Source: Haloplanus salinarum | GTDB taxonomy: Archaea > Halobacteriota > Halobacteria > Halobacteriales > Haloferacaceae | Length of the DNA: 64,000 nucleotides | NCBI RefSeq assembly: GCF_024498175.1 | Contig: NZ_CP101823.1 | Location: 620,001 to 684,000 of the forward strand | Direction of reading: 5' to 3' | Part shown: piece by piece, positions 1 through 64,000 of the stretch | Layout of the letters: the number at the start of each line of letters is the position of its first letter | Numbering within the stretch: the first letter of the stretch is position 1 | Notes under the pieces: model-generated | Database searches by the model: none | What the model was told of the DNA's origin: nothing | What the model saw: only the letters and a program-made list of their open reading frames with translations | Translations under genes and position numbers: made by a program

Positions 1-44
1 AGGACCTCAAGTACCGGACGTTCGTTGGCGACGCGGCCGAGTGA
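1..44 (+). CDS. C-terminal end of an upstream gene, possibly DUF655 family
   Basis: An open frame enters from the left edge (codons start at position 3) and stops at TGA 42-44, giving a tail that ends FVGDAAE. In haloarchaea the gene just upstream of rsmA is commonly a DUF655 RNA-binding protein, so this is the likely identity, but 13 residues cannot prove it. The stop lies 67 bases before the rsmA ATG, consistent with one operon. Confidence 0.4.
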   Translation, partial: DLKYRTFVGDAAE

Positions 45-111
45 GGGGTCGGTCCCGTCGGCCGCCGCCGGAAACGGGAAACTTACCCGAGTCGGTGTGC
101 TATCGGGGACG

Positions 112-960
112 ATGACAGCGTCGCGCGATCCGGACCGGCTGCTCGAACGCGCCGGGGTGTCCGGCAACCCCGACCGTGATCAGCACTTCCTCGTGGACGA
201 GCGCGTGCTGGACCGGTTGCCGACGCACCTTCCGGCGGACGTCGACCGAAGTCACGTCCTCGAGATCGGCGGCGGCACGGGCGCGCTCACCGACCGCCTG
301 CTGGCGACCTGTGACCGCGTGACGACGATCGAGCGCGATCCGGCGCTCGCCGAGTTCCTCCGCCGGGAGTTCGACGCCGAGATCGACGCGGGTCGGCTGA
401 CGGTCGTCCACGGCGACGCCCTCGACGTGACGCTCCCGGACGCCACCGCGAGCGTCTCGAACCTGCCGTACGGCGTCTCCAGCGAGATCGCGTTCCGCCT
501 CCTGCCGCTCGGGATCCCCACCGTGCTCATGTTCCAGCGGGAGTTCGCCGAGCGCATGGCCGCCGCATCCGGCTCCGACGAGTACGGCCGCCTGTCGGTG
601 AGCGCGGGCCACTACGCCGACATCGAGGTGGTCGAGCCAGTACCGCCGACGGCGTTCTCGCCGCCGCCGGCGGTCGAGAGTGCGATCGTTCGGACGACGC
701 CGCGGGACCCGGACTACGCGGTCGACGACGAGGCGTTCTTCCTGCGGTTCGTGAAGGCGCTTTTCACGCAGCGTCGGAAGACGCTTCGAAACGCCGTCCG
801 CAACACCGCCCACATCTCCGGGCTCGCGGACCCGGACGCGGTGGTCGCGGCCGCCGACGAGTCGCTCATGTCGCGCCGGGCGGGGGACGTGGCCCCCGAC
901 GAGTTCGCGGCGCTCGCGACGCTCGCCGCCGACGTGGGGCGGGGTGACGACGATGATTGA
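112..960 (+). CDS. rsmA: 16S rRNA dimethyladenosine transferase RsmA/KsgA
   Basis: SAM-dependent methyltransferase that dimethylates the two adjacent adenosines of helix 45 in 16S rRNA during small-subunit maturation. The 282-residue protein shows the SAM-binding loop LEIGGGTGALT after the N-terminal DQHFLVDE segment, the acidic end of strand 2 (TIERD), and the target-base motif NLPYGVSSEI. The C-terminal helical domain carries KALFTQRRKTLRN, typical of the family. An in-frame TTG at 25 would add about 29 residues, but ATG 112 gives the family length. The stop overlaps the start of the mscS-like gene, so translation is probably coupled. Confidence 0.95.
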   Translation: MTASRDPDRLLERAGVSGNPDRDQHFLVDERVLDRLPTHLPADVDRSHVLEIGGGTGALTDRLLATCDRVTTIERDPALAEFLRREFDAEIDAGRLTVVHGDALDVTLPDATASVSNLPYGVSSEIAFRLLPLGIPTVLMFQREFAERMAAASGSDEYGRLSVSAGHYADIEVVEPVPPTAFSPPPAVESAIVRTTPRDPDYAVDDEAFFLRFVKALFTQRRKTLRNAVRNTAHISGLADPDAVVAAADESLMSRRAGDVAPDEFAALATLAADVGRGDDDD

Positions 961-2074
961 CGCGCTGGCGTCCGTCGAGTCGTCGCTTTTCACCCGCCTG
1001 CTCGTGACGGCGCTGGTGGTCGTCGTCGTCCTCGGCGCGCGGTACGGCATCAACCGCTGGCGGCGCCGCGACGGCTGGAGTTCCGGGCGACGAACCGAAC
1101 TCCTGCTGTCGGTGGTGCTGGCGGCCGTGACCGGCGGCGGGATCCTCGTTCTGGTCGACCTCTGGGAACTGGTCGGTCCGCTCGCGCGGTCCTACCGGAA
1201 CCTGGGGCTCCAGGACCTCGCCGGTCGGATGCTGCTGGCCGTGGTGATCCTGGCGACGACCTACGCGCTGACGGATCTCGTGGGGCGGATCATCGGCGAG
1301 TTCACGGGCACCCGGTCGAGCATCAGCGAACACCAACGCGAGATCATCTACCGGCTGACACAGGTCACGCTCTACACGCTGGCGATACTCGTCGTCGTCG
1401 GGTTGTTCACTCGTGACCTCGGGAGCCTGCTGGTCGGGGCCGGCTTCCTCGGTATCGTCGTCGGGATGGCCGCCCGACAGACCCTCGGGGCGATGCTCGC
1501 CGGGTTCGTCCTCATGTTCTCCCGGCCGTTCGAGATCGGCGACTGGGTCCAGATCGGCGACCGCGAGGGCATCGTCACCGAGATCACCATCGTCACCACG
1601 CGCATCCAGACCTTCGACGGGGAGTACGTGATGCTCCCGAACGACGAGGTGAGCGGCCAGCCGATCATCAATCGGACGCGCAAGGGGCGGCTCCGCATCG
1701 AGGTGGAGGTCGGCGTCGACTACGACGCCGATCCGGAGCACGCTGCCGAGGTGGCCCGCGAGGCGGTCACGGAACTCGATCAGGTCCTCAACGTGCCGAC
1801 GCCGCAGGTGGTCGGCAAGCGGTTCGGCGACTCCGCCGTCGTCCTCGGGGTCCGGGTGTGGATCGACAACCCCAGCGCCCGGCGGATGTGGCGCGCGCGC
1901 ACGGCCGTCATCGAGGCGGTCACCGACGCCTACGCGGCCGAGGGGATCAAGATCCCGTTCCCGCAGCGGGAGCTCATGGGTCGCACCGAGGAGGGCGGAT
2001 TCGCCGTCGCCGAGAGGCGAGAGACGCCGGCGCCGACCCCCGACGGCGGTCCGGGCGACGGGGCGGCGGAATGA
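953..2074 (+). CDS. MscS-type small-conductance mechanosensitive channel
   Basis: Membrane channel that opens under bilayer tension to release solutes on osmotic downshock. Five hydrophobic segments are visible in the first 200 residues; the last is the Gly/Ala-rich pore helix (GAGFLGIVVGMAARQTLG) followed by SRPFEIGDWVQIGDREG, the signature of the MscS beta domain. A cytoplasmic alpha/beta domain follows and the tail is Pro/Gly-rich and acidic. ATG 953 is chosen; GTG 944 is an in-frame alternative adding three residues. The 5' end overlaps the rsmA stop and the 3' end overlaps the next gene in an ATGA junction, so the three genes form one operon. Confidence 0.9.
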   Translation: MIDALASVESSLFTRLLVTALVVVVVLGARYGINRWRRRDGWSSGRRTELLLSVVLAAVTGGGILVLVDLWELVGPLARSYRNLGLQDLAGRMLLAVVILATTYALTDLVGRIIGEFTGTRSSISEHQREIIYRLTQVTLYTLAILVVVGLFTRDLGSLLVGAGFLGIVVGMAARQTLGAMLAGFVLMFSRPFEIGDWVQIGDREGIVTEITIVTTRIQTFDGEYVMLPNDEVSGQPIINRTRKGRLRIEVEVGVDYDADPEHAAEVAREAVTELDQVLNVPTPQVVGKRFGDSAVVLGVRVWIDNPSARRMWRARTAVIEAVTDAYAAEGIKIPFPQRELMGRTEEGGFAVAERRETPAPTPDGGPGDGAAE

Positions 2075-2667
2075 CCGACGACGGCCCGGACACCCTCGCG
2101 GACCTGGCGGACCGCCGAGGGGCGGAGCGGGCGGTGTACCAGCCGGCGGAGGACTCCCGCCTGCTCGCCGAGGCGGCCGTCGAGCACGCTCGCGGTCGGA
2201 CGCTCGAAGTGGGGACGGGATCGGGTTGGGTCGCCGAACGGATCGCGACCGAGACGACGGCGACGGTGATCGCCAGCGACCCCAACCCCGCCGCGTGCCG
2301 GGAGGTACGCGACCGGGGGGTCCCCGCCGTCCGCGCCGACCTCGTCGCTCCGTTCCGGACCGACAGCCTCGACACCGTCGCTTTCAACCCGCCGTACCTG
2401 CCCACCGACCCCGACAACGAGTGGGACGACTGGATGGAGCGTGCCCTCTCCGGCGGCGAGTCGGGGCGGGCCGTCATCGATCCGTTCCTCGACACCGTCG
2501 GCCGCGTCCTCCGGCCCGACGGGATCGTACTCCTCCTGGTCAGCAGCCTCACCGGGTTCGAGGCCGTCGTCGACCGCGCCGAACGAAACGGCTTCGCCAC
2601 GACGACGGTCCGCCAGGAGTCCTACCCGTTCGAGACGCTGTCGATCCTCCGTCTGGACTTCGAATAA
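2071..2667 (+). CDS. HemK/PrmC-like glutamine methyltransferase
   Basis: Class I SAM-dependent methyltransferase of 198 residues. It has the binding loop LEVGTGSGWVAERI and the diagnostic NPPYLP motif of N5-glutamine methyltransferases, which place a glutamine side chain for methylation. In archaea and eukaryotes the short HemK2-type enzymes methylate the GGQ glutamine of release factor aRF1/eRF1, and this short form without the bacterial N-terminal domain fits that role. It starts at ATGA overlapping the stop of the channel gene. The precise substrate is inferred from family and length, not visible directly. Confidence 0.88.
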   Translation: MTDDGPDTLADLADRRGAERAVYQPAEDSRLLAEAAVEHARGRTLEVGTGSGWVAERIATETTATVIASDPNPAACREVRDRGVPAVRADLVAPFRTDSLDTVAFNPPYLPTDPDNEWDDWMERALSGGESGRAVIDPFLDTVGRVLRPDGIVLLLVSSLTGFEAVVDRAERNGFATTTVRQESYPFETLSILRLDFE

Positions 2668-2726
2668 CCATAGGACATATTTTGGTTTAGCAAATATTAA
2701 GCGACAGCATGACCTAGTCGGTCGTG

Positions 2727-3716
2727 ATGACCGAACTGGTCGCCACGACACCCGGACTGTATCCGTTGCCCGACTGGGCGAAAGACGAACTTGCCGAGCT
2801 GAAGGGTCACCAGAAGGGCGACCTCATCGGCGGCGACGAGGGGCCGGAAATCGTCGACGCCTACGACCGCGCGCGGGCTGAGGTCGTCGAGACGCAGGTC
2901 GACGCGGGTCTCGACCGCGTCGTCGAGGGACAGCTTCGCTGGGACGACATGCTCGCCCACCCGCTGACGATCAACGACGCCGTCGAGACCGGCGGGATCG
3001 TCCGCTACTACGACAACAACAACTTCTACCGCGACCCGCAGGTACGTGACGAACTCGTCCCCTCGGGCGACGTGGCGGCCGAACTCGGCGCGGTCGAGGC
3101 GGAGGGCGACCTGCAGGCGGTTCTCCCGGGCCCGTACTCCCTCGCCGACCTCGCCACCGACGACCACTACGGCGACGCGGCCGACTTCCTCGATGCCGTC
3201 GCCGATCTCCTCGCGGGCGAGGTGGACGCCTTCCCCGCCCACGAGACGCTGTTCCTGCTGGAGCCGTCGCTGGTCGAGGCGCCGCCGGACGACGACCGGC
3301 AGGCCCACGCGAGCGAGGCCATCGACCGCGTGGCCGCGGCGACGGACGCCGACGTGGTCGTCCACACCTACTGGGGCGCCGTGCCGGAGAAGACCTACGC
3401 ACACCTCATGGACGCCGACGTGGACGCCATCGGCTTCGACTTCGTCGCCGACGCCGACGCGTCGCTCTACAACATCAACGAGTACGGCACGAAAGATCGG
3501 ATCGCGATGGGGCTGGTCGACGGGCAGAACACGCTGGTCGAATCGCCCGAGACGGTCCGCGACCGGGTCGAGTGGGTCGACGAGCGAACCCACACCGACT
3601 TCGAGCGGGCCTACCTCACCTCGAACACGGAGCTGTTCTACCTGCCGGTGAACAAGTTCGAGGCCAAACTCGAAGCGCTCGGTGACGCCGCCGCGCTCGC
3701 GGAGGTGGACGCATGA
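2727..3716 (+). CDS. MetE-like barrel lacking the zinc ligands (partner of the following MetE)
   Basis: A 329-residue protein of the cobalamin-independent methionine synthase superfamily, annotated in haloarchaea as a 5-methyltetrahydropteroyltriglutamate-homocysteine methyltransferase-type protein. The family pattern is visible (LQAVLPGPYSLADLA near residue 130; FDFVADADASLYNI near 240), but the place of the zinc motif HxC reads VHTYWG and the downstream cysteine segment reads LTSNTELFYL. The Zn-binding Cys residues are therefore missing. In classical MetE the N-terminal barrel also lacks zinc, so this gene may supply an N-terminal-like barrel in trans. ATG 2727 is preferred over GTG 2724. 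It is coupled to the next gene by ATGA. Confidence 0.8.
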   Translation: MTELVATTPGLYPLPDWAKDELAELKGHQKGDLIGGDEGPEIVDAYDRARAEVVETQVDAGLDRVVEGQLRWDDMLAHPLTINDAVETGGIVRYYDNNNFYRDPQVRDELVPSGDVAAELGAVEAEGDLQAVLPGPYSLADLATDDHYGDAADFLDAVADLLAGEVDAFPAHETLFLLEPSLVEAPPDDDRQAHASEAIDRVAAATDADVVVHTYWGAVPEKTYAHLMDADVDAIGFDFVADADASLYNINEYGTKDRIAMGLVDGQNTLVESPETVRDRVEWVDERTHTDFERAYLTSNTELFYLPVNKFEAKLEALGDAAALAEVDA

Positions 3717-4771
3717 ACAACCGCGAGCAGTTCCGTCCCGACGACCACCCCACCGACCACTTCCTGCTCACCTCCATCGTCGGCAGCTACCCCAAGCCGA
3801 AGTGGCTCAACCGGGTGGCCGACCTCGCGGACGACCCCGACTCGAAGTTCGACGAGGACCACCTCCACGAGGCCCACGACGACGCCTGTCGCGTCATCGT
3901 CGACGAACACGAACGGGCGGGCCTCGACACCGTCTCCGACGGCGAGATGCGCCGCAACGAGATGGTCGAGTTCTTCGCGGACCGCATCGAGGGCTACGAG
4001 TTCAACGGTCCCGTGAAGGTGTGGGGCCACAACTACTTCGACAAGCCCTCCGTCGTCGACGACGTCGAGTACGCGGAGTCGTGGCTGGTCGACGAGTTCG
4101 AGTTCACCCGATCGGCCGCCTCCAAGCCGGTGAAGGTGCCGATCACCGGCCCCTACACGCTCGCGTCCTGGTCGTTCAACGAGGCCTACGACGACGACGC
4201 CGAACTCTCCTACGCGCTGGCGGACCTCGTCAACGAGGAGATCGAGGCGCTGGTCGACGCCGGCGCGCGCTACATCCAGATCGACGAACCGGCACTGGCG
4301 ACGACGCCCGACGACCACGCCATCGTCGGCGAGTGTCTGGAACGCATCGTCGCCGGCGTCCCCGACGAGGTGCGTATCGGCCTCCACGTCTGTTATGGCG
4401 ACTACTCGCGGATCTACCCCGAACTGCTGGAGTATCCCATCGACGAGTTCGACCTCGAACTCTGTAACGGCGACTACGAACAGATCGACGTGTTCACCGA
4501 CCCCGAGTTCACGACCGACCTCGCGCTCGGTGTCGTCGACGTTCACACCACGGAGGTCGAGACCGTCGAGGAGATCAAGGAGAACATCAAGCAGGGGTTC
4601 AAGATCGTTCCCCCCGAGCGCCTCACCGTCAGCCCCGACTGCGGCGTGAAGCTCCTCCCCCGCGAGGTCGCGTACCAAAAGATCGAGAACATGGTCACGG
4701 CCACGCGGGAGATCGAAGCCGAACTCGACGCCGGCGAAATCGATCTCGGCCCGGAAGTCAGCGCGGACTAG
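3713..4771 (+). CDS. metE: Cobalamin-independent-type methionine synthase catalytic subunit
   Basis: A 352-residue (beta/alpha)8 barrel that transfers a methyl group to homocysteine. It keeps the parts of the MetE core: TSIVGSYPKPKWL at the start, VSDGEMRRNEMVEFF, the acidic YIQIDEPAL strand, and all expected zinc ligands, HVCYGDY (His-x-Cys) near residue 224 and SPDCGVK near 306. Free-standing MetE cores in methanogens use methylcobalamin, so the methyl donor here could be methylcobalamin or a folate. The ATG overlaps the stop of the zinc-less paralogue, implying equal expression and perhaps a complex. Confidence 0.88.
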   Translation: MNNREQFRPDDHPTDHFLLTSIVGSYPKPKWLNRVADLADDPDSKFDEDHLHEAHDDACRVIVDEHERAGLDTVSDGEMRRNEMVEFFADRIEGYEFNGPVKVWGHNYFDKPSVVDDVEYAESWLVDEFEFTRSAASKPVKVPITGPYTLASWSFNEAYDDDAELSYALADLVNEEIEALVDAGARYIQIDEPALATTPDDHAIVGECLERIVAGVPDEVRIGLHVCYGDYSRIYPELLEYPIDEFDLELCNGDYEQIDVFTDPEFTTDLALGVVDVHTTEVETVEEIKENIKQGFKIVPPERLTVSPDCGVKLLPREVAYQKIENMVTATREIEAELDAGEIDLGPEVSAD

Positions 4772-4836
4772 TCGCGTTCTCGACTCTCCACCGTCGGCCC
4801 GTCGGGACGACCGCCGCACCGGAATCTCCCCGCGGA

Positions 4837-5577
4837 TCACGCGGGCGTCGGCACCGACACCGTGTGACGGCGGTACGCCTCCCTAGCACCGACGGCGATG
4901 AGAACGCCGCCCACGAACCCCAGGACGCCCACCTCGGCGACCGGCGGGACGCTCCCCACCACGCGCCAGCCGGCGGCGACGCCGACCAGGAACCCCACCT
5001 GGACGAGCAGGATCGCGGCGAGCGTCCACGGGCGGTTCACGTCGGCGTACAGCGTGCCGACGGCGGCCGTCTCGGCCGCGGCGTGGATCGCGAACACGGC
5101 CGCCCCGATCAGTCCGAGCGTCGCGTCGGCGGCGTAGACGGTAGCGAGGACGACGCCTTCGAGGCCGCGGTGGAGCGTCACCGCGCCCAGCGTCGCGTCC
5201 GCGCAGGCGCCACAGTCCGTGAGGGCGTTCCCCCGTGTCGTGGCGACGAGCGTGGCGCCGACACCGACCGCGAGGACGGCGAACGGGCCGCCGTCGAGGG
5301 CGAGGGTCGCGGAGAGGCCACCGAGGACGAGCAGGAGGAGGGGGACGACCGCACGGACGGGGCGGCGGCCGGCGACGACGAGGACTAGACCGCCGCCGAG
5401 CAGACTCGCCCCGACGGAGGCGCCGACGGCGACGGGAAAAGCCAGTCCGACGCCGGTAGACGAGGGGGTCCCGTGAGCGGCCGCCGGCGCGGCCAGGAGG
5501 GCGATTCCGAGGACGATGCCGGCGGCTCGGACGGGGCGTCGTGCGGGTGGGGTCGATGGTGGCTCGTCGGTGGGCAC
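4837..5577 (-). CDS. ZIP-like multi-pass membrane protein, copy 1
   Basis: A 246-residue membrane protein with a signal-like N-terminus whose predicted cleavage (AAPAAAHG) would leave an N-terminal His. About seven hydrophobic segments follow. Two neighbouring segments carry HRGLEG and IHAAAETAAVG, which match the His-x-x-x-Glu metal motifs of transmembrane helices 4 and 5 in ZIP divalent-metal transporters, and a CGAC pair precedes them. A close paralogue is encoded at 11788-12510. It lies 51 bases after glnK on the same strand and may be the last gene of the amine oxidase operon. The ZIP relationship is my reading of the motifs; the transported metal is unknown. Confidence 0.65.
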   Translation of the reverse strand: MPTDEPPSTPPARRPVRAAGIVLGIALLAAPAAAHGTPSSTGVGLAFPVAVGASVGASLLGGGLVLVVAGRRPVRAVVPLLLLVLGGLSATLALDGGPFAVLAVGVGATLVATTRGNALTDCGACADATLGAVTLHRGLEGVVLATVYAADATLGLIGAAVFAIHAAAETAAVGTLYADVNRPWTLAAILLVQVGFLVGVAAGWRVVGSVPPVAEVGVLGFVGGVLIAVGAREAYRRHTVSVPTPA

Positions 5578-5628
5578 GGGTACGGTGAGGAGTGTGGTCG
5601 TGGGGCGATGCGGGCGTCGCGGACGGTG

Positions 5629-5976
5629 TCAGACCGCCTCGTTGCCCTCCTTGCCGGTGCGGACCTGAATGGCGTCCTCGACAGGCAGGATGAAGATCTT
5701 GCCGTCGCCGGGTTCGCCGGTGTGTGCCGCGTCGCGGATCGCGTGGGCGACGTCCGAGCCGTCCACGTCGGCGACCACACACTCGACTTTGGTCTTCTGG
5801 AGGAGGTCGACGGAGTACTCCTCGCCACGCCACTGGCCTTTCTTCGCGGGCTGGGAGCCGCGGCCGGAGACGTTCGAGACGGTGATCGAGGGCGCACCGG
5901 CCTCGGCGACCGCCTGTTTCACCGCCCCGAGTTTGTCGGGACGGATGTAGGCGATCACCATCTCGACCTCAGTCAT
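5629..5976 (-). CDS. glnK: P-II nitrogen regulatory protein GlnK
   Basis: A 115-residue P-II signal protein starting [13 protein letters not shown]. The T-loop is present with the usual tyrosine ([13 protein letters not shown]), followed by the B-loop region ([14 protein letters not shown]) and the C-loop with VRTG. P-II proteins sense 2-oxoglutarate and ATP/ADP and block the Amt pore when nitrogen is plentiful. The start ATG at 5976 overlaps the 3' end of amt by 8 bases, the classic amt-glnK coupling; an earlier in-frame ATG at 5991 would add five residues. Confidence 0.95.
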
Positions 5977-7300
5977 CGTCGGAGACCCCACTGCCGTCGG
6001 TCGCCGTTTCGGGCGTCCGTCCCGGCGCGGTGCCGACCGAGTTGTCGCCGAACTCGGGGTAGGTCACGATGCCGTGCTCCGAGGAGTCGAGCCCCTCGCG
6101 TTCGTGTTCGTCGCTCACCCGCGCCCAGCCCAGGGCCTTCAGCAGGCCGTAGATGACGAAGGTGATCACTCCCGCCCAGAGCGCGAGGACGACGATGCCG
6201 GCGACCTGCACGCCGAGCTGGGAAACCGAGAACGCCGACGTGGTGTCGACGAAGGGATACGCGAGCGCACTCAGCGCGCCGGCGGAGCCGTGGACCGGGA
6301 AGACGGCACAGACGTCGTCGATGCCGAACTTCTCCAGCAGGTCGAAGACGAGGACGACCTGCACGCCGGCGAGGAAGCCCACGACGAGCGTCGCCTGCCA
6401 GCTCGCCACGGCCGCGATGGAACAGACGCTGACGAGCCCCGCCAGCAGCCCGTTGGCCGTCATGAGGCTGTCGACCTTGCCGCTCCGGAGGACGCTGACC
6501 GCCGCGGCACCGATACTGCCGGTCCCCATGACCAGCGCGGTGTTGATCGCGACGCGGCCGGCGTACGCGTAGTCGGCGAGGGCGAGTTCGCCGGCGTCGG
6601 TGACTTGGAAGACGTTGACGGCGGTCCCGACGTTGAACCCGTACCAGCCGAAAGCCAGGATGAGCGTCCCGAGGATCGCGTAGGGCAGCGAGTGGCCGGG
6701 GATGACGTTCGCGGAGCCGTCGTCGTTGAACTTGTCCACCCGCGGGCCGACCATGTACGCGGCGACCAGGCCACAGACCCCGCCGGTCATGTGGACGACC
6801 GCCGCGCCGGCGAAGTCCTGGAAGCCGAGGGTGGCGAGGAAGCCACCGCCCCAGGTCAGTCCCGTCGCGACCGGGTAGATGAGCGCGCCGACGAAGACGG
6901 TGAACACGAGGTAGCCGCGGAGTTGCGCGCGCTCGGCAACGGCGCCCGAGACGATGGACGCCGCGACCATCGAGAACGCGGCACCGAAGAGGATACTCGC
7001 CCACGCCGTCGAGCCGGCACCGTAGTGGGCGAACGGCGCGGAGAAGCCGCCGCCGGAGGTGACCCCGGCGACGATGGCGGACACGCCGACGCCGACGATG
7101 AAGTACGCGAGGACGCCGATCCCCCACGTGAGAACGTTCTTCGTCAACTGGTTGGCGACGTTCTTCGAGCGCACCTGTCCCGATTCGAGCATGCCGAAGC
7201 CGGCGTGCATGAAGAACACGAGGAAGGTCGCGACCATCACCCAGAGAAGGTTGACCCCCTCGGCGATGACCTCCGGATCGGCCTGTAGTATGACCGACAT
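5969..7300 (-). CDS. amt: Ammonium transporter Amt
   Basis: A 443-residue polytopic ammonium channel/transporter. It carries the Amt signatures: [19 protein letters not shown] in the early helices, [17 protein letters not shown] with the first pore histidine, and [13 protein letters not shown] with the second. The C-terminal cytosolic tail is acidic, as in other haloarchaea. ATG 7300 starts one base after the amine oxidase stop; a GTG at 7312 would overlap it. The arrangement amine oxidase-Amt-GlnK suggests that ammonium released from amines is recaptured and that uptake is gated by GlnK. Confidence 0.95.
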
Positions 7301-7301
7301 C

Positions 7302-9245
7302 TCAGTCGTCACCTACCGACGTCAGGTCGTGTTCGGTGTGACACGGCTCCGGCGGCAGCGAGATGGAGGGGTTGCTGTCGAGGAAGCCCTCCGGTTTGAG
7401 GTGGAAGCTCGCGATCTCGACGGGCAGGACCGGCCAGTCCTCCGCACGCGTGACGTGGTTGACGCCGAGAGTGTACCAGCAGACCACGTCCTCGCCGTCG
7501 AGGTCGCGATCCTTCTCGGTCCACTCGGACAGCCCCGTCGTCTCGTCGTTCTGATTGGGGTAATCGCCGGCCGCGAACCGTTCGTCCTCGTCGTACTGGG
7601 TGGCCCAGAAGTTGTTCTGGATGAACCCGGCCCGCTTTTTGGTGCTGGAGGTGGACCTCGCGGGCGAGTTGACGTTGGTGTGTGGCTCCAGCTTGTAGCC
7701 ACAGGGTCGGCCGTAGGAGTTCGTCGTCTCCGTGCTCTCGACCCGCCAGTACTTGCCGTTCAACGGGTCGATGTCGTCACGGGCCTCCATCTCGGACCCC
7801 ATGATCGTCTCCTTGGCCTTGAACCCCTTCTTGCGGTCGCTGCCGACGGGTTCGTTGTGGACTTCCTTCACCCGGTTCGGCGTGTCGTCGATGTCGAAAT
7901 CCAGCCGGAAGTTGAAATGGTGCTGGTGGATGGACGTCTTGACCTGCGGCGCGACGAGTTCGTACTCGCCGTTGGTGTCCGTGGCGTCCTCGTCGGCGGG
8001 CACCATCCCGTTGGAGTCGATGCCCGTGAGACGGACCTCCCCTTCGATGGAGCCGTCGGGGTAGAAGTACCAGTAGAACCCGTAGTCGTAGTTGTAGACG
8101 GTGGCGATGAAGGAGATGACGAGGCGCCGGCGCCGCCGGACCTCGGTGTGCTCTTTGCGCCACTCCGTGTGCTTCCAGAGGACGCCGTCGTCCTCCTCGT
8201 GCATACAGATGGCGTTCGGCATCGTCTTCGGATCGCCGTTGGTGTCGTTCATGGCCACGTCGAAGTAGTGCATCTCGCCGAGGCAGTCACAGCCCTCGGT
8301 CAGCACGTTCGCCATCCGCCCGACGTGGAACTCACCGATGTCGAACGCCTCCTTCCAGGAGTGGTTGGGGTCGCTGTCGCCGTAGGGGACCGCCATCTCC
8401 GAGGCGGAGGCGCGGTGGAGCACCTTCCGCTTCTCGCCCTCGTCCTCGAAGGTAACGTCGTGGAAGACGAGTCCCTCGCGGGGCGTCCAGCCGACCTGGA
8501 ACTCCCAGTCGAGCCACTCGACGGTCTGACCCTCCACCTCGAAGCTCGGCCCCTCGGGCTGCACGACGTCGAGGTGTTTGAAGTCGTTCCGCGTGTCGAC
8601 CCGATCCGCCCGGAAGTCGGCGTCCTCGGACGGCAGCGGGCTGTCCTCGTCGACGACGCCGTTGTCCTCGATCTTCACGACCTCCATCTCGTCGAGGTCG
8701 ACGAAGGCGAACAGGCCCTCGATGGGACGGGCGTAGCCGTTGTCCTCCTCCTCGGTCCGGATCCAGGAGATGGCGCGGACGAGACGCCGGTCGTCGTACT
8801 CCTCCGGCTCGAACCCACTCGCCGGCCACGGATCCACGATGGCGAGGTCGAAGTCCTCGACGCCCCGTTTGGCCGCCGCCTCCTGCCAGTCCGGATCGTT
8901 GATCACGACCTGTTCGGCCTGGTCGACCTCCGGGGGCGTGATCGCGGGCTGAACGTCCTCGATGTGTGTCACCTCGAGCAGTTCCTCGCCGGTTATCGAG
9001 ACGCTCGCCTCGTAGGTTTCACCGTCCTGCCGGACGATGAGGAACGCCTCGCGGTCGAAGTGGTCGCCCTCCTCGAAGGCTCGGACGAACTCCTTTTCGG
9101 GTTCGTCGAGGACGACGTTGTGATACACCGCGTCGTCGTCGACGTCCCACTCGGCTTCGAGGATGTCGGTGGCTGCGGCGATTTCGTCCGTCGTCAGGGG
9201 ATCGAGCGGATGCGAGACGCTCGTCTCGTTGAGATCCACCGCCAT
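7302..9245 (-). CDS. Copper-containing (topaquinone) amine oxidase
   Basis: Oxidatively deaminates primary amines to aldehydes with release of ammonia and hydrogen peroxide, using one Cu(II) and a self-processed topaquinone. In the 647-residue protein the cofactor tyrosine is visible in the motif N385-Y386-D387-Y388 (VYNYDYGF). The copper-binding pair is in SIHQHHFNFRL, and a further conserved His-rich segment (HGxx-type tail, HVTRAEDWPVLP) lies near the C-terminus. No signal peptide is seen, so a cytoplasmic location is likely. It is the first gene of a probable operon with amt and glnK, read divergently from a TrmB-family regulator. Confidence 0.93.
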   Translation of the reverse strand: MAVDLNETSVSHPLDPLTTDEIAAATDILEAEWDVDDDAVYHNVVLDEPEKEFVRAFEEGDHFDREAFLIVRQDGETYEASVSITGEELLEVTHIEDVQPAITPPEVDQAEQVVINDPDWQEAAAKRGVEDFDLAIVDPWPASGFEPEEYDDRRLVRAISWIRTEEEDNGYARPIEGLFAFVDLDEMEVVKIEDNGVVDEDSPLPSEDADFRADRVDTRNDFKHLDVVQPEGPSFEVEGQTVEWLDWEFQVGWTPREGLVFHDVTFEDEGEKRKVLHRASASEMAVPYGDSDPNHSWKEAFDIGEFHVGRMANVLTEGCDCLGEMHYFDVAMNDTNGDPKTMPNAICMHEEDDGVLWKHTEWRKEHTEVRRRRRLVISFIATVYNYDYGFYWYFYPDGSIEGEVRLTGIDSNGMVPADEDATDTNGEYELVAPQVKTSIHQHHFNFRLDFDIDDTPNRVKEVHNEPVGSDRKKGFKAKETIMGSEMEARDDIDPLNGKYWRVESTETTNSYGRPCGYKLEPHTNVNSPARSTSSTKKRAGFIQNNFWATQYDEDERFAAGDYPNQNDETTGLSEWTEKDRDLDGEDVVCWYTLGVNHVTRAEDWPVLPVEIASFHLKPEGFLDSNPSISLPPEPCHTEHDLTSVGDD

Positions 9246-9354
9246 TACTCGAACCTCAAACTGAGCCCGGTTTTTGGTGTTCGTACTTTTTTCTTTTTTC
9301 GGTCTTGGTAGTCGAACATGGCTTTCTCCACGGTGAAAAGCACCCGGTCTGAAG

Positions 9355-9405
9355 GTATTATATCTACTTCACCACTCCCCAGTGGTGAATACAAGTTATA
9401 TTAAC
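9355..9405. promoter_or_regulatory. Bidirectional promoter with palindromic operator
   Basis: A perfect 9-bp inverted repeat (TTCACCACT, spacer CCCC, AGTGGTGAA) occupies 9368-9389. It is flanked on one side by TATTATAT (9355-9363, a TATA box for the amine oxidase direction when read on the minus strand) and on the other by TTATATTA (about 9396-9403, for the TrmB direction). A regulator bound here would sit between both TATA boxes and could control both genes. The adjacent TrmB-family protein is the obvious candidate, by position only. Confidence 0.7.
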
Positions 9406-9466
9406 ACAATTATATTCTCGATCGTCGGCGTCGCTGGGGACAACAGGCAAGTGGGTCGGGAGTCGA

Positions 9467-10261
9467 GTGACCCGTGTGAGCTCCGAGCCGGAGATCTACC
9501 TGCGGGAGATGGGATTGTCGGAGTACGAGGCGGCGACGTACGTGGGCCTGTTGCGCGGCGGCACGTCGACGGCCAAGGAGATTACCTCGCTCACCGGCGT
9601 CCCGCAGTCGCGCGTGTACGACGTGCTCGACTCGCTCAACGCCAAGGGGTTCGTCGTCGTCCAGGAGGGCCGCCCGAAGAAGTTCGGTCCGGTCGATCCG
9701 AACCAGGCAGTGTCGCAGTTCCGCGATTTCAAGCGCCGGGAGCACGTCCGCAAACTCGACGAGATTCAGGGGCTCGGCAACGACTTCCTTGACGCCGTCG
9801 AGGAAGCGGACTACGGACAGGAGCGCGACGACGAGGTGGACATCAGTTGGTCGTATCCGAACCGCCACCACATCCTCGAGAAGCTCGAACGGCTGGCCGA
9901 CTCCGCCACCGACGAGATGCTCATGATCACGACACCGGAGAGTTTCGAGCGAATCGCCAACCACCACGCCGAACTCCTCGGCGAGAAAGCCGAGGCGGGT
10001 GTCGGGATCCGCGCACTCGTCTCGGACGAGCGCGACCTCGACCCCGCGGTCGGCGACCGGGTGGCGGGGATGATGGAACTCCGGTTCGTCCAAGACATCC
10101 GCGGACGGCTCTACACGTACGACGGCGAGAACGTCCTCCTGGCGTTCAAGGCGCCGAACGACGACGGATACGTCGGTATCTCGACGACGAGCCCCCACCT
10201 CTACGCGACGCTCTCGCAACTCTTCGACCTCCTGTGGGACGACGGCGAACCGATGTCCTGA
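9467..10261 (+). CDS. TrmB-family transcriptional regulator
   Basis: A 264-residue regulator with an N-terminal winged helix (LGLSEYEAATYVGLLR-like opening, then SLTGVPQSRVYDVLDSL as the recognition helix region) followed by a TrmB effector-type domain (PNRHHILEKLERLADSA, then ITTPESFERIANHHAELL). TrmB proteins act as sugar- or metabolite-responsive repressors or activators binding palindromes near TATA boxes. The start is GTG 9467 or GTG 9476. It is divergent from the amine oxidase operon and probably controls it and itself through the palindrome at 9368-9389; the inducer is unknown. Confidence 0.85.
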   Translation: MTRVSSEPEIYLREMGLSEYEAATYVGLLRGGTSTAKEITSLTGVPQSRVYDVLDSLNAKGFVVVQEGRPKKFGPVDPNQAVSQFRDFKRREHVRKLDEIQGLGNDFLDAVEEADYGQERDDEVDISWSYPNRHHILEKLERLADSATDEMLMITTPESFERIANHHAELLGEKAEAGVGIRALVSDERDLDPAVGDRVAGMMELRFVQDIRGRLYTYDGENVLLAFKAPNDDGYVGISTTSPHLYATLSQLFDLLWDDGEPMS

Positions 10262-10343
10262 GACGGACTGCCCTCACCGTGTCCCGGCCGTCACCGATCA
10301 CGTGGCAGCGACGTTTTTAGTGACTCCCCGGGGACATGCCGGT

Positions 10344-10394
10344 ATGGATACGCCGAACACGAACGCCGCCGGCTACCGGGACCGTCGATGGTAG
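10344..10394 (+). CDS. 16-codon leader ORF overlapping the CNNM gene start
   Basis: ATG 10344 begins a 16-residue frame, MDTPNTNAAGYRDRRW, whose TAG overlaps the start of the following gene (ATGGTAG). A T-rich TATA-like element (GTTTTTAG, near 10312) lies about 28 bases upstream, which would place the transcript start at or just before this ATG. It could be a short translated leader or chance; no homology can be judged from 16 residues. Confidence 0.25.
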   Translation: MDTPNTNAAGYRDRRW

Positions 10395-11719
10395 AGTTCG
10401 CTCTCTCCGTCGGACGGCTCCTCGTCGCGTTGGTCCTCGTGGTGTTGAACGGGCTCTTCGTCGCCGCGGAGTTCGCCTTCGTTCGGGTTCGGGCCACGTC
10501 CGTCGAACAGCTCGTCGCCGACGGAACCCCCGGCGCGAAGGCCCTCCAGGACGTGATGACCGACCTCGACAACTACCTCGCGGTGACGCAACTCGGGATC
10601 ACCCTCGCCTCGCTGGGACTCGGGTGGGCCGGCGAACCGGCCATCGCGTCGCTCATCGAGCCCGCCCTCGGGTCGGTCCTCCCCGCGACGCTCGTCCACC
10701 TCGTCGCCGTCGGTATCGGCTTCGCGATCATCACGTTCCTCCACGTCGTCTTCGGCGAACTCGCCCCGAAGACGTTCGCCATCGCCCGGACCGAGCGGCT
10801 CTCGCTGTTGCTCGCACCGCCCATGAAGTTCTTCTATCTCCTCTTTTATCCGGGCATCGTCGTCTTCAACGGGGCGGCCAACGCGTTCACGCAGTTGCTC
10901 GGCGTGCCGCCGGCTTCCGAGTCCGACGAGACGCTCGGCGAGCGCGAGATCCGACGGGTCCTCGCCCGCTCCGGCGAGGAGGGCGACATCGACGTCGAGG
11001 AGGTGGCGATGATCGAGCGCGTGTTCGAACTCGACGACACCACCGTGCGGGAGGTCATGGTTCCGCGGCCGGACGTGGTGAGCGTGCCGGCCGACGCCAC
11101 GCTGTCCGACCTCCGCGAGACCGTCTTCGAGTCGGGTCACACGCGCTACCCCGTCGTCGAGGCCGACGACCCGAACCAGGTGGTCGGGTTCGTCGACGTC
11201 AAGGACGTACTGTACGCGGGCGAAGACGCCGAGGACCAGGCGGCGACGGCCGGCGACATCGCACGGGAGGTCATCGTCGTGCCCGAGACGACGGCGATCA
11301 ACGACCTCCTGTTGCAGTTCCGGGGGGAGCACCGCCAGATGGCCGCCGTGATCGACGAGTGGGGATCGTTCGAGGGGATCGCGACGATCGAGGACGTCGT
11401 GGAGGCCGTCGTCGGCGACCTGCGCGACGAGTTCGACGTCGACGGGCGCGAACCGGCGATCCGCCGTCGAGGTGACGGCGGGTACGACGCCGACGGCGGC
11501 GTCGCCATCGCGACGGTCAACGACGTCCTCGACGTCGACATCGAGCACGGGGCGGTCGAAACGATCGGCGGCGTGGTACTCAGCCGAATCGACCGTGCGC
11601 CCGAAACCGGCGACCGCGTCGAGATTGCGGGACGCGTCGTCGAGGTGACCGGCGTCGACGGCACCCGGATCTCGACGGTTCGGATCCACGAACGGGACGC
11701 CGAGTCGGCCGACGAGTGA
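10388..11719 (+). CDS. CNNM/CorC-type membrane protein with CBS pair (hemolysin-family)
   Basis: A 443-residue protein with an N-terminal DUF21/CNNM membrane domain (about 1-185, four hydrophobic segments, containing VLNGLFVAAEFAFVRVR and FGELAPKTFA), a tandem CBS domain (about 200-340, opening with VREVMVPRPDVVSV) and a C-terminal CorC/HlyC transporter-associated domain (about 350-435). The family is linked to Mg2+ or other cation efflux. It has its own promoter region and no coupled neighbours. The function is inferred from the family. Confidence 0.88.
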   Translation: MVEFALSVGRLLVALVLVVLNGLFVAAEFAFVRVRATSVEQLVADGTPGAKALQDVMTDLDNYLAVTQLGITLASLGLGWAGEPAIASLIEPALGSVLPATLVHLVAVGIGFAIITFLHVVFGELAPKTFAIARTERLSLLLAPPMKFFYLLFYPGIVVFNGAANAFTQLLGVPPASESDETLGEREIRRVLARSGEEGDIDVEEVAMIERVFELDDTTVREVMVPRPDVVSVPADATLSDLRETVFESGHTRYPVVEADDPNQVVGFVDVKDVLYAGEDAEDQAATAGDIAREVIVVPETTAINDLLLQFRGEHRQMAAVIDEWGSFEGIATIEDVVEAVVGDLRDEFDVDGREPAIRRRGDGGYDADGGVAIATVNDVLDVDIEHGAVETIGGVVLSRIDRAPETGDRVEIAGRVVEVTGVDGTRISTVRIHERDAESADE

Positions 11720-11787
11720 GCCGGCGGGCGCCCGCCCCAGCGACGAGCAGCGGGAACGTCTCGGAGTCGGGCGCCCTCGGCATCGAC

Positions 11788-12510
11788 TCAGCCCGTGACG
11801 GCCGACCGCCGCCCGGCGTAGCGGAGATACCCCTCCCGAGCGCCGACGGCGAGGAGAACGCCACCGACGAGTGCTAGCAGTCCCGCCTCCAGCGCCACGG
11901 GGACGGCGTCGACGACGCCCCATCCCGCGGCTACGCCGCCGACGAATCCGACCTGGAGGAGACAGATGGCCCCGAGTGCGTACCGGCGGGTGGGAGCGTA
12001 GAGCGAGCCGATTGCGGCTGTCTCCGCTATGGCGTGGACCGCGAGGACGGCCGCACCCGCGACACCGAGGGCCGCGTCGGCGACGTAGAGGGTGGCGAGG
12101 GCGACACCTTCGAGGCCGCGGTGGAGCGTCACGGCCCCCAGCGCGGCGTCCGCACAGCTGCCACAGTCCGTGAGGGTACGCCGCCGGGCGATGGCCGCGA
12201 GTCCCACGCCGGCGGTGACGCCGAGGACCGCACTCGCCGGGACCCTGTCGAGGGCCAGCGCGACCGAGAGGCCGCCGAGGACGACGAGCAACGGGTGGAC
12301 GAGACGCCGAACCGGAACGTTCCACCGACCGGCGACGGCGAGGACGAGGACGCCACCGAACAGGCTGGCGCCGACGGAGGCAGCGACGACGAGCGGGAAG
12401 TCGAGGCCCGCCGCGGCGGTCCCGACGCCGTGTGCGGCGACGGGCGTCGAGAGGGCAACGCTCGCGAGGCTGACGGCCACCACGCGACGGGGGGTGCGGT
12501 TCATTTCCAC
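11788..12510 (-). CDS. ZIP-like multi-pass membrane protein, copy 2
   Basis: A 240-residue paralogue of the protein at 4837-5577, collinear throughout. It has a signal-like N-terminus ending STPVAAHG, the CGSC pair, LHRGLEG in one membrane segment and VHAIAETAAIG in the next, and an Arg/Tyr-rich C-terminus. The two His-x-x-x-Glu motifs resemble the metal site of ZIP transporters. The start overlaps the end of the ferredoxin gene by 10 bases, so this is the last gene of the methanethiol oxidase operon. A role in supplying metal to, or exporting it from, the operon's enzyme is inferred from this repeated association. Confidence 0.65.
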   Translation of the reverse strand: MEMNRTPRRVVAVSLASVALSTPVAAHGVGTAAAGLDFPLVVAASVGASLFGGVLVLAVAGRWNVPVRRLVHPLLVVLGGLSVALALDRVPASAVLGVTAGVGLAAIARRRTLTDCGSCADAALGAVTLHRGLEGVALATLYVADAALGVAGAAVLAVHAIAETAAIGSLYAPTRRYALGAICLLQVGFVGGVAAGWGVVDAVPVALEAGLLALVGGVLLAVGAREGYLRYAGRRSAVTG

Positions 12511-12818
12511 GGGTTCGGAACGAGGTCCGCCTGAATCTCGGCACCGACTTCGATTCGACAGTCCGAGCGCGGTTCGGCCACACAGAGCAGGACGTAGCCG
12601 TCGCGCCGGTGTTTGGGTTTCAATCCCCGGGGGCGTTCGACGTGAACGAGGTCGCCGTCCAGCAGCCGGCCGGTGCAGGTGCCACAGGCACCGTACAGAC
12701 AGCCGTAGGGGACGCCGAGTCCCGCACGCTCGGTCGCGTCGATCACCGTCTCGCCCTCGGCGACGTCGACCGTCGCGTCCTGTCCGTCACGCCACTCCAG
12801 GGTGACCTCGTGGGACAT
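12501..12818 (-). CDS. 2Fe-2S ferredoxin
   Basis: A 105-residue plant-type [2Fe-2S] ferredoxin. Cluster ligands are C40, C45 and C48 in YGCLYGACGTC and C79 in YVLLCVAEP. It is shorter than the abundant haloarchaeal ferredoxin and lacks that protein's acidic insertion, so it is probably a dedicated electron carrier. It starts at the base immediately before the stop codon of the methanethiol oxidase-type gene and overlaps the ZIP-like gene, so all three are co-translated. It could accept electrons from the oxidase or serve in its maturation; neither is shown. Confidence 0.9.
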   Translation of the reverse strand: MSHEVTLEWRDGQDATVDVAEGETVIDATERAGLGVPYGCLYGACGTCTGRLLDGDLVHVERPRGLKPKHRRDGYVLLCVAEPRSDCRIEVGAEIQADLVPNPWK

Positions 12819-14222
12819 CTACTGCCAGACGTCGCTGGTGCAGTCCCCGCCGGGCCAGCGAATCTCGTGGGCGCGGGCCGGGCCGCCCGGGGCGTCGCCG
12901 AAGTCGACGAGGAAGTCCTCGTCGAGTTCCATCCGTCCCTCGTCGGGGTAGACGTCCGCCTTCAGCATCACCGACCCCTCCTCGGCGATGTCGGGGTAGA
13001 ACTGGTTGTCCCACGAGGAGAACAGGGACGTGGTCCAGTAGACGCGCTTGCCGTCGCGCGAGAGCTGGAGCATCTGGGGTGCTCCCCGGATCTCCGTCCC
13101 CTGCACCTCCTGTCGGTCGCTGAAGTTGCCGCCGGCCCAGATCCGGTCGACCAGTCGAGGGTTGCCGAAGTCGCTCACGTCGTACATCCGCATGTCGCCG
13201 TGCAGCCAGTTCGAGAAGAACAGGTACTGATCGTCGAGCGAGAGGACGATGTCCGTCACGAGACCGGGGACGGGCATGTCCCAGTCGGGGTGCTCGCGGG
13301 ACTCGACGTCGATGACCTTCTCCCACTCCCAGTGGCCGTCGCTCTCCTCCCAGAAACGAAGGATGTTCGAGGAGAGCGCCGCGCCGACGTAGCCCTGCGT
13401 CTCCTCGGGGTCGTGGGGCATCCGGATCTCCAGCGGAATCTGCCCCTCCTCGCCGAAGTTCAGGGTCTGCTGGTGTTCCTTGTTCTCCCAGTCCCAGATG
13501 TGGATGCTGTCGCCGTACTTGCCCTCCTCGACGTCGTCGAGGTCGAAGCCGGGGTAGTAGGTCTTCGGCGCCGCCCACTCCGTCGAGATCATCACGTTGT
13601 GGCGGGGCTGGTACCAGTAGTCGTAGTTCATCTCCATGTCGCCGCGGTCGGCTTCCCAGTGGCCGTCGATGGAGAAGTCGCTCTGGTCCAACTGGAGGAA
13701 GCCACCGGGGAGTTCGCCGTCGGCGTCCCCGAGCATACTGATGACGACCTTCCCTCCCGGCACGCAGTGGACGGTGTGGGGTGCCGAGAGGTCGTATTCG
13801 AAGATCTCCTCGGGCTCGATGACGTTCTCGATCTCCATGTTCCGCGGATCCTCGGCGTCGAGGATGTGGATACGGGAGGACCGCTGTCCGGGGACGATGA
13901 GGTGATCACGCATCAGCCCCTCGGTGTGACACGACGACGAACAGGTGTTCCAGCCGAAGTGGTGGAGTTCGTCGCCCTTGTTCGGCATCTCGACGGTGTC
14001 GACCAGTTCGCTGTACGTGTCCGATTCGGGGTCGAGGTCGACGACGCCGATGAAGTCGGAGCCGTCGACGTCCATCCCGACACGGAGTGCGATGACGAAG
14101 GCGGTCTTCTCGCGCTCCGACTCGGTCCGCATCGCCCCAGGCGTCGGATACCCCGGTCCTTCGACCTCGTGGTGTTCGTGTCCGTGCTCCTCTGCCGTGC
14201 CGCTGGGTTCGTCAGTGCTCAT
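12819..14222 (-). CDS. Selenium-binding protein / methanethiol oxidase family (SBP56)
   Basis: A 467-residue member of the SELENBP1/MtoX family, copper-dependent enzymes that oxidise methanethiol to formaldehyde, hydrogen sulfide and hydrogen peroxide. Recognisable segments are HHFGWNTCSSSCH (residues 87-99), the repeated beta-propeller pieces ending HDPEETQGYVG, SLDDQYLFFSNWLHGDMRMYD, and the C-terminal HEIRWPGGDCTSDVWQ. The N-terminus HGHEHHEVEG is His-rich and could bind metal. ATG 14222 is chosen because a TATA box lies about 28 bases before it; longer frames upstream cross the promoter. It heads an operon with a ferredoxin and a ZIP-like membrane protein. Confidence 0.88.
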   Translation of the reverse strand: MSTDEPSGTAEEHGHEHHEVEGPGYPTPGAMRTESEREKTAFVIALRVGMDVDGSDFIGVVDLDPESDTYSELVDTVEMPNKGDELHHFGWNTCSSSCHTEGLMRDHLIVPGQRSSRIHILDAEDPRNMEIENVIEPEEIFEYDLSAPHTVHCVPGGKVVISMLGDADGELPGGFLQLDQSDFSIDGHWEADRGDMEMNYDYWYQPRHNVMISTEWAAPKTYYPGFDLDDVEEGKYGDSIHIWDWENKEHQQTLNFGEEGQIPLEIRMPHDPEETQGYVGAALSSNILRFWEESDGHWEWEKVIDVESREHPDWDMPVPGLVTDIVLSLDDQYLFFSNWLHGDMRMYDVSDFGNPRLVDRIWAGGNFSDRQEVQGTEIRGAPQMLQLSRDGKRVYWTTSLFSSWDNQFYPDIAEEGSVMLKADVYPDEGRMELDEDFLVDFGDAPGGPARAHEIRWPGGDCTSDVWQ

Positions 14223-14249
14223 GCCAGACACTATCATACACTGTACGAA

Positions 14250-14281
14250 CATAAATAATGATTGAGTTGTCGAGCGACAAC
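14250..14281. promoter_or_regulatory. Promoter and 16-bp palindrome between oxidase operon and HTH-10 regulator
   Basis: Read on the minus strand, ATTATTTATG (14251-14260) is a TATA box placed so that transcription would start at or next to the ATG at 14222, a leaderless arrangement. Beside it, GTTGTCG-AG-CGACAAC (14266-14281) is a perfect 7-bp inverted repeat and a candidate operator for the divergent regulator at 14371. Confidence 0.6.
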
Positions 14282-14370
14282 ACGTGTCGGTCAGCCTTCG
14301 AGAAGTCTTATGGGCTGGCCGGCGTACCACGGGGTGTGTTAGCGGTGTCCCACGACGGCCGGGAGGGTAG

Positions 14371-15090
14371 ATGATGCGCGAGTTCGCGTTCGATATCGTC
14401 TACGAGACGGGTGCCGATCCGGTGATGGACGTGTTCATCGAATATCCGACACTCGTCGGCGAGGCGTTGCACGGCTGCGTGACCGAGGACAGTTTCTGGC
14501 GCGTCGAGCGACTGACCGGCCCGACGGCGGCGCTCGATTCGGTCGAACGACTCCGCCTCGACGAGACGGTCCGGACGGCGTCGGTGACCGAGACGAACTG
14601 TACGGCCACGCGGACCCACGACGTGCTGGACCGCTCGGAGGACGAGCGGGTGATCTACACGCACCTCGACGGAATCGAGGACGGCGACTCCGTCCAGACG
14701 CTCTCGGCTCGATATTTACCCAGCGGGTCGCTCTTCTGTACCACACGACGGGAGGCACGACATCGCTGGCGCATCTTCCTGCAGTCGGACGAGAAGGTGG
14801 GTCTGCTCTACGACGCCCTGAGCGCGAATCTGCGATCCGGGCTCTCCTTTCACATGAGTCATCTCGGCGAGGCCGAAGAGTGGGGACACGATTCGTTGGG
14901 ATCGGTCTCGCTCCCTCCGGATCAGCGACGGGCGATGCGGGCCGCTCTCGATCACGGCTACTACCGGACGCCACGCGAAATCACGCTCGACGAGCTGGCG
15001 GGGAATCTGGACGTACCGCGGTCGACGCTCTCCTACCGGCTGCGTCGGGCGGAAGAACGACTCGTCACGGGCTATCTCGGCGAGACGTAG
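14371..15090 (+). CDS. HTH-10 (bacterio-opsin activator-type) regulator
   Basis: A 239-residue regulator of the haloarchaeal Bat-like HTH-10 family. The N-terminal part is a sensor-like domain without recognisable cofactor motifs. The C-terminal HTH_10 is clear: LPPDQRRAMRAALDHGYY, then ITLDELAGNLDVPRSTLSYRLRRAEERLV. Haloarchaeal regulators of this class control, among others, DMSO reductase genes. Its position opposite the methanethiol oxidase operon suggests it responds to sulfur compounds, by inference. Two starts (14371, 14374) are possible. Its TAG is directly followed by the ndk stop on the other strand. Confidence 0.85.
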   Translation: MMREFAFDIVYETGADPVMDVFIEYPTLVGEALHGCVTEDSFWRVERLTGPTAALDSVERLRLDETVRTASVTETNCTATRTHDVLDRSEDERVIYTHLDGIEDGDSVQTLSARYLPSGSLFCTTRREARHRWRIFLQSDEKVGLLYDALSANLRSGLSFHMSHLGEAEEWGHDSLGSVSLPPDQRRAMRAALDHGYYRTPREITLDELAGNLDVPRSTLSYRLRRAEERLVTGYLGET

Positions 15091-15555
15091 CTACTCGTAC
15101 AGCCAGGTCTCGTCGACCTTCTCGTAGTCGGCGAGTTCGTCCTCGTCGAAGAAGAGGTCGATCTCGCGCTCGTTCGCGCCCTCGTCCTCGTGGTCGGAGC
15201 CGTGGATGACGTTCCGACCGAGGTCGAGGCCGAAGTCGCCGCGGATGGTGCCCGGTGCGGACTCCGCGGGATCGGTCTCGCCCATCATGTTACGGACCTG
15301 CCGAGTGGCGTCCTGTCCCTCCCAGACCATCGCCATCACCGGGCCGGAGGTGATGAAGTCGACGAGGCCGTCGAAGAAGGGCTTGCCCTCGTGTTCGCCG
15401 TAGTGTTCGTGGGCCAGTTCGTCGGAGATCCGCATGAACTTCGCGCCGACGAGCTTGAGGCCGCGGTCCTCGAACCGCGAGATGATCTCGCCGATGAGGC
15501 CGCGCTGGACCCCGTCGGGTTTGACCATCACGAAGGTGCGCTCGGCGTCGCTCAT
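15091..15555 (-). CDS. ndk: Nucleoside diphosphate kinase
   Basis: A 154-residue NDK that transfers the gamma-phosphate of ATP to nucleoside diphosphates. It opens with [18 protein letters not shown], and the catalytic histidine is in [18 protein letters not shown], matching the NxxHGSDSxxSA-type signature with acidic replacements. It is the last gene of a ribosomal-protein operon (L7Ae, S28e, L24e, Ndk), an order conserved in haloarchaea, and overlaps L24e by 4 bases. Confidence 0.97.
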
Positions 15556-15749
15556 TCCTCACCCTGGCCGCCGGCCGCCTGCCCGTCCTCGGTCCACTCG
15601 AGGTCGCGGGCCTCGCGCCCGAGGAAGTAGTTCTTCTCGGCTTTGGAGTCCACGAAATGCAGGATCGTGCCGTCCGTCCTGACGTACATGGTCCCCGTAC
15701 CGGGTTCGATCTCTTCGCCCGTGTAGTCACAGGTGCGTGTATCGACCAT
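15552..15749 (-). CDS. rpl24e: Ribosomal protein L24e
   Basis: A 65-residue zinc-ribbon-like large-subunit protein. It begins [19 protein letters not shown] and continues with [22 protein letters not shown], typical for archaeal L24e. The pairing cysteines of some homologues are reduced to a single Cys here. ATG at 15749 shares a base with the S28e stop, and the end overlaps ndk. Confidence 0.95.
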
Positions 15750-15973
15750 TACTGCCCTCCGATGGAGTCGGCGTCGCGCTGTGTCTCGCGCAACTGGAGC
15801 ACGTCGCCCTCGCGGACGGGGCCCAGCACGTTGCGCGTGATGATTCGACCCTGGTTCGATCCCTCCTGGATGCGACATTTGACCTGCATGGCTTCGCCGT
15901 GCATGCCGGTCTTGCCGACGATCTCGATTACCTCGGCGGGCATCGAGTCGCTGGCACTCTCTTCGGCGCTCAT
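15749..15973 (-). CDS. rps28e: Ribosomal protein S28e
   Basis: A 74-residue small-subunit OB-fold protein. It has the family core [22 protein letters not shown], then [20 protein letters not shown], ending [11 protein letters not shown]. The first nine or ten residues are an acidic extension that could be shortened if the Met in SDSMPAEV is used. It overlaps L24e by one base and follows L7Ae by 6 bases. Confidence 0.97.
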
Positions 15974-15979
15974 GGTCGC

Positions 15980-16342
15980 TTACCGGAGGTCCTCGACCTT
16001 GGTGCTGATGTCTTCGACCTGTTCCTCGGCGTCGCCCGCGTCGACGATGGCGGCCGCGGCGCTCCCGACCTCGAGCCCCGCCGCGTGACCGACGTCGTCC
16101 TGTGTCTCGACGAAGACGTAGGGGATGCCCTTCTCGTCGGCGAGTTCGGGCAGGTGCATCACGATCTCTTCGGGTTGGACGTCCTCCGCGATAATGACGA
16201 GGTCGGCGTTGCCGCGTTCGACCGCCTTCGTCGTCTCGTTGGTTCCTTTCTTGACACTACCGGTGTCTCGCGCTACTTCGAGCGCCTCGATGGCGCTTTC
16301 GGCGAGGTCCGCCGGAACATCGAAATTGACGTAAACTGACAT
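15980..16342 (-). CDS. rpl7ae: Ribosomal protein L7Ae
   Basis: A 120-residue kink-turn RNA-binding protein that works in the ribosome, in C/D and H/ACA sRNPs and in RNase P. It shows [27 protein letters not shown], then [15 protein letters not shown]. It heads the L7Ae-S28e-L24e-ndk operon. A TATA-like TTTTATGGGG (minus strand, near 16480) lies upstream, implying a leader of roughly 100 bases. Confidence 0.97.
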
Positions 16343-16531
16343 GATTTGTACCTCCCACCCGTCGGCTCGCGCACCTCACCAGCCGTGGCGGCCGGCCGCC
16401 GGCCGCCGGAGTTCCCTGATGGGGAGGCGCATCATCAACCGCGGGCAGGCTGTACGAGCGATTAGCAGGGGACCCCATAAAAGCGCTTTCAAAGCCGAGA
16501 GGCAGTGTGAGGGCGGCACACGGTAGGTGGC

Positions 16532-17470
16532 TTACGCGAGTTCGTCCAGTTCCAGCGGCGGCAGCGACGCTTCGATTTCGTCGCGGCGCCCCTCCAGCCA
16601 CTCGGGCAACACGAGACGCTCCCCCAGGTGTTCGAGGTCCTCGTCGACCGTGTATCCCGGTTCCTCCGTCGCGTACTCGAAGAGGACGCCGCCGGTCGTC
16701 CGCGTGTAGACCGACTCGAACCACTTGCGGTCGATGATCTCCGTCGGCCGCAGCCCGTGGTCCATGAGGACCTGCCGCCACTCCGGCTGGGTCGCCTGGG
16801 TCACCTGGAAGGCGACGTGGTGGACCGTCCCCGCGCCGGGCCGGCCGCTCCGCGCGTCCGGATCCTCGACGACGTCGACGACGTAGCCGAGGTCGCCGTC
16901 GGCCACGTAGCGCCGCCGGTCGCCCTCGTCGCCGGCCGCCTCGAAGCCCATCGTCTCCAGCAGCGTCGCCGTCCGGTCGGCGTCGGAAAGCGAGAGGGTG
17001 ACGCCGAAAAAACCCCGGATCGCGTGGTCGGCGGGTACCGGTCCCTCGGGAGGGTCCCCCGCCGGGGCGTCGGCCCGCGCCACCAGTTCCAGCGGCAGAC
17101 CGTCGGGGTCGCGAAACGGGATCACGACGTCGCCGAACCGTTCCCGCGGTTCGTCGGCGTCGACGCCTTCGGCGCCGAGTCGGTCGACCCAGTAGTCGAC
17201 GGCGTCGCCCGGGATCAGGAACGCGACGGCGCTCGCCTGTCCGTTGCCCACCCGCCCGGGCCGCGCGTTCGGGTACGGGAAGACGGTCATGCTGGTCCCC
17301 GGGGAGCCGCCGTGGTCGCCGTAGAACAGGTGGTACACCGACGTGTCGTCCTGGTTCACGCTCCGCTTGACGAGGCGGAGACCGAGGGTTTCGGTGTAGA
17401 ACCGTGCGTTCCGAGCGGGGTCGCTCCCGACGGCGGTGACGTGGTGGATTCCCGGGATGTCGCCTGGCAT
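16532..17470 (-). CDS. VOC-family ring-cleaving dioxygenase / glyoxalase-like protein
   Basis: A 312-residue protein made of two vicinal-oxygen-chelate domains. The first metal His is in IPGIHHVTAVGSD at the N-terminus and the second-half His in GTVHHVAFQV, with a Glu in GGVLFEYATEEPG. It resembles the MhqO/PcpA-type hydroquinone dioxygenases that use Fe(II) or Mn(II). In many prokaryotes these act in quinone or thiol-stress detoxification, but the substrate here is unknown. It is divergent from tmcA, with about 130 bases between the starts. Confidence 0.82.
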   Translation of the reverse strand: MPGDIPGIHHVTAVGSDPARNARFYTETLGLRLVKRSVNQDDTSVYHLFYGDHGGSPGTSMTVFPYPNARPGRVGNGQASAVAFLIPGDAVDYWVDRLGAEGVDADEPRERFGDVVIPFRDPDGLPLELVARADAPAGDPPEGPVPADHAIRGFFGVTLSLSDADRTATLLETMGFEAAGDEGDRRRYVADGDLGYVVDVVEDPDARSGRPGAGTVHHVAFQVTQATQPEWRQVLMDHGLRPTEIIDRKWFESVYTRTTGGVLFEYATEEPGYTVDEDLEHLGERLVLPEWLEGRRDEIEASLPPLELDELA

Positions 17471-17602
17471 ACGCCGTCGTACGTGTCGGCTGGAGTTAAC
17501 GACTCCGTAACCGCGACGTCACCACGTGACACGACCGTCACCGGCCGCCCTCGACCGGCCGGGAGGGCAAGGCCCTTGGTCGCCGCCGGGGTACGGCCGG
17601 GC

Positions 17603-19852
17603 ATGGATCTCGCGAGCGTCGTCGCTCCCCTCCGGGCCGAGGCCGAGCGGGCGAACGAGCGCCGACTGCTCACCCTGTCCGGCGACCGGACGGCCGGGCT
17701 CGACGCCGCGGCCGCGGCCGTCGCCACGCTCGGCGACGACGCCGACGTGACCGTCGTCACCGCCCGCGAGGGCGTGAGCTGGGCGGAGCGACTCGACCCG
17801 GCACACGCGTCGCGGCTCCTCGGCACCACGCGCGATGCCGTCGTCCTCGACGCCCACGCGGGCGTCTCGGCGAACGTCCTCGGGCGGGTCGTCGGGGCCG
17901 TCGACGGCGGCGGCCTCCTCGTCCTCGTCACGCCGCCGCTCGACGACTGGCCGGGTCGCCGCGACGACGCCGACGAGCGCCTCGCCGTACCGCCGTTCAC
18001 CGTCTCGGACGTGACGGGCCGCTTCCGGCGCCGACTGGTCGACCTACTCTACGCCCACCCCGGCGTCGCCGTCGTCGACGTGGACGCCGGCCGGGTCGAG
18101 CGCGACGGACTGACCGATCCGCCGCCGGCGCGGCCCCGGTCGACGCCGACTACCCCCACCGACGCCGCCTTCCCCGACGCCGCCTACCGGGCGTGTCTCA
18201 CGGCCGACCAGGCCGAGGCCCTGGCGGCGCTCGAACGCCTCCGGGACCCCGACGCCGCCGTCGTCGTCGAGGCCGACCGGGGGCGGGGGAAGTCCGCGAC
18301 GGCCGGCCTCGCCGCCGGCTGTCTGGCCGCCGAGGGCCGGGACGTCCTCGTCACCGCGCCCGCCTACCGCAACGCAGCCGAGGTGTTCGACCGCGCGGCG
18401 GCGCTTTTCGACGCCCTCGACGTCGCGGTCGAACGCGACGACGACGGCCGCCGCCTCTCGACCGCATCCGGGCGGGTCCGGTTTCGCGACCCTGCGGCGG
18501 TCGTCGACTCCCTCGGCGTCGGTGCCGAGGGCGACGCCCCCGACGCTCTGATCGTCGACGAGGCCGCCGCCCTGCCGGTTCGACGCCTCGAAGCCTTCCT
18601 CGACGGCCCCGCCGTCGCCTTCGTCACCACCGTCCACGGCTACGAGGGGGCCGGCCGCGGCTTCGACGTGCGGTTTCGCGACCGGCTCGCGGCGAGCGAC
18701 CGCGCCGTGACCGACGTCCGCCTCGACGACCCGATCCGGTACGCTGCCGGCGACCCCGTCGAGGTGTGGGCCTTCCGTGCGCTCCTCCTCGACGCCCGGC
18801 CGGCCGTGGACCAGGTCGTCGCGGGGGCGACGCCCGCCGACGCCACCTACCGAGCGCTCGACCCCGAGACGCTGCTCGCGGACGAGCACCGTCTCCGGGA
18901 GGCCTTCGGGCTCCTCGTGCTCGCCCACTACCGGACGGAGCCCGACGACCTGGCCCGCCTGCTCGACGCCCCCAACCTCACCTGCCGGGCGCTGCTGGTC
19001 GACGGTCACGTCGCCGCCGTCGCCCTGCTGGCCCGGGAGGGCGGCCTCCCCGCGTCGCGCCGCGAGGCGATGTACGAGGGCGCGCGGGTGCGAGGGAACA
19101 TGATCCCGGACGTGTTGACGAGCCAGCTCCGCGACCTTGAGGCGGGGCAGCCGGTCGGCTACCGCGTGTTGCGGATCGCCACCCACCACGCGCTCCGCTC
19201 GGCGGGGTTCGGCACGCGGCTCCTGTCTGCCTGTCACGACGAGTTCGACGACGAGGTGGACTGGTTCGGCGTCGGCTACGGGGCGACGCCGCGGCTGGTC
19301 CGCTTCTGGGAGCGGAACGGCTACCGGACGATCCACTGCTCGACGACGCGCAACGCCGCCAGCGGCGAACACTCGGCGGTCATGCTGCGACCGACCGGTC
19401 CGGACGGGGAGGCGCTCCACGACCGCCACGCACGGCGGTTCTCCCGGCGGATGCGCGACGGGCTGGGGGATGCGCTCCGTTCCCTCGACCCCGACGTGGC
19501 GCGTGCAGTCCTGCGGGCCACCGACGCCGCCCCGGCGCCCGACCTCTCGCCCCACGAGTGGCGGGTCGTCGCCGCCGCGGCCTTCGGGCCGGGGCTGTAC
19601 GACGCCGCGCCCGGTGCCTTCGCGGACCTGGCGCTCGCGCACCTGACGGACCCGGACGTCGACCTGTCCCCCCGGGCCGAGCGGTTGCTGGTGCGCAAAC
19701 CCCTGCAGGGGTGGTCGTGGGAGCGGGTCGCGGCCGACCTCGACTACGTCTCCACCCGGGAGTGCATGCGGGCGCTCGGGGCGGCGTACCGGCCGCTGGT
19801 CGAACGGTACGGGACGGACGTCGCGCGGGCGGAGCGGCGGCGTTACGAGTGA
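17603..19852 (+). CDS. tmcA: tRNA(Met) cytidine acetyltransferase TmcA
   Basis: ATP-dependent RNA helicase-acetyltransferase that makes N4-acetylcytidine in RNA (elongator tRNA-Met C34 in bacteria; broader RNA targets in archaea). The 749-residue protein has an N-terminal Rossmann-like domain, a helicase module with Walker A DRGRGKSATAG (225-235) and Walker B IVDEAAALP (D319-E320), a GNAT domain (GARVRGNMIPDVL, then RIATHHALRSAGFGTRLL), and a C-terminal tRNA-binding region. ATG 17603 fits the family start; the same frame is open far upstream only because of base composition. It ends 7 bases from the convergent GNAT gene. Confidence 0.95.
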   Translation: MDLASVVAPLRAEAERANERRLLTLSGDRTAGLDAAAAAVATLGDDADVTVVTAREGVSWAERLDPAHASRLLGTTRDAVVLDAHAGVSANVLGRVVGAVDGGGLLVLVTPPLDDWPGRRDDADERLAVPPFTVSDVTGRFRRRLVDLLYAHPGVAVVDVDAGRVERDGLTDPPPARPRSTPTTPTDAAFPDAAYRACLTADQAEALAALERLRDPDAAVVVEADRGRGKSATAGLAAGCLAAEGRDVLVTAPAYRNAAEVFDRAAALFDALDVAVERDDDGRRLSTASGRVRFRDPAAVVDSLGVGAEGDAPDALIVDEAAALPVRRLEAFLDGPAVAFVTTVHGYEGAGRGFDVRFRDRLAASDRAVTDVRLDDPIRYAAGDPVEVWAFRALLLDARPAVDQVVAGATPADATYRALDPETLLADEHRLREAFGLLVLAHYRTEPDDLARLLDAPNLTCRALLVDGHVAAVALLAREGGLPASRREAMYEGARVRGNMIPDVLTSQLRDLEAGQPVGYRVLRIATHHALRSAGFGTRLLSACHDEFDDEVDWFGVGYGATPRLVRFWERNGYRTIHCSTTRNAASGEHSAVMLRPTGPDGEALHDRHARRFSRRMRDGLGDALRSLDPDVARAVLRATDAAPAPDLSPHEWRVVAAAAFGPGLYDAAPGAFADLALAHLTDPDVDLSPRAERLLVRKPLQGWSWERVAADLDYVSTRECMRALGAAYRPLVERYGTDVARAERRRYE

Positions 19853-19859
19853 ACGCAGG

Positions 19860-20600
19860 TCACGCGCAGTCGAGGAACGACGCCAGCATCACCTCGTCGA
19901 CGTACTCGTCGCCGATCCGGTAGTGGTCCTCCCGGACCGCCTCGGTCTCCCAGCCGTGGGCCTCGAGGAACTCGATGGCGGCCTCGTTGGTCGCGGGGAC
20001 GCTGTTGTACAGTTTCTCGAAGTCGTGTTCGCACGCCCACCGGATCCCCCGGTCGAGCAGCGCGCTCCCGATGCCGTGGTCGCGGTAGGTCGGCAGGAGC
20101 CCGACCGTCAACACCGCGGTGTGGGCCAACTTCGCCGTCTCGGGCAGGTCGAGGTGGACCCACCCGACGACGTCCTCGTCGACGCAGGCGACGAACACCA
20201 TCCGCGACCGCACCTCGTTGTGCCGGAGGATAACCTCCTCGTGGTCGAGCAGATCCGCAACCGTCTCCGCTTCGATGTAGGTCCCCTCCTCGGCCACCGA
20301 CCGGATCACGCCGATCAACCCCGAGAGGTCCCGCTGCTGGGCCGCCCGGATGGTGTAGGTGAGGTCCGCCGCGTCGTGTTCCTCCACGTCCTCCTCCCGG
20401 TAGGCCACCCGCAGCGTCTCGCCCTCGCGGCGGATGTACCCGTCGCGGCGCAGGATGGTGACGTGGTGACCGAAGGCCTCCGGATCGAGGTTCAGCGCCC
20501 GGCGTGCCCGGTCCGCCCGGACCTCCCCGTGTGCCTCGACGTAGTCGTAGATGTCCCGGCGGTCCTCGTGGTCGAAGTTCAGTTGCTCGGTCAGTTCCAT
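19860..20600 (-). CDS. Fused HTH-GNAT acetyltransferase
   Basis: A 246-residue protein with a winged-helix-like N-terminal domain (about 1-70: DRRDIYDYVEAHGEVRADRARRALN, then HHVTILRRDGYIRREGETL) joined to a GNAT N-acetyltransferase (about 80-240). The acetyl-CoA loop is LLPTYRDHGIGSALLDRGI, followed by KLYNSVPATNEAAIEFLEAHGW, which is typical of the Rim/peptide-type GNATs. The fusion suggests a DNA-binding acetyltransferase or a self-regulated enzyme. Its substrate cannot be told from sequence. Confidence 0.8.
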   Translation of the reverse strand: MELTEQLNFDHEDRRDIYDYVEAHGEVRADRARRALNLDPEAFGHHVTILRRDGYIRREGETLRVAYREEDVEEHDAADLTYTIRAAQQRDLSGLIGVIRSVAEEGTYIEAETVADLLDHEEVILRHNEVRSRMVFVACVDEDVVGWVHLDLPETAKLAHTAVLTVGLLPTYRDHGIGSALLDRGIRWACEHDFEKLYNSVPATNEAAIEFLEAHGWETEAVREDHYRIGDEYVDEVMLASFLDCA

Positions 20601-20725
20601 GATGACGTGTTACACACTACCGTACTTAATCGTTCGTGACGGCTCGGATCCCGTGGTCCGCCAGGTGCACCGGTGCGCTGACGCCCGTCCGGGGCTCCGT
20701 TTCGTGACCTGCAATCCGATTTGGG

Positions 20726-20734
20726 ATATAATAG
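20726..20734 (+). promoter_or_regulatory. TATA box of the microprotein-lipoprotein operon
   Basis: ATATAATAG around 20726-20734 lies about 29 bases before ATG 20756. In haloarchaea this spacing places the transcription start at the ATG itself, so the microprotein would be read from a leaderless message. Confidence 0.6.
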
Positions 20735-20755
20735 CCGGAGAGGCCATTCCCCCGT

Positions 20756-20866
20756 ATGGACTGGGCCCTCCGGATCCGGAAAGACGTGCCATCCTGGGTA
20801 CTGAAGCTCGTACTGGTCGTTTCCATCCTGACTGTCGCCGGTCTCCAGCAGTTCGACGTGATATGA
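20756..20866 (+). CDS. 36-residue single-pass membrane microprotein
   Basis: ATG 20756 encodes a 36-residue peptide that starts MDWALRIRKDVPSW, continues as one hydrophobic helix (VLKLVLVVSILTVAGL) and ends QQFDVI. The basic N-terminus followed by the helix predicts N-in orientation. Its TGA overlaps the ATG of the lipoprotein gene in an ATATGA junction, the same kind of coupling used by well-supported gene pairs in this window. A TATA box is positioned for leaderless start at this ATG. The function is unknown; it may anchor or assist the beta-propeller lipoprotein. Confidence 0.6.
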   Translation: MDWALRIRKDVPSWVLKLVLVVSILTVAGLQQFDVI

Positions 20867-22074
20867 ACCGACGGGCGTTCCTGTCGACGACGGTCGTCGG
20901 TGCGAGCGTGCTCTCGGGCTGTCTCTCGATGCTCCCGTCCTCGGACCCGGATACGCCCCTGCCGGACGCGCCCACCGGAGCGTGGACACAGTACGGCGCC
21001 GACGGGGCGAACACGCACGCGACGAACGCATCCGGACCACCGAGGGGGAACCTGGCGTGGACGTCGGAGGCTTTCACGCGCTGGCAGCCCGCGGTCGCCG
21101 ACGGGACGGTGTACACGACGAACTTCGATCCCAGCCACGACGGGAGCGCCATCGCACTCGACGCACGGGACGGCACCGAACGGTGGCGAACCACCCTCGA
21201 CGCCAGCGGGGACAACGGGACCGTCGTCGTCGGCGATCGCTGTATCGTGGCGTACGACACGGACCTCGTCGCGCTCGATACCCGGACGGGCGAGCGGGTC
21301 TGGACGGAATCGACGAACGGGTTCGAACGGCTCGCCGCCGACGAAGCCACCGGGACCGTCCTGGTCACGTCCGATATCGGTATCGAAGCGTTCGGGGCCG
21401 CGAACGGGGAGAAACGGTGGGAAACCCACACGGTAGGCCGTCTCACCCACGCGCCCGCAGTCTACGACGGGCGTGTGTTCGCCGTCGGGTACGTCGACGG
21501 AGCGCCGTCGCTCGTCGCCGTCTCGCTGGCGGACGGCTCGGACCACTGGCGGCGCGAACTCGCGTCCGCACCCGAGTCCGCCGCGCCGGTCGCGACCGGG
21601 AATGGGGTGTTCGTCTCCGACGACCGAACGCTCGTCGTCCACGACGGGGAGACCGGCGACCGGGTGCGCGAACTCCGTTCGTTCGGTGATCCCGACCCCG
21701 TGGCCCCCCGGACGGTCGCCGTCGACGACGGGACCGTCTTCCTCACCGGTTCGTTCGGCGCCGCCGCGATCGACGGCGAAACCGGAGCAAAACGGTGGCG
21801 CCGCGACACGTCGGTGTCCAAGCCGGGGATCTGCGTCGGGCAGGAAACGGTCGCGTTCCCGGTCGGCGACCCCGAATTCGCCCCCGGGAAGGAGACGATC
21901 GGCGCGTTCGATCGCGACTCGGGAGAGTTGGCTTGGCACTACGCGTTCGATCCCGGATTCCACCACCAGGTGACGTCACCGCCGGTCCTGGTCGACGGGG
22001 CCGTGTTCTTCACGGCCACCCACATCGACGGTCTCGGGGCCATCGGCGACGTGCCCGCACGGGATCGACGATAG
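20863..22074 (+). CDS. PQQ-repeat beta-propeller lipoprotein
   Basis: A 403-residue exported protein. It starts MNRRAFLSTTVVGASVLSGC: twin-arginine-like RR and a lipobox ending in Cys, so Tat export and lipid anchoring outside the membrane are likely. The rest is a chain of PQQ-like/BamB-like blades (ALDARDGTERWRTTL, ALDTRTGERVWTE, AFDRDSGELAWHYAF). No PQQ-dehydrogenase catalytic residues are recognised, so it is more likely a scaffold or binding protein than an enzyme. The start overlaps the stop of the microprotein gene. Confidence 0.85.
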   Translation: MNRRAFLSTTVVGASVLSGCLSMLPSSDPDTPLPDAPTGAWTQYGADGANTHATNASGPPRGNLAWTSEAFTRWQPAVADGTVYTTNFDPSHDGSAIALDARDGTERWRTTLDASGDNGTVVVGDRCIVAYDTDLVALDTRTGERVWTESTNGFERLAADEATGTVLVTSDIGIEAFGAANGEKRWETHTVGRLTHAPAVYDGRVFAVGYVDGAPSLVAVSLADGSDHWRRELASAPESAAPVATGNGVFVSDDRTLVVHDGETGDRVRELRSFGDPDPVAPRTVAVDDGTVFLTGSFGAAAIDGETGAKRWRRDTSVSKPGICVGQETVAFPVGDPEFAPGKETIGAFDRDSGELAWHYAFDPGFHHQVTSPPVLVDGAVFFTATHIDGLGAIGDVPARDRR

Positions 22075-22111
22075 TCGAAACGACTACCGGACCGGGAACC
22101 GACCCCGTCGT

Positions 22112-22444
22112 ATGAACCCGTACGTGGTGCTCGGAACGGCCATTCTCGCCGAGGTGATCGGGACGACGGCGCTCAAACTCTCACAGGGCTTCTCACGCCC
22201 GCTGCCGAGCCTTGGCGTCCTCCTCGGGTACGGCGTCGCGTTTTACTGTCTCTCGCTTGCGCTGGAGGATCTGCCGGTCGGTGTCGTCTACGGAACGTGG
22301 GCCGCCATCGGCATCGTCGCCATCGCGGCCATCGGCGTCGTCGCCTTCGACGAATCGGTCGACGTCGCAGGGATCGTCGGTCTCGGTCTCATCGTCGTCG
22401 GCGTGTACTGTCTCAACGTCGTCTCCGGGATGTCGGCTCACTAG
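22112..22444 (+). CDS. SMR-family multidrug/guanidinium exporter
   Basis: A 110-residue four-helix transporter of the small multidrug resistance family (EmrE/SugE/Gdx). The essential membrane glutamate is in the first helix (AILAEVIGTTALKLS). Later come PLPSLGVLLGYG, a LEDLPVGVVYGTWAAIG segment and a C-terminal GLIVVGVYCLN helix. These proteins work as dual-topology dimers exchanging protons for cationic drugs or guanidinium. It is 37 bases after the lipoprotein gene on the same strand. Confidence 0.92.
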   Translation: MNPYVVLGTAILAEVIGTTALKLSQGFSRPLPSLGVLLGYGVAFYCLSLALEDLPVGVVYGTWAAIGIVAIAAIGVVAFDESVDVAGIVGLGLIVVGVYCLNVVSGMSAH

Positions 22445-22466
22445 TCCCGCGAACCGAGCGCGCTCC

Positions 22467-22769
22467 CTACCGAGAACCGAGAACGACGTCGGGGGCGAAG
22501 ACGGTGAGGCCGAGCAGACCGATCAGCCAGAGAATCGCGGTGACACGCAGTCCGCCTGCGATCCGGCGGCGGTCGGTTGGAAGGGACTCGGCCAATCCGG
22601 ACAGCACGAACCCCACCGCCATGACGAGCGAACTGAGGGAGGACCCACCGAGTAGAACGTCGTAGTAGAGGTAGATGCTCGACATGGCGAACGCGCCAGC
22701 GAACATCACGAGCGCATGGAGTCTACCGGAGGGTTCGCTGAAGACGACGGTTCCGACTTTGGAGGGCAC
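22467..22769 (-). CDS. Small haloarchaeal membrane protein, unknown function
   Basis: A 100-residue protein with three or four hydrophobic segments (LHALVMFAGAFAMSSIYLYY, SLVMAVGFVLSGL, VTAILWLIGLLGLTVFA). GTG 22769 (VPSKVGTVVFSEP) is proposed as start because it gives a compact protein; the frame stays open further upstream. It is convergent with the SMR gene. I do not recognise the family. Confidence 0.55.
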   Translation of the reverse strand: MPSKVGTVVFSEPSGRLHALVMFAGAFAMSSIYLYYDVLLGGSSLSSLVMAVGFVLSGLAESLPTDRRRIAGGLRVTAILWLIGLLGLTVFAPDVVLGSR

Positions 22770-23036
22770 GGAACCACCTACTCTCCCGACGACGTAAATA
22801 TCGTCGCCCGGGTGATCCGCGGTGCTCGCCCTCTTGCATCGACTTCCGACCGGATCGATACGAGCTGAACGGTTCACGGACGAGAGCGGCGATCAACGGA
22901 CGGGCCGAACGCTCAGGAACGACATCGGCCGTCCGGCCGCTCGTCGTACCGGCGGTAACGAACACCACCAGCGATCGATAGCTCCGTCGTATCCGGTGGG
23001 TTGATTGTCACGTCCGGTCGACGCCAGGGAACGAGT

Positions 23037-23749
23037 ATGAAGCGCCGTACCGCCGGGATCTTGGTGGTGTGTCTCGGTCTCCTCTTCCCCGTCGTGTACC
23101 CGTTCACCACGGCCACCACGCCACGAACCCTCACGGTGAACGGTTCACCGTCGGACACGCGGACGCGTACAGCGCGACGGGGAGCATCGCCGTAGAGGGG
23201 GAGGTGAAACTGGCGTTCCAGGGGGTCGTTGCCTCGGACGGTGCGTGGTATCGGAAAGTCAGAGAGGACGCCGTCGTCTCGGAGGAGTGTTACGCTCCGA
23301 GGGACGGAACGCTCTATCGACGGTACACGATAACGGAAGAGGGGCGTGCCGGACAGCTTCGAGGGCGGATCACCGACGACGAGGACGGGGTGCTCGGTCG
23401 AGAGCGTCGGGAGGGGGACCGCGTGACGTTCGTCGTCGGATACGTGGACGACGGCCGTCCGTCGTCCGGGACGGTTCGCTACGAGCCACGATCCGGCTGG
23501 TACGACGGACGGCGAACGTATCGAATCACGGACGCGTCAGGCACCGTCCGAGCGACAGCCGATACGCACGTGGTGAGATCAGCGAACGTATCATAGGAGG
23601 AGACCACCCCTGCGGGGTCATACGCGGCGTACATCCTGGCTAGGTCGACCAGCGATGACCCGGCGGCTCGCCGGATCACGTACGAATTCGACCCGAGTGA
23701 CGCCGACCCCGATCGACCGAATTGGGTCGACGAAACCGAGGCGGAGTAG
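23037..23749 (+). pseudogene. Broken exported-protein gene (frameshift plus in-frame stop)
   Basis: ATG 23037 starts a signal-peptide-like sequence (MKRRTAGILVVCLGLLFPVV) in one frame. Near 23125-23140 the plausible protein continues in another frame (GERFTVGHADAYSATGSIAV and onwards, about 150 residues). That frame meets TAG at 23594, yet beyond it, in the same frame, a protein-like stretch continues (GSYAAYILARSTSDD, then ITYEFDPSDADPDRPNWV) to TAG 23747-23749. One frameshift and one nonsense change thus explain a single original secreted protein of about 235 residues. The family is not recognised. Confidence 0.65.
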
Positions 23750-23862
23750 CGGCTCGGCTCCCCGCTGGTCGGTAGTGAGACGAACGGGAACGCGTCCCCG
23801 CGTCTTCGCGGGGGCAACGGACGGTGCGCCGAGTATCTCCCTAGCCAGGACCGCCCCGTCGT

Positions 23863-24222
<360 letters not shown>

Positions 24223-24241
24223 CTACGACCGAACGCGCGAC

Positions 24242-25555
24242 CTACTCGAAGACCGCGGCGACGGCGGCGTCGAGGGCGTCGACGGCGGTGTCGATCTGGT
24301 CGTCGGTCACCGGCAGCGGCGGCGAGACGATGATCTGCGTTCGCGGGCGACCGCCGCCGACGAGGACGCCCTGGCGTTCGGCCTCGTCGATCACGTCGTC
24401 GACGGGGTTGTCGCCCGACTCGACCCAGGGGTGATGGAAGGGCTCGTCCGTCTCGGGGTCGGTGAACTCGACGGCCCACAGCAGACCCCGTCCCCGTACG
24501 TCGCCGACGGCGTCGTAGGTCTCCAGTTCGCGGAGTCGGGATTCGAGGTGGTCGCCCCGCGCCCGCGCGTTCTCGATCAGGCCGTCGTCGTAGGCGTCCA
24601 TGGCCGCCACGCCCGCCGCACACGCCACCGGGTGACCGGCGAAGGTCTGCCCGACGTCGATGCCCTCGTCGTGAAGGTGACCCGCGATCTCGGGGCTCGC
24701 CACGACGCCCGCGAGGGGGACGTACGCGCTCGTAACTCCCTTCGCGAAGGTCAGCAGGTCCGGGACGACGTCCTCGGTCTCGATGCCGAACCACTCGCCA
24801 CACCGACCGAAGCCCGTGATCACCTCGTCGGCGATCAGCAGGACGTCGTAGCGATCACAGATCTCCCGCACCCGCTCCCAGTAGTCCGCCGGGGCGGGGT
24901 AGGCGCCGCTCGTCCCGCCCACCGGCTCCATCAGGACCGCCGCGACGGAGTCGGGGCCCTCGTTTTGGATGACGTACTCTAGGTGGTCGGCGGCCTGGCG
25001 CGCGATGGCCTCGGGGGTGTCGCCGTCGAACGGCGAGCGGTGGACGATAGGCGGGAGGAACTTCGCCGCGCCGCCCGTCTCGACCTGCCGCCCCATCGCG
25101 TTTCGCGTCTCGGGATCGCCCGTCAGCGACGCCGCCCCGTAGGTGGCGCCGTGGTAGGACTGATAGCGTGTGAGCACCTTCCGACCGCCCGTGTACTCCC
25201 GGGCGAACTGGACGGCCGACTCGTTGGCCTCGCTCCCGGAGACCGAGAAGAAGACGTCGCTCAGCTCGCCCGGCGCGACCTCGGCGATCCGGGTGGCGAG
25301 GATCGACCGTACGTCGCTCCCCTTCGCGGACGAGACGTAGGGGATGGTCGATGCCTGTTCGGTGATCGCCTCGACGATCCGTTCCTCACCGTGCCCGGCG
25401 TTGACACAGTAGAGTTGCGAGACGAAATCAAGATACGCGTTGTCTCGGTCGTCGTGGACGGTGACGCCGTCGCCGTCGACGAGCGTCATAACGTCGTCGT
25501 CCCCGTACCAGTGTGGGATTGCGTCGGGACGAGCCTCGGCCGTTGGCTGAGCCAT
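24242..25555 (-). CDS. Class III PLP-dependent aminotransferase
   Basis: A 437-residue fold-type I aminotransferase of the omega-amino acid/beta-alanine-pyruvate group. Key parts are the phosphate-cup region (FFSVSGSEANESAVQFAREYTG), YQSYHGATYGA, the PLP-ring aspartate in LLIADEVITGFGR and the Schiff-base lysine in LTFAKGVTSAYVPL. The C-terminal domain ends IIVSPPLPVTDDQID. The substrate could be an omega-amino acid, polyamine-derived amine or amino alcohol. It lies 38 bases after gltX on the same strand, probably co-transcribed. Confidence 0.9.
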   Translation of the reverse strand: MAQPTAEARPDAIPHWYGDDDVMTLVDGDGVTVHDDRDNAYLDFVSQLYCVNAGHGEERIVEAITEQASTIPYVSSAKGSDVRSILATRIAEVAPGELSDVFFSVSGSEANESAVQFAREYTGGRKVLTRYQSYHGATYGAASLTGDPETRNAMGRQVETGGAAKFLPPIVHRSPFDGDTPEAIARQAADHLEYVIQNEGPDSVAAVLMEPVGGTSGAYPAPADYWERVREICDRYDVLLIADEVITGFGRCGEWFGIETEDVVPDLLTFAKGVTSAYVPLAGVVASPEIAGHLHDEGIDVGQTFAGHPVACAAGVAAMDAYDDGLIENARARGDHLESRLRELETYDAVGDVRGRGLLWAVEFTDPETDEPFHHPWVESGDNPVDDVIDEAERQGVLVGGGRPRTQIIVSPPLPVTDDQIDTAVDALDAAVAAVFE

Positions 25556-25593
25556 ACCTCACGTTCGTTAGGGGGAAAATAAACGTTCGGTCG

Positions 25594-27300
25594 TTACTCG
25601 TGGGCGAAGTACGCCACCGCGTCGTCGTCGAGGGCGTCGATCCGGGCGAAGCCCACCCGCTCGAACTGCACCACGTCGTCGACGGCGGCGTCGGCGAGCG
25701 CGGGTTCCGCGACGCCGATCACGTCGCCGTCCGGCGTCCGCAGTCGGAGCGGGACGCCGCCCTCGGCGGGCACCCAGTGGATCACCGGCACGTCCTCCTC
25801 CCGGACGGCGGCGATGTCGTCGCCGACGTACTCGAAGCCCTCGTCGACGCGGCGGACACAGCCGAAGCCCTTGAGCCAGACCCGCTCGCCGGCCGCGGGA
25901 ACGTCGGCGGGTTCGATCAGGACCGCGCCGGGAACGGGAACCTCGCGGCGGCCGCGCTCCTCGTGTTCCGGGTGGACGGGCGGCCGGCCCGCGTCCGGCC
26001 CGCCGTCGACGGCCACCTCGACGCCGTCGCGGACGAAGAAGTGGCGGTCCGCGTCGTCGTCGATCAGGTCGCGGTTGTTCGCGTACACCGCGCTCATCGA
26101 CAGCTCGACGTTGCTCGTGGAGGTGCCGAGTTCGATCATCGCGTCGACGATGGCTTGGCCGCGGATCCCCCGGCGTCGCAGGCTCGCGAGCGTCGGCGCC
26201 CGCGGGTCGTCCCAGCCGTCGAGCTTCCCGTCGTCGATCAGTTCCTTGATCGTCGACGTCGAGAGGCTCACGTCGTACTCGTCGACCTGGACGTGCCCCC
26301 AGTGGACGACTTCGGGGTACTCCCAGTCGAAGTAGTCGTAGACGAACCGCTGGCGCTTCGCGGAGTCCTGCAGGTCGATGCCGCGGATGATGTGCGTGAC
26401 GCCCGTGAGGTGGTCGTCGACGCCGGACTGGAAATCGAGCATTGGCCAGCAGCGGTAGTCGGCCGCCTCCGGCCGGGGGTGCGGGCGGTCGATCATCCGG
26501 AAGGCGACCCAGTCACGCAGCGCCGGGTTCTTGTGGGTGATGTCGGTCCGCACCCGGAGGGTCATCTCGCCCGCCGAGTACTCGCCGTCGACCATCGCCT
26601 CGAACTCCTCGCGGGTCCGCTCGGGCTCTTTCCCGCGGTGGGGACAGGGCTCGCCCGCGTTCTTCAACTCGGAGAACTCCGCCCCCGGACAGGAGCAGGT
26701 GTAGGCGCCGCCCCGGTCGATCAACTCGCGGGCGTGGTCGTAGTAGGTCTCCAGGCGGTCGCTAGCGCGCAACACCGCGTCGGGTTCGAAGCCGAGGTAG
26801 TCGATGGCGTCGAGGATGGCGTCGTAGGCCTCCAGGTCCGGACGCTTCGTCTCGGGGTCGGTGTCGTCGAACCGGCAGATGAAGCGGCCGTCGTAGCGCT
26901 CCTTGTACGTCCCGATGACGGCGGGCATCCGGGCGTGTCCGAGGTGCCATGGACCGTTCGGGTTCGGGGCGGCGCGCATCACGACGCCGTCCTCGACGTT
27001 CGACAGGTCCGGAAGCGGGTGGTCGTCTCCCTCGTCCTCGCGCTCCAGTTCGTCCAGCTTCTCGGGCGCCAGGTCGGCGAGTTCGTCGCGTCGCTCAGCG
27101 TCCGAGAGCCCGTTGACCTCGCTGACGACACCCCCGACGACGCCGGGAATCTCGTCGGCGTGTTCGCGAAACTCGGGGTTCTCGCCCATGAGCGGGCCCA
27201 TGACCGCGCCGACGTCCGCGTCGCTCTCGTATTTCACCGCGTTGAGGAGTGCGTGCGTCCGCGCCGCTCGTTCGACGCGGTCGCGCAGTTCGGAGTCCAT
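25594..27300 (-). CDS. gltX: Glutamate-tRNA ligase (archaeal type)
   Basis: A 568-residue class I aminoacyl-tRNA synthetase of the archaeal/eukaryotic GluRS-GlnRS branch. An N-terminal helical extension of about 100 residues precedes NPNGPWHLGHARMP (the HIGH motif as HLGH), and the KMSKS position reads VSLSTST. The middle shows RFDDTDPETKRP and HIIRGIDLQDSAKRQ. The C-terminal anticodon-binding part is beta-rich. In archaea this nondiscriminating enzyme also charges tRNA-Gln, which GatDE then amidates. Confidence 0.95.
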   Translation of the reverse strand: MDSELRDRVERAARTHALLNAVKYESDADVGAVMGPLMGENPEFREHADEIPGVVGGVVSEVNGLSDAERRDELADLAPEKLDELEREDEGDDHPLPDLSNVEDGVVMRAAPNPNGPWHLGHARMPAVIGTYKERYDGRFICRFDDTDPETKRPDLEAYDAILDAIDYLGFEPDAVLRASDRLETYYDHARELIDRGGAYTCSCPGAEFSELKNAGEPCPHRGKEPERTREEFEAMVDGEYSAGEMTLRVRTDITHKNPALRDWVAFRMIDRPHPRPEAADYRCWPMLDFQSGVDDHLTGVTHIIRGIDLQDSAKRQRFVYDYFDWEYPEVVHWGHVQVDEYDVSLSTSTIKELIDDGKLDGWDDPRAPTLASLRRRGIRGQAIVDAMIELGTSTSNVELSMSAVYANNRDLIDDDADRHFFVRDGVEVAVDGGPDAGRPPVHPEHEERGRREVPVPGAVLIEPADVPAAGERVWLKGFGCVRRVDEGFEYVGDDIAAVREEDVPVIHWVPAEGGVPLRLRTPDGDVIGVAEPALADAAVDDVVQFERVGFARIDALDDDAVAYFAHE

Positions 27301-27454
27301 TACCTCACGGTTCCGGCCGACGCGTAAAAACTGACGCGGATCGAGGGCCGCAGGTAGGGGTACGTTGGACGTTACCGATTGTCACAGTAAACGCTTTCGA
27401 CGCCCACCGCCGGCGTTCCACAAGCGGTTTGTCGATCGGCCGGGACGGGAGCGT

Positions 27455-28177
27455 ATGAAACTCGCGCGCATCGCGGTGGACGGTGAGGTACACGAGGGCG
27501 AGTACCGGGACGGTGTCGTCGCGACCGACGACGGGGAGTTCGTCGTCGGCGAGGACGGCCCCCTGGCCCCGCCGTGCGACCCCTCGGCGCTCTACTGCGT
27601 CGGGCGCAACTTCGCCGAGACGCTCGACCAGATGGAGTACGACGTGCCCGACCAACCGGCCTTCTTCATCAAGCCGCCGGCCTCGGTCGTCGCCCACGAG
27701 CGACCGGTACCCTATCCCACCTTCTCCGAGGAGGTTACCTACGCCGGCGAACTCGCGGCCGTGATCGGCGAGCGGTGTCACCGCGTCGACCCCGCGGACG
27801 TCCCCGAGGTGCTGCGGGGCTACACGATCATGAACGACCTGGACGCGCTCGATCAGCCCGGCCGCACCGCGCGGAAGGCCTTCGACGCTTCCGGTCCCCT
27901 CGGCCCGTGGATCCAGACCGACCTCGACCCGCACGGGATCGACATGCACACCGACGTGAGCGGCGAGCGTCGACAGGAGGCGAACACGGAACTCATGCTG
28001 TTCGATCCCTACGAGGTCGTCTCTTTCCTCTCCGAGCGGTTCACCTTCCGTCCGGGCGACGTGATCGCCTTCGGCAGTCCGGCCAACCCCGGCACCGTCG
28101 ACCCCGGCGACGTCGTCGAGATCACCTACGAGGGCGTCGGCACGCTCCGCAACGAGATCGCGCCGCCCGAGCGCTGA
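27455..28177 (+). CDS. Fumarylacetoacetate hydrolase-family protein
   Basis: A 240-residue FAH-fold protein. It has the opening LYCVGRNFAETLDQM, FFIKPPASVVAHERP, the metal-binding acidic EEVTYAGELAAVIG (the usual E-x-E pair is changed to E...E with Gly between), GYTIMNDLDALD, and GDVIAFGSPANPGTV. The family hydrolyses or decarboxylates acylpyruvate-type compounds or isomerises ring-cleavage products. It is convergent with the 2-hydroxyacid dehydrogenase gene, 18 bases apart. The specific reaction is undetermined. Confidence 0.85.
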   Translation: MKLARIAVDGEVHEGEYRDGVVATDDGEFVVGEDGPLAPPCDPSALYCVGRNFAETLDQMEYDVPDQPAFFIKPPASVVAHERPVPYPTFSEEVTYAGELAAVIGERCHRVDPADVPEVLRGYTIMNDLDALDQPGRTARKAFDASGPLGPWIQTDLDPHGIDMHTDVSGERRQEANTELMLFDPYEVVSFLSERFTFRPGDVIAFGSPANPGTVDPGDVVEITYEGVGTLRNEIAPPER

Positions 28178-28195
28178 CGCCGGCCCGGCCGTCGC

Positions 28196-29152
28196 TCAGA
28201 CGACTCGGTTCTCCAGGCCCTCGACCGACCCCGTCTCCTCCATCCGGCGCAGGTTCCCGGCGAGGATGTCGGCGAGGCGGTCGTAGTACTTCGGCGTGTT
28301 GCCGGCGTTGTGCGGCGTGATCCGCACGTTGTCGAACGCCCACAGCGGGTGGTCCGCGGGCAGGGGTTCGGGATCGGTCACGTCGAGTGTCGCCCCCCGG
28401 ATGTCCTCGTTCCGCAGCACCGTCACCAGGTCGTCCGTGTCGACCACGGGGCCGCGCGCGACGTTGACCAGTAACGCGTCCGCGCGCATCGAGGCCAGCG
28501 CGTCGGCGTCGATCAGTCCACGTGTGGTGTCGGTCAGCGGGCACGCGAGGATCACGTAGTCCGCCCGGGCGAGGGCGTCGTGAATCCGGTCGAACCCGAC
28601 CACCTCGTCGGCCGGGCCGCCCTTCTCCGGCGTGTACCGGACCCCGATAGTCTCCACGCCGAAGGGGTGGAGGCGCTCGACGAGTGCCTCCCCGATGGCG
28701 CCCAGCCCGACGACGGCCGCCGTGCTCCCCTGGAGTTCGCGGACTGGGTAGGCCTCCCAGTGGGCGCGCTCCTGGCGCTCCCGGGCGAGGCGGAACCGGC
28801 GTTCGTGAGCGATCAGCGATCCGATCACGTACTCCGAGATGTTGGGGCCGTGGACGCCGGCCGCGTTGGTGACGGCGACGCCCGCGTCGGCCAGCGCGTC
28901 CGTATCGAGGTGACCGGTGCCGGCGTAGGTGCAGGCGAAGAGGTCGAGGTTCTCCGCGACCGACAGCCACTCCGCTTCGAAGTCGATGCCGGTCACCACC
29001 CGCGCACGGGCGAGCAACTCGCGCTCCTCGTCGGGCGTGGTGGCGACGGCCACCTCGTGGTCGGGGAGGCACTCGCGGAGCCGCTCGCCGTAGGATTCGG
29101 GTGCCATGCCGTGGACCTTCTGTCGGAGGACGACGACGTCAGGATCTGTCAT
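28196..29152 (-). CDS. D-isomer-specific 2-hydroxyacid dehydrogenase
   Basis: A 318-residue NAD(P)-dependent dehydrogenase. It has the C-terminal catalytic lobe arrangement of the family: AAVVGLGAIGEALVERL (dinucleotide loop), NVARGPVVDTDDLV with the catalytic Arg, DVTDPEPLPADHPLW with the acidic residue, and ITPHNAGNT with the catalytic His. Substrates in the family include glyoxylate, hydroxypyruvate, phosphoglycerate and D-lactate. Start ATG 29152 is divergent from the FAD reductase at 29249. Confidence 0.9.
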   Translation of the reverse strand: MTDPDVVVLRQKVHGMAPESYGERLRECLPDHEVAVATTPDEERELLARARVVTGIDFEAEWLSVAENLDLFACTYAGTGHLDTDALADAGVAVTNAAGVHGPNISEYVIGSLIAHERRFRLARERQERAHWEAYPVRELQGSTAAVVGLGAIGEALVERLHPFGVETIGVRYTPEKGGPADEVVGFDRIHDALARADYVILACPLTDTTRGLIDADALASMRADALLVNVARGPVVDTDDLVTVLRNEDIRGATLDVTDPEPLPADHPLWAFDNVRITPHNAGNTPKYYDRLADILAGNLRRMEETGSVEGLENRVV

Positions 29153-29248
29153 GGACGGCGTTGCTCGCGCCTCCGTTATAGACCCTCGGGGGACGGCACG
29201 GCCGTCGCGTTCCGGGCGTTTAATACAGTCGCCCGTCGGATGGTGGGT

Positions 29249-30622
29249 ATGGAACACGTCGACGTAGCCGTCGTCGGCGGCGGGCCCGCCGGATCGGCCG
29301 CGGCGCACGCGGCGGCCGAAGCCGGCGCGTCCGCACGCGTCTTCGAGAAGGGCGTTCCCCGCGACGACCGATCCGGACTCGGGCCGGACTCGACGGACGC
29401 CGCCGGCATCCTCGATTACTGGGTCGACATCATGGGCATCCATCCCGACGAGTTTCCCGACGACGTCTTGCTGTCGGAACTCGACCGCGCGGAGTTCGTC
29501 GGCCCCACGGAGTCCTGTGTCCTGCACAGCACGGGCATCGACTCCTCGTACGACACCTTCGGCTACACCTTCCACCGCGCCCGCTTCGACGACTGGCTCC
29601 GGGAGCGCGCCGAGTCCGCGGGCGCCGACTACCGCGTCGGCGTCTCCGTCCGCGACGTGGAGACGACCCTGGACGACGACCCCAGACACACCGTCAGGCT
29701 GGCCGACGGCGACGAGGTGACCGCCGACTCCGTGATCCTCGCCGACGGCCCACAGCGCACCGTCACCAACCGCGTGCTGGATCGGTACCTGCCGTACCCG
29801 GTGACCGACCGCCTCGGGACGACGACGGCAAACCACATCGCGTACCAGGAACACCGACGCCTGCCCCCGGCCGTCGCCGAGGACCTCCGCGGCGCCATCG
29901 CGTTCTGGTGGGGGTATATCCCCGGACACACCGCCTACCCGTGGATCTTCCCCAACGACGACGACGTCGCCCGGATCGGGCTCACGATGCCGATCGGTCT
30001 CGACCTGGACGCGGTGACCGACCCCGAGTCGTACGCCCTGCTCCGCCCCGACGACGAGACGGTCCCCGGCGGGAGCGAGTACCTCCGGCGCCTCCTCGAA
30101 CACGAGTACGGCGACGAGTACGACGTCCCCGGGGACTTCCCGCTGGTCGAGGACCGGGGCAAGTCCGGCGGCACCGAAACCTACCCCATCTCCTCGACCC
30201 GACCGATCGACTCCCCGGTCGAGGCGGGCATCGCCGTCGTCGGCGGGGCGATGGGCACCACCTCGGCTTTCCACGAGGGGGGCGACCACGTCGCCGTCCG
30301 AACCGGTTCCATCGCGGGCGATCTGGCGGCGCGGGGCGACCTCTCGCGGTACAACGACGCCTGGAAGGACGCCATCGAGGACGAGATTCTGCGGAACGTG
30401 ACGATGGCGGACATGGTCGCCGACTACGACCCGGACGACTGGGACCGCATCTTCCGCACCGGCCGCAAGATGCTCGCCAGCGAGAGCGGCTACCGGATGT
30501 TCGAACGGAAGTTCGGTGCCGGGTGGAACGCCATCAAACTACTCGTGGGCTATCGGTGGCGGAAGCGGCGCCTCCGGCGGGGCGGCTACGTCAACGTCCC
30601 CGCGGCCGACTACGTCTACTGA
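29249..30622 (+). CDS. Geranylgeranyl reductase-family FAD oxidoreductase
   Basis: A 457-residue flavoprotein. FAD loop VAVVGGGPAGSAAAHAAAEAG is at residues 5-25; a DG motif follows (VILADGPQRTVTN) and IAVVGGAMGTTSAFHEGGD is the second FAD contact. Similar haloarchaeal proteins belong to the digeranylgeranylglycerophospholipid reductase family, which saturates isoprenoid chains, or to related halogenase-like flavoproteins. The C-terminal basic segment (YRWRKRRLRRGG) could touch the membrane. The exact substrate is not assigned. Confidence 0.8.
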   Translation: MEHVDVAVVGGGPAGSAAAHAAAEAGASARVFEKGVPRDDRSGLGPDSTDAAGILDYWVDIMGIHPDEFPDDVLLSELDRAEFVGPTESCVLHSTGIDSSYDTFGYTFHRARFDDWLRERAESAGADYRVGVSVRDVETTLDDDPRHTVRLADGDEVTADSVILADGPQRTVTNRVLDRYLPYPVTDRLGTTTANHIAYQEHRRLPPAVAEDLRGAIAFWWGYIPGHTAYPWIFPNDDDVARIGLTMPIGLDLDAVTDPESYALLRPDDETVPGGSEYLRRLLEHEYGDEYDVPGDFPLVEDRGKSGGTETYPISSTRPIDSPVEAGIAVVGGAMGTTSAFHEGGDHVAVRTGSIAGDLAARGDLSRYNDAWKDAIEDEILRNVTMADMVADYDPDDWDRIFRTGRKMLASESGYRMFERKFGAGWNAIKLLVGYRWRKRRLRRGGYVNVPAADYVY

Positions 30623-30835
30623 CGCCGTGCCGCAAGAGGTTACCCGCTGGGCGCCCTCCTTCCACGTGCGTGCCTTCAGTCCCCGCCCGAGCATACCCAC
30701 CAGGGCGCGATGACCGCGCGGCGAACCCGGGCACGCGACACGGGCTGCCGTCGCACAGCCGACCCAACCCCGCGACCGCCCGGCACGAGGGTTAGCCGGC
30801 CGACTCGGCACGCCGCCAGGGATGAGGCCGGACGT
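30623..30835. other. Gene-free GC-rich stretch at the island border
   Basis: About 210 bases between the FAD reductase stop and the first repeat. I compared it by eye with SRP RNA, RNase P RNA and tRNA landmarks and found none. Short frames on the minus strand are not convincing. It marks the switch to lower-GC accessory sequence. Confidence 0.4.
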
Positions 30836-30854
30836 TAGTGTTCCGGGCGTACAT
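30836..30854 (+). repeat. Repeat family R, partial head copy R0
   Basis: TAGTGTTCCGGGCGTACAT is identical over 19 bases to the core of copy R2 (37907-37925). The upstream half of the 55-bp head is not present here. A matching tail segment lies at 31148-31190, so R0 may be one divergent unit of about 350 bases. Confidence 0.7.
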
Positions 30855-31045
30855 CGACCTTTTGCAGCGCTCGCTCCGCTCGCTTGCAAAAGCTCGATCA
30901 AAAGCCTGCGTCAGTGGCTTCGCCCCTTCCTTGGCCTCGCGCTCGCATTCGCTCGCGCGAGTGAACTGGCGTCTTTGCGAGCGTAGCGAGCAAAGGCTCG
31001 GGAGACGACCGAAGGGAAGTCTCCCGGCGACCTACCGGACTCTAC
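30855..31045. repeat. Chain of hairpins inside the R0 unit
   Basis: Four inverted repeats follow one another: TTTGCA...TGCAAA (near 30861-30891), a GCTCGC/GCGAGC-rich palindrome (about 30935-30962), CTTTGC...GCAAAG (near 30973-30995), and GGGAGAC...GTCTCCC (near 31001-31025). None is long enough for an IS end by itself. They may act as terminators or be remnants of nested palindromic repeats. Confidence 0.5.
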
Positions 31046-31147
31046 GAGCCACTCGGTCGCCAGATGCTGGTGCTCCAGTCCATTTTACTCGTTGAGGCAG
31101 GTTCTTCTTTATTGACGGCCCCGTTCTCGCCGAATTTCGGAAATTAT

Positions 31148-31190
31148 CGATGGTGACCGGGCAGGAATGAGGTCTGGCGGGAGTTCTCAG
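31148..31190 (+). repeat. Repeat family R, tail segment (copy 0)
   Basis: From the TCGATGG core to GGCGGGAGT, this segment aligns with 33648-33692 (after R1) and 38866-38900 (after R3). Shared blocks are TCGATG, GAATGA, GTCTG and CGGGAGT, about three quarters identical to the R1 tail by eye. Confidence 0.55.
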
Positions 31191-31356
31191 GACTATCAAG
31201 TCGGAATGTTCATCCTGGATACAGTGCGGAGTTCAGAAGTCCCCGTATATCGCTGTATGTCGATGAACAAGAACTTGCGTGCAGTATCACTAACTAGTCC
31301 ACAATCTTTTCGCTACCCCGCTTGTTACAGTCTAACGGTACGTTTTAATCGAGGTC

Positions 31357-32718
31357 ATGATCTCTATGAAAACACTCCGCTCTCTCCTGACTCGCAGTCG
31401 TCCTGGGAAACTCGGACTCATCGAGGTCATAGCGATGGGTGTCGGCGGAATGGTCTCGGGCGGGATCTACGCCGTCCTCGGCGTTGCAATGCAGCAAGCC
31501 GGTAATGCAGTCCCGTTGTCGTATCTCATTGCGGGCGTCATCACTCTCCTCACTGCCTATTCCTATCTTCAACTCACGCTGCACTTCGGGGAACACGGTG
31601 GCGTCTTTTCATTCGCCGAGCACATCGTCGACAACCCGACTATCGCCGCGTACGTCGGGTGGGTTCTCGTCATCGGATACGTGGGTGTAATGGCGATGTA
31701 CGCGTTCGCCTTCGGTGCCTACACGCTCACTGCCGCGAGAGCTATCGCAGGGATCGAACTCCCGCAACTCCTGCGGCCGATTATCTCGACCCTGGTCGTC
31801 GCTGCGTTCGTCGGTCTCAACCTCCGGGGCGTCCACGAGACTGGCCTCTTTGAAGATATCGCAGTGTACATCAAAATCATTATTTTGCTGTCGCTCGCAA
31901 CCCTTGGAGTGATTTTTTATGATGGGAATGTGGCAGCACTCGACTTCTTCAGCAAAGGCGTCGTCAGCCCAATCGCAGGATTTGCCATCATATTCGTCTC
32001 CTACGAGGGCTTTCAACTTCTGGTCTATGACTACGAAGACATCGAGAACGTAGAACGAGTGTTGCCGATCGGGATGTACGTCGCCATCGCTATTTCGATA
32101 CTGATCTACGTCTCAGTGTCGTTCATGGCGACACTTCACCTTACGCCAGAGCAACTTCTCGCCCATCAGGAAGTTGCACTCGCCGAGGCCGTCTCCAACA
32201 TCCCCGTTCTCGGGGGTACTGGATTTGTTCTCGTCATCCTTTCGGCAATGAAAAGCACCTCGTCGGGTATCAACGCGACCTTGTTCGGTACCTCGCGGCT
32301 TGTCCATGAGATTGCGACAGAAGGTGCCCTCCCGCGCGTGTTTTCGTTCCGGAACCGAGAGGGAATCCCCGTCTACTCGTTGCTGATTATCGGTAGTCTG
32401 ACGGCAGCACTCGCAGCCTTGGGAACTCTCAAACAGATCACTGAGTTCGGATCAGTGGCGTTTTTGATCTCGTTTGCAGTCACGAATTACACGAACATCG
32501 TGCTCGCCGACGAGACGGGGTCGAACCGCCTCATTCCAGTACTCGGTCTGGTCGGCACGGGAGTTGCGCTTCCGGTTGTTCTCTATCACCTCTATCAGTC
32601 TGACGTGGAGATTCTGCTCTGGATCGTGGGGATATTCGCGGTAGTCTTCCTCATTGAGTTCCTCTATATCGAGCGGAGTTCGTTTACGCCCGATTTAGAC
32701 AGTGGGGGGAGAGACTGA
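31357..32718 (+). CDS. APC-superfamily amino acid permease
   Basis: A 453-residue transporter with about twelve hydrophobic helices. The first shows the APC unwound-helix motif GLIEVIAMGVGGMVSGGIYAV, later VAAFVGLNLRGVHETG and GFAIIFVSYEGFQ. Substrates of such proteins are amino acids or amines; specificity is not visible. ATG 31357 or ATG 31366 may be used. Codon and base use are visibly less GC-rich than in the flanking housekeeping genes, suggesting acquisition. It is bounded by repeat units R0 and R1. Confidence 0.88.
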   Translation: MISMKTLRSLLTRSRPGKLGLIEVIAMGVGGMVSGGIYAVLGVAMQQAGNAVPLSYLIAGVITLLTAYSYLQLTLHFGEHGGVFSFAEHIVDNPTIAAYVGWVLVIGYVGVMAMYAFAFGAYTLTAARAIAGIELPQLLRPIISTLVVAAFVGLNLRGVHETGLFEDIAVYIKIIILLSLATLGVIFYDGNVAALDFFSKGVVSPIAGFAIIFVSYEGFQLLVYDYEDIENVERVLPIGMYVAIAISILIYVSVSFMATLHLTPEQLLAHQEVALAEAVSNIPVLGGTGFVLVILSAMKSTSSGINATLFGTSRLVHEIATEGALPRVFSFRNREGIPVYSLLIIGSLTAALAALGTLKQITEFGSVAFLISFAVTNYTNIVLADETGSNRLIPVLGLVGTGVALPVVLYHLYQSDVEILLWIVGIFAVVFLIEFLYIERSSFTPDLDSGGRD

Positions 32719-32783
32719 TCTAAACGATGGGATTTCAAAATGGCGGGACGACATCGTTCAGTATGGACTCACACCTTCACTTC

Positions 32784-32956
32784 CACCGAGCCTACTAGTA
32801 GAAACTCGGTCGGTAGTGTTCCGGTCGTACATTTTGAGTATACTATTAGCATTATTTGTGAATAATATGAATAACATCAACTACAGTCTATTATCGAAAC
32901 CGGATTTCTCGCGGAGAGTCCCTTCGTCGCTGTATTTTCATGGAAACAGTCGATGA
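32784..32956 (+). repeat. Repeat family R, copy R1 (interrupted by IS elements)
   Basis: The head (32784-32838) has CACCGAG, the palindrome CTACTAGTAG and GGTAGTGTTCCGG followed by CATTTTGAGTATACTAT. After a divergent A+T-rich middle, the copy ends GGAAACAGTCGATGA at 32956, where an IS6-type element begins. R3 (38701-38871) has the same start, the same end and nearly the same length (173 against 171 bases), showing the unit is longer than its head. The sequence resumes after the IS at 33648. Confidence 0.75.
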
Positions 32957-33647
32957 GGTAGCGTTGCGATAAGGAACGAGGCGGTCAAAGATTTGAGTGG
33001 ATTATGCTCTCGTTCGACCGCCTCAGTGGCGATAGCGGTTGCATCGAGTTAGAATTTCCGGAGCGAGAGGCGACACCCGAGCCGGCGATGAAGCTCGGTA
33101 TCCGACTCCATTTGGCTGGACTATCACTTTCGGATACAGTCTTGATTCTTGAGATGTTGGGTGTCGATCGTCATCGAAGCACCGTGCATCGATGGGTGCA
33201 GAAGGCCGATTTACAGCCGACAGGTGGTGCTGAGCCGAATCACGTTGCGGTCGATGAGACTGTGATTCAACTCAATGATGAGCGATATTGGCTGTACGCT
33301 GCTGTCGATCCCGATACCAACCGCCTGCTTCATGTTCGGCTCTATCCGACGAGAACCACTGCGATCACCTCGATGTTTCTCTCAGAATCACGTGAGAAAC
33401 ATCAGGTAGACGACGCAGTTTTTCTCGTCAACGGTGCACCGTGGTTGCAGGCAGCCTGTCACCGACACGGGCTACGATTCCAGCATGTTACACATGGGAA
33501 TCGGAATGCCGTCGAACGTGTCTTCCGAGAAATCAAACAACGAACTAACCAATTTTCAAATACGTTTAGTCACGTCGAACCGAGTACCGCTGAAAACTGG
33601 TTACAAGCGTTTGCCTTCGCATGGAACCAGCTTATCTAGACACTACC
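32957..33647 (+). mobile_element. IS6-family insertion sequence, 691 bp
   Basis: Imperfect terminal inverted repeats, GGTAGCGTTGCGATAAG at the left and the complement of GGTAGTGTCTAGATAAG at the right (13 of 17 match), enclose one transposase gene. The direct repeat CGATGA flanks it (32951-32956 and 33648-33653), and repeat copy R3 carries this sequence once, as an empty site. The usual IS6 target duplication is 8 bp, so the visible 6 bp may reflect later change. Confidence 0.8.
33004..33639 (+). CDS. IS6-family transposase with a mutated catalytic residue
   Basis: A 211-residue DDE transposase of the haloarchaeal IS6 group, full length with the N-terminal HTH (TVLILEMLGVDRHRSTVHRWV). The first catalytic Asp is D84 (HVAVDETVIQL) and the Glu is E171 (NRNAVERVFREIK). 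The second Asp, normally in FLVDGAPW, is Asn here: FLVNGAPWLQA, N143 (codon AAC). Loss of this carboxylate should abolish DNA cleavage, so the copy is probably inactive although its frame is intact. Confidence 0.88.
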   Translation: MLSFDRLSGDSGCIELEFPEREATPEPAMKLGIRLHLAGLSLSDTVLILEMLGVDRHRSTVHRWVQKADLQPTGGAEPNHVAVDETVIQLNDERYWLYAAVDPDTNRLLHVRLYPTRTTAITSMFLSESREKHQVDDAVFLVNGAPWLQAACHRHGLRFQHVTHGNRNAVERVFREIKQRTNQFSNTFSHVEPSTAENWLQAFAFAWNQLI

Positions 33648-33692
33648 CGATGATAGCGGCCCTAGAATGATGTCTGTCGGGAGTGCTATGTT
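33648..33692 (+). repeat. Repeat family R, tail of copy R1 between two IS elements
   Basis: CGATGATAG...GAATGATGTCTGTCGGGAGT continues R1 after the IS6 insertion and aligns with 31148-31190 and with the end of R3. It stops at ATGTT (33688-33692), which is the 5-bp target duplication of the following ISH3-type element. Confidence 0.6.
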
Positions 33693-33791
33693 CAGTACCT
33701 CACAAAGCATCGCCAGTTAGCGTGACCGGAGCCACCTGTTCTGTTGTGGTGAGTCATCGATTGCGGTTGAGCACCGCTGATCGAAGGCGGA

Positions 33792-33831
33792 GCTGTCGCT
33801 GTCGGCGGCGGTCAGCCGCCGACGCGACAGC
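33792..33831. repeat. Subterminal hairpin of the ISH3-type element
   Basis: GCTGTCGC...GCGACAGC encloses a perfect GTCGGCGGC-GGTCA-GCCGCCGAC, giving a stem of about 17 pairs with a one-base bulge. It sits 35 bases past the transposase stop (minus strand) and could terminate its transcript. Confidence 0.7.
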
Positions 33832-33866
33832 GTTGCTACTTGCGATGACGCTTGCTCGGTCAGTGA

Positions 33867-35060
33867 CTACCGGTAGAACCGGTCGTCAGGAGGTCGGTTC
33901 GCGGGGACGGCCCGACGCACCGAGAGGGCCGTCCACGCAGCCCCCCGAACCATATTGACGAACTCCTTGTACGGCCACCACCAGAGGCGACGCTCGCCCC
34001 GGCGGGGCGTCGCCACAAACTCGTAGTGCAGATACCGCCAAACGTTCTGTAGCAGTAGGTTCACTACGACGTACAGCAGTCTGACCGTCGCGTCTCGTGT
34101 CGTTGTCGTCGCTATCGCTTGCTCGGACAAGCGATAGCTCGACTCGATACCGAAGCGTTTCGAGTAGTGGTATCGAGCGTCGCGTGGTGTCTCGATGAAC
34201 GGCGCGTCAGTGGCGTAGCCGTGACGCGCCACGCCGTTCTCGTCGTATCGTCCATTCAGATACGTACAGTCGATGTAGACGGGAAACTCGACGGTCCAGC
34301 TGTGACCGGCGAGTTTCCCTGTCAGGTCGTGTCGGATGACGCGACTCCACCCCTCCGAGAGTTCCTGCTGAATCGCCTCATCCCACCGAATGATCGGGAC
34401 AACGTACGCGTAGGTGTGCGCTTGAAGCAACGTGAGACACTTGCTATCGTAGAATCCGCGATTGAGGTGACGGCCTTGACTTCGGTGTCAAGGTCGTCGA
34501 AAACGCCAAGGAACTCAGCGAGAACGCTGCTGGCGGTGTCGCTGTCTTCGAGACGGCGCACCGCCAGCGTGTAGCGTTTGCTCCGCACGCGTGCGTAGAG
34601 TGTCAGCGTAAGCGTGGAACGCAGTGGTTCCCCGCTTCGCTTCCGAGTGATAGAGGTGGTCTGTGTCTTCTTCGTCACCGTAGTAGGGCCGCAGGTGGAG
34701 GTCTGCGCAGACCTCCACCTGCTCGGGGAGTAGTTCGACGATGTCTCGGCGAAGAAGCCTGTTAGCGACTCGTTCGAGCCGTTCCGGCTCGAACTTCGTC
34801 CGGAGGTGGTAGAGAATCGTGTTCGCCGATGGCGAGTCTTCGCTGGAGTTGCACAGTGTCGAGATCGAGGTCCCGTCGGCGGTCGCGCCGACGAGGACCT
34901 CGTAGATGTCCTCAGCGTTGAGTTCAGCATTGTTCGCAAGACCGAGAGAAATTTCTTCGTCAAGCCGGTTGACGAGGAACTTAAGGAGCTTGTCTTCGTG
35001 TATTCCACTGTCTGCTTGCTGCTGTTTGCTAGGCACATTCGTAGCAAGCAGACATCTCAA
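33867..35060 (-). pseudogene. ISH3-family transposase broken by two frameshifts
   Basis: Family-typical sequence is spread over three frames. The N-terminal part (HEDKLLKFLVNRLDEEISL to TTAFHAYA, about 35060-34600) is in one frame; a middle part (TLYARVRSKRYTLAVRRL to FDDLDTEVKAV) is in a second frame down to about 34475; the C-terminal part (RGFYDSKCLTLLQAHTYAYV to the end ANRPPDDRFYR) is in a third. The first junction fits one extra base in ...HAYA(D)TL..., the second one missing base after KAV. No intact transposase can be made. Confidence 0.85.
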
Positions 35061-35163
35061 CTAACCGGCTTTGTGAGATACTGATGTTTCCTGTCAGGTG
35101 GTGATGTTTGTGCTGCATACAGAGCGCGAATCTAGCACGGTTCGATGGCACGTTTCCTGCCTT

Positions 35164-35499
35164 TTATTCACGAAGACTATACGAACTCGGGTTATCAGAC
35201 CCGACGAAGATAGTCAGCGCAGTAATCTCCTCGTCAATATTGAAAAAGTCGTGTTCAAGTCCCTGTTCGACGAAAACCACATCGCCGCTCTCGACAGAAT
35301 GTGTTTTATCTCCAATACGAATCATCCCCGACCCAGAGATAATGTAGTAGACTTCATTCTCTGTGTGAGGGTTCTTTGGCGACGCGGTTGGATATTTTCC
35401 TACCTCGATTGTTACGGACTCTTTGCTTAACACCTCTGCGACCTGTGCATCTTCCTCTTTGAGTCCCGTTATCAACTCTTCCGTGGAAACGCGAGTCAT
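35164..35499 (-). CDS. Small cupin-domain protein
   Basis: A 111-residue single-domain cupin. The two conserved motifs are visible: NPHTENEVYYIISGSGMIRIG with one His and Glu, and SGDVVFVEQGLEHDFFN with the second His. Such proteins bind a metal and act as isomerases, dioxygenases or sensors. ATG 35499 gives MTRVSTEELI; a longer frame upstream is not needed. The last residues run into GSDNPSSYSLRE. Base composition is low in GC like the rest of the island. Confidence 0.82.
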   Translation of the reverse strand: MTRVSTEELITGLKEEDAQVAEVLSKESVTIEVGKYPTASPKNPHTENEVYYIISGSGMIRIGDKTHSVESGDVVFVEQGLEHDFFNIDEEITALTIFVGSDNPSSYSLRE

Positions 35500-35874
35500 A
35501 TCTGTTATTACCCTCTCGAAAGCTTCAAACTTCGCTTGGTTGGTCCGGGAGCGGCGGACGTGAAACCGCAGATCTTGCATTCAGCCGCCCACCAGCACAC
35601 AGGTAGATACCGTCGTTTCGTCGTGTCTAGTGCGAGTTTTGATGAATTTCACGTATTACCTTGTTTGGGAACATCTGAAATAATCGGAGTCGTCCTGCTG
35701 AACTCATCCTCTGAGTCTTGCACAGCTGTTACTGACACATCGCGTATAGGTCGGGGTGAGGCGTGCAAGATGGAAGGCGCATATCTTGCACACGTTTCTT
35801 TTGTTCATCCGACTTGATCCAATTAATACAGACACCACACTTTTTGATTTGGCGAGGGCGATCTTGAGTATCCT
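35500..35874. other. Intergenic stretch with one hairpin
   Basis: No gene is recognised. GCAAGAT...ATCTTGC (about 35767-35791) forms a 7-bp perfect inverted repeat 85 bases before the zinc-ribbon gene. An in-frame protein-like stretch (GDLEYPVPG) precedes the proposed GTG start of that gene but has no start codon after its upstream stop. Confidence 0.35.
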
Positions 35875-35997
35875 GTGCCTGGAGCCGACCCAATACAGTG
35901 TCCATTTTGTGGGTGGACTGGTGACGAGGCTGAACTCGAACAGACAAATAATGGGCCCGCCTGCCCTGCTTGCGGGGAAACTGTAATGATCGAGTAA
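35875..35997 (+). CDS. CPxCG zinc-ribbon microprotein
   Basis: GTG 35875 encodes a 40-residue protein with two zinc knuckles, CPFCGWTGDEAELE and ACPACGETVMIE. The spacing CPxCG-(~17)-CPxCG is typical of the abundant haloarchaeal single-domain zinc-finger microproteins; Haloferax members of this class affect swarming and biofilm formation. The frame is open for only nine codons before GTG, up to a TGA at 35845, so the start is either this GTG or has been lost. No partner gene is coupled to it. Confidence 0.6.
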   Translation: MPGADPIQCPFCGWTGDEAELEQTNNGPACPACGETVMIE

Positions 35998-36067
35998 CCG
36001 TACAGCAAGACGCTATCAAACTCGTCCCGCCACCGCACTTAGGTGGCTTGAAATATGAACACGATGT

Positions 36068-36397
36068 ATGGTTCTTGACTCGGATGTCAGGACCCACGAT
36101 TCACTGCAGACAAACCTCAAAAACGCAATCGAACGGGCACTCACACTGGAGACGTGGGTCTCCAGTTCCCGCGAGCGGATTGCCTCGAAATCGTTCATCA
36201 GTCGCCACACGCAGTTTGGTTCGGTGGACGAGTTCTGTGTGGCCAGCCCGTGTGACGATGACACTATTGGCGGCGTCCAACAGCTCTCGGCCGATGAACG
36301 CGACGCATTCGTAGCGCGGACAACTGATTTCGAGACATGGGCAGAAATGAAGGAAAGCGCAGCTGTCGAAGATCTCGTCACGCTTCAGAATATCTAA
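36068..36397 (+). CDS. Hypothetical acidic protein
   Basis: A 109-residue soluble acidic protein (MVLDSDVRTHDSLQTNLKNA at the start, FVARTTDFETWAEMKESAAV near the end). The acidic, A+T-tolerant codon use fits a real haloarchaeal gene of the island. Its stop is immediately followed by the stop of the convergent phosphate transporter. I do not recognise a family; a role together with the zinc-ribbon protein 70 bases upstream is possible only by position. Confidence 0.5.
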   Translation: MVLDSDVRTHDSLQTNLKNAIERALTLETWVSSSRERIASKSFISRHTQFGSVDEFCVASPCDDDTIGGVQQLSADERDAFVARTTDFETWAEMKESAAVEDLVTLQNI

Positions 36398-37606
36398 TTA
36401 CCCGAGTCCCGGAAGCGCAGCGAGCGTGTGATAGAGCGCGAAGCTAATTACGGTCCCGCCGACCATCGAGCCGACCCACGCCCCGACAGTGTAGACCGTC
36501 TTTGTGGTCGATATCCCGGCGGAGTCCGACGACCCGCCGACAAGTCCGGCCCCGACGATGCTAGAAATCATCACTTTGTTGAACGAGATGGGATAGCCGA
36601 GCGCGATTGCTGCCTGCGCGACGAGAAACGCAGGAATGAACGCTGCAATCGACCGCTTCGGCCCGAGTGAGGCATACTCGCGGGCCACAGCCTGGATGAG
36701 GCGTGGCGAACGGAACCATCCCCCGAGGAGAATTCCAAGGCCCCCGAGTGCGAGCAGGTACAGCGAGGGAAGGCCGAGCGACGATTCAAAGACGGCTTCC
36801 AGTGGCCCGGTGGCCAGTCCGACCTGCGACCCGCCGCTGGTGAACACGACGACGAGGGCGAGCGCGACCAGCATTCTGTTGATTCCGGTCGTCACGTCAC
36901 GCCGGAGTTGCCAGTAGACCACTGTGAGCGTGAGAAGTCCGAGTACAACCCCAACGAGTACGATTCCGGCCTCGCCGAGCCCTATCGATGCGACGTTAAA
37001 TTGACGGGTGATAACGCCCGCAATCGATCCTTGCTCGCTCTGGGGGGCCGGGAGAAACGATAGCTGGACGTTGGCGAGTGTGTAGCCGACGCCGGCGGCG
37101 AGCAGCGGAATGCTTAGCGTATCCGAGACCGTCTCATCCAGTAACAGCCACGCGAGACCGTACGCGAGGACGCCCTCGACGACCGGAATCGCAAACCAAA
37201 ATCCCAGAATCTTAGCGTACGTCATGACCGCAAAGCCACCGCCAAGAGCGACACCCGCACCGATCGCTGCACCGGTGACCGTGAACGCTGAGGGAATAGG
37301 GTAACCGCGGGAGTTCCCGATCGTGATGAGTGTGGCTGCCGTGAGCAGCGTCGCAGTGGCTGCTAGTGGCGTGATCGTCACGCCGGTCACCAGCCCGTGA
37401 CCAATCGTCTCGGAGATACTGCCACCCTGCGCAATGGCACCGAGACCGGCGACGAGGCCGACCAGTAGTGCCCCCCGAAGGGTGGACAACGCGTTCGCTC
37501 CGACGGCTGGCGCAATCGGGGCGGAGTTGCTGTTTGCCCCGACGGTAAATGACATAAAAAGCGATGCCACGAGCGCGACAGAGACTATTCCGATTACTGA
37601 GGACAT
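36398..37606 (-). CDS. PiT-family inorganic phosphate transporter
   Basis: A 402-residue membrane protein of the PHO4/PiT family, cation-coupled phosphate uptake. It contains the duplicated family motif, first GANSNSAPIAPAVGANAL near residue 24 and second GYPISFNKVMISSIVGAGLVGG near 340, with about ten hydrophobic helices between. Long Gly/Ala-rich segments (TLITIGNSRGYPIPSAFTV) match the conserved loop. It is the only minus-strand transporter in the island and converges with the hypothetical gene. Confidence 0.88.
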   Translation of the reverse strand: MSSVIGIVSVALVASLFMSFTVGANSNSAPIAPAVGANALSTLRGALLVGLVAGLGAIAQGGSISETIGHGLVTGVTITPLAATATLLTAATLITIGNSRGYPIPSAFTVTGAAIGAGVALGGGFAVMTYAKILGFWFAIPVVEGVLAYGLAWLLLDETVSDTLSIPLLAAGVGYTLANVQLSFLPAPQSEQGSIAGVITRQFNVASIGLGEAGIVLVGVVLGLLTLTVVYWQLRRDVTTGINRMLVALALVVVFTSGGSQVGLATGPLEAVFESSLGLPSLYLLALGGLGILLGGWFRSPRLIQAVAREYASLGPKRSIAAFIPAFLVAQAAIALGYPISFNKVMISSIVGAGLVGGSSDSAGISTTKTVYTVGAWVGSMVGGTVISFALYHTLAALPGLG

Positions 37607-37877
37607 AGGTGTCCAGGTTCAGACGGTGCTGTGACTCGGAGTAGGAGCCCGATACGCCACACTCTTGAACAGACACGTATGATTCTGTTGGTAGCGTTCG
37701 CGCGTCTCGTGGAACTGATCACAGCCCCCGTCTATTTGACTCTCCTCATCGTTCGACCCGAGTCTGCTACCGCGCCGCCTGGTCGATGAATATCAACGGA
37801 TTCCGGTGAAACCCGATACGGAATGCGGAAGTAGGAATATTTTGGATCTGAGGTTCCTTAGAATGGGATAACACATT
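37607..37877. other. Intergenic stretch before repeat R2
   Basis: Contains the promoter side of the phosphate transporter gene on the minus strand. I see no further gene, IS end or strong palindrome. Confidence 0.4.
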
Positions 37878-37932
37878 CACCGAGCCTACTAGTAGTTTCT
37901 CGCCCGGTAGTGTTCCGGGCGTACATTTCACA
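37878..37932 (+). repeat. Repeat family R, head copy R2
   Basis: CACCGAG, CTACTAGTAG, TTTCTCG, then the perfect hairpin GCCCGG-TAGTGTT-CCGGGC and GTACATTTCAC. A second hairpin uses CGAG...CTCG around the CTACTAGTAG palindrome. It lies 75 bases before the toxin-antitoxin pair and has no recognisable tail. Confidence 0.8.
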
Positions 37933-38007
37933 GACACTCTCTGAGCGGGAGCTCTCGCCAGCCCAGTCAGCAGTATGATTTTGCGGGAGTAGCAGCAACG
38001 TGTAGGT

Positions 38008-38301
38008 ATGTCCGAGGGAGAATCCCGGCGGATCGCACACGAGCTGAAGAGCGAGCCGCACATTCGTGGCCGCCGGGTCAGCGTCCGTCAGGTGTATGCC
38101 CTCGTCGAAGAACGTGGTGAAGACCCCGAGGCTGTTGCCGATCGGTACGACCTCGACGTCGCTGACGTGTATCACGCGCTGGCTTACTATCACGATCATC
38201 CGCGAGAGATGCGTGACGTAGAAGAGGAGCGCGACGATGCGATAGCGGACTTCCGCGAGTCGATCAACCGTCCCGAAGGCGTCGATCCCGATGCCGCCTG
38301 A
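38008..38301 (+). CDS. DUF433-family antitoxin
   Basis: A 97-residue protein with the DUF433 winged-helix-like domain: EPHIRGRRVSVRQVYALVEERG, then AVADRYDLDVADVYHALAYY. DUF433 proteins are the DNA-binding antitoxin half of pairs with PIN-like DUF5615 proteins; they neutralise the partner and repress the operon. The stop overlaps or nearly abuts the start of the next gene (ATG 38291 or 38303). It is bracketed by repeats R2 and R3. Confidence 0.88.
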   Translation: MSEGESRRIAHELKSEPHIRGRRVSVRQVYALVEERGEDPEAVADRYDLDVADVYHALAYYHDHPREMRDVEEERDDAIADFRESINRPEGVDPDAA

Positions 38302-38302
38302 G

Positions 38303-38647
38303 ATGAGCGGGTGGCGCTTTCTCCTCGATGAGAACATCGATCCAAAGACAGCCACGTACTTATCGAAAGAAGAAATTCACGCCGAGCACGTCCGTGACGC
38401 GCTCCGGCAAGGAGCCGATGACGAAGCGGATGTCTTACCGTACGCCCGAGAACACGAACTGATCGTCGTGACGAGCGACGTGAAAGATTTCGGTGGGTTA
38501 CCATCCGACGCTCATGCTGGTGTCGTCCTGCTCTATGAGGATACGATGCCGGCGTATCAGGTCGCGTCTGGTCCAATTACGATGACCGACGCGTATCCGA
38601 ATCGAGATTCGTTCGGTGGCCGCGAGGAACTCGATCCGTGGGTTTGA
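38303..38647 (+). CDS. DUF5615 PIN-like toxin
   Basis: A 114-residue PIN-like nuclease (DUF5615, Mut7-C-related). The acidic active-site residues are seen in FLLDENIDPKTATYL at the N-terminus, DEADVLPYAREHELIVVTSD in the middle and VKDFGG. Such proteins are predicted RNases acting as toxins. ATG 38303 (MSGWRFLL) fits the family start; ATG 38291 would overlap the antitoxin by 11 bases. Repeat R3 begins 53 bases after the stop. Confidence 0.87.
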   Translation: MSGWRFLLDENIDPKTATYLSKEEIHAEHVRDALRQGADDEADVLPYAREHELIVVTSDVKDFGGLPSDAHAGVVLLYEDTMPAYQVASGPITMTDAYPNRDSFGGREELDPWV

Positions 38648-38700
38648 TCCGGGATGCTGATTTTACGATCTTGAGGCCTTCAAATCAGCCAAGACACTTC

Positions 38701-38871
38701 CACCTACCTTACTAGTAGAAATTCGTCCGGTAGTGTTCCGGGCACGCATTTCGAGTATACTATCGAAAGTATATGCAAATAATACAGATAGCCTCAGTCG
38801 GAATCTATCATTGAATGAGATTCACCCGTAGTAGCCTCTCTTTCTCGCCGGATCACGGAAACAGTCGATGA
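38701..38871 (+). repeat. Repeat family R, complete copy R3
   Basis: Head (38701-38755): CACCTAC, ACTAGTAGAAA, GGTAGTGTTCCGGGC, GCATTTCGAGTATACTAT. End: CACGGAAACAGTCGATGA at 38871, then a tail resembling GAATgAxGTxTG. It is uninterrupted and shows what R1 looked like before the IS6 insertion. It separates the DUF433/DUF5615 pair from the Fic gene. Confidence 0.78.
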
Positions 38872-39005
38872 TGACGAGCCTGGAATAAGGTTTGCCCGCT
38901 CTCTACGACGCTCGCCGCCGTTACGCTCGGGAGGAGTGACCCCAACGGCAAGAGTCGGTCGTTCGGAGAGAAAACGATAGGTTAGTCGGATGTGAATCTC
39001 CGACA

Positions 39006-39494
39006 ATGACCGACTCGTTTTGGTATCCGTCGGTCGAAGATGTACTCGACATCCACGAGGACATCGTCTCGGAGTACCCAGACACCAGCTCGGGCGTCCG
39101 GAGTCGCGGAGATATCGAATTCGCACTGGAGTACGTCAGCGAAGGGAGCTTCGGGTCGGTTCCGAAGACGATTCACGAGAAGTCATTTCATCTGCTTCGG
39201 CTCCTCGTCGCCAACCACCCGTTCGTGGACGGTAACAAGCGCACCGCACTCAACACGACGACGGTATTCTATCTGCTCAACGGTCGCCGGTTCGAATACG
39301 ACAACGAAACCAGAGGGATACTGGCGAAGTTCGGTACCGACGAGAAGGCTGTCGATGAGGACGACGTACTCGAATATCTCCGAACACACACGACCGAAGT
39401 CGATTTGCACGAAGTGGTCGAACGATGGCGAGGCGACCTCGTCGAGTACGGACTTGCTCAGCTGTCCGATGAATCGTTGGACCCGAACGATTAA
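39006..39494 (+). CDS. Fic/Doc-family toxin
   Basis: A 162-residue Fic-domain protein. The catalytic motif HPFVDGNKRTAL is complete (His-x-Phe-x-x-Gly-Asn-Lys-Arg form), preceded by FALEYVSEGSFGSVP-like Doc sequence and followed by a C-terminal helical part (ELxR-rich). Doc proteins phosphorylate and Fic proteins AMPylate target proteins; the Asp at the motif's variable position and the short length favour Doc-like. No antitoxin with a Phd domain is upstream; a 46-residue gene follows. It is flanked by repeats R3 and R4. Confidence 0.9.
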   Translation: MTDSFWYPSVEDVLDIHEDIVSEYPDTSSGVRSRGDIEFALEYVSEGSFGSVPKTIHEKSFHLLRLLVANHPFVDGNKRTALNTTTVFYLLNGRRFEYDNETRGILAKFGTDEKAVDEDDVLEYLRTHTTEVDLHEVVERWRGDLVEYGLAQLSDESLDPND

Positions 39495-39519
39495 CCGAAC
39501 TCGTGGTCAAGATGTGGAC

Positions 39520-39660
39520 ATGGCGACGGAAGAGCAGCCAGGCGACCGAACGCCACTCGACGATGTGATGGAAGACATTCGCCGAGAGCTTGTGTTGCGC
39601 GTTGCCAAGGCTGATCGGGACGAACATCGCGAGATCTACGACGCCCTCGAAAACGAGTAG
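39520..39660 (+). CDS. Small acidic protein following Fic (candidate antitoxin)
   Basis: ATG 39520 encodes 46 residues, starting MATEEQPGDRTPLDDVMED and ending REIYDALENE, mostly helical and charged. It starts 25 bases after the Fic stop on the same strand and ends 50 bases before repeat R4, so it belongs to the same repeat-bounded unit. The inhibitory Ser/Thr-x-x-x-Glu motif of Fic antitoxins is not evident. The antitoxin role is inferred from position. Confidence 0.5.
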   Translation: MATEEQPGDRTPLDDVMEDIRRELVLRVAKADRDEHREIYDALENE

Positions 39661-39709
39661 CGGTTTCACGTCCATCTGTTCTCGATTCGCAGAAACGTGA
39701 GTTACACTC

Positions 39710-39764
39710 CCGGCGAGCCTGCTAGTAGCTTCTCGCCCGGTAGCGTTCCGGGCACGCATTTCGG
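39710..39764 (+). repeat. Repeat family R, head copy R4
   Basis: CGGCGAG, CTGCTAGTAG, CTTCTCG, the perfect hairpin GCCCGG-TAGCGTT-CCGGGC and ACGCATTTCGG. The hairpin arms equal those of R2 and one loop base differs. No tail is seen downstream. Confidence 0.8.
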
Positions 39765-40122
39765 ATCCACCCCGGTAACCACGCTCTCCAAGGATCCCCC
39801 AGCCGACGACGGACGCTCGCGTCGGTCGGACCGGAGCCGGGCTGAGTGCCGTCGAGATCCAACCTCGGAATCGATTGCCGCCGCTGTGACGATGGGTGCC
39901 GACGACTCGATCACGGCCGTCGATCCGACCGTCGTCGACGCCATCCGATCCGGATCGCGCTCCTGGAGTTCAGCTTCGGTCCCGGCGGTCTCCCCCGGGC
40001 AACCGGTCGCCTTCGAGGGGGAATTTTTCGGATGCCATCCCGCGACCCCGATCCGTCACGCCCGGGACCCGACACTCGTCGACACGGCGAATCCGCGTAC
40101 TGCGCCGATCTCGGACTCCGGA
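39765..40122. other. Gene-free stretch at the right border of the island
   Basis: Several open frames exist on both strands but none reads like a conserved protein. The stretch may hold eroded coding sequence (a frame near 39880-39960 looks partly protein-like). No repeat, IS end or RNA gene is recognised. Confidence 0.35.
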
Positions 40123-41277
40123 TCACCACTCTGCGAGTACACCGTCGTCGGTTCGCCATAGTGGTGGAGACCACTCCGAGCTGTCTTCGCTACGTGATCT
40201 CACTCTCTCTTCGTCGATTTCGACTCCTAACCCGGGACCGCTCGGGAGTTCCATCGTTCCGCCCTCGTAATCGAGAACGTGGGGATTGGACAGGTACTCC
40301 CGGAGCCCCCCTCGGTCGTTATACTGCATATTCAGACTTTGTTCCTGAATGAACGCGTTGGACACTGTCGCGTCGACCTGTACGGAGGACGCGAGGGCGA
40401 TCGGCCCAAGTGGACAGTGGGGGGCGACGCTGATATCGTAGGCTTCGGCCATCGTCGCGATTTTTCGCACTTCGGTGATGCCACCGGCGTGCGAGAGATC
40501 GGGTTGGATGATGTCGACATGCCCCGCTTCAAACAAGGGCTTGTAATCCCACCGGGAAAAGAGACGCTCGCCAGTCGCGATGGGAATCGTCGTGTGTCTG
40601 GCTATCTCTCCGATCGCATCCGAATGCTCGGGGACCACTGGTTCCTCGATGAACATCGGGTTAAGCGGCTCGAGCTCCGTGACGAGCTGTTTAGCGACCG
40701 TTTTCGTGGTCCGACCGTGCAGGTCAACACCGATATCCACCTCGGGTCCGACGGCTTCCCTGACCGCGGCCACTCGATCACGGGCCTTTCGAATCTGTGC
40801 GGGCGATTCTACCCGTTCGAGGCCCTCGGTAGCCAACATCTTCACCGCGGTAAAGCCCTCCTCGACCTTCTCGACGGCCGCCTGTGTCACCTCGTCGACC
40901 GTCTCGCCGGTCACCCATTGATACACACGCATCCGGTCACGGACGGGTCCGCCCAGAAGCTCGTAGACGGGTTTACCCATCCGTTTTCCTTTTATGTCCC
41001 AGAGAGCCTGGTCGATACCTGCGATCGCACTCATCAAGATCGGACCACCCCGGTAGAAGTCCCCCCTGTACAGCACCTGCCAATGTTCCTCGATCGGTGC
41101 TGGATCTTCGCCCAACAAATGCCGGTCTACGAGCTGGCGGACGGCGGCGGCAACAGGTCCTGCTTTCCCCTCGATCACGGGTTCCCCCCATCCGACTGTG
41201 CCGTCACTCGTCTCTAGCTTGAGAAACAACCAGCGGGGTGGTACCCGATAGAGTTCGTAGTCGATGATCTCCGTCAT
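40123..41277 (-). CDS. Enolase-superfamily sugar-acid dehydratase (galactonate dehydratase-like)
   Basis: A 384-residue enzyme of the mandelate racemase/muconate lactonising group. Metal and catalytic features are VDLHGRTTK (first metal Asp and the His-Gly-Arg of D-galactonate-type dehydratases), FIEEPVVPE (second metal Glu), ATGERLF (third Glu) and VAPHCPLGP with the catalytic His. Such enzymes remove water from galactonate, gluconate or related acids. The C-terminus after PSGPGLGVEIDEE is longer than needed and low in complexity. Lower GC than the flanks suggests transfer. Confidence 0.87.
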   Translation of the reverse strand: MTEIIDYELYRVPPRWLFLKLETSDGTVGWGEPVIEGKAGPVAAAVRQLVDRHLLGEDPAPIEEHWQVLYRGDFYRGGPILMSAIAGIDQALWDIKGKRMGKPVYELLGGPVRDRMRVYQWVTGETVDEVTQAAVEKVEEGFTAVKMLATEGLERVESPAQIRKARDRVAAVREAVGPEVDIGVDLHGRTTKTVAKQLVTELEPLNPMFIEEPVVPEHSDAIGEIARHTTIPIATGERLFSRWDYKPLFEAGHVDIIQPDLSHAGGITEVRKIATMAEAYDISVAPHCPLGPIALASSVQVDATVSNAFIQEQSLNMQYNDRGGLREYLSNPHVLDYEGGTMELPSGPGLGVEIDEERVRSRSEDSSEWSPPLWRTDDGVLAEW

Positions 41278-41304
41278 ACGATTCAGTCAAAGAGGGCATT
41301 CCAG

Positions 41305-41322
41305 TCCTATTTATAAATTTGC
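41305..41322 (-). promoter_or_regulatory. TATA box of the dehydratase gene
   Basis: Read on the minus strand, AAATTTATAAATAGG lies about 30 bases before ATG 41277, so the transcript probably has little or no leader. Confidence 0.55.
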
Positions 41323-41520
41323 CACCACTTCCGAGAAACCGAACGGCCGTCGGGAGTAGCGCCGACGACCCGTCGATGACCGTCGAGTCCCGGTGGGATG
41401 CCCCGAACCCAAGGGATATATCCGCGCGTCCGGTAGATTCCACCGAGATGAACCACCGAAGCGTGCCGGAGACACACTGGGGGCCCGCGACCGATTCCGT
41501 CCGAACCGGGGGCCGGTAGC

Positions 41521-41670
41521 GTGCCCTGGGGCGTCAACACGGAGTTCACCGAGGACGAGCCACAGGACGTGGAGATCGAAGAGGACGGAGAGAAAGTCGA
41601 CCGCAGCGAGGAGGGGTCCGAGACCACCGAGGACTTCGACATCGACGAGGCGATTTCGAACCTGGACTGA
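41521..41670 (+). CDS. Small highly acidic protein (49 residues)
   Basis: GTG 41521 encodes a 49-residue protein beginning VPWGVNTEFTEDEPQDVEIE and ending DEAISNLD, with about 40 per cent Asp/Glu. The composition is typical of small haloarchaeal cytosolic proteins. The TGA stop at 41668-41670 is directly followed by a palindromic element. Family and function are not recognised. Confidence 0.5.
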   Translation: MPWGVNTEFTEDEPQDVEIEEDGEKVDRSEEGSETTEDFDIDEAISNLD

Positions 41671-41750
41671 TACGGATTAGTGTAACTGTTCACCGGTGGT
41701 TCGCCGGACTGTCCTGGCGAACCACCGGTGCTGACTTACAATAAACAGTA
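41671..41750. mobile_element. 80-bp palindromic MITE-like element
   Basis: The outer ends TACGGATTAGTGTAA and, inverted, TACTGTTTATTGTAA match at most positions. The centre is a perfect 15-bp inverted repeat, CACCGGTGGTTCGCC and GGCGAACCACCGGTG, around GGACTGTCCT. TGA flanks both sides (41668-41670 and 41751-41753), a possible 3-bp target duplication. A related degenerate copy lies at 52066-52110. Confidence 0.7.
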
Positions 41751-41949
41751 TGAACGGCTCGCCCGTATCGGACTCCGACGGCCGGGTCCCCGGGGCCGCA
41801 CTGGTCCGCGTGTCACGAACGGGAGAACTCGAACCCACGACTAGCCGTGTGGACGTCTCGGACGGAGGGGGCGACGAGTGGCCGATCCGTCGCCGGCACG
41901 CGTCGCCGCGGACCGCGAAGTATAGGGTCGTCGGCACGAAGTAGGGGGC

Positions 41950-42330
41950 GTGACATTCGACGCGCTTCCCGACGGCTGGACGGTCTGGCACGAGGAGTCC
42001 GAGGGGCGGGCGATCCTGGCCTACCGTCCCGACGTGTTCGACACCGAGGCCTTCCCTGCGCCCTGTCTCCCGACTGTCTACCTCTCCCCGGGGTCGCCCC
42101 GGCGTCGGCCCGGGAGCGGGGAAAGCGACGGATGGACCGTCACGCTGTATCTCGAACCCGAAGTCGAGGCGCGGGTCGAGTCGGCGGACGACCGGCCGGC
42201 TGCCGTCGAGACGGCGGTCGAGTTCGCCCGCGCGTTCGCCGCCGGCGATGTCGACTACCGCGAGGTCTACCAGGTCCCACGGGAGGCGTACTTCGAGCGC
42301 CTCGACGAACTGCTCGGTCGCGAGGCTTAA
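41950..42330 (+). CDS. Haloarchaeal conserved protein, DUF5820-like
   Basis: A 126-residue soluble protein starting at GTG 41950 (TFDALPDGWTVWHEESEGRA). The Trp-rich N-terminus, a Pro-rich central loop and the C-terminal helix (AVEFARAFAAGDVDYREVYQ) resemble a small family restricted to haloarchaea that I believe is DUF5820; this was not verified. It lies 25 bases before the UPF0179 gene on the same strand. Confidence 0.65.
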   Translation: MTFDALPDGWTVWHEESEGRAILAYRPDVFDTEAFPAPCLPTVYLSPGSPRRRPGSGESDGWTVTLYLEPEVEARVESADDRPAAVETAVEFARAFAAGDVDYREVYQVPREAYFERLDELLGREA

Positions 42331-42355
42331 CCGACCGGGTCGTGAACGTTCGGGT

Positions 42356-42805
42356 ATGTCGGAGGTCACGCTCATCGGAACGCGCCTCGCAGAGGTGGGC
42401 CGCGAGTTCGTCTTCCGCGGCGAATCCAGCGCCTGCGAGGGCTGTCCCTACCGCGGTCAGTGTCTCGACCTCTCTCCAGGGACCCGGTACCGGATCACGG
42501 GCGTTCGCGAGGGCGCTCAAACGCTCGACTGTGCCGTCCACGACGGCGGCGTTCGCGCCGTCGAGGTCGAACCGGCATCCATCCCCGCGAACGTGCCATC
42601 GAAGGGAGCCTACGCCGGCAGCAAGACGGAGTTGGCCGGGTCGTGTCCGTACACCGACTGTCCGAGTCACACCTACTGTGTCCCCGACGGCGCGGAACTC
42701 GGCGCGGAGTACCGCATCGACGAGGTGGTGGGCGACCCACCCCACGACTACTGTATGCTGGACCGTGACCTCACGCTGGTCGAACTCGCGCCCCGCGAGG
42801 AGTGA
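42356..42805 (+). CDS. UPF0179 family cysteine-rich protein
   Basis: A 149-residue archaeal protein with two cysteine clusters: ACEGCPYRGQCLDL near residues 27-40 and GSCPYTDCPSHTYC near 100-113, with a further YCML near the C-terminus. The pattern suggests zinc or Fe-S binding. Found widely in euryarchaea; function unknown. Its 3' end overlaps the convergent desuccinylase-family gene by 58 bases. Confidence 0.9.
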   Translation: MSEVTLIGTRLAEVGREFVFRGESSACEGCPYRGQCLDLSPGTRYRITGVREGAQTLDCAVHDGGVRAVEVEPASIPANVPSKGAYAGSKTELAGSCPYTDCPSHTYCVPDGAELGAEYRIDEVVGDPPHDYCMLDRDLTLVELAPREE

Positions 42806-43614
42806 CCGTCCGCCGGGTCCGCGACGTCGGCCAGTCGGCCGACTCGCTCGCCCGCGTACCCGAACACGCTCTCGTACCCCTCGGCCGACATCAGGATTGG
42901 ATAGAAGGGCTCGTCGGCCACCCGGTCGTCGCCGTCGGCCGCCGCGAACGGGACGCCGGCGGGCACTCGCTCGAAGTTCTCGACGAACACTTCGTGTTCG
43001 GTCGCCGGCGCCTTCGGCACGCGTCCGGTGAGACGGAAGATCGGCACGTCGCCATCGGCCGTCTCCAGACCGGCCTCCGACGGCAGCACGCCCGCCGCGG
43101 CGAGGAACGCGTCGATCACCAGTCGGGCGTTCTCGGCAGCCCCGTCGGACCACTGCAGTCCACACTCCACCTCGACGGTGCCGGGGTAGTCGATCAGCCG
43201 ACCCCCGGCGTACGCGTCCGTCTCGACGACCGCGTCGATGGGGAGGTGCGCACAGAGCGACGCCGTCTCCGGATCGACCGTGTCGACCAGGGCGAAGGGG
43301 TCGGCGTACGACTGCGTGGAGTGAAGCGCGAGCGTCGTACAGTCCTCCACTTCGGCCAGCAGCCGCGGTGCCAGTCGCCGCTCGTGGCTCTCCGCGTTCT
43401 CGTCGCCGGGGAACGCCCGGTTCAGGTCGTCGTCCAGATATCGCACGTCGCGGTCCAGGGCACCCTCGTTGGCGACGACGAACTTCACCGGCCGCCGGAA
43501 CGACGGCGGGTCGGAAAGCAGTTCGTCGACCGCGCGGGGGCCGCAGGGTTCGTCGCCGTGGACCGCCGCGACGACCGCCACCTGGGGGTCGTCGCCGAAC
43601 TCTCGTATCCTCAT
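42748..43614 (-). CDS. Succinylglutamate desuccinylase/aspartoacylase-family zinc hydrolase
   Basis: A 288-residue M14-like zinc amidohydrolase. Zinc ligands are in AVVAAVHGDEPCGPRA (His-x-x-Glu) and TLALHSTQSYADP (third His), and the Glu of VEVECGLQW fits the catalytic position. Substrates in the family are N-acyl amino acids. The C-terminal 19 residues (SSRGASSTSVRSRSSIQ) are low complexity and antisense to the end of UPF0179, so the natural end may have been extended by mutation of an earlier stop. Confidence 0.85.
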   Translation of the reverse strand: MRIREFGDDPQVAVVAAVHGDEPCGPRAVDELLSDPPSFRRPVKFVVANEGALDRDVRYLDDDLNRAFPGDENAESHERRLAPRLLAEVEDCTTLALHSTQSYADPFALVDTVDPETASLCAHLPIDAVVETDAYAGGRLIDYPGTVEVECGLQWSDGAAENARLVIDAFLAAAGVLPSEAGLETADGDVPIFRLTGRVPKAPATEHEVFVENFERVPAGVPFAAADGDDRVADEPFYPILMSAEGYESVFGYAGERVGRLADVADPADGHSSRGASSTSVRSRSSIQ

Positions 43615-43703
43615 TGTACACACCTGGTCCCGGGCGTTGAAGTGCGTTTCCGTCCCGTCGTCCCCACCGCAGGTGTTAGGCCGGTGGACCGACTGGGTTC
43701 GGT

Positions 43704-44198
43704 ATGGACGACCACACCCGGGACTACGAGGTGGGACCGCCGGTGTCGGGCGATCCGACCGGGTGGAGTGCGGACCGCGCCCCGTCGAACGGGTGGGAAC
43801 ACGGAACCCTCCGCCGCGCGGTGATCCACGGCGTCCGCCTCTACAACGCCGGCGCGTTCCACGAGTCACACGACTGCTTCGAGGACGAGTGGTACAACTA
43901 CGGGAGCGGGACCACCGAGAGCGCCTTCCTCCACGGGATGGTACAGGTCGCGGCGGGCGCGTACAAGCACTTCGACTTCGAGAACGACGACGGAATGTGT
44001 AGTCTCTTCGAGACGGCGCTCCAGTACCTCGGCGGCATCCCCGACGACTACTACGGCGTCGACCTCGTCGACGTGCGGACGACGCTCACGGACGCGTGCG
44101 ACGACCCGACCACTCTCCACGGGTGGCGGATCGCCCTCGACGGATCGACCCCCGAAGCGACGGACGTCGACTTCTCGTACGCCGAACGGCTGGAGTGA
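43704..44198 (+). CDS. DUF309 family protein
   Basis: A 164-residue protein with the DUF309 helical core: [21 protein letters not shown], then [16 protein letters not shown] and [16 protein letters not shown]. The family pattern of His and Glu residues in the first helices could bind metal; function is unknown. About 90 bases separate it from the divergent desuccinylase-family gene. Confidence 0.85.
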
Positions 44199-44745
44199 GT
44201 CGAGCCGGGGTTCGGCGCCGCCGCCGGCTCCCCTCCGGCGCCTAGCGGAAGGTCAATCGGCCTTCGGCGACGCTCGATCGCCTCAATATTATTTGAAATC
44301 GCAGAAATTATATTTTCAACCAAAAATATTATATAACTCGGCCGTGCGGAGCTTCGCTCACGAGCCACGGAATCGAAATCGTCGTTGCCGGTGGAATATA
44401 GATCGATTAACGACCCTGAAATGTCCTTTGAACTGCTGAGAGTTTCTCCTTGGCGTCGAGACCGTGACCGGAATCGTACGCGGGAATCCGATCCGTTCGA
44501 GTGGCAATTAGACGTCGATATATCGTCTTTGAGACGCTGAAAGACCGTATAGGCTTCCAACCAGGTGCGATACGGTTCGGATCGACGTCTTCACGCCCGG
44601 CCTGGGTTCGATCGCGACGTTTCTCGCAAACATACAATATTTATAGAATATATCGAAATATTATAAGAAGCGTGTCCGGCCATCGGATCTCGTCGGTAAC
44701 GGATCCCGTGCCCCGGGCGTCTTCCCCGTGTACGAACCGGGCGGG
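44199..44745. other. Long low-GC intergenic region
   Basis: Two A+T-rich blocks (about 44283-44335 and 44630-44675) bracket a mixed segment. A minus-strand frame from ATG 44637 to 44407 (76 codons) lies just downstream of TATA-like sequence (CTATAAATATTG), but its product (MYVCEKRRDRTQAG..., ending AVQRTFQGR) is not recognised. It could be a truncated regulator gene next to the truncated RraA gene. No RNA gene is seen. Confidence 0.35.
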
Positions 44746-45090
44746 CTACGCCATTCCGGCCTCTTCGAGCGCCCGTTCGAGCGACAGTCCCTCGTGAATC
44801 AGGCTCTCGACGTTCCGCTCCGTCTCGGCGGTCGCGGTGACGTCCTCGACCGCGTCGCGTTCGATCACGACGACGCCGGATTCGTCGGCGACGACGACGT
44901 CGCCCGGCTCGATCGGCGCGCCGCCGACTGTCACCGGGACGTTCCGATCGATCTCCTCGGTCCCACTCGGCCCACGGGGTGTGAGGGCCCGGGCGAAGAC
45001 GGGGGACCCGAGGTCCCGGATGCCGTCGAGGTCCCGGACCGCCCCGTTCGTGACGACCCCGTTCACCCCGACCTTCGACGCGTACGTCGA
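44746..45090 (-). pseudogene. RraA-like protein, C-terminal fragment
   Basis: The minus-strand frame ending at 44746 encodes the C-terminal half of the RraA/HMG-aldolase family: GVNGVVTNGAVRDLDGIRDL with the metal-site Arg-Asp, SPVFARALTPRGPSG, VTVGGAPIEPGDVVVADESG, and a terminal helix ESLIHEGLSLERALEEAG. The N-terminal half with the glycine-rich phosphate loop is missing; the frame upstream of about 45090 is unrelated antisense of the next remnant. Family members are aldolases or decarboxylases or regulators of RNase E. Confidence 0.7.
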
Positions 45091-45099
45091 GGGATCTTC

Positions 45100-45455
45100 A
45101 GCCCGAGCGGCGTCGAACTGCTCCCTGCGGCCGTCGGCGTCCTGCACGCCGGGAACGGGGACGACCCCAACCGCGCCATCTTCGAGGCGGCCAGCTTCGG
45201 GCGGGACGCGGACACCACGGCAGCCTCGTGGGCAACGTCGTCGGCACCCTCCACGGCGCGAGCAGTCTCGACGACGAGTGGATCGAAGACTGCGAGGCGG
45301 CGAACAAGGAGTTCTTCCGCGAACTACACGGCGATCCGGACCACGGGTTCCGCACGATGGCCGACCGCCTGGTCGACGCCCTCCGTGACGAACGCCGCCG
45401 AGCCGAACGGCGCGCCGAGTTCCTGGACGAGGGACTGAACGCGGACCCCCGGTGA
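45100..45455 (+). pseudogene. ADP-ribosylglycohydrolase, C-terminal fragment with frameshift
   Basis: From about 45100 the plus strand encodes ELLPAAVGVLHAGNGDDPNR and AIFEAASFGRDADT, the catalytic Asp-containing segment of ADP-ribosylglycohydrolases. At 45216-45222 the frame shifts and continues as GNVVGTLHGASSLDDEWIED, then ELHGDPDHGFRTMADRLV, to the stop at 45455. The N-terminal metal-binding half is absent. Together with the RraA fragment this looks like a deletion junction. Confidence 0.7.
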
Positions 45456-45595
45456 CCGTCGGGCGCCGTCTCCGGGTTCGTTCCGACGGGTCTCCGGTCC
45501 TCCCTTCGATGGTGCGCCCGGACCGCGATACCGTCTCCGGCGGTTTTGATAACAAAAGTACTTTTGTGACGGTTATCGCGTCGTCGGTCCGCCGA

Positions 45596-47539
45596 TCAGA
45601 TCGACTCGACGTAGTGGTGGTCGTCCGGTACCGGGTTCGCGTCCTCCGGGAGCAGGGCCACGACGAGGTACTGCGTGTACCCCTCGAGATATTCGAGCAG
45701 CGTCGCGATCCGGTTGGCGTCGATCGCCTCCATCGAGTCGAGGAGCATGAACGGGACCGTTTCGTACACCTCGTGGGCGAGAAAGCCCGCCAGCGCGAAG
45801 ACGAAGCCGGTCACTTCCCGTTCGCTCTCCGACAGGTGTCCGATCCGGTCCTCGTAGGACGTCCCGCCGTCCGTCCGCCGGACGACGTGCAGTTCGAAGG
45901 CCGTCTTGGACACCTTCTCCCGCCCGTCACGGACCCGGGTTTCGGTGCGCTCGATCCAGATCCGTTCCAGGTTCTCGTAGTCGAGCAGGTCGAGCACCGT
46001 GTCCATGTGGTCGTTGAACTCGGTGATCGCCTCCCGCTCGATGCGGGCGATCCGGGTCCGCAGCGACTCGATCTCGTCCCCGAGTTCCTCCCGTCGCGCA
46101 CGGAGTTCGGACTCCTCGTCCAGTCGCTCCTCGATCGTCGCGATGTTCTCCTCGACCCGTTCGAGGTCGTTCTCGAGGGATCCCAGGTCGTATTCGAGCT
46201 GGTTGGCCTCCTTGTGGAGGTCGAGGACATCCTCGTAGGTGTCGTCCTCGAGCGTCGCGATCTGTCGTTCGATCCCCTCCATCTCGTCCCGGAGCTCGTC
46301 GCGCCGCTCCGCGAGCTCGGCGGCCCGCTCCTCGGTCCGTTCGATCTTCGCGTCGAGTTCCCGACGCTCGCGCTCGAGCTGCTCGCGGCGACGTTGCTCC
46401 GCTTCGAGTTCGTCGCGTCGCTCCTTCAGTTCGGCGAGTTCGTCGTCGATGTCGCCGATCTCCCCGACCGCCCGCTGGTTCAGGTCGCGCAGCGTGTCGA
46501 CGGTCTCCTCGATCTGTTCGGCGTCGACGTCGCTTCCACACGTCCAGCACGTGACCGTCTTCCCCGGCACCAGCCCGTCCGTTATCTCGCCGCCCTCGCG
46601 GTCGTCGCTCAGGACGTCGACGACGTCGCCGGTCCCCTCCTCCAACATCTCCTCGTTGAACTGGATGATGCTTCGGACGTCGGTCACCTCGGTTTCGAGG
46701 CGCTGTTTTCGATCACGGAGCCGGTCGATCCGGGATTCGAGGTCCTCGAGTTCCCCCGCGGGCGTTTCCGAGAGGTCGTCGTACTCGTCGGCTCGCTCCG
46801 CCCGTTCGGACCGGAGCGATTCGAGGCTGTTCCGCTCGGTTTCGAGGTCGTAGCGAACCGTCTCGAGGGACGACCGTTTGTCGCGGAGTTTCTCGAGTTT
46901 CTCCTCGAGTTCCGCCCGCTCCTCGCGGCTCTGTTCGACGTCGGCGTCGGTGGACTCGATCCGCGCTTCGACGTCCCGAAGTTCGCCTTCGGTCTCCTCG
47001 ATGTCGGCTTTCAATCCCGTGCGCTTCTCCTCTAACGCGGGGAGCCGTGCCTTGAGGTCGTCCAACTCGTCGAGTTCCCGTGTAATCTCCCGCCGTTGGT
47101 CGACCAGTCGGTCGATTTCCGACTGGATCTCGTCGGTGTCGATCGGCCGCATGATGATATCGCGGAGGTCCGCATCCGTCGTGACGGCGCGCCGTGCCTC
47201 GTTCGATTCGAGGAGGAACGCGAAGAGGTCGGCCAGCGTCGGATCGTCGAGGTACGGGGTTCCGCTCGGCCGAACGTGCCCGTTTCGTCGCTCAAGCGTG
47301 CGCGTGAACGTCTCGCCGTCGAGTGCCAGCTCGACGCGGGCCTCGTCGGCGTCGGCCTTCATCGAGACGTCCTCGCTCCCCAGGGCGGCCATGATCGCCT
47401 GCAGGAACGAGGTCCTGTTGGTCGCGTTTCGACCGGTCAACACGGTCACGCCCGGTTCGAGCGTCACCGCCGTCTCGTCGATCCCCCCGATATTCCGTAC
47501 GGTTACGTGTGTCTCCCCGGTCGCCTGTTCCGTGCTCAT
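45596..47539 (-). CDS. Archaea-specific SMC-related protein (ASRP)
   Basis: A 647-residue SMC/Rad50-like ATPase. The N-terminal head has a Walker A-like loop GRNATNRTSFLQA (residues 36-48) in which the usual Gly-Lys is Asn-Arg. Long coiled coils follow, interrupted by a zinc-hook-like CWTCGSD (C331, C334) that would join two molecules. The C-terminal head shows the signature GHLSESEREVTGF and a Walker B-like VPFMLLDSMEAID. It follows rdfA on the same strand, 80 bases away, as in other haloarchaea where the two genes are neighbours. Probably chromosome or shape related. Confidence 0.85.
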   Translation of the reverse strand: MSTEQATGETHVTVRNIGGIDETAVTLEPGVTVLTGRNATNRTSFLQAIMAALGSEDVSMKADADEARVELALDGETFTRTLERRNGHVRPSGTPYLDDPTLADLFAFLLESNEARRAVTTDADLRDIIMRPIDTDEIQSEIDRLVDQRREITRELDELDDLKARLPALEEKRTGLKADIEETEGELRDVEARIESTDADVEQSREERAELEEKLEKLRDKRSSLETVRYDLETERNSLESLRSERAERADEYDDLSETPAGELEDLESRIDRLRDRKQRLETEVTDVRSIIQFNEEMLEEGTGDVVDVLSDDREGGEITDGLVPGKTVTCWTCGSDVDAEQIEETVDTLRDLNQRAVGEIGDIDDELAELKERRDELEAEQRRREQLERERRELDAKIERTEERAAELAERRDELRDEMEGIERQIATLEDDTYEDVLDLHKEANQLEYDLGSLENDLERVEENIATIEERLDEESELRARREELGDEIESLRTRIARIEREAITEFNDHMDTVLDLLDYENLERIWIERTETRVRDGREKVSKTAFELHVVRRTDGGTSYEDRIGHLSESEREVTGFVFALAGFLAHEVYETVPFMLLDSMEAIDANRIATLLEYLEGYTQYLVVALLPEDANPVPDDHHYVESI

Positions 47540-47620
47540 ACGGATCACACGTGCGGTTGCCTATTTAATTCTGTGCCCGCGGACACCGCTCGAGCGGACG
47601 GACGGGTCGGCATCCGTCCC

Positions 47621-48232
47621 TCAGTCGGCGCAGTCGCAGCCGCCGCGTTCGAGCAGGGCTCCGACCTCGAACTGCCGATCACAGTCGGGACAGTAGACGC
47701 GGACGTCGACGGTCACCTGTGCGTCGCCGAGCGTGATCTCGTCCCCGGCGTCGAGCTGTGTGAGCTTGTCCCCGGTGACGGTCGCGGTCCGACTTCTGAG
47801 CCGCTGGACGCTGCGGTCGACGCTCTCGACCCGATCCGTCCGCTGGGACTCGTACTCCACCTCCCGGTGTTCCGTGAGATACGTCCGGATCGCCTGATAC
47901 GAGGCGAACGCCGACCGGATCCCGTCGACGTCGACCCCGTCCCGTTCGAGTCGCCGCTCCATCCGGATACGGTCGTCGGCACTCACGTCGTCGTCGGTCA
48001 GCAACCGGTAGATGTTCTCGCCCTCCCCGTCGACCGTCTGGACGTTCCGTTCGGCAAGCGCCGCCTCGACGAGCCGCCGGTTGAAGTAGTCCGCGAGGTC
48101 ACGGAGGCTGCGGCGTTCGTCCGGGTCGTCGGCCGTCCAGAGATCCTCCAGTTCCTCGCCCACCCCTTCGAGGCCGTACTCCTCGACGAGGCGCACCACC
48201 TTGCTCGGCCGCCCCCGGCTGTCGTCGCCCAT
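47621..48232 (-). CDS. rdfA: Rod-determining factor RdfA
   Basis: A 203-residue protein matching the haloarchaeal RdfA family, needed for the rod cell type in Haloferax. It opens with RGRPSKVVRLVEEYGLEGVG, LADYFNRRLVEAALAERNVQ, a central helical LTEHREVEYESQRTD and a C-terminal zinc ribbon VYCPDCDRQFEVGALLERGGC (three Cys visible plus CDCAD at the end). It may act as a DNA-binding or assembly factor. It precedes ASRP and is divergent from a small HTH gene. Confidence 0.85.
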   Translation of the reverse strand: MGDDSRGRPSKVVRLVEEYGLEGVGEELEDLWTADDPDERRSLRDLADYFNRRLVEAALAERNVQTVDGEGENIYRLLTDDDVSADDRIRMERRLERDGVDVDGIRSAFASYQAIRTYLTEHREVEYESQRTDRVESVDRSVQRLRSRTATVTGDKLTQLDAGDEITLGDAQVTVDVRVYCPDCDRQFEVGALLERGGCDCAD

Positions 48233-48429
48233 GACCCCCCTTTCGAACTCACACGGATAGGTCTTGCTCAGGCGTCGCGTGCGGAATTCGATCGCGTTAC
48301 CGGTTCCGCGATGGAGGCTCGCGGTAGCGAGCGACGCCCGAGGAACCTGGACCGGACGAACGTTCGTCCGTCCGCGCGGCCCGCGTCGAAATAATTAATT
48401 ACACAGACAAACGAGTACGGGCGAGAACC

Positions 48430-48858
48430 ATGCCGACCCTCGATTCCGTCTCCGTCGAGACGCTGCGCGACGAGTTGCGGCGCGTCGACTCGTCGAAGGC
48501 CGCACAGCGGCTGATGATCGCCATCGCGCACAAGGACGGCGTGTCACAGACGACGCTCGCCCGACGGTACGGCTACTCCCGGAAGACGGTCTACAACTGG
48601 CTCACTCGCCTCGAACGGGAGTCCCTCTCGGCGGCCCTCGAGGACGACCCGAAGCCCGGACGTCCGTCGCGGCTCGACGACGCGGAGCGTCGCCGACTGG
48701 AGGCACATCTCCGGATGGATCCCGCTGCGTTCGAGTACGACCACTCCGAGTGGACGCCCGAGCTGGTCCGACGACATCTCTCGGATGCGTTCGACGTCTC
48801 CTACACGCTGCGGTCGGCCCGGACGATGTTAAACGAGGCCACGTCCGAGGAGCGATGA
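48430..48858 (+). CDS. IS630-like/winged HTH protein (stand-alone)
   Basis: A 142-residue protein consisting of the helix-turn-helix and winged segment seen at the N-terminus of IS630-type transposases: KAAQRLMIAIAHKDGVSQTT, LARRYGYSRKTVYNWLTRLE, PKPGRPSRLDDAERRRLEAH, then EWTPELVRRHLSDAFDVSYT. There is no catalytic domain and no IS end nearby, so it is probably a domesticated DNA-binding protein. A TATA-like AATAATTAATTA lies about 35 bases upstream. Divergent from rdfA, it may regulate it. Confidence 0.78.
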   Translation: MPTLDSVSVETLRDELRRVDSSKAAQRLMIAIAHKDGVSQTTLARRYGYSRKTVYNWLTRLERESLSAALEDDPKPGRPSRLDDAERRRLEAHLRMDPAAFEYDHSEWTPELVRRHLSDAFDVSYTLRSARTMLNEATSEER

Positions 48859-48932
48859 TCCGGGCGCTGTACGGGCCGACAAAATATGCAATTACTTATT
48901 TCGAACGTTTCGCCGACTCGGGGTTCCGACCC

Positions 48933-49937
48933 TCACTCGTCGACGAGCAACAGTTTGCCGACGAAGTCGCCACGCTCGGCGCGGCGGTGGGCCTCCGCGA
49001 CGTCGTCGAACGCGTACCGCTCGTCGACGTGCGGGGCGAGGACGCCCTTGTCGACGAGCGTCGCGATGGTCTCCAGTTCCGCGCCGATCCGTTCCTGTCC
49101 CCGCCCTGCCAGTACCGGGTAGATGACGAGTACGACCCCGAGTTCGAGCGAGGTGGCGTGCATCGGCGCGAGGTCTACGTCCGTCGCCTCGCTGGATTCG
49201 GTCGTGACGACGGAGCCGTAGGGACGGACCGCCTCGAACGCCGTGTCGAGGTGGTCGTCGCCGACGGGGTCGAAGACGACGTCGAAGCCGGCGCCGGCCG
49301 TGTGCTCGTCGACGTACGTCCCGACGTCGGCCTGGGTGTAGTCGACCGTGGCGTCGGCTCCCAGGTCCCGGGCGAGGGCGCGTTTCTCCTCGCTCGACCC
49401 CGTCGCGGTGACGGTCGCCCCGAACCAGTCGGCCAACTGGACGCCGACGTGGCCGACGCCCCCCGTCGCGCCGTAGACCAGGACGTCGTCGCCGACGTCG
49501 ACGGTGGCCTTGTCGGCGAGCATCTCCCACGCGGTCAGGGCGACGACCGGGAGCGCGGCGCTGTCCGCGAGCGGGATCGACTCGGGAGCGTGCGCGAACG
49601 TGCCCGCGTGCCCGACGACGTAGTCCGCGAGCGCGCCCTGCCGGCCCACGCCGCCGGGCATGCCGTACACCTCGTCGCCCGCCTCGAACGCCTCGACGTT
49701 CTCGCCGGCCGCGTCGACGACGCCGGCCACGTCACAGTGGAGCGTCGCCGGGAAATCCGGCGTGAAATCGGGGATATACCCCTGTCGGACCTTGTAGTCG
49801 ACCGGGTTGACGCTGGAGGCGACGACCTCGACGCGGACCTCGTCGGGCCCCGGTTCGGGTACCGCGGTCGTCGTCCGCTCGAACACGTCCGGGCCGCCGA
49901 ACTCCTCGATCGTGTAGGCGTTCATCTCGGAAGACAT
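48933..49937 (-). CDS. NADPH:quinone oxidoreductase (MDR family)
   Basis: A 334-residue zinc-free medium-chain dehydrogenase/reductase. It has the opening YTIEEFGGPDVFE, SSVNPVDYKVRQGYIPDF and the NADPH loop DVLVYGATGGVGHVGVQLA, then TGSSEEKRALARDLGADATV. It lacks the Cys ligands of alcohol dehydrogenases. Reduces quinones or enones. ATG 49937 or 49925 could be the start. It stands alone on the minus strand. Confidence 0.92.
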   Translation of the reverse strand: MSSEMNAYTIEEFGGPDVFERTTTAVPEPGPDEVRVEVVASSVNPVDYKVRQGYIPDFTPDFPATLHCDVAGVVDAAGENVEAFEAGDEVYGMPGGVGRQGALADYVVGHAGTFAHAPESIPLADSAALPVVALTAWEMLADKATVDVGDDVLVYGATGGVGHVGVQLADWFGATVTATGSSEEKRALARDLGADATVDYTQADVGTYVDEHTAGAGFDVVFDPVGDDHLDTAFEAVRPYGSVVTTESSEATDVDLAPMHATSLELGVVLVIYPVLAGRGQERIGAELETIATLVDKGVLAPHVDERYAFDDVAEAHRRAERGDFVGKLLLVDE

Positions 49938-50028
49938 TTCGAACCGGGGTTGGGGACTCGGACGGGTATACCCGGTGTTCGCGGAGAGGCGGGTGGGCGT
50001 TCGACGGCCGGCCGCCGGCTGGAGCCCC

Positions 50029-50829
50029 TCAGAACGGGGTACTCGGTCCCTCGTCGGTCGCCCCGTCGGCCGCCGTCTCGGCCCGGCCGATCAGCACCCT
50101 GAACTCCCCGGGGTCGCGTGCCCGGTACTCCCAGCGGAACGCCGGTCCGGCCTCGGCGTCGAACTGGTGATAGAGCGGCTTGGGGTCGTGGTCGTTCACC
50201 AGGACGACCCCCGTCCCCGGGTCGAGCGCGTCGTAGGCGTCGAAGATCCGCTCGTGGCGCTGGGCTGGCGGCAGGTCCCGGACGTCGAGTTCCTCGATCA
50301 CGTCGATGGACTCGTCGTCCGCGGGCGCGGCCGAGACGCCGTCCGCGTCGGCATCGGACGCCTCGGTCTTGACGACCTCGACGCGCCACTCGCCCCCGCC
50401 ACGGCTCGCGTACTCCCACTCGACGACGTCGCCGTGCATCGATTCGAGTTCGTGATACAGCGGCTTTGGATCGTGGTCGTTCACTAGGACGAACCCCTCG
50501 CCCGCCCCCAGCTCGTCGAAGGTTTCGAGGAGGACCCGGTGTCGCCGCCGGGGTTTCAGATCGCGGACGTCGACCGTCCCGCGGGCGTCATCGAGGGGGT
50601 CGCCGACGGTCACCCGCAGTTCCCGCGGCTCCGCGTCGGGGTCCGCGTACGTCCAGTCCAGTGCCCGCCCGCGCTCGATCACGTAGCGAACCAGGTGTGG
50701 ATCGACGTCCCGCTCGGCCACGACGGCGACCTCGTCGCCGGCGTCGGCCGCCGCCAGCACCTCGAAGAGTCGGGCACGGTGCTCCCCGCCCGGCCGCTCC
50801 CGCAGATCGATCTCCGCTGTCGGCTCCAT
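50029..50829 (-). CDS. Protein with three DUF2249 domains
   Basis: A 266-residue cytosolic protein built from three DUF2249 (TusA-like fold) repeats at about 1-77, 88-160 and 187-253. Repeats two and three share TVDVRDLKPRRRHRVLLETF/ELDVRDLPPAQRHERIFDAY and the nearly identical VLVNDHDPKPLYH. The first repeat has lost that block (it reads AVVAERDVDPHLV). DUF2249 proteins occur near nitric-oxide and denitrification genes in haloarchaea; no such genes are in this window. The metal or thiol chemistry is unknown. Confidence 0.87.
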   Translation of the reverse strand: MEPTAEIDLRERPGGEHRARLFEVLAAADAGDEVAVVAERDVDPHLVRYVIERGRALDWTYADPDAEPRELRVTVGDPLDDARGTVDVRDLKPRRRHRVLLETFDELGAGEGFVLVNDHDPKPLYHELESMHGDVVEWEYASRGGGEWRVEVVKTEASDADADGVSAAPADDESIDVIEELDVRDLPPAQRHERIFDAYDALDPGTGVVLVNDHDPKPLYHQFDAEAGPAFRWEYRARDPGEFRVLIGRAETAADGATDEGPSTPF

Positions 50830-50973
50830 ACCTGTGGATACCGAGGCGGACGTATGGTCACTTCGTCGAAGTGGTTCGGGACCCGTGGAAAACGTGTTCG
50901 CGACCGACCCTATCCCGCCGGGGACGCGACCCGACGACGTGGCGTGGCGTCGTCGACGGGTGTCCCTCGAGAG

Positions 50974-51459
50974 TCACCGCCCGCCTACCGCCCCGTGGGC
51001 GACCGGGCCGTAGACGGCCGCGACGACCACCGCACCGGTCCGGTCGACGGTGTGTTCGTGGACCGCGAGTTCCGCGTCGCCGTCCCACTCCCAGTCGCGG
51101 AGTCGTCGGGCGTCCGCGAGTTTCTCCCGGAGATCCGCCCGCACGGCCGCCGCCGACGCCGCGGAACTCTCCATCAACACGCCACCCTCACGGGCGCGGA
51201 TCCAGCCCAGACCGGCGGCGACCGTCTCGTCCGGCCGCGTGGCCTCCGCCTCCGCGAGGACTACCCCGACCGACGTGCCGACACCGTACTCGGCCTCGAC
51301 GCGACCCACCTTCGAGACCGACCGCTCGGGCGGGACGACCGACGAGTAGGTGACGAGGTTGTAGTTGTGGATGCCGGCCCCTGCCAGCGCGGCGTCGAAC
51401 GCACTCAGGGGCGTTCCGGCCTCACCGTGCCCCCACACGACCGCGATGTCGTCGCTCAT
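50974..51459 (-). CDS. pdaD: Pyruvoyl-dependent arginine decarboxylase
   Basis: A 161-residue proenzyme that cleaves itself to make a pyruvoyl group and then decarboxylates arginine to agmatine, the first step of archaeal polyamine synthesis. The self-cleavage Ser-Ser is in NYNLVTYSSVVPPE near residue 40, and the catalytic Glu lies in EGGVLMESSAASAAAV. The N-terminal VVWGHGEAGTPLSAFDAAL is family-typical. Agmatine-derived amines could link to the amine oxidase earlier in the window, but no direct evidence shows it. Confidence 0.88.
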   Translation of the reverse strand: MSDDIAVVWGHGEAGTPLSAFDAALAGAGIHNYNLVTYSSVVPPERSVSKVGRVEAEYGVGTSVGVVLAEAEATRPDETVAAGLGWIRAREGGVLMESSAASAAAVRADLREKLADARRLRDWEWDGDAELAVHEHTVDRTGAVVVAAVYGPVAHGAVGGR

Positions 51460-51551
51460 GCCGACGCTTCGCGGGCGAGGGCGAAAGGGGGTTCGGTCGC
51501 GGCCGGTCGACGGACGGGGGAACTTTATCCGAGCCCTACGGACGCGTACGC

Positions 51552-52058
51552 ATGGTACTCAGAGCGGTCGACGGCGTCGAACCGACGGTCCACGAGGACG
51601 CCTACGTCGACGACGCGGCGGTCGTCGTCGGCGACGTGACCGTCGAGCGCGACGCCTCGGTCTGGCCGAACGCGACGCTCCGCGGCGACCAACCGATCCG
51701 GATCCGCGAGGGGGCGAACGTCCAGGACAACGCCGTCTGCCACGAGGACGCGGTCGTCGGCCCGTACGCCACCGTCGGCCACACCGCCATCGTCCACGCG
51801 GCGACGGTGGAGGAACGGGCGCTGGTGGGGATGGGGGCGGTCGTCCTCGACGACGCGACGATCGGCACGGGCGCCATCGTCGCCGCCGGCAGCGTCGTCA
51901 CCGAGGGGACGGACGTCCCCCCCGAGACGCTGGTCGCCGGGACGCCCGCCGAGGTCGTCAAGGAGGTGCCGGACTCCTCGTGGCGAGCCGCCGCCGACCG
52001 GTACGTCGAGAAGGCCGACCTGTACGCCGAGACGTCGACGGTCGTCGAGGAGGAATAG
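51552..52058 (+). CDS. Gamma-class carbonic anhydrase-like hexapeptide-repeat protein
   Basis: A 168-residue left-handed beta-helix protein. Hexapeptide repeats run from residue 20 to about 130. The metal His residues are found in NVQDNAVCHEDAVVG and VGHTAIVHAATVEE, as in Cam/YrdA-type proteins. A C-terminal helix closes the trimer. Reversible CO2 hydration is likely but not all YrdA-like proteins are active. Confidence 0.88.
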   Translation: MVLRAVDGVEPTVHEDAYVDDAAVVVGDVTVERDASVWPNATLRGDQPIRIREGANVQDNAVCHEDAVVGPYATVGHTAIVHAATVEERALVGMGAVVLDDATIGTGAIVAAGSVVTEGTDVPPETLVAGTPAEVVKEVPDSSWRAAADRYVEKADLYAETSTVVEEE

Positions 52059-52065
52059 GGAGTCC

Positions 52066-52110
52066 CGTAACTGTCCACCGATTCTCGCCGGATCGTCCCG
52101 GCGAGAACCC
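52066..52110. repeat. Palindrome related to the MITE at 41671
   Basis: GTAACTGTCCACCG, then TTCTCGCCGG-ATCGTC-CCGGCGAGAA (10-bp stem). The order GTAACTGT, CACCG, CGCCGGA, TCC, GGCGA parallels the 41671-41750 element. It lies between two convergent genes and could also act as their terminator. Confidence 0.6.
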
Positions 52111-52123
52111 CCGACGATCCCGA

Positions 52124-53737
52124 TCACCCCTCCCCGATCATCCGCTCCTCGTCCTCCCACTCCCGGGAGCGGAGCTCGTACTTCTGGACCTTACCGGTCG
52201 CCGTCGTCGGGAGGGTGTCGACGAACTCGACGCGCTTGACGGTCTTGAACCCCGCGAGACGGTCGCGGGTGAACTCGATCAGTTCCTCGGCGGTGACGCC
52301 CGGAGCCGCGGGGTCGCCGCTCTCCGGGACCACGAAGGCCTTGGGCTCCTCGCCCCACCGATCGCTCGGCGCCGGAACGACCGCCACGCTTGACACCGCC
52401 GGATGCTCGAACAGCGTGTCCTCCAGTTCGATGCTGGAGACGTTCTCCCCGCCGGTGACGATGATGTCCTTCTTGCGGTCCTGGATGGCGATCATGCCGT
52501 TCTCGTCGACCGTCGCCAGGTCGCCCATGTGGTAGTAGCCCTCGGCCCGTTCGGTGAAGGCCGCCTCGGTGGCCTCGGGTTTCTCCCAGTACCCCTCCAT
52601 CACCTGGTTGCCGCGGACGACCACCTCACCGATCGTCTCGTCGTCTTGGGGCACGTCCTCGCCGTCCTCGTCGACGACGCGGACCTCGGTGCCGAGAAAG
52701 CCGAGCCCCTGTCGCTTCTTGACGGCGAAGCGGTCGGCGCTGTCGTCCGCGAATCGGCGGCGGGCGTCGGAGGTGGTGACCAGCGGCCCCGTCTCGGTGG
52801 CGCCGTAGACGTGTGTGAGATACCAGCCGAACTCGTCCTCGACGGTGCGGATGGTGGCCTCCGGCGGCGCCGACCCCGCGGTGGCGATGCGCACGTCGTT
52901 CGCCCCGCTCGTGGGGACGTCGTGCTCGCGGTAGTGGTCGATCAGTAGGTTCAACACCGTCGGCGCGCCACAGAGGTAGGAGACGTCCTCGGCGACGACC
53001 GTCTCGAGGATCCACTCGGCGTCGACCCCGCGGGTGCAGACGTGTTTCGCACCCATGCCCGTGACCGCGAAGATGTGACCCCAGCCGTTGACGTGGAACA
53101 TCGGGAGCGTCCAGAGGTAGACGTCGTCGTCCGAGATTTCCTGGTGGATCGTCACGAGGTAGGCGTGGAGCGTCTCACAGCGGTGACTGCGCATCACGCC
53201 CTTCGGGTCGCCGGTGGTCCCCGAAGTGTAGTTGATCGTGATCACCTCGTCCTCGCTCATCCCGGGGCGGTCGTAGTCGGTCCCCGCGTCGTCGAGCAGC
53301 GCGTCGAACCCCTCCCAGTCGCCGTCGACGGCCGCCGGGTCGTTCGTGACGAACGTCTCCGTCGGCACGCCGTCCCGGACCGCCTCCACTTTGGCCGCGT
53401 ACTCGTGGTCGGCGTAGATGGCGTCGACGCCCGCGTCCGCGAGGATGTACTCGAAGTCCTCGGGCGTCAGCCGATAGTTGAGCGGCGTGTGGACCGCCCC
53501 GAGTTGCATGCTCCCGTAGGCCGCCTCCAGGTGGTAGTGGGTGTTCGGATCCAGCACCGCCACCCGGTCGCCCTTCCCGATCCCCCGGGCCTGGAGCGCG
53601 GCCGAGAACCGATCCGCCCGCTCGCCCAGTTCGTCGTACGTGTACCGATCGCCCGTCGTCGCGACGACCGCCTCGCTGTCGCCGTAATACTCCCGGGCCC
53701 TGTCGAGGAAGTCCGTCACTAGGAGCGGCTTCTGCAT
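52124..53737 (-). CDS. AMP-forming acyl-CoA synthetase
   Basis: A 537-residue ANL-superfamily ligase activating a carboxylic acid with ATP and CoA. Signature segments are YTSGTTGDPKGVMRS (P-loop), VYGATETGPLV (A5), GYYHMGDLATVDENGMIAI (A7) and the C-terminal lysine region LPTTATGKVQKYELR (A10). It is close to medium/long-chain fatty acid ligases of haloarchaea. Start ATG 53737 (MQKPLLVTDFL) fits the family; the frame remains open upstream. Confidence 0.93.
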   Translation of the reverse strand: MQKPLLVTDFLDRAREYYGDSEAVVATTGDRYTYDELGERADRFSAALQARGIGKGDRVAVLDPNTHYHLEAAYGSMQLGAVHTPLNYRLTPEDFEYILADAGVDAIYADHEYAAKVEAVRDGVPTETFVTNDPAAVDGDWEGFDALLDDAGTDYDRPGMSEDEVITINYTSGTTGDPKGVMRSHRCETLHAYLVTIHQEISDDDVYLWTLPMFHVNGWGHIFAVTGMGAKHVCTRGVDAEWILETVVAEDVSYLCGAPTVLNLLIDHYREHDVPTSGANDVRIATAGSAPPEATIRTVEDEFGWYLTHVYGATETGPLVTTSDARRRFADDSADRFAVKKRQGLGFLGTEVRVVDEDGEDVPQDDETIGEVVVRGNQVMEGYWEKPEATEAAFTERAEGYYHMGDLATVDENGMIAIQDRKKDIIVTGGENVSSIELEDTLFEHPAVSSVAVVPAPSDRWGEEPKAFVVPESGDPAAPGVTAEELIEFTRDRLAGFKTVKRVEFVDTLPTTATGKVQKYELRSREWEDEERMIGEG

Positions 53738-53841
53738 GACGACCCGAACGTGTCCGCCCGATTCTATAATTGTTTTTGTTGAACGACCGGCGCCGCGGGG
53801 GAACCGAGCCACTTTAACCCCCGTCAGTCCCACCCTCGGGT

Positions 53842-54018
53842 ATGGGCTTCGGGAGCTACGACGAGTCAGAGCAGCAGAACCAAGAGATCGACGACGACGA
53901 CGGGTCCGAGGGCGTCGCCGTCCACGAGAACGACCACGAGGGGGAGGTCAGCTTCGAGACGGACGCCTCGACCGACGACCTCGTCGACCAGCTGGCCGAG
54001 ATCAAGGACGACGAGTAG
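53842..54018 (+). CDS. DUF5786 family small acidic protein
   Basis: A 58-residue protein starting MGFGSYDESEQQNQEIDDD and ending STDDLVDQLAEIKDDE, almost entirely acidic with one C-terminal helix. This highly conserved haloarchaeal microprotein family is listed as DUF5786; the role is unknown. It is monocistronic with a TATA-like TTTAAC about 28 bases upstream. Confidence 0.85.
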   Translation: MGFGSYDESEQQNQEIDDDDGSEGVAVHENDHEGEVSFETDASTDDLVDQLAEIKDDE

Positions 54019-54236
54019 GCGGCCGCGACGATCCGTTCTCCGACCCCCGAGCCGTTCCACGGGGTATTTACGTGGGGGCGACCAAGCTCACGATAACCGA
54101 AAGACGCGTTGTCCCCGGGACGGTCGTGGGCGTCGCCGTCGGCGGTCGTTCCGGCCGGCGCGCGCCGATCACGTCCGAACCTCCTTCGCACGGCGAACTC
54201 CGACGAGTTCTGGGACCGCTCTGATCGGCTCCCACC

Positions 54237-55580
54237 ATGGAAATCGAAATCGCAACCATCGGCGGCTACGAGGAGGTCGGGCGACAGATGACTGCGGTCC
54301 GTGCCGGGGACGACATCGTCGTCTTCGACATGGGGCTCAACCTCTCGCAGGTACTGGTTCACGACAACCTCCAGACGGAGGAGATGCACAGTCTCGATCT
54401 GATCGACATGGGCGCCATCCCGGACGACCGGGTGATGAGCGACCTCGAGGGTGACGTCAAGGCCATCGTTCCGACCCACGGCCACCTGGATCACATCGGC
54501 GCCATCTCGAAACTCGCCCACCGCTACGACGCCCCCATCGTCGCCACGCCCTTCACGCTCGAACTCGTCGAGGAGGAGGTCCACGACGAGGGCAAGTTCG
54601 TCGTCGACAACGACCTGGTCGAGATGGAGGCCGGCGAGACCATGTCCATCGGCGAGCGGTGCGAACTCGAGTTCGTGAACGTGACCCACTCGATCATCGA
54701 TGCGATCAACCCCGTCCTCCACACGCCGGAGGGCGCGGTGGTCTACGGACTGGACAAGCGGATGGACCACTCGCCGGTGATCGGCGATCCGATCGACATG
54801 AAGCGGTTCCGCGAGATCGGTCGCGAGGGCGAGGGCGTCCTCTGTTACATCGAGGACTGCACCAACGCGAACAAGAAGGGCCGCACGCCGAGCGAGTCCG
54901 TCGCCCGGAAACACCTCCGCGACGTGATGTACTCGGTCGAGGATTACGACGGGGGTATCGTCGCCACGACGTTCAGCTCCCACATCGCCCGCGTCACCAG
55001 CCTCGTCGAGTTCGCGAAGGACATCGGGCGTGAACCGATCCTGCTCGGGCGCTCGATGGAGAAGTACTCGGGCACCGCCGAGCGCATCGGCGCCGCGACG
55101 TTCCCGGACGACCTGGGGATGTACGGCCACCGGAAGTCCGTCGACCGCGCGTTCAACCGCATCATGGAGGAAGGCAAGGAGAACTTCCTACCGGTCGTGA
55201 CGGGCCACCAGGGCGAGCCGCGGGCGATGCTCACCCGGATGGGTCGCGGCGAGACCCCTTACGACCTCGAAGACGGTGACAAGGTGCTGTTCTCGGCCCG
55301 CGTCATTCCGGAGCCGACCAACGAGGGCCAGCGCTACCAGTCCGAGCGTCTGCTCCGCATGCAGGGCGCCCGCATCTACGACGACATCCACGTCTCCGGC
55401 CACCTCCGTCAGGAGGGCCACTACGAGATGCTCGACGCCCTCCAGCCCCAGCACGTTATCCCCGCACACCAGGACATGGGCGGTTTCTCCGGCTACGTCG
55501 ACCTCGCGTCGGGACAGGGCTACGAACTGGGTCGCGACCTGCACGTCACCGCGAACGGCAACGTGATCCAGCTGGTGTGA
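54237..55580 (+). CDS. rnj: Ribonuclease J
   Basis: A 447-residue metallo-beta-lactamase/beta-CASP 5'-3' exoribonuclease. The zinc motif is [11 protein letters not shown] (H81, H83, D85, H86), further ligands are in NVTHSIIDA and YGLDKRMD, and beta-CASP motifs include [38 protein letters not shown] and [14 protein letters not shown]. In archaea it degrades RNAs with 5'-monophosphates. Start ATG 54237 gives [10 protein letters not shown], the canonical N-terminus. Confidence 0.96.
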
Positions 55581-55682
55581 CCGTGGCCGCGAACCGGTGC
55601 CGTCGGAGCGAACGACCGCGACGGCCGCACGACGAGCCGAACGGCCTGAAGTTTTTTCGTCCCCGGGTGTGACCCTCGGCCT

Positions 55683-56264
55683 GTGACTCCGGTGTTGCTC
55701 GTCGAGTTGAACCGTGGGGAGCTTCACGACGTCGAGGCCCCCGCGGAGTTCGCGACCGCCGAGCCGTTCTCGGTCGAGCTCCGCAACCACGGTGAGGCCG
55801 TCCACGTCCACGTTCGCGCCGACGACGCCCTGTCGCCGGTCGCCCGCATCGACGCCGACGGCAATCTCTTCGTCGAGCGCGAGACCACCCGCTCGGTTCC
55901 CGTCGGCGTGAGCGACGTGGACGAGTCGGTCACGGGCACCCTCGAAATCTCCACCGGCTACGGCGCCGAGACACGCACCGTCGAGGTGACGGTCGAACCA
56001 GCCGACGACGGGGGGGCGGTCGACGTCGACGAGACGCTCTCCAGCCCCGCGAACGCGGCCGAGAGCACCGACACGACGCCACTGAGCCGGCGGCTCGCCG
56101 GGGCGCTCCCCGGACGACGGGCGCTGCCGGTCCTGCTGCTCGGCCTCGTCGCCGTGGGCGTCGCGGCGGCCGTCGCGAACGCCGTCGACAGCCAGCTGGT
56201 GCTCGTCGGTGCGGGCGTCGTCGTCGGCGCGGTACTCGTCGCCCTCGTCGTCCTCTTTCAGTGA
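55683..56264 (+). CDS. Haloarchaeal protein with beta domain and C-terminal membrane helices
   Basis: A 193-residue protein starting at GTG 55683 (TPVLLVELNRGELHDVEAP). Residues 1-100 look like an Ig-like beta domain, an Ala/Ser/Thr-rich linker follows and two hydrophobic helices close the protein (ALPVLLLGLVAVGVAAAVAN, LVLVGAGVVVGAVLVALVV). It may be the family called DUF7524, not verified. It is probably membrane anchored by its C-terminus. Confidence 0.65.
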   Translation: MTPVLLVELNRGELHDVEAPAEFATAEPFSVELRNHGEAVHVHVRADDALSPVARIDADGNLFVERETTRSVPVGVSDVDESVTGTLEISTGYGAETRTVEVTVEPADDGGAVDVDETLSSPANAAESTDTTPLSRRLAGALPGRRALPVLLLGLVAVGVAAAVANAVDSQLVLVGAGVVVGAVLVALVVLFQ

Positions 56265-56331
56265 CCCGGCGACCGGTGACCCCCCGGCCACCGGACGGCG
56301 ACGTTTTGGGGCCGGCGCCCCACGGTCCGGT

Positions 56332-57027
56332 ATGGTCCCGCTGGAGATGGGCTGGCGACACCTGCTGTTCGAGAACTGGCCGGTCGACCCCGCCGTCGTC
56401 GACGCGCACGTTCCGGACGCGCTGACCGTCGACGAACACGACGGCCGCGCGTGGCTCTCGGTCGTCCCCTTCACCAACGTCGCGGTCCGCCCTGCGGGGC
56501 TGCCGGAGTGGGGTGGCTTCCGACTCCCGGAACTCAACTTGCGGACTTACGTCACCCGCGACGGCGAACCCGGCGTCTACTTCTTCAGCCTCGACGCCGA
56601 GGGACTGCTCGGCGTCCTCGGCGCGCGCCTCTTCCAGCACCTCCCGTACTACTACGCCCGGGTCTCGTTGACGGGCGACGGCGACGACGGGGTTCGGTTC
56701 GTCAGCCGGCGGCGCCATCCCGGCGCCCGCCCCGCGGTGTACGCGGCGACCTACCGCCCCGTCGGGCCGGGGTTCGAGGCGCGCGAGGATCCCCTCGCTC
56801 GCTTCCTCGTCGAGCGCTACCGCTTCTACACCGAGGCGCCGGACGGCACCCTCCGCTATGCCGACATCGACCACGACCCCTGGACGCTGTATCCCGCCAC
56901 CGCCGACGTGCGGACGAACACGCTCTTTGCGGCCAACGGCTTCGAGCGACCGGACGCCACGCCGACGCGCTACTACAGTCCGGGGCTCGACGTGACCGCC
57001 TCGCCGAGCAAGGTCTGGGAGCGATGA
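56332..57027 (+). CDS. DUF2071 family protein
   Basis: A 231-residue protein with the DUF2071 (YqjF-like) signature: EMGWRHLLFENWPVDPAVVD at the start, VVPFTNVAVRPAGLPEWGGF, LNLRTYVTRDGEPGVYFFSLDA and a C-terminal HDPWTLYPATADV. The fold is beta-rich and resembles acetoacetate decarboxylase; function is unknown. It ends in an ATGA overlap with the DCC-family gene, so both act in one operon. Confidence 0.87.
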   Translation: MVPLEMGWRHLLFENWPVDPAVVDAHVPDALTVDEHDGRAWLSVVPFTNVAVRPAGLPEWGGFRLPELNLRTYVTRDGEPGVYFFSLDAEGLLGVLGARLFQHLPYYYARVSLTGDGDDGVRFVSRRRHPGARPAVYAATYRPVGPGFEAREDPLARFLVERYRFYTEAPDGTLRYADIDHDPWTLYPATADVRTNTLFAANGFERPDATPTRYYSPGLDVTASPSKVWER

Positions 57028-57446
57028 GCGACGACGCGCTCCCCGAGGACCCGGTCCTCCTGTTCGACGGCGTCTGCAACCTCTGTAACGGGTTCGTTCG
57101 GTTCCTGGCTCCCCGCGACACGGCGGGGCGCATCCGCTACGCGTCGCTCCAGTCCGAGGCGGGGCAGGCGTTGCTGGCGCGGGCGGGGCTCCCGGAGGAT
57201 CCGGACACGGTGGTGCTCGTCGAGGGCGACCGGGCCTACACGAAGTCCGCCGCCGTCGTCCGGGTCGCGGAGTTGCTCGGGTGGCCCTACCGCCTCCTCC
57301 GGGTCGCCCGCCTCCTCCCCCGACGGCTCCGGGACGCCGGCTACGACGTCGTGGCCGCCAACCGGTACGACTGGTTCGGCCGCCGGGAGCGGTGTATGGT
57401 GCCGGACGACGACGTGCGCGACCGTTTCCTCGACGACGGAGTGTGA
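57024..57446 (+). CDS. DCC-family thiol-disulfide oxidoreductase (DUF393)
   Basis: A 140-residue protein with the family hallmark LLFDGVCNLCNGFVRFL (Asp-x-x-Cys-x-x-Cys) near residue 12, followed by IRYASLQSEAGQALL and ANRYDWFGRRERCMV. The thioredoxin-like Cys pair suggests redox activity, though none has been shown for most members. Coupled translationally to the DUF2071 gene. Confidence 0.9.
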   Translation: MSDDALPEDPVLLFDGVCNLCNGFVRFLAPRDTAGRIRYASLQSEAGQALLARAGLPEDPDTVVLVEGDRAYTKSAAVVRVAELLGWPYRLLRVARLLPRRLRDAGYDVVAANRYDWFGRRERCMVPDDDVRDRFLDDGV

Positions 57447-57503
57447 GCGCGTCCCCGGCGCGCCCTCGGAAGGATTTTAGTCGGGTCGCTCGCAGGTTCG
57501 TGT

Positions 57504-58769
57504 ATGACATCGAACGACGACGCGGACGCGGATCGCATCCTCGACGGCATCACCGTCGTGGATCTCACCACGTTCGTGACCGGCGGGTTCGCGACGCTGA
57601 TGCTGGCGAACCAGGGCGCGGAGGTCATCAAGGTCGAACGGCCCGAGGTCGGCGACGACAACCGCCACTCCGGACCGCCCTTCGTCGAGCCGGACCCGGA
57701 CTACGACGGCCCGGGGCGGACCGCCGACGACAACGGCGAGTCGCCTTACTTCTGGACGATCAACTACGACAAGCTGAGCGTCGAGTTCAACCTCAAGACC
57801 GACTCGGGGCTCGAAGCGCTGTACGACCTGGTCGAGGAGGCGGACGTGGTCGTCGAGAACTTCCGGCCGGGAACCGCAGAGCGCCTCGACGTCGGCTACG
57901 ACGACCTCCGCGAGGTGAACGAGGATATCGTCTACTGTTCCATCTCCGCGTTCGGCGAGACGGGGCCGTGGAGCAGTCGCCCGGGGTACGATCTCCTGGT
58001 GCAGGGAACCAGCGGCATCATGAGCGTCACGGGACCGGAGGACGGCGACCCGGTGAAGGTCGGCCTGCCCCAGACCGACCTCATCACCGGCATGTGGGCG
58101 GCGTTCGGCATCGTCGGCTCGCTGTTCCGGCGGGAGCTCACGGGCGAGGGCGACCGGATCGAAATCGGGATGCACGACGCCGCGCTCCCGTGGCTCACCA
58201 AGCAGGCCGGCAAGGCGTTCGTCGGCGAGCAACCGGAGCGCATGGGGACGAAAGACCCCGTGCTCGCCCCCTACCAGGCGTACCCCACCGCCGACGGCTA
58301 CCTCAACGTCGGCTGTGGCAACCAGAAGCTCTGGGAGGAGCTCTGTGCGGCTATCGACCGACCGGATCTGGCCGAGGACGACCGCTTCGCCAGCAACCCC
58401 GACCGCGTCGCCAACATGGACGAACTCGAAACCGAGCTGTCGGCGGTGTTCCGCGAACGGCCGACCGACGAGTGGGTCGACCTGCTGGCCGACGAACACG
58501 GCCTCCCCGTCGGCCCGGTCTACGACGTGCCGACCGCCCTCGACAACGAGCAGACCGAGGCCCGCGACGTGATTCGCGAGGTCGACCATCCCGCGCTCGG
58601 GACGGTTCCCGTGATCGAACACCCGCTCAACTACGAGCACGCCGACGCCGGCTTCGACGGCGCGCCGCCGCTCCTCGGCGAGGACACCGAGGCCATCCTC
58701 CGGGGACTCGGCTACGACGACGCCGCGTTGACGCGACTCCGGGACGAGGGCGCGATTCCGGGCGAGTAA
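57504..58769 (+). CDS. CaiB/BaiF-type CoA transferase
   Basis: A 421-residue family III CoA transferase that moves CoA between carboxylic acids through an aspartyl-CoA anhydride. Key parts are LDGITVVDLTTFVTGGFATL, VIKVERPEVGDDNRH, NYDKLSVEFNLKT and the catalytic Asp in RPGYDLLVQGTSGIMSVTG. The group includes the succinyl-CoA:mesaconate transferase of the haloarchaeal methylaspartate cycle, but the substrate is not set by motifs alone. Confidence 0.9.
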   Translation: MTSNDDADADRILDGITVVDLTTFVTGGFATLMLANQGAEVIKVERPEVGDDNRHSGPPFVEPDPDYDGPGRTADDNGESPYFWTINYDKLSVEFNLKTDSGLEALYDLVEEADVVVENFRPGTAERLDVGYDDLREVNEDIVYCSISAFGETGPWSSRPGYDLLVQGTSGIMSVTGPEDGDPVKVGLPQTDLITGMWAAFGIVGSLFRRELTGEGDRIEIGMHDAALPWLTKQAGKAFVGEQPERMGTKDPVLAPYQAYPTADGYLNVGCGNQKLWEELCAAIDRPDLAEDDRFASNPDRVANMDELETELSAVFRERPTDEWVDLLADEHGLPVGPVYDVPTALDNEQTEARDVIREVDHPALGTVPVIEHPLNYEHADAGFDGAPPLLGEDTEAILRGLGYDDAALTRLRDEGAIPGE

Positions 58770-58832
58770 CGTCCGTGGGGGGCGGCCACACGCTTATATC
58801 CCGCCCCCGGTAAGGGGTGGCACTCACCGACG

Positions 58833-61800
58833 ATGACCCCGAGTACGGAGCGAATCACCGTCCTCCACGTCGACGACGACCCGGCTTTCGCCGACATGGC
58901 TACGACCTTCCTCGAACGCGAGGACGACCGGTTCGACGTCGAGACGGCCACCGGCGCGGAGGAGGGACTGTCGCTGCTCGGGTCGATGGACGTCGACTGT
59001 ATCGTCAGCGACTACGACATGCCGGGGCGGAACGGCCTCGAGTTCCTCGACGCCGTCCGCGAGGACCACCCGGATCTCCCCTTCGTCCTCTTCACCGGGA
59101 AAGGGAGCGAGGAGATCGCGAGCCGGGCCATCTCGGCGGGCGTCACCGACTACCTCCAGAAGGGCGGCGGCACGGGACGGTACGCCGTCCTCGCGAACCG
59201 CATCACCAACGCGGTCGAACAGTACCGCTCGCAGCGGGAACTCGAAGCCAGTCAACAGCGACTCTCCCTGTTCATCGAGCAGTCGCCGCTCGGCGTCCTG
59301 GAGTACGACAGCGACTTCGAGATCGTCCGCCTGAACGACGCCGCCGAGGAGATTCTCGGGTACTCCGAGTCGGAACTCCGCGGGGAGACGTGGGAGAAGA
59401 TCGTCGCCAGCGACAGTTACGAGAGCGTCGATGCGGTCACGTCCAAGCTGGCGAACGGCGAAGGGGGCTATCACAGTATCGACGCGAACGTCCGCAAGGA
59501 TGGCGAGCGGATCGTCTGTGAGTGGCACAACCGAGTCATCACGGACGAGGAGGGCGAGGTCGTCGCCGTCTTCTCGCAGTTTCAGGACGTCACCGAGCGC
59601 CGGGAGCGCCGGCGGCGGATCGAGGCGCTCCACGAGGCGACCCGCGAGTTGATGGCCGCCGATTCGCGTCAGACGGTCGCCGAGCGGGCGGTCGAGACGG
59701 CCCGCGACGTCCTCGGCCTGCAGATAAACAGCGTCTACCTCTACGACGGGGACGCCGACGCCCTCGTGCCTGCCGCGGTCACCGACGAGGCCGTCGAGTT
59801 GATCGGCGAGCCACCGGTCTACGACCCCGGCGAGAGCCTCTCGTGGGAGGCGTTTCGGACCGGCGAGGTCCGCGTGTTCGAGGACGTCAGCACCGAACCC
59901 GGTCGCTACAACCCCGACACGGCGTTCGGCTCGGAGATCATCCTGCCCCTGGGCGACCACGGCGTGATGTACGTCGCGGCGACCGAGGCCGGGGCCTTCG
60001 ACGAGTCCGACGTCACGCTCGCGCGGACGCTCGCCGCCAACACGCAGGAGGCCCTCTCCCGGATCGAACGCGAGCGGACGCTCCGCGAGAGCCGTCGCCG
60101 CTACCGGACGCTCGTCGAGGACTTCCCCGACGGCGCCGTCTTCCTCTTCGACGAGGATCTGGAGGTCGTCCTCGCCGGCGGCGCCGAACTCGACGCCCTC
60201 GGGCTGGCCCCCGAGACGTTCGTCGGCCGGACCGTCGAGGGCGTCTTCGGCACCGACGTCGCCGACGTGCAGGCTTCCCACTACCGTGCGGCCCTCGACG
60301 GCGAGGAGCGGATGTTCGAGCAGTCCTATCACGGGGAGTGGTACCAAACACACATCGTCCCCGTCGACCACCTCGATACGATCGAGGGCATGGTCGTCGT
60401 GCGGAACGTGACCGAACGCAAGGAGTACGTCCGGCGCCTGGAGACGCTGATCAGCAACCTCCCGGGGATAACGTATCGCTGTCGGAACGAACCGGGGTGG
60501 CCGATGGAGGATCTCCGAGGGGAGGTCGAGGCGCTCACCGGCTACACCGCCGCAGAACTGGAGTCCGACGCCGTGAGTTGGGGCGACGACGTCCTCCACT
60601 CCGGAGACCGAGCGGAGGCCTGGGAGGTCGTGCAGGACGCCCTCGACGACGGCGACTCCTTCGAGGTCACCTACCGCATCCACGCGGCGGACGGCACGGT
60701 CAAGTGGCTCTGGGAGCGCGGCCGAGCCGTCCCCGACGCCGACGGCGAGCCGGCCGTCCTGGAGGGGTTCATCACCGACGTCACCGAGCGCAAGGAGCAC
60801 GAGGCGACGCTCCGTGCCGAGCGCGAGAAGATCCGGCGACTGTTAGAGACCAGCCCTGTCGGCATCATGATCGTCGACCCCGACGGCTCGTTCCGACGGG
60901 CGAACGAACGCGCCGAGGAGATCCTCGGCCTCTCGCGGTCGACGATCACCGACCGCACCTACGACGACGCGGCGTGGAGCGTCGTCGACGCCGACGGCGA
61001 GCCCATGCCCGCGTCGGAGCTCCCGGTCAGGCGTGTCTTCGAAACCGGCGAGCCCGTGATGAACCACGAACAGGGAGTCGACCGCCCGGATGGGGAACGT
61101 CGGTGGATCTCGGTCAACGCCGCACCCCTGACCACGGCCGACGGCGAGGTCGAGGCCGTCGTCGCCGCGATGATGGACGTCACCGACCGACGCGAGGGGG
61201 AGCAGGCCCTCCGCCGCCGGACCGCGGAACTGGAGGCGACGACGAGCCGACTCCGGGCGCAGTACCGCCGCCTCTTCGAGGAGGCGCCGGTCATGGCCGT
61301 CGTCACCCGCCTCGAGGAGGGCACGCTGATCGTCGAGGACTGCAACCGCCTGTTCGCCGAGACGGTCGGTTACGACCGGACGGACGTCGTCGGCCGCGAA
61401 CTCGGGTCCTTTTACACCCCCGACTCACGCCGTCGACACCGGACGGATGACGGCTACGAACCCGCGACCGTCGGCGAACTCGTCCGCACCGACCGAAAGC
61501 TCCGCACGGCCGACGGCGACGTCGTCGAGACGCTCCTCCGGTCGGTCCCTCGTCGGGACGCGGACGTGACCGGCACGCTCACCTTCTACATCGACGTCAG
61601 CGAGCGACGGGAACTGGAACGCGAGAAGGAGCGACTGGACGAGTTCGCGAGCATCGTCTCACACGACCTCCGCACCCCGCTCAACGTCGCCCGCGGGCAG
61701 GCCGAACTGGCACGGGAGGTCTGCGAAGCGGGCCGCGACAACCTCGATTCGGTGATCCGTGCCCACGAGCGCATGGAGTCGCTGATCGACGACCTGCTCG

Positions 61801-62279
61801 CGCTCGCCCGGAGCGGGATGGGGATCGACGAAGTGGAACCGGTCGCCCTCGACGACCTGGTCCGGGAGTGCTGGACCACCGTCGAGACGGGTGCAGCCGA
61901 ACTCGTCGTCGCCACCGACCTGACGATCCGCGCCGACCGGAGTCGCCTCCGACAGCTGCTGGAGAACCTCGTTCGGAACGCAGTGGAGCATGGCTCCACG
62001 ACCGACCCGGACGCCGGGACCGACGCGGAGACCGGCGTGACGGTCACTATCGGGGCGCTCGACGACGGCTTCTACGTCGCCGACGACGGCCTCGGCATCC
62101 CCGACGCCGAGCGCGAGGACGTTTTCGACGCCGGCTACTCCACCGTCGAGGACGGCACCGGGTTCGGCCTCAGCATCGTCGAGGGGGTCGCCGACGCCCA
62201 CGGGTGGGATATCCGCGTGGTCGACGGTCCCGACGGCGGCGCGCGCTTCGAGATCACCGGCGTCGAGATCGTCGAGTAG
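58833..62279 (+). CDS. Hybrid sensor histidine kinase, REC-PAS-GAF-PAS4-HisKA-HATPase
   Basis: A 1148-residue kinase without membrane helices, so the signal is cytosolic. It starts with a receiver domain (phospho-acceptor D60 in IVSDYDMPGRNG), then a PAS (about 140-255), a GAF (about 262-410), and four more PAS domains beginning near 422, 534, 666 and 810. The HisKA box has H944 (SIVSHDLRTPLN), and the ATPase shows LLENLVRNAVEHGS and GTGFGLSIVEGVADAHGW. An N-terminal receiver coupled to many PAS domains is typical of haloarchaeal kinases. The start lies 28 bases after a TATATCC element. Confidence 0.92.
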   Translation: MTPSTERITVLHVDDDPAFADMATTFLEREDDRFDVETATGAEEGLSLLGSMDVDCIVSDYDMPGRNGLEFLDAVREDHPDLPFVLFTGKGSEEIASRAISAGVTDYLQKGGGTGRYAVLANRITNAVEQYRSQRELEASQQRLSLFIEQSPLGVLEYDSDFEIVRLNDAAEEILGYSESELRGETWEKIVASDSYESVDAVTSKLANGEGGYHSIDANVRKDGERIVCEWHNRVITDEEGEVVAVFSQFQDVTERRERRRRIEALHEATRELMAADSRQTVAERAVETARDVLGLQINSVYLYDGDADALVPAAVTDEAVELIGEPPVYDPGESLSWEAFRTGEVRVFEDVSTEPGRYNPDTAFGSEIILPLGDHGVMYVAATEAGAFDESDVTLARTLAANTQEALSRIERERTLRESRRRYRTLVEDFPDGAVFLFDEDLEVVLAGGAELDALGLAPETFVGRTVEGVFGTDVADVQASHYRAALDGEERMFEQSYHGEWYQTHIVPVDHLDTIEGMVVVRNVTERKEYVRRLETLISNLPGITYRCRNEPGWPMEDLRGEVEALTGYTAAELESDAVSWGDDVLHSGDRAEAWEVVQDALDDGDSFEVTYRIHAADGTVKWLWERGRAVPDADGEPAVLEGFITDVTERKEHEATLRAEREKIRRLLETSPVGIMIVDPDGSFRRANERAEEILGLSRSTITDRTYDDAAWSVVDADGEPMPASELPVRRVFETGEPVMNHEQGVDRPDGERRWISVNAAPLTTADGEVEAVVAAMMDVTDRREGEQALRRRTAELEATTSRLRAQYRRLFEEAPVMAVVTRLEEGTLIVEDCNRLFAETVGYDRTDVVGRELGSFYTPDSRRRHRTDDGYEPATVGELVRTDRKLRTADGDVVETLLRSVPRRDADVTGTLTFYIDVSERRELEREKERLDEFASIVSHDLRTPLNVARGQAELAREVCEAGRDNLDSVIRAHERMESLIDDLLALARSGMGIDEVEPVALDDLVRECWTTVETGAAELVVATDLTIRADRSRLRQLLENLVRNAVEHGSTTDPDAGTDAETGVTVTIGALDDGFYVADDGLGIPDAEREDVFDAGYSTVEDGTGFGLSIVEGVADAHGWDIRVVDGPDGGARFEITGVEIVE

Positions 62280-62347
62280 GGTCCCGGGTCCATCGACGGC
62301 GATCCACCACCGAGCGGGTTTTCCCCCCGACCGCCGTGCGTGTGGGT

Positions 62348-62710
62348 ATGACGGATTGGACCGCGGTCCTCTGGGGGTTCGTTGCCGGAATCGTCGCCGG
62401 CCTCCTGGCCTTCTTCGTCCCGATCATCGGGCACATCGGCGCGGGGCTCGTCGCCGGCGGCGTCGCCGGCTATCTCGCCGGCGGCGGCCTCGGCTCCGGT
62501 GCGTGGCACGGCCTGCTCGCCGGCGCCCTCGACGGCATCGTCATCGTCCTCCTGATCGTCCCCCTCGCCACCCTCGTCGGCGGCATCGGGGCCGGACCAC
62601 TCGGTGGCCTCGTCGGCGGGCTCGGCGTCCTGACCGTCGGACTCGTCATCGCGTTCGTCGTCGCGCTCGACAGCGCCATCGGCGGCGCCATCGGCGCGCT
62701 GGTTTCGTAA
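62348..62710 (+). CDS. DUF5518 membrane protein
   Basis: A 120-residue Gly/Ala-rich protein with four hydrophobic helices (AVLWGFVAGIVAGLLAFFV, HIGAGLVAGGVAGYLAGG, GIVIVLLIVPLATLVGGIG and LTVGLVIAFVVALDSAIGG). It fits the haloarchaeal DUF5518 family of small membrane proteins; function unknown. It lies 68 bases after the kinase gene. Confidence 0.82.
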   Translation: MTDWTAVLWGFVAGIVAGLLAFFVPIIGHIGAGLVAGGVAGYLAGGGLGSGAWHGLLAGALDGIVIVLLIVPLATLVGGIGAGPLGGLVGGLGVLTVGLVIAFVVALDSAIGGAIGALVS

Positions 62711-62790
62711 CCCGACGATCGATTCCGGTGACGACTGTGGAGTGTCCCGCCGAGCGTTCGAGCGTGGATCCATCCCCTGTTGTCGGCTTC

Positions 62791-62870
62791 CTCCCACGTT
62801 CGCGGGAGCGACGTCCTCGTACAGCCCACCGGCACACGGAGCGTTCCGAGGACGGCTGCAGCCGTGGGCT
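62791..62870 (+). ncRNA. Structured intergenic region, hairpin plus pseudoknot pattern
   Basis: CTCCC...GGGAG (62791-62808) is a hairpin. Then GTCCTCG (62813-62819) pairs with CGAGGAC (62847-62853) and AGCCCAC (62823-62829) pairs with GTGGGCT (62864-62870). The two 7-bp stems are interleaved, with a GGCTGCAGCC palindrome between. This is an H-type pseudoknot pattern. It resembles in general layout the structured 3' ends of IS200/IS605 (TnpB) elements, but no tnpB gene is present. Whether it is transcribed is unknown. Confidence 0.35.
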
Positions 62871-62944
62871 TTCCCCTGTGCATATAAGTGGGTTATAGGC
62901 TTAAGCTACAGAACGATGCGGTTACGTCCCTTCCGTTCGTTCGT

Positions 62945-63082
62945 ATGGGACAGCGAAACCATGCCGACGACCGAGACAGCGCGACCGACTCGAAATTCTA
63001 CCTCCCCGCCGGGATCAGCCCGTCGTCCGAGGCCAGTCGGGTCGAGTCCCTCCGGGCGATGCTGTTCAGTGATCGTCCCTAA
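62945..63082 (+). CDS. Small 45-residue protein, unknown
   Basis: ATG 62945 encodes a 45-residue hydrophilic protein, MGQRNHADDRDSATDSKFYL at the start and SLRAMLFSDRP at the end. The balance of acidic and Ser/Asp residues is haloarchaeal. An earlier in-frame ATG at 62888 gives a 64-residue version whose start looks less natural. No family is recognised and expression is unproven. Confidence 0.4.
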   Translation: MGQRNHADDRDSATDSKFYLPAGISPSSEASRVESLRAMLFSDRP

Positions 63083-63336
63083 CACGGCGGGATAGCCGGG
63101 ACCGATTCCGGTGAGCGGAGCGGTCTCGGGGAGTCCCGCACTGCCTGTATCGATCCTCCGAGCCGGTCGTGACGTGAAAAAACGAACGGCACCCCCTCTT
63201 CGGAGCTCGCGACCGACTCAGTTAAGCCACCACACGGCCACCGTTACAGTTCCAGTAGCACGCACGACAACGTCGGTACCGATCGGCCGTCTGAAAGACC
63301 GTAACCGCGGAACCACAAATACCACGCGATGGAACA

Positions 63337-64000
63337 ATGACCGATATCAAAGCGGTCGTCCGAGTCGAGCATCCCGATATCGTCCTCACGGAGACAGTCA
63401 CTCACGATCGAAGTTCGAAGGTCACGTCGGTGTCGGAGGCGGGAACCGACCCGACGTCGGGGAGATTCTTCTATCACATAGAATCATCCGATTTCTGCCG
63501 GTTCGAAGACGGATTACGGCACGACAGTACTATTGGCGAATTCGAACGAGTCATCGAAACCAGGGACGACGAGGCGATCTATAGCTTCGAGTATACCGAC
63601 GACGCGAAGGTTCTCTCACCGGTCATCTCGGCTGCGAACGGTGTCATCCTCGACATGGAAAACGACGGACGCGCTTGGGTCCTAACGGTGTGGATGCCCG
63701 ACCGATCCGATCTGGTTCCCCTCTGGGAGTATGCACAACAGCATGACGTCGATATCGATCTACTGCGTGTGAACGAATACGCTAGTTTGGGAACGACCGA
63801 CGCCGGATTGACCGATAGCCAACGCGAAGCACTCCTCGTGGCACTCGAAACGGGATATTTCGAAGAACCACGGGACGTAACCCTCGGCGAGGTCGCCGCT
63901 GATCTGGATATCTCACAACCTGCAGCCAGTGGTCTCCTTCGGCGTGGAATCAAGCGACTCGTCATCTCGTCTCTGGTGGACGACGGTGACTCTCCGTCGG
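63337..64000 (+). CDS. HTH-10 (Bat-type) regulator, cut by the window end
   Basis: ATG 63337 opens a frame that stays open to the right edge (about 221 residues seen). The N-terminal part contains a regulator domain (KAVVRVEHPDIVLTETV, DMENDGRAWVLTVWMPDRSD) and the C-terminal HTH_10 begins with LTDSQREALLVALETGYF, then VTLGEVAADLDISQPAASGL. This is the Bat-type layout also seen in the regulator at 14371. Base composition is lower in GC than in the kinase gene before it. The target genes must lie outside the window. Confidence 0.88.
   Translation, partial: MTDIKAVVRVEHPDIVLTETVTHDRSSKVTSVSEAGTDPTSGRFFYHIESSDFCRFEDGLRHDSTIGEFERVIETRDDEAIYSFEYTDDAKVLSPVISAANGVILDMENDGRAWVLTVWMPDRSDLVPLWEYAQQHDVDIDLLRVNEYASLGTTDAGLTDSQREALLVALETGYFEEPRDVTLGEVAADLDISQPAASGLLRRGIKRLVISSLVDDGDSPS

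Follow-up and report, generated by a model that had tools for sequence, protein, structure and literature searches.

Bacteria encode small single-pass membrane regulators with known partners, such as CydX, KdpF, MgrB and AcrZ, as well as type I toxin peptides, such as TisB, Ldr and Hok. The microprotein described here, encoded in the genome of the haloarchaeon Haloplanus salinarum, is like the regulators, as these are commonly described, in its size class (about 30-50 residues) and its single helix, whereas it has no fixed neighbour to match their partners. It is like the toxins, at the level of sequence, in being a short, hydrophobic, stand-alone and patchily distributed peptide, but its N-terminal face is strongly conserved.

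The way in which this gene appears to be expressed also has described counterparts. In Haloferax volcanii, 72% of the coding transcripts are reported to be leaderless (PMC4983044). In the same species, overlapping gene pairs are reported to be translated by termination-reinitiation (PMC6728339, PMC10666635), and gaps of about 20 nt to nearly abolish reinitiation (PMC10666635, PMC6728339). Like the leaderless haloarchaeal genes described in PMC4983044, the microprotein gene has a TATA box sited for a transcription start at the ATG, but it has G-rich bases in place of the CGAAA BRE proposed for haloarchaea. With the reinitiation pairs described in PMC6728339 and PMC10666635, the locus shares a -4 nt overlap and a downstream cistron without a visible promoter of its own. 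It differs from those pairs in having as its upstream cistron a mobile microprotein gene of 36 codons that is normally unpaired, and in lacking an SD-like motif before the second start in the window (the whole 64,000-nt stretch of DNA analysed, positions 620,001 to 684,000 of contig NZ_CP101823.1); the coupling proposed for it is read from the sequence.

In the window, all features of the locus lie on the forward strand. The promoter block (20696-20755), composed of an upstream element, GGGA-TATAAT and an initiator region, was delimited as an aligned block by a rise in information content over 40 dereplicated loci. The TATA box TATAAT (20727-20732) lies 29 nt 5' of the ATG at 20756, which opens the 36-codon gene (20756-20866; stop TGA at 20864-20866). 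Homologues, coding constraint and a structural model identify this gene as one for a predicted amphipathic helix and one transmembrane helix, probably leaderless. Its stop overlaps the start of the next gene in an ATGA (20863-20866). That gene (20863-22074) encodes a PQQ_2 beta-propeller lipoprotein of 403 aa, assigned by its orthologues and by Pfam (PF13360, E 1.3e-30); its ATG at 20863 opens a Tat/lipobox start, MNRRAFLSTTVVGASVLSGC. Direct reading thus confirmed both the TATA placement and the overlap that an earlier, sequence-only reading of this DNA had proposed. The lipoprotein frame is open further upstream, but a reading of the microprotein as an N-terminal extension of the lipoprotein was rejected, the Tat/lipobox start being the ATG at 20863. 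The overlap by itself proves nothing, because similar arrangements are frequent in the window: among 69 proxy gene starts (the first ATG in each ORF of 150 aa or more, on either strand), 21 begin with ATGA, and in 6 of these the ATGA closes an ORF that starts with ATG and is 30 aa or longer. The case for a gene therefore rests on conservation, which, unlike the overlap, exceeds chance.

An intact 36-codon copy was found in 34 of the 45 contexts examined, and nearly all homologues have exactly 36 codons. The 45 contexts are not independent, as flanks are common to G359, G212, G303, G327 and G374 and also to G338, G051 and G309b, and G310b duplicates G310. Over the 34 intact copies, pN/pS was 0.264 for the reading frame, compared with 0.50-2.84 for the remaining five, and no copy had an in-frame stop; the eleven rows left out of this count were G096, G139, G106, G007, G010, G338, G309, G051, G305, G309b and G310b. 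The Kyte-Doolittle and nearest-homologue pN/pS analyses used 35 copies, one more, with G007 kept. Over the 40 dereplicated loci, information per site was 1.19 bits in the ORF (1.19, 1.58 and 0.80 bits at codon positions 1, 2 and 3) and 0.06-0.11 bits beyond -60 and past the stop. Eleven residues (M1, D2, W3, R6, K9, D10, V11, L20, I24, L30 and Q31) were invariant in an alignment of 22 rows. The sequence-only reading had named loss of the reading frame as an outcome that would count against it; the frame is conserved. When only the lipoprotein orthologues were considered, the microprotein had appeared not to be conserved, an impression overturned by direct protein search.

No model in Pfam or NCBIfam (E ≤ 1) or in PHROGs (E ≤ 0.001) matched the microprotein, and a search of open-licence PMC text for four of the family's peptide strings retrieved no paper. 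On two annotated plasmids, pSTJ001 of Halobacterium hubeiense and one of Natrinema sp. DC36, no CDS is listed at the microprotein copy, in a gene table that is incomplete by its own description. A non-coding RNA reading was ruled out by the in-frame constraint; Rfam likewise gave no match over 20550-21100 (E ≤ 1), a search that is a weak test of a type I toxin antisense RNA. The frequency of such overlaps (6/69) might favour a chance ORF inside a GC-rich leader. Coding constraint and fixed length over six families, and conservation of the frame at places unlinked to the lipoprotein, make such a chance ORF hardly credible. Judged from these comparisons, the ORF is a real gene, a member of a family in Halobacteriales that encodes single-pass membrane microproteins of 36 residues and so far lacks a model; the sequence-only reading had likewise supposed a one-helix protein without an annotation model. 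It represents a conserved protein family beyond the coverage of the family databases searched.

The family is patchily distributed. A search of 170 genomes of the host's family gave matches in 24 at E ≤ 1 and in 9 at E < 0.01, the window's genome included (best E 5.5e-15). In an evenly drawn sample of the order, queried with the G013 copy, 38 of 392 genomes and 18 of 95 genera matched at E ≤ 0.05, mostly with E values of 1e-19 to 1e-11; among the 38 are a pseudogene (G139) and G007, whose copy has decayed. Profile searches of three families (E ≤ 0.001) found the microprotein in 13/146 (counting one fragment within a longer ORF, G793), 12/125 and 5/28 genomes. In a phylum sample, 17 of 392 genomes matched; every full-length match was within Halobacteriales, and the two matches outside the order were fragments within longer ORFs. 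Full-length homologues of the window copy occur in other genera at 81-83% identity, at sites without the lipoprotein. The G139 pseudogene (L078) has TAG at codon 3 with the TATA box intact, and a serine recombinase lies 471 nt away.

The promoter is conserved together with the ORF. A TATA-like motif was found at -33 to -23 in 19 of the 34 intact copies, beginning exactly at -29 in 18 of them; in each of eight control windows of 10 nt upstream, the count was 0-1 of 34. The simple pattern used found no match in the remaining 15. Information content over the 40 dereplicated loci is about 0.09-0.2 bits upstream of -40 and reaches 0.44 bits at -40 to -20. This recurrent spacing bears out the earlier claim of a promoter positioned for a leaderless ATG, and we infer that the microprotein transcript starts at this ATG. 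G-rich bases (GGGA or GGGG), not a CGAAA-like BRE, precede the TATA box in the window (20722-20732) and in homologues, a feature that could reflect a special transcription factor B or an operator. The pattern of the upstream element, searched with up to 3 mismatches in 8 genomes, was found solely before the microprotein, in 3 of the 8, and therefore gives no hint of a regulon.

The cassette has no visible recombinase, terminal repeats or fixed ends, and genome pairs from different families have little beyond it in common. The copies in G256 (f17) and G211 (f6) are 95.9% identical, with the similarity confined to -52 to +118. Other pairs align over comparable stretches: G038 (f4) and G304 (f12) at 84.9% over -89 to +115, G013 (f1) and G222 (f17) at 81.2% over -30 to +168, and, within one genus, G306 and G054 at 94.8% over -62 to +111. 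The neighbours have no family in common. In a scan of 56 of 73 neighbour proteins, with shared-flank repeats and a few further proteins omitted, the commonest were HATPase_c (5) and TnpB-type proteins (3); a conserved neighbour or a general defence-island association was rejected on these counts. Downstream genes, called by a simple codon-score caller whose context calls contain errors, were co-directional in 16 of 36 cases and convergent in 20. By these comparisons, the microprotein unit behaves as a stand-alone cassette of promoter and ORF, about 170-230 bp long. The heritable and transferable unit is a compact promoter, with its TATA box 29 nt 5' of a probably leaderless ATG, plus the ORF; normally solitary, the cassette has repeatedly turned up at new sites, across families too. 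It presents a remarkably clear example of a minimal mobile gene.

The lipoprotein gene is joined to the microprotein gene in only 4 of the 45 contexts, those of the window (G000), G007, G010 and G106; its orthologue is absent beside the other 41 copies or remnants. Lipoprotein orthologues were drawn from Halorubrum, Halopenitus, Natronomonas, Natrinema and Halorussus. Of the 13 close ones (window, G007, G010, G106, G004 and eight further named genomes), 9 lack the microprotein and have unrelated DNA upstream. The sequence-only reading had pointed to conservation of the ATGA overlap in related genomes as informative, and the overlap recurs in G106, which belongs to another genus, as a direct junction with a lipoprotein 67% identical to that of the window. 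The two junctions are not identical in their present form, because the lipoprotein N-termini differ (MNRR in the window, MSSRINRR in G106). In G007 and G010, both from the window's genus, the TATA box, the 29-nt spacing and the ATG are kept and the coding sequence has decayed. The overlap thus holds directly in the window and G106 and by way of two steps in G007, but not in G010, where the microprotein copy ends at 29 codons and its stop lies 6 nt before a GTG (+6 nt, no -4 overlap). The G010 remnant (L081) was read by eye, the scripted position being a spurious match. In G007, a 7-codon ORF (L080:5100-5123) bridges the decayed microprotein stop to the lipoprotein start with ATGA at both ends, an arrangement that could be a two-step reinitiation relay.

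The best 17-residue Kyte-Doolittle mean is 0.77 in G007, 1.43 in G106 and 2.33 in the window, the range in intact copies being 2.2-2.7. Thus the helix is lost or the ORF truncated in three of the four linked copies (G007, G010 and G106), with promoter, start and overlap or near-overlap kept. The window copy is intact, with a pN/pS of 0.20 to its nearest free-standing homologues. None of the four linked genomes has a TATA-like motif at the lipoprotein start; three of the nine unlinked orthologues (G004, L034 and L038) have one at -27/-28. In the lipoprotein tree, G000, G007 and G010 form a group (97/95) and G106 is placed without support, so that one and two linkage events are indistinguishable from it.

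The sequence-only reading proposed that the microprotein could anchor, insert or regulate the propeller lipoprotein, a partnership in which the overlap would set the ratio of the two. Recurrence of the ATGA overlap in two genera would suit this proposal, and short overlaps are reported to be enriched among subunits of complexes (PMC10666635). Another PQQ_2 protein is encoded 76 nt downstream of the H. hubeiense plasmid copy (L126:5128-6357), but it is just about 30% identical, in pieces, and its position is possibly due to chance, given the number of such genes in haloarchaea. PQQ propellers are indeed abundant: the window's own genome gives 27 matches to the lipoprotein, a large paralogous set. 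Moreover, linkage in only 4 of 45 contexts and 4 of 13 orthologues is not what partners would show, and decay of the microprotein in most linked copies is the opposite of what partnership predicts. The lipoprotein also needs no anchor, because it has its own Tat/lipobox signal. We therefore give up the partnership as quite improbable. The simplest account of the linkage is capture of the promoter and start by the lipoprotein gene. The cassette lies directly 5' of a mobile PQQ_2 lipoprotein gene in the genus of the window and also in G106, where the context differs. A single leaderless transcript would start at the microprotein ATG, the microprotein cistron would load ribosomes, and the lipoprotein would inherit them by termination-reinitiation at the ATGA, as a passenger of the promoter and not a functional partner of the microprotein. 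Most likely, the window microprotein also serves in this way as the leaderless first cistron feeding the lipoprotein. The locus would then show a gene gaining a promoter and translation initiation together by sitting behind a tiny leaderless cistron. A more reduced alternative is that the window ORF is a leftover leader, whose peptide no longer matters and which persists only to load ribosomes as the first cistron. The G007, G010 and G106 copies, which lost their hydrophobic core or length and kept the start and the overlap or near-overlap, fit this alternative. The intact core and low pN/pS of the window copy do not, and we consider it rather unlikely. Being intact at 81-83% identity to its homologues, the window copy suggests that selection on the peptide lasted until recently; therefore, a function of its own may persist beside the leader role. 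The capture account, taken together with the reality and autonomy of the gene as its main parts, appears probable to us. It builds on the homology, exact length, coding constraint and promoter spacing of the copies and on their stand-alone state, spread as a short unit and recurrent overlap; leaderless transcription, reinitiation and membrane topology are conditional steps within it.

The predicted structure of the microprotein consists of two helices, 2-10 and 13-32 (mean pLDDT 90.6). Its charged N-terminus suggests that it probably inserts N-in/C-out, so that the conserved amphipathic helix (MDWxFRIRKDV) would lie on the cytoplasmic face. The conserved N-terminal helix, the exact length and the stand-alone promoter point to a small effector contacting a membrane target; the microprotein probably works through protein contact with a membrane component. 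It may be a membrane regulator, or an exclusion or toxin peptide carried by mobile elements. The patchiness and element contexts leave room for the latter roles, though viral copies are rare in the collections searched.

A peptide spread by plasmids and viruses for the benefit of the mobile element (for example by superinfection exclusion), or as a small membrane toxin, would account for the patchy occurrence in the three profiled families and for the copies on the H. hubeiense and Natrinema sp. DC36 plasmids. It would also account for the G057 copy (L135), which lies in a provirus-like segment with a phage integrase on one side and, about 4.3 kb downstream, a terminase large subunit on the other, and for the G240 copy (L138), which adjoins an integrase. 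However, three scans of IMG/VR found a copy on a single contig, and phage records gave no credible match. In most chromosomal contexts the nearest neighbours include no viral genes, there is no antitoxin-like partner, and no defence family dominates the flanks, TnpB-type proteins excepted. We regard an element-borne peptide as possible, though on the doubtful side. A wider proposal is unlikely: that the recombinase-free cassette of about 170-230 bp moves among chromosomes, plasmids and proviruses as a portable membrane effector, excluding viruses or modulating growth, and that landing before a gene lets its promoter be captured through the ATGA.

Searched against PHROG and Pfam, the proteins of the viral contig gave nothing but HNH and unknown families. 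Its copy has about 86% DNA identity to the G057 and G240 copies over about 210 bp, and these two belong to a DPK-type subgroup. G338 (f4, L117), G051 (f17, L127) and G309 (L141), genomes of two families, have about 8-10 kb in common at 95-96% identity; for G338 and G051 the figures are about 10 kb and 96%. This shared segment carries a promoterless microprotein copy in which ACG replaces the ATG, and it also encodes a large protein of PHROG 38717 (DUF499).
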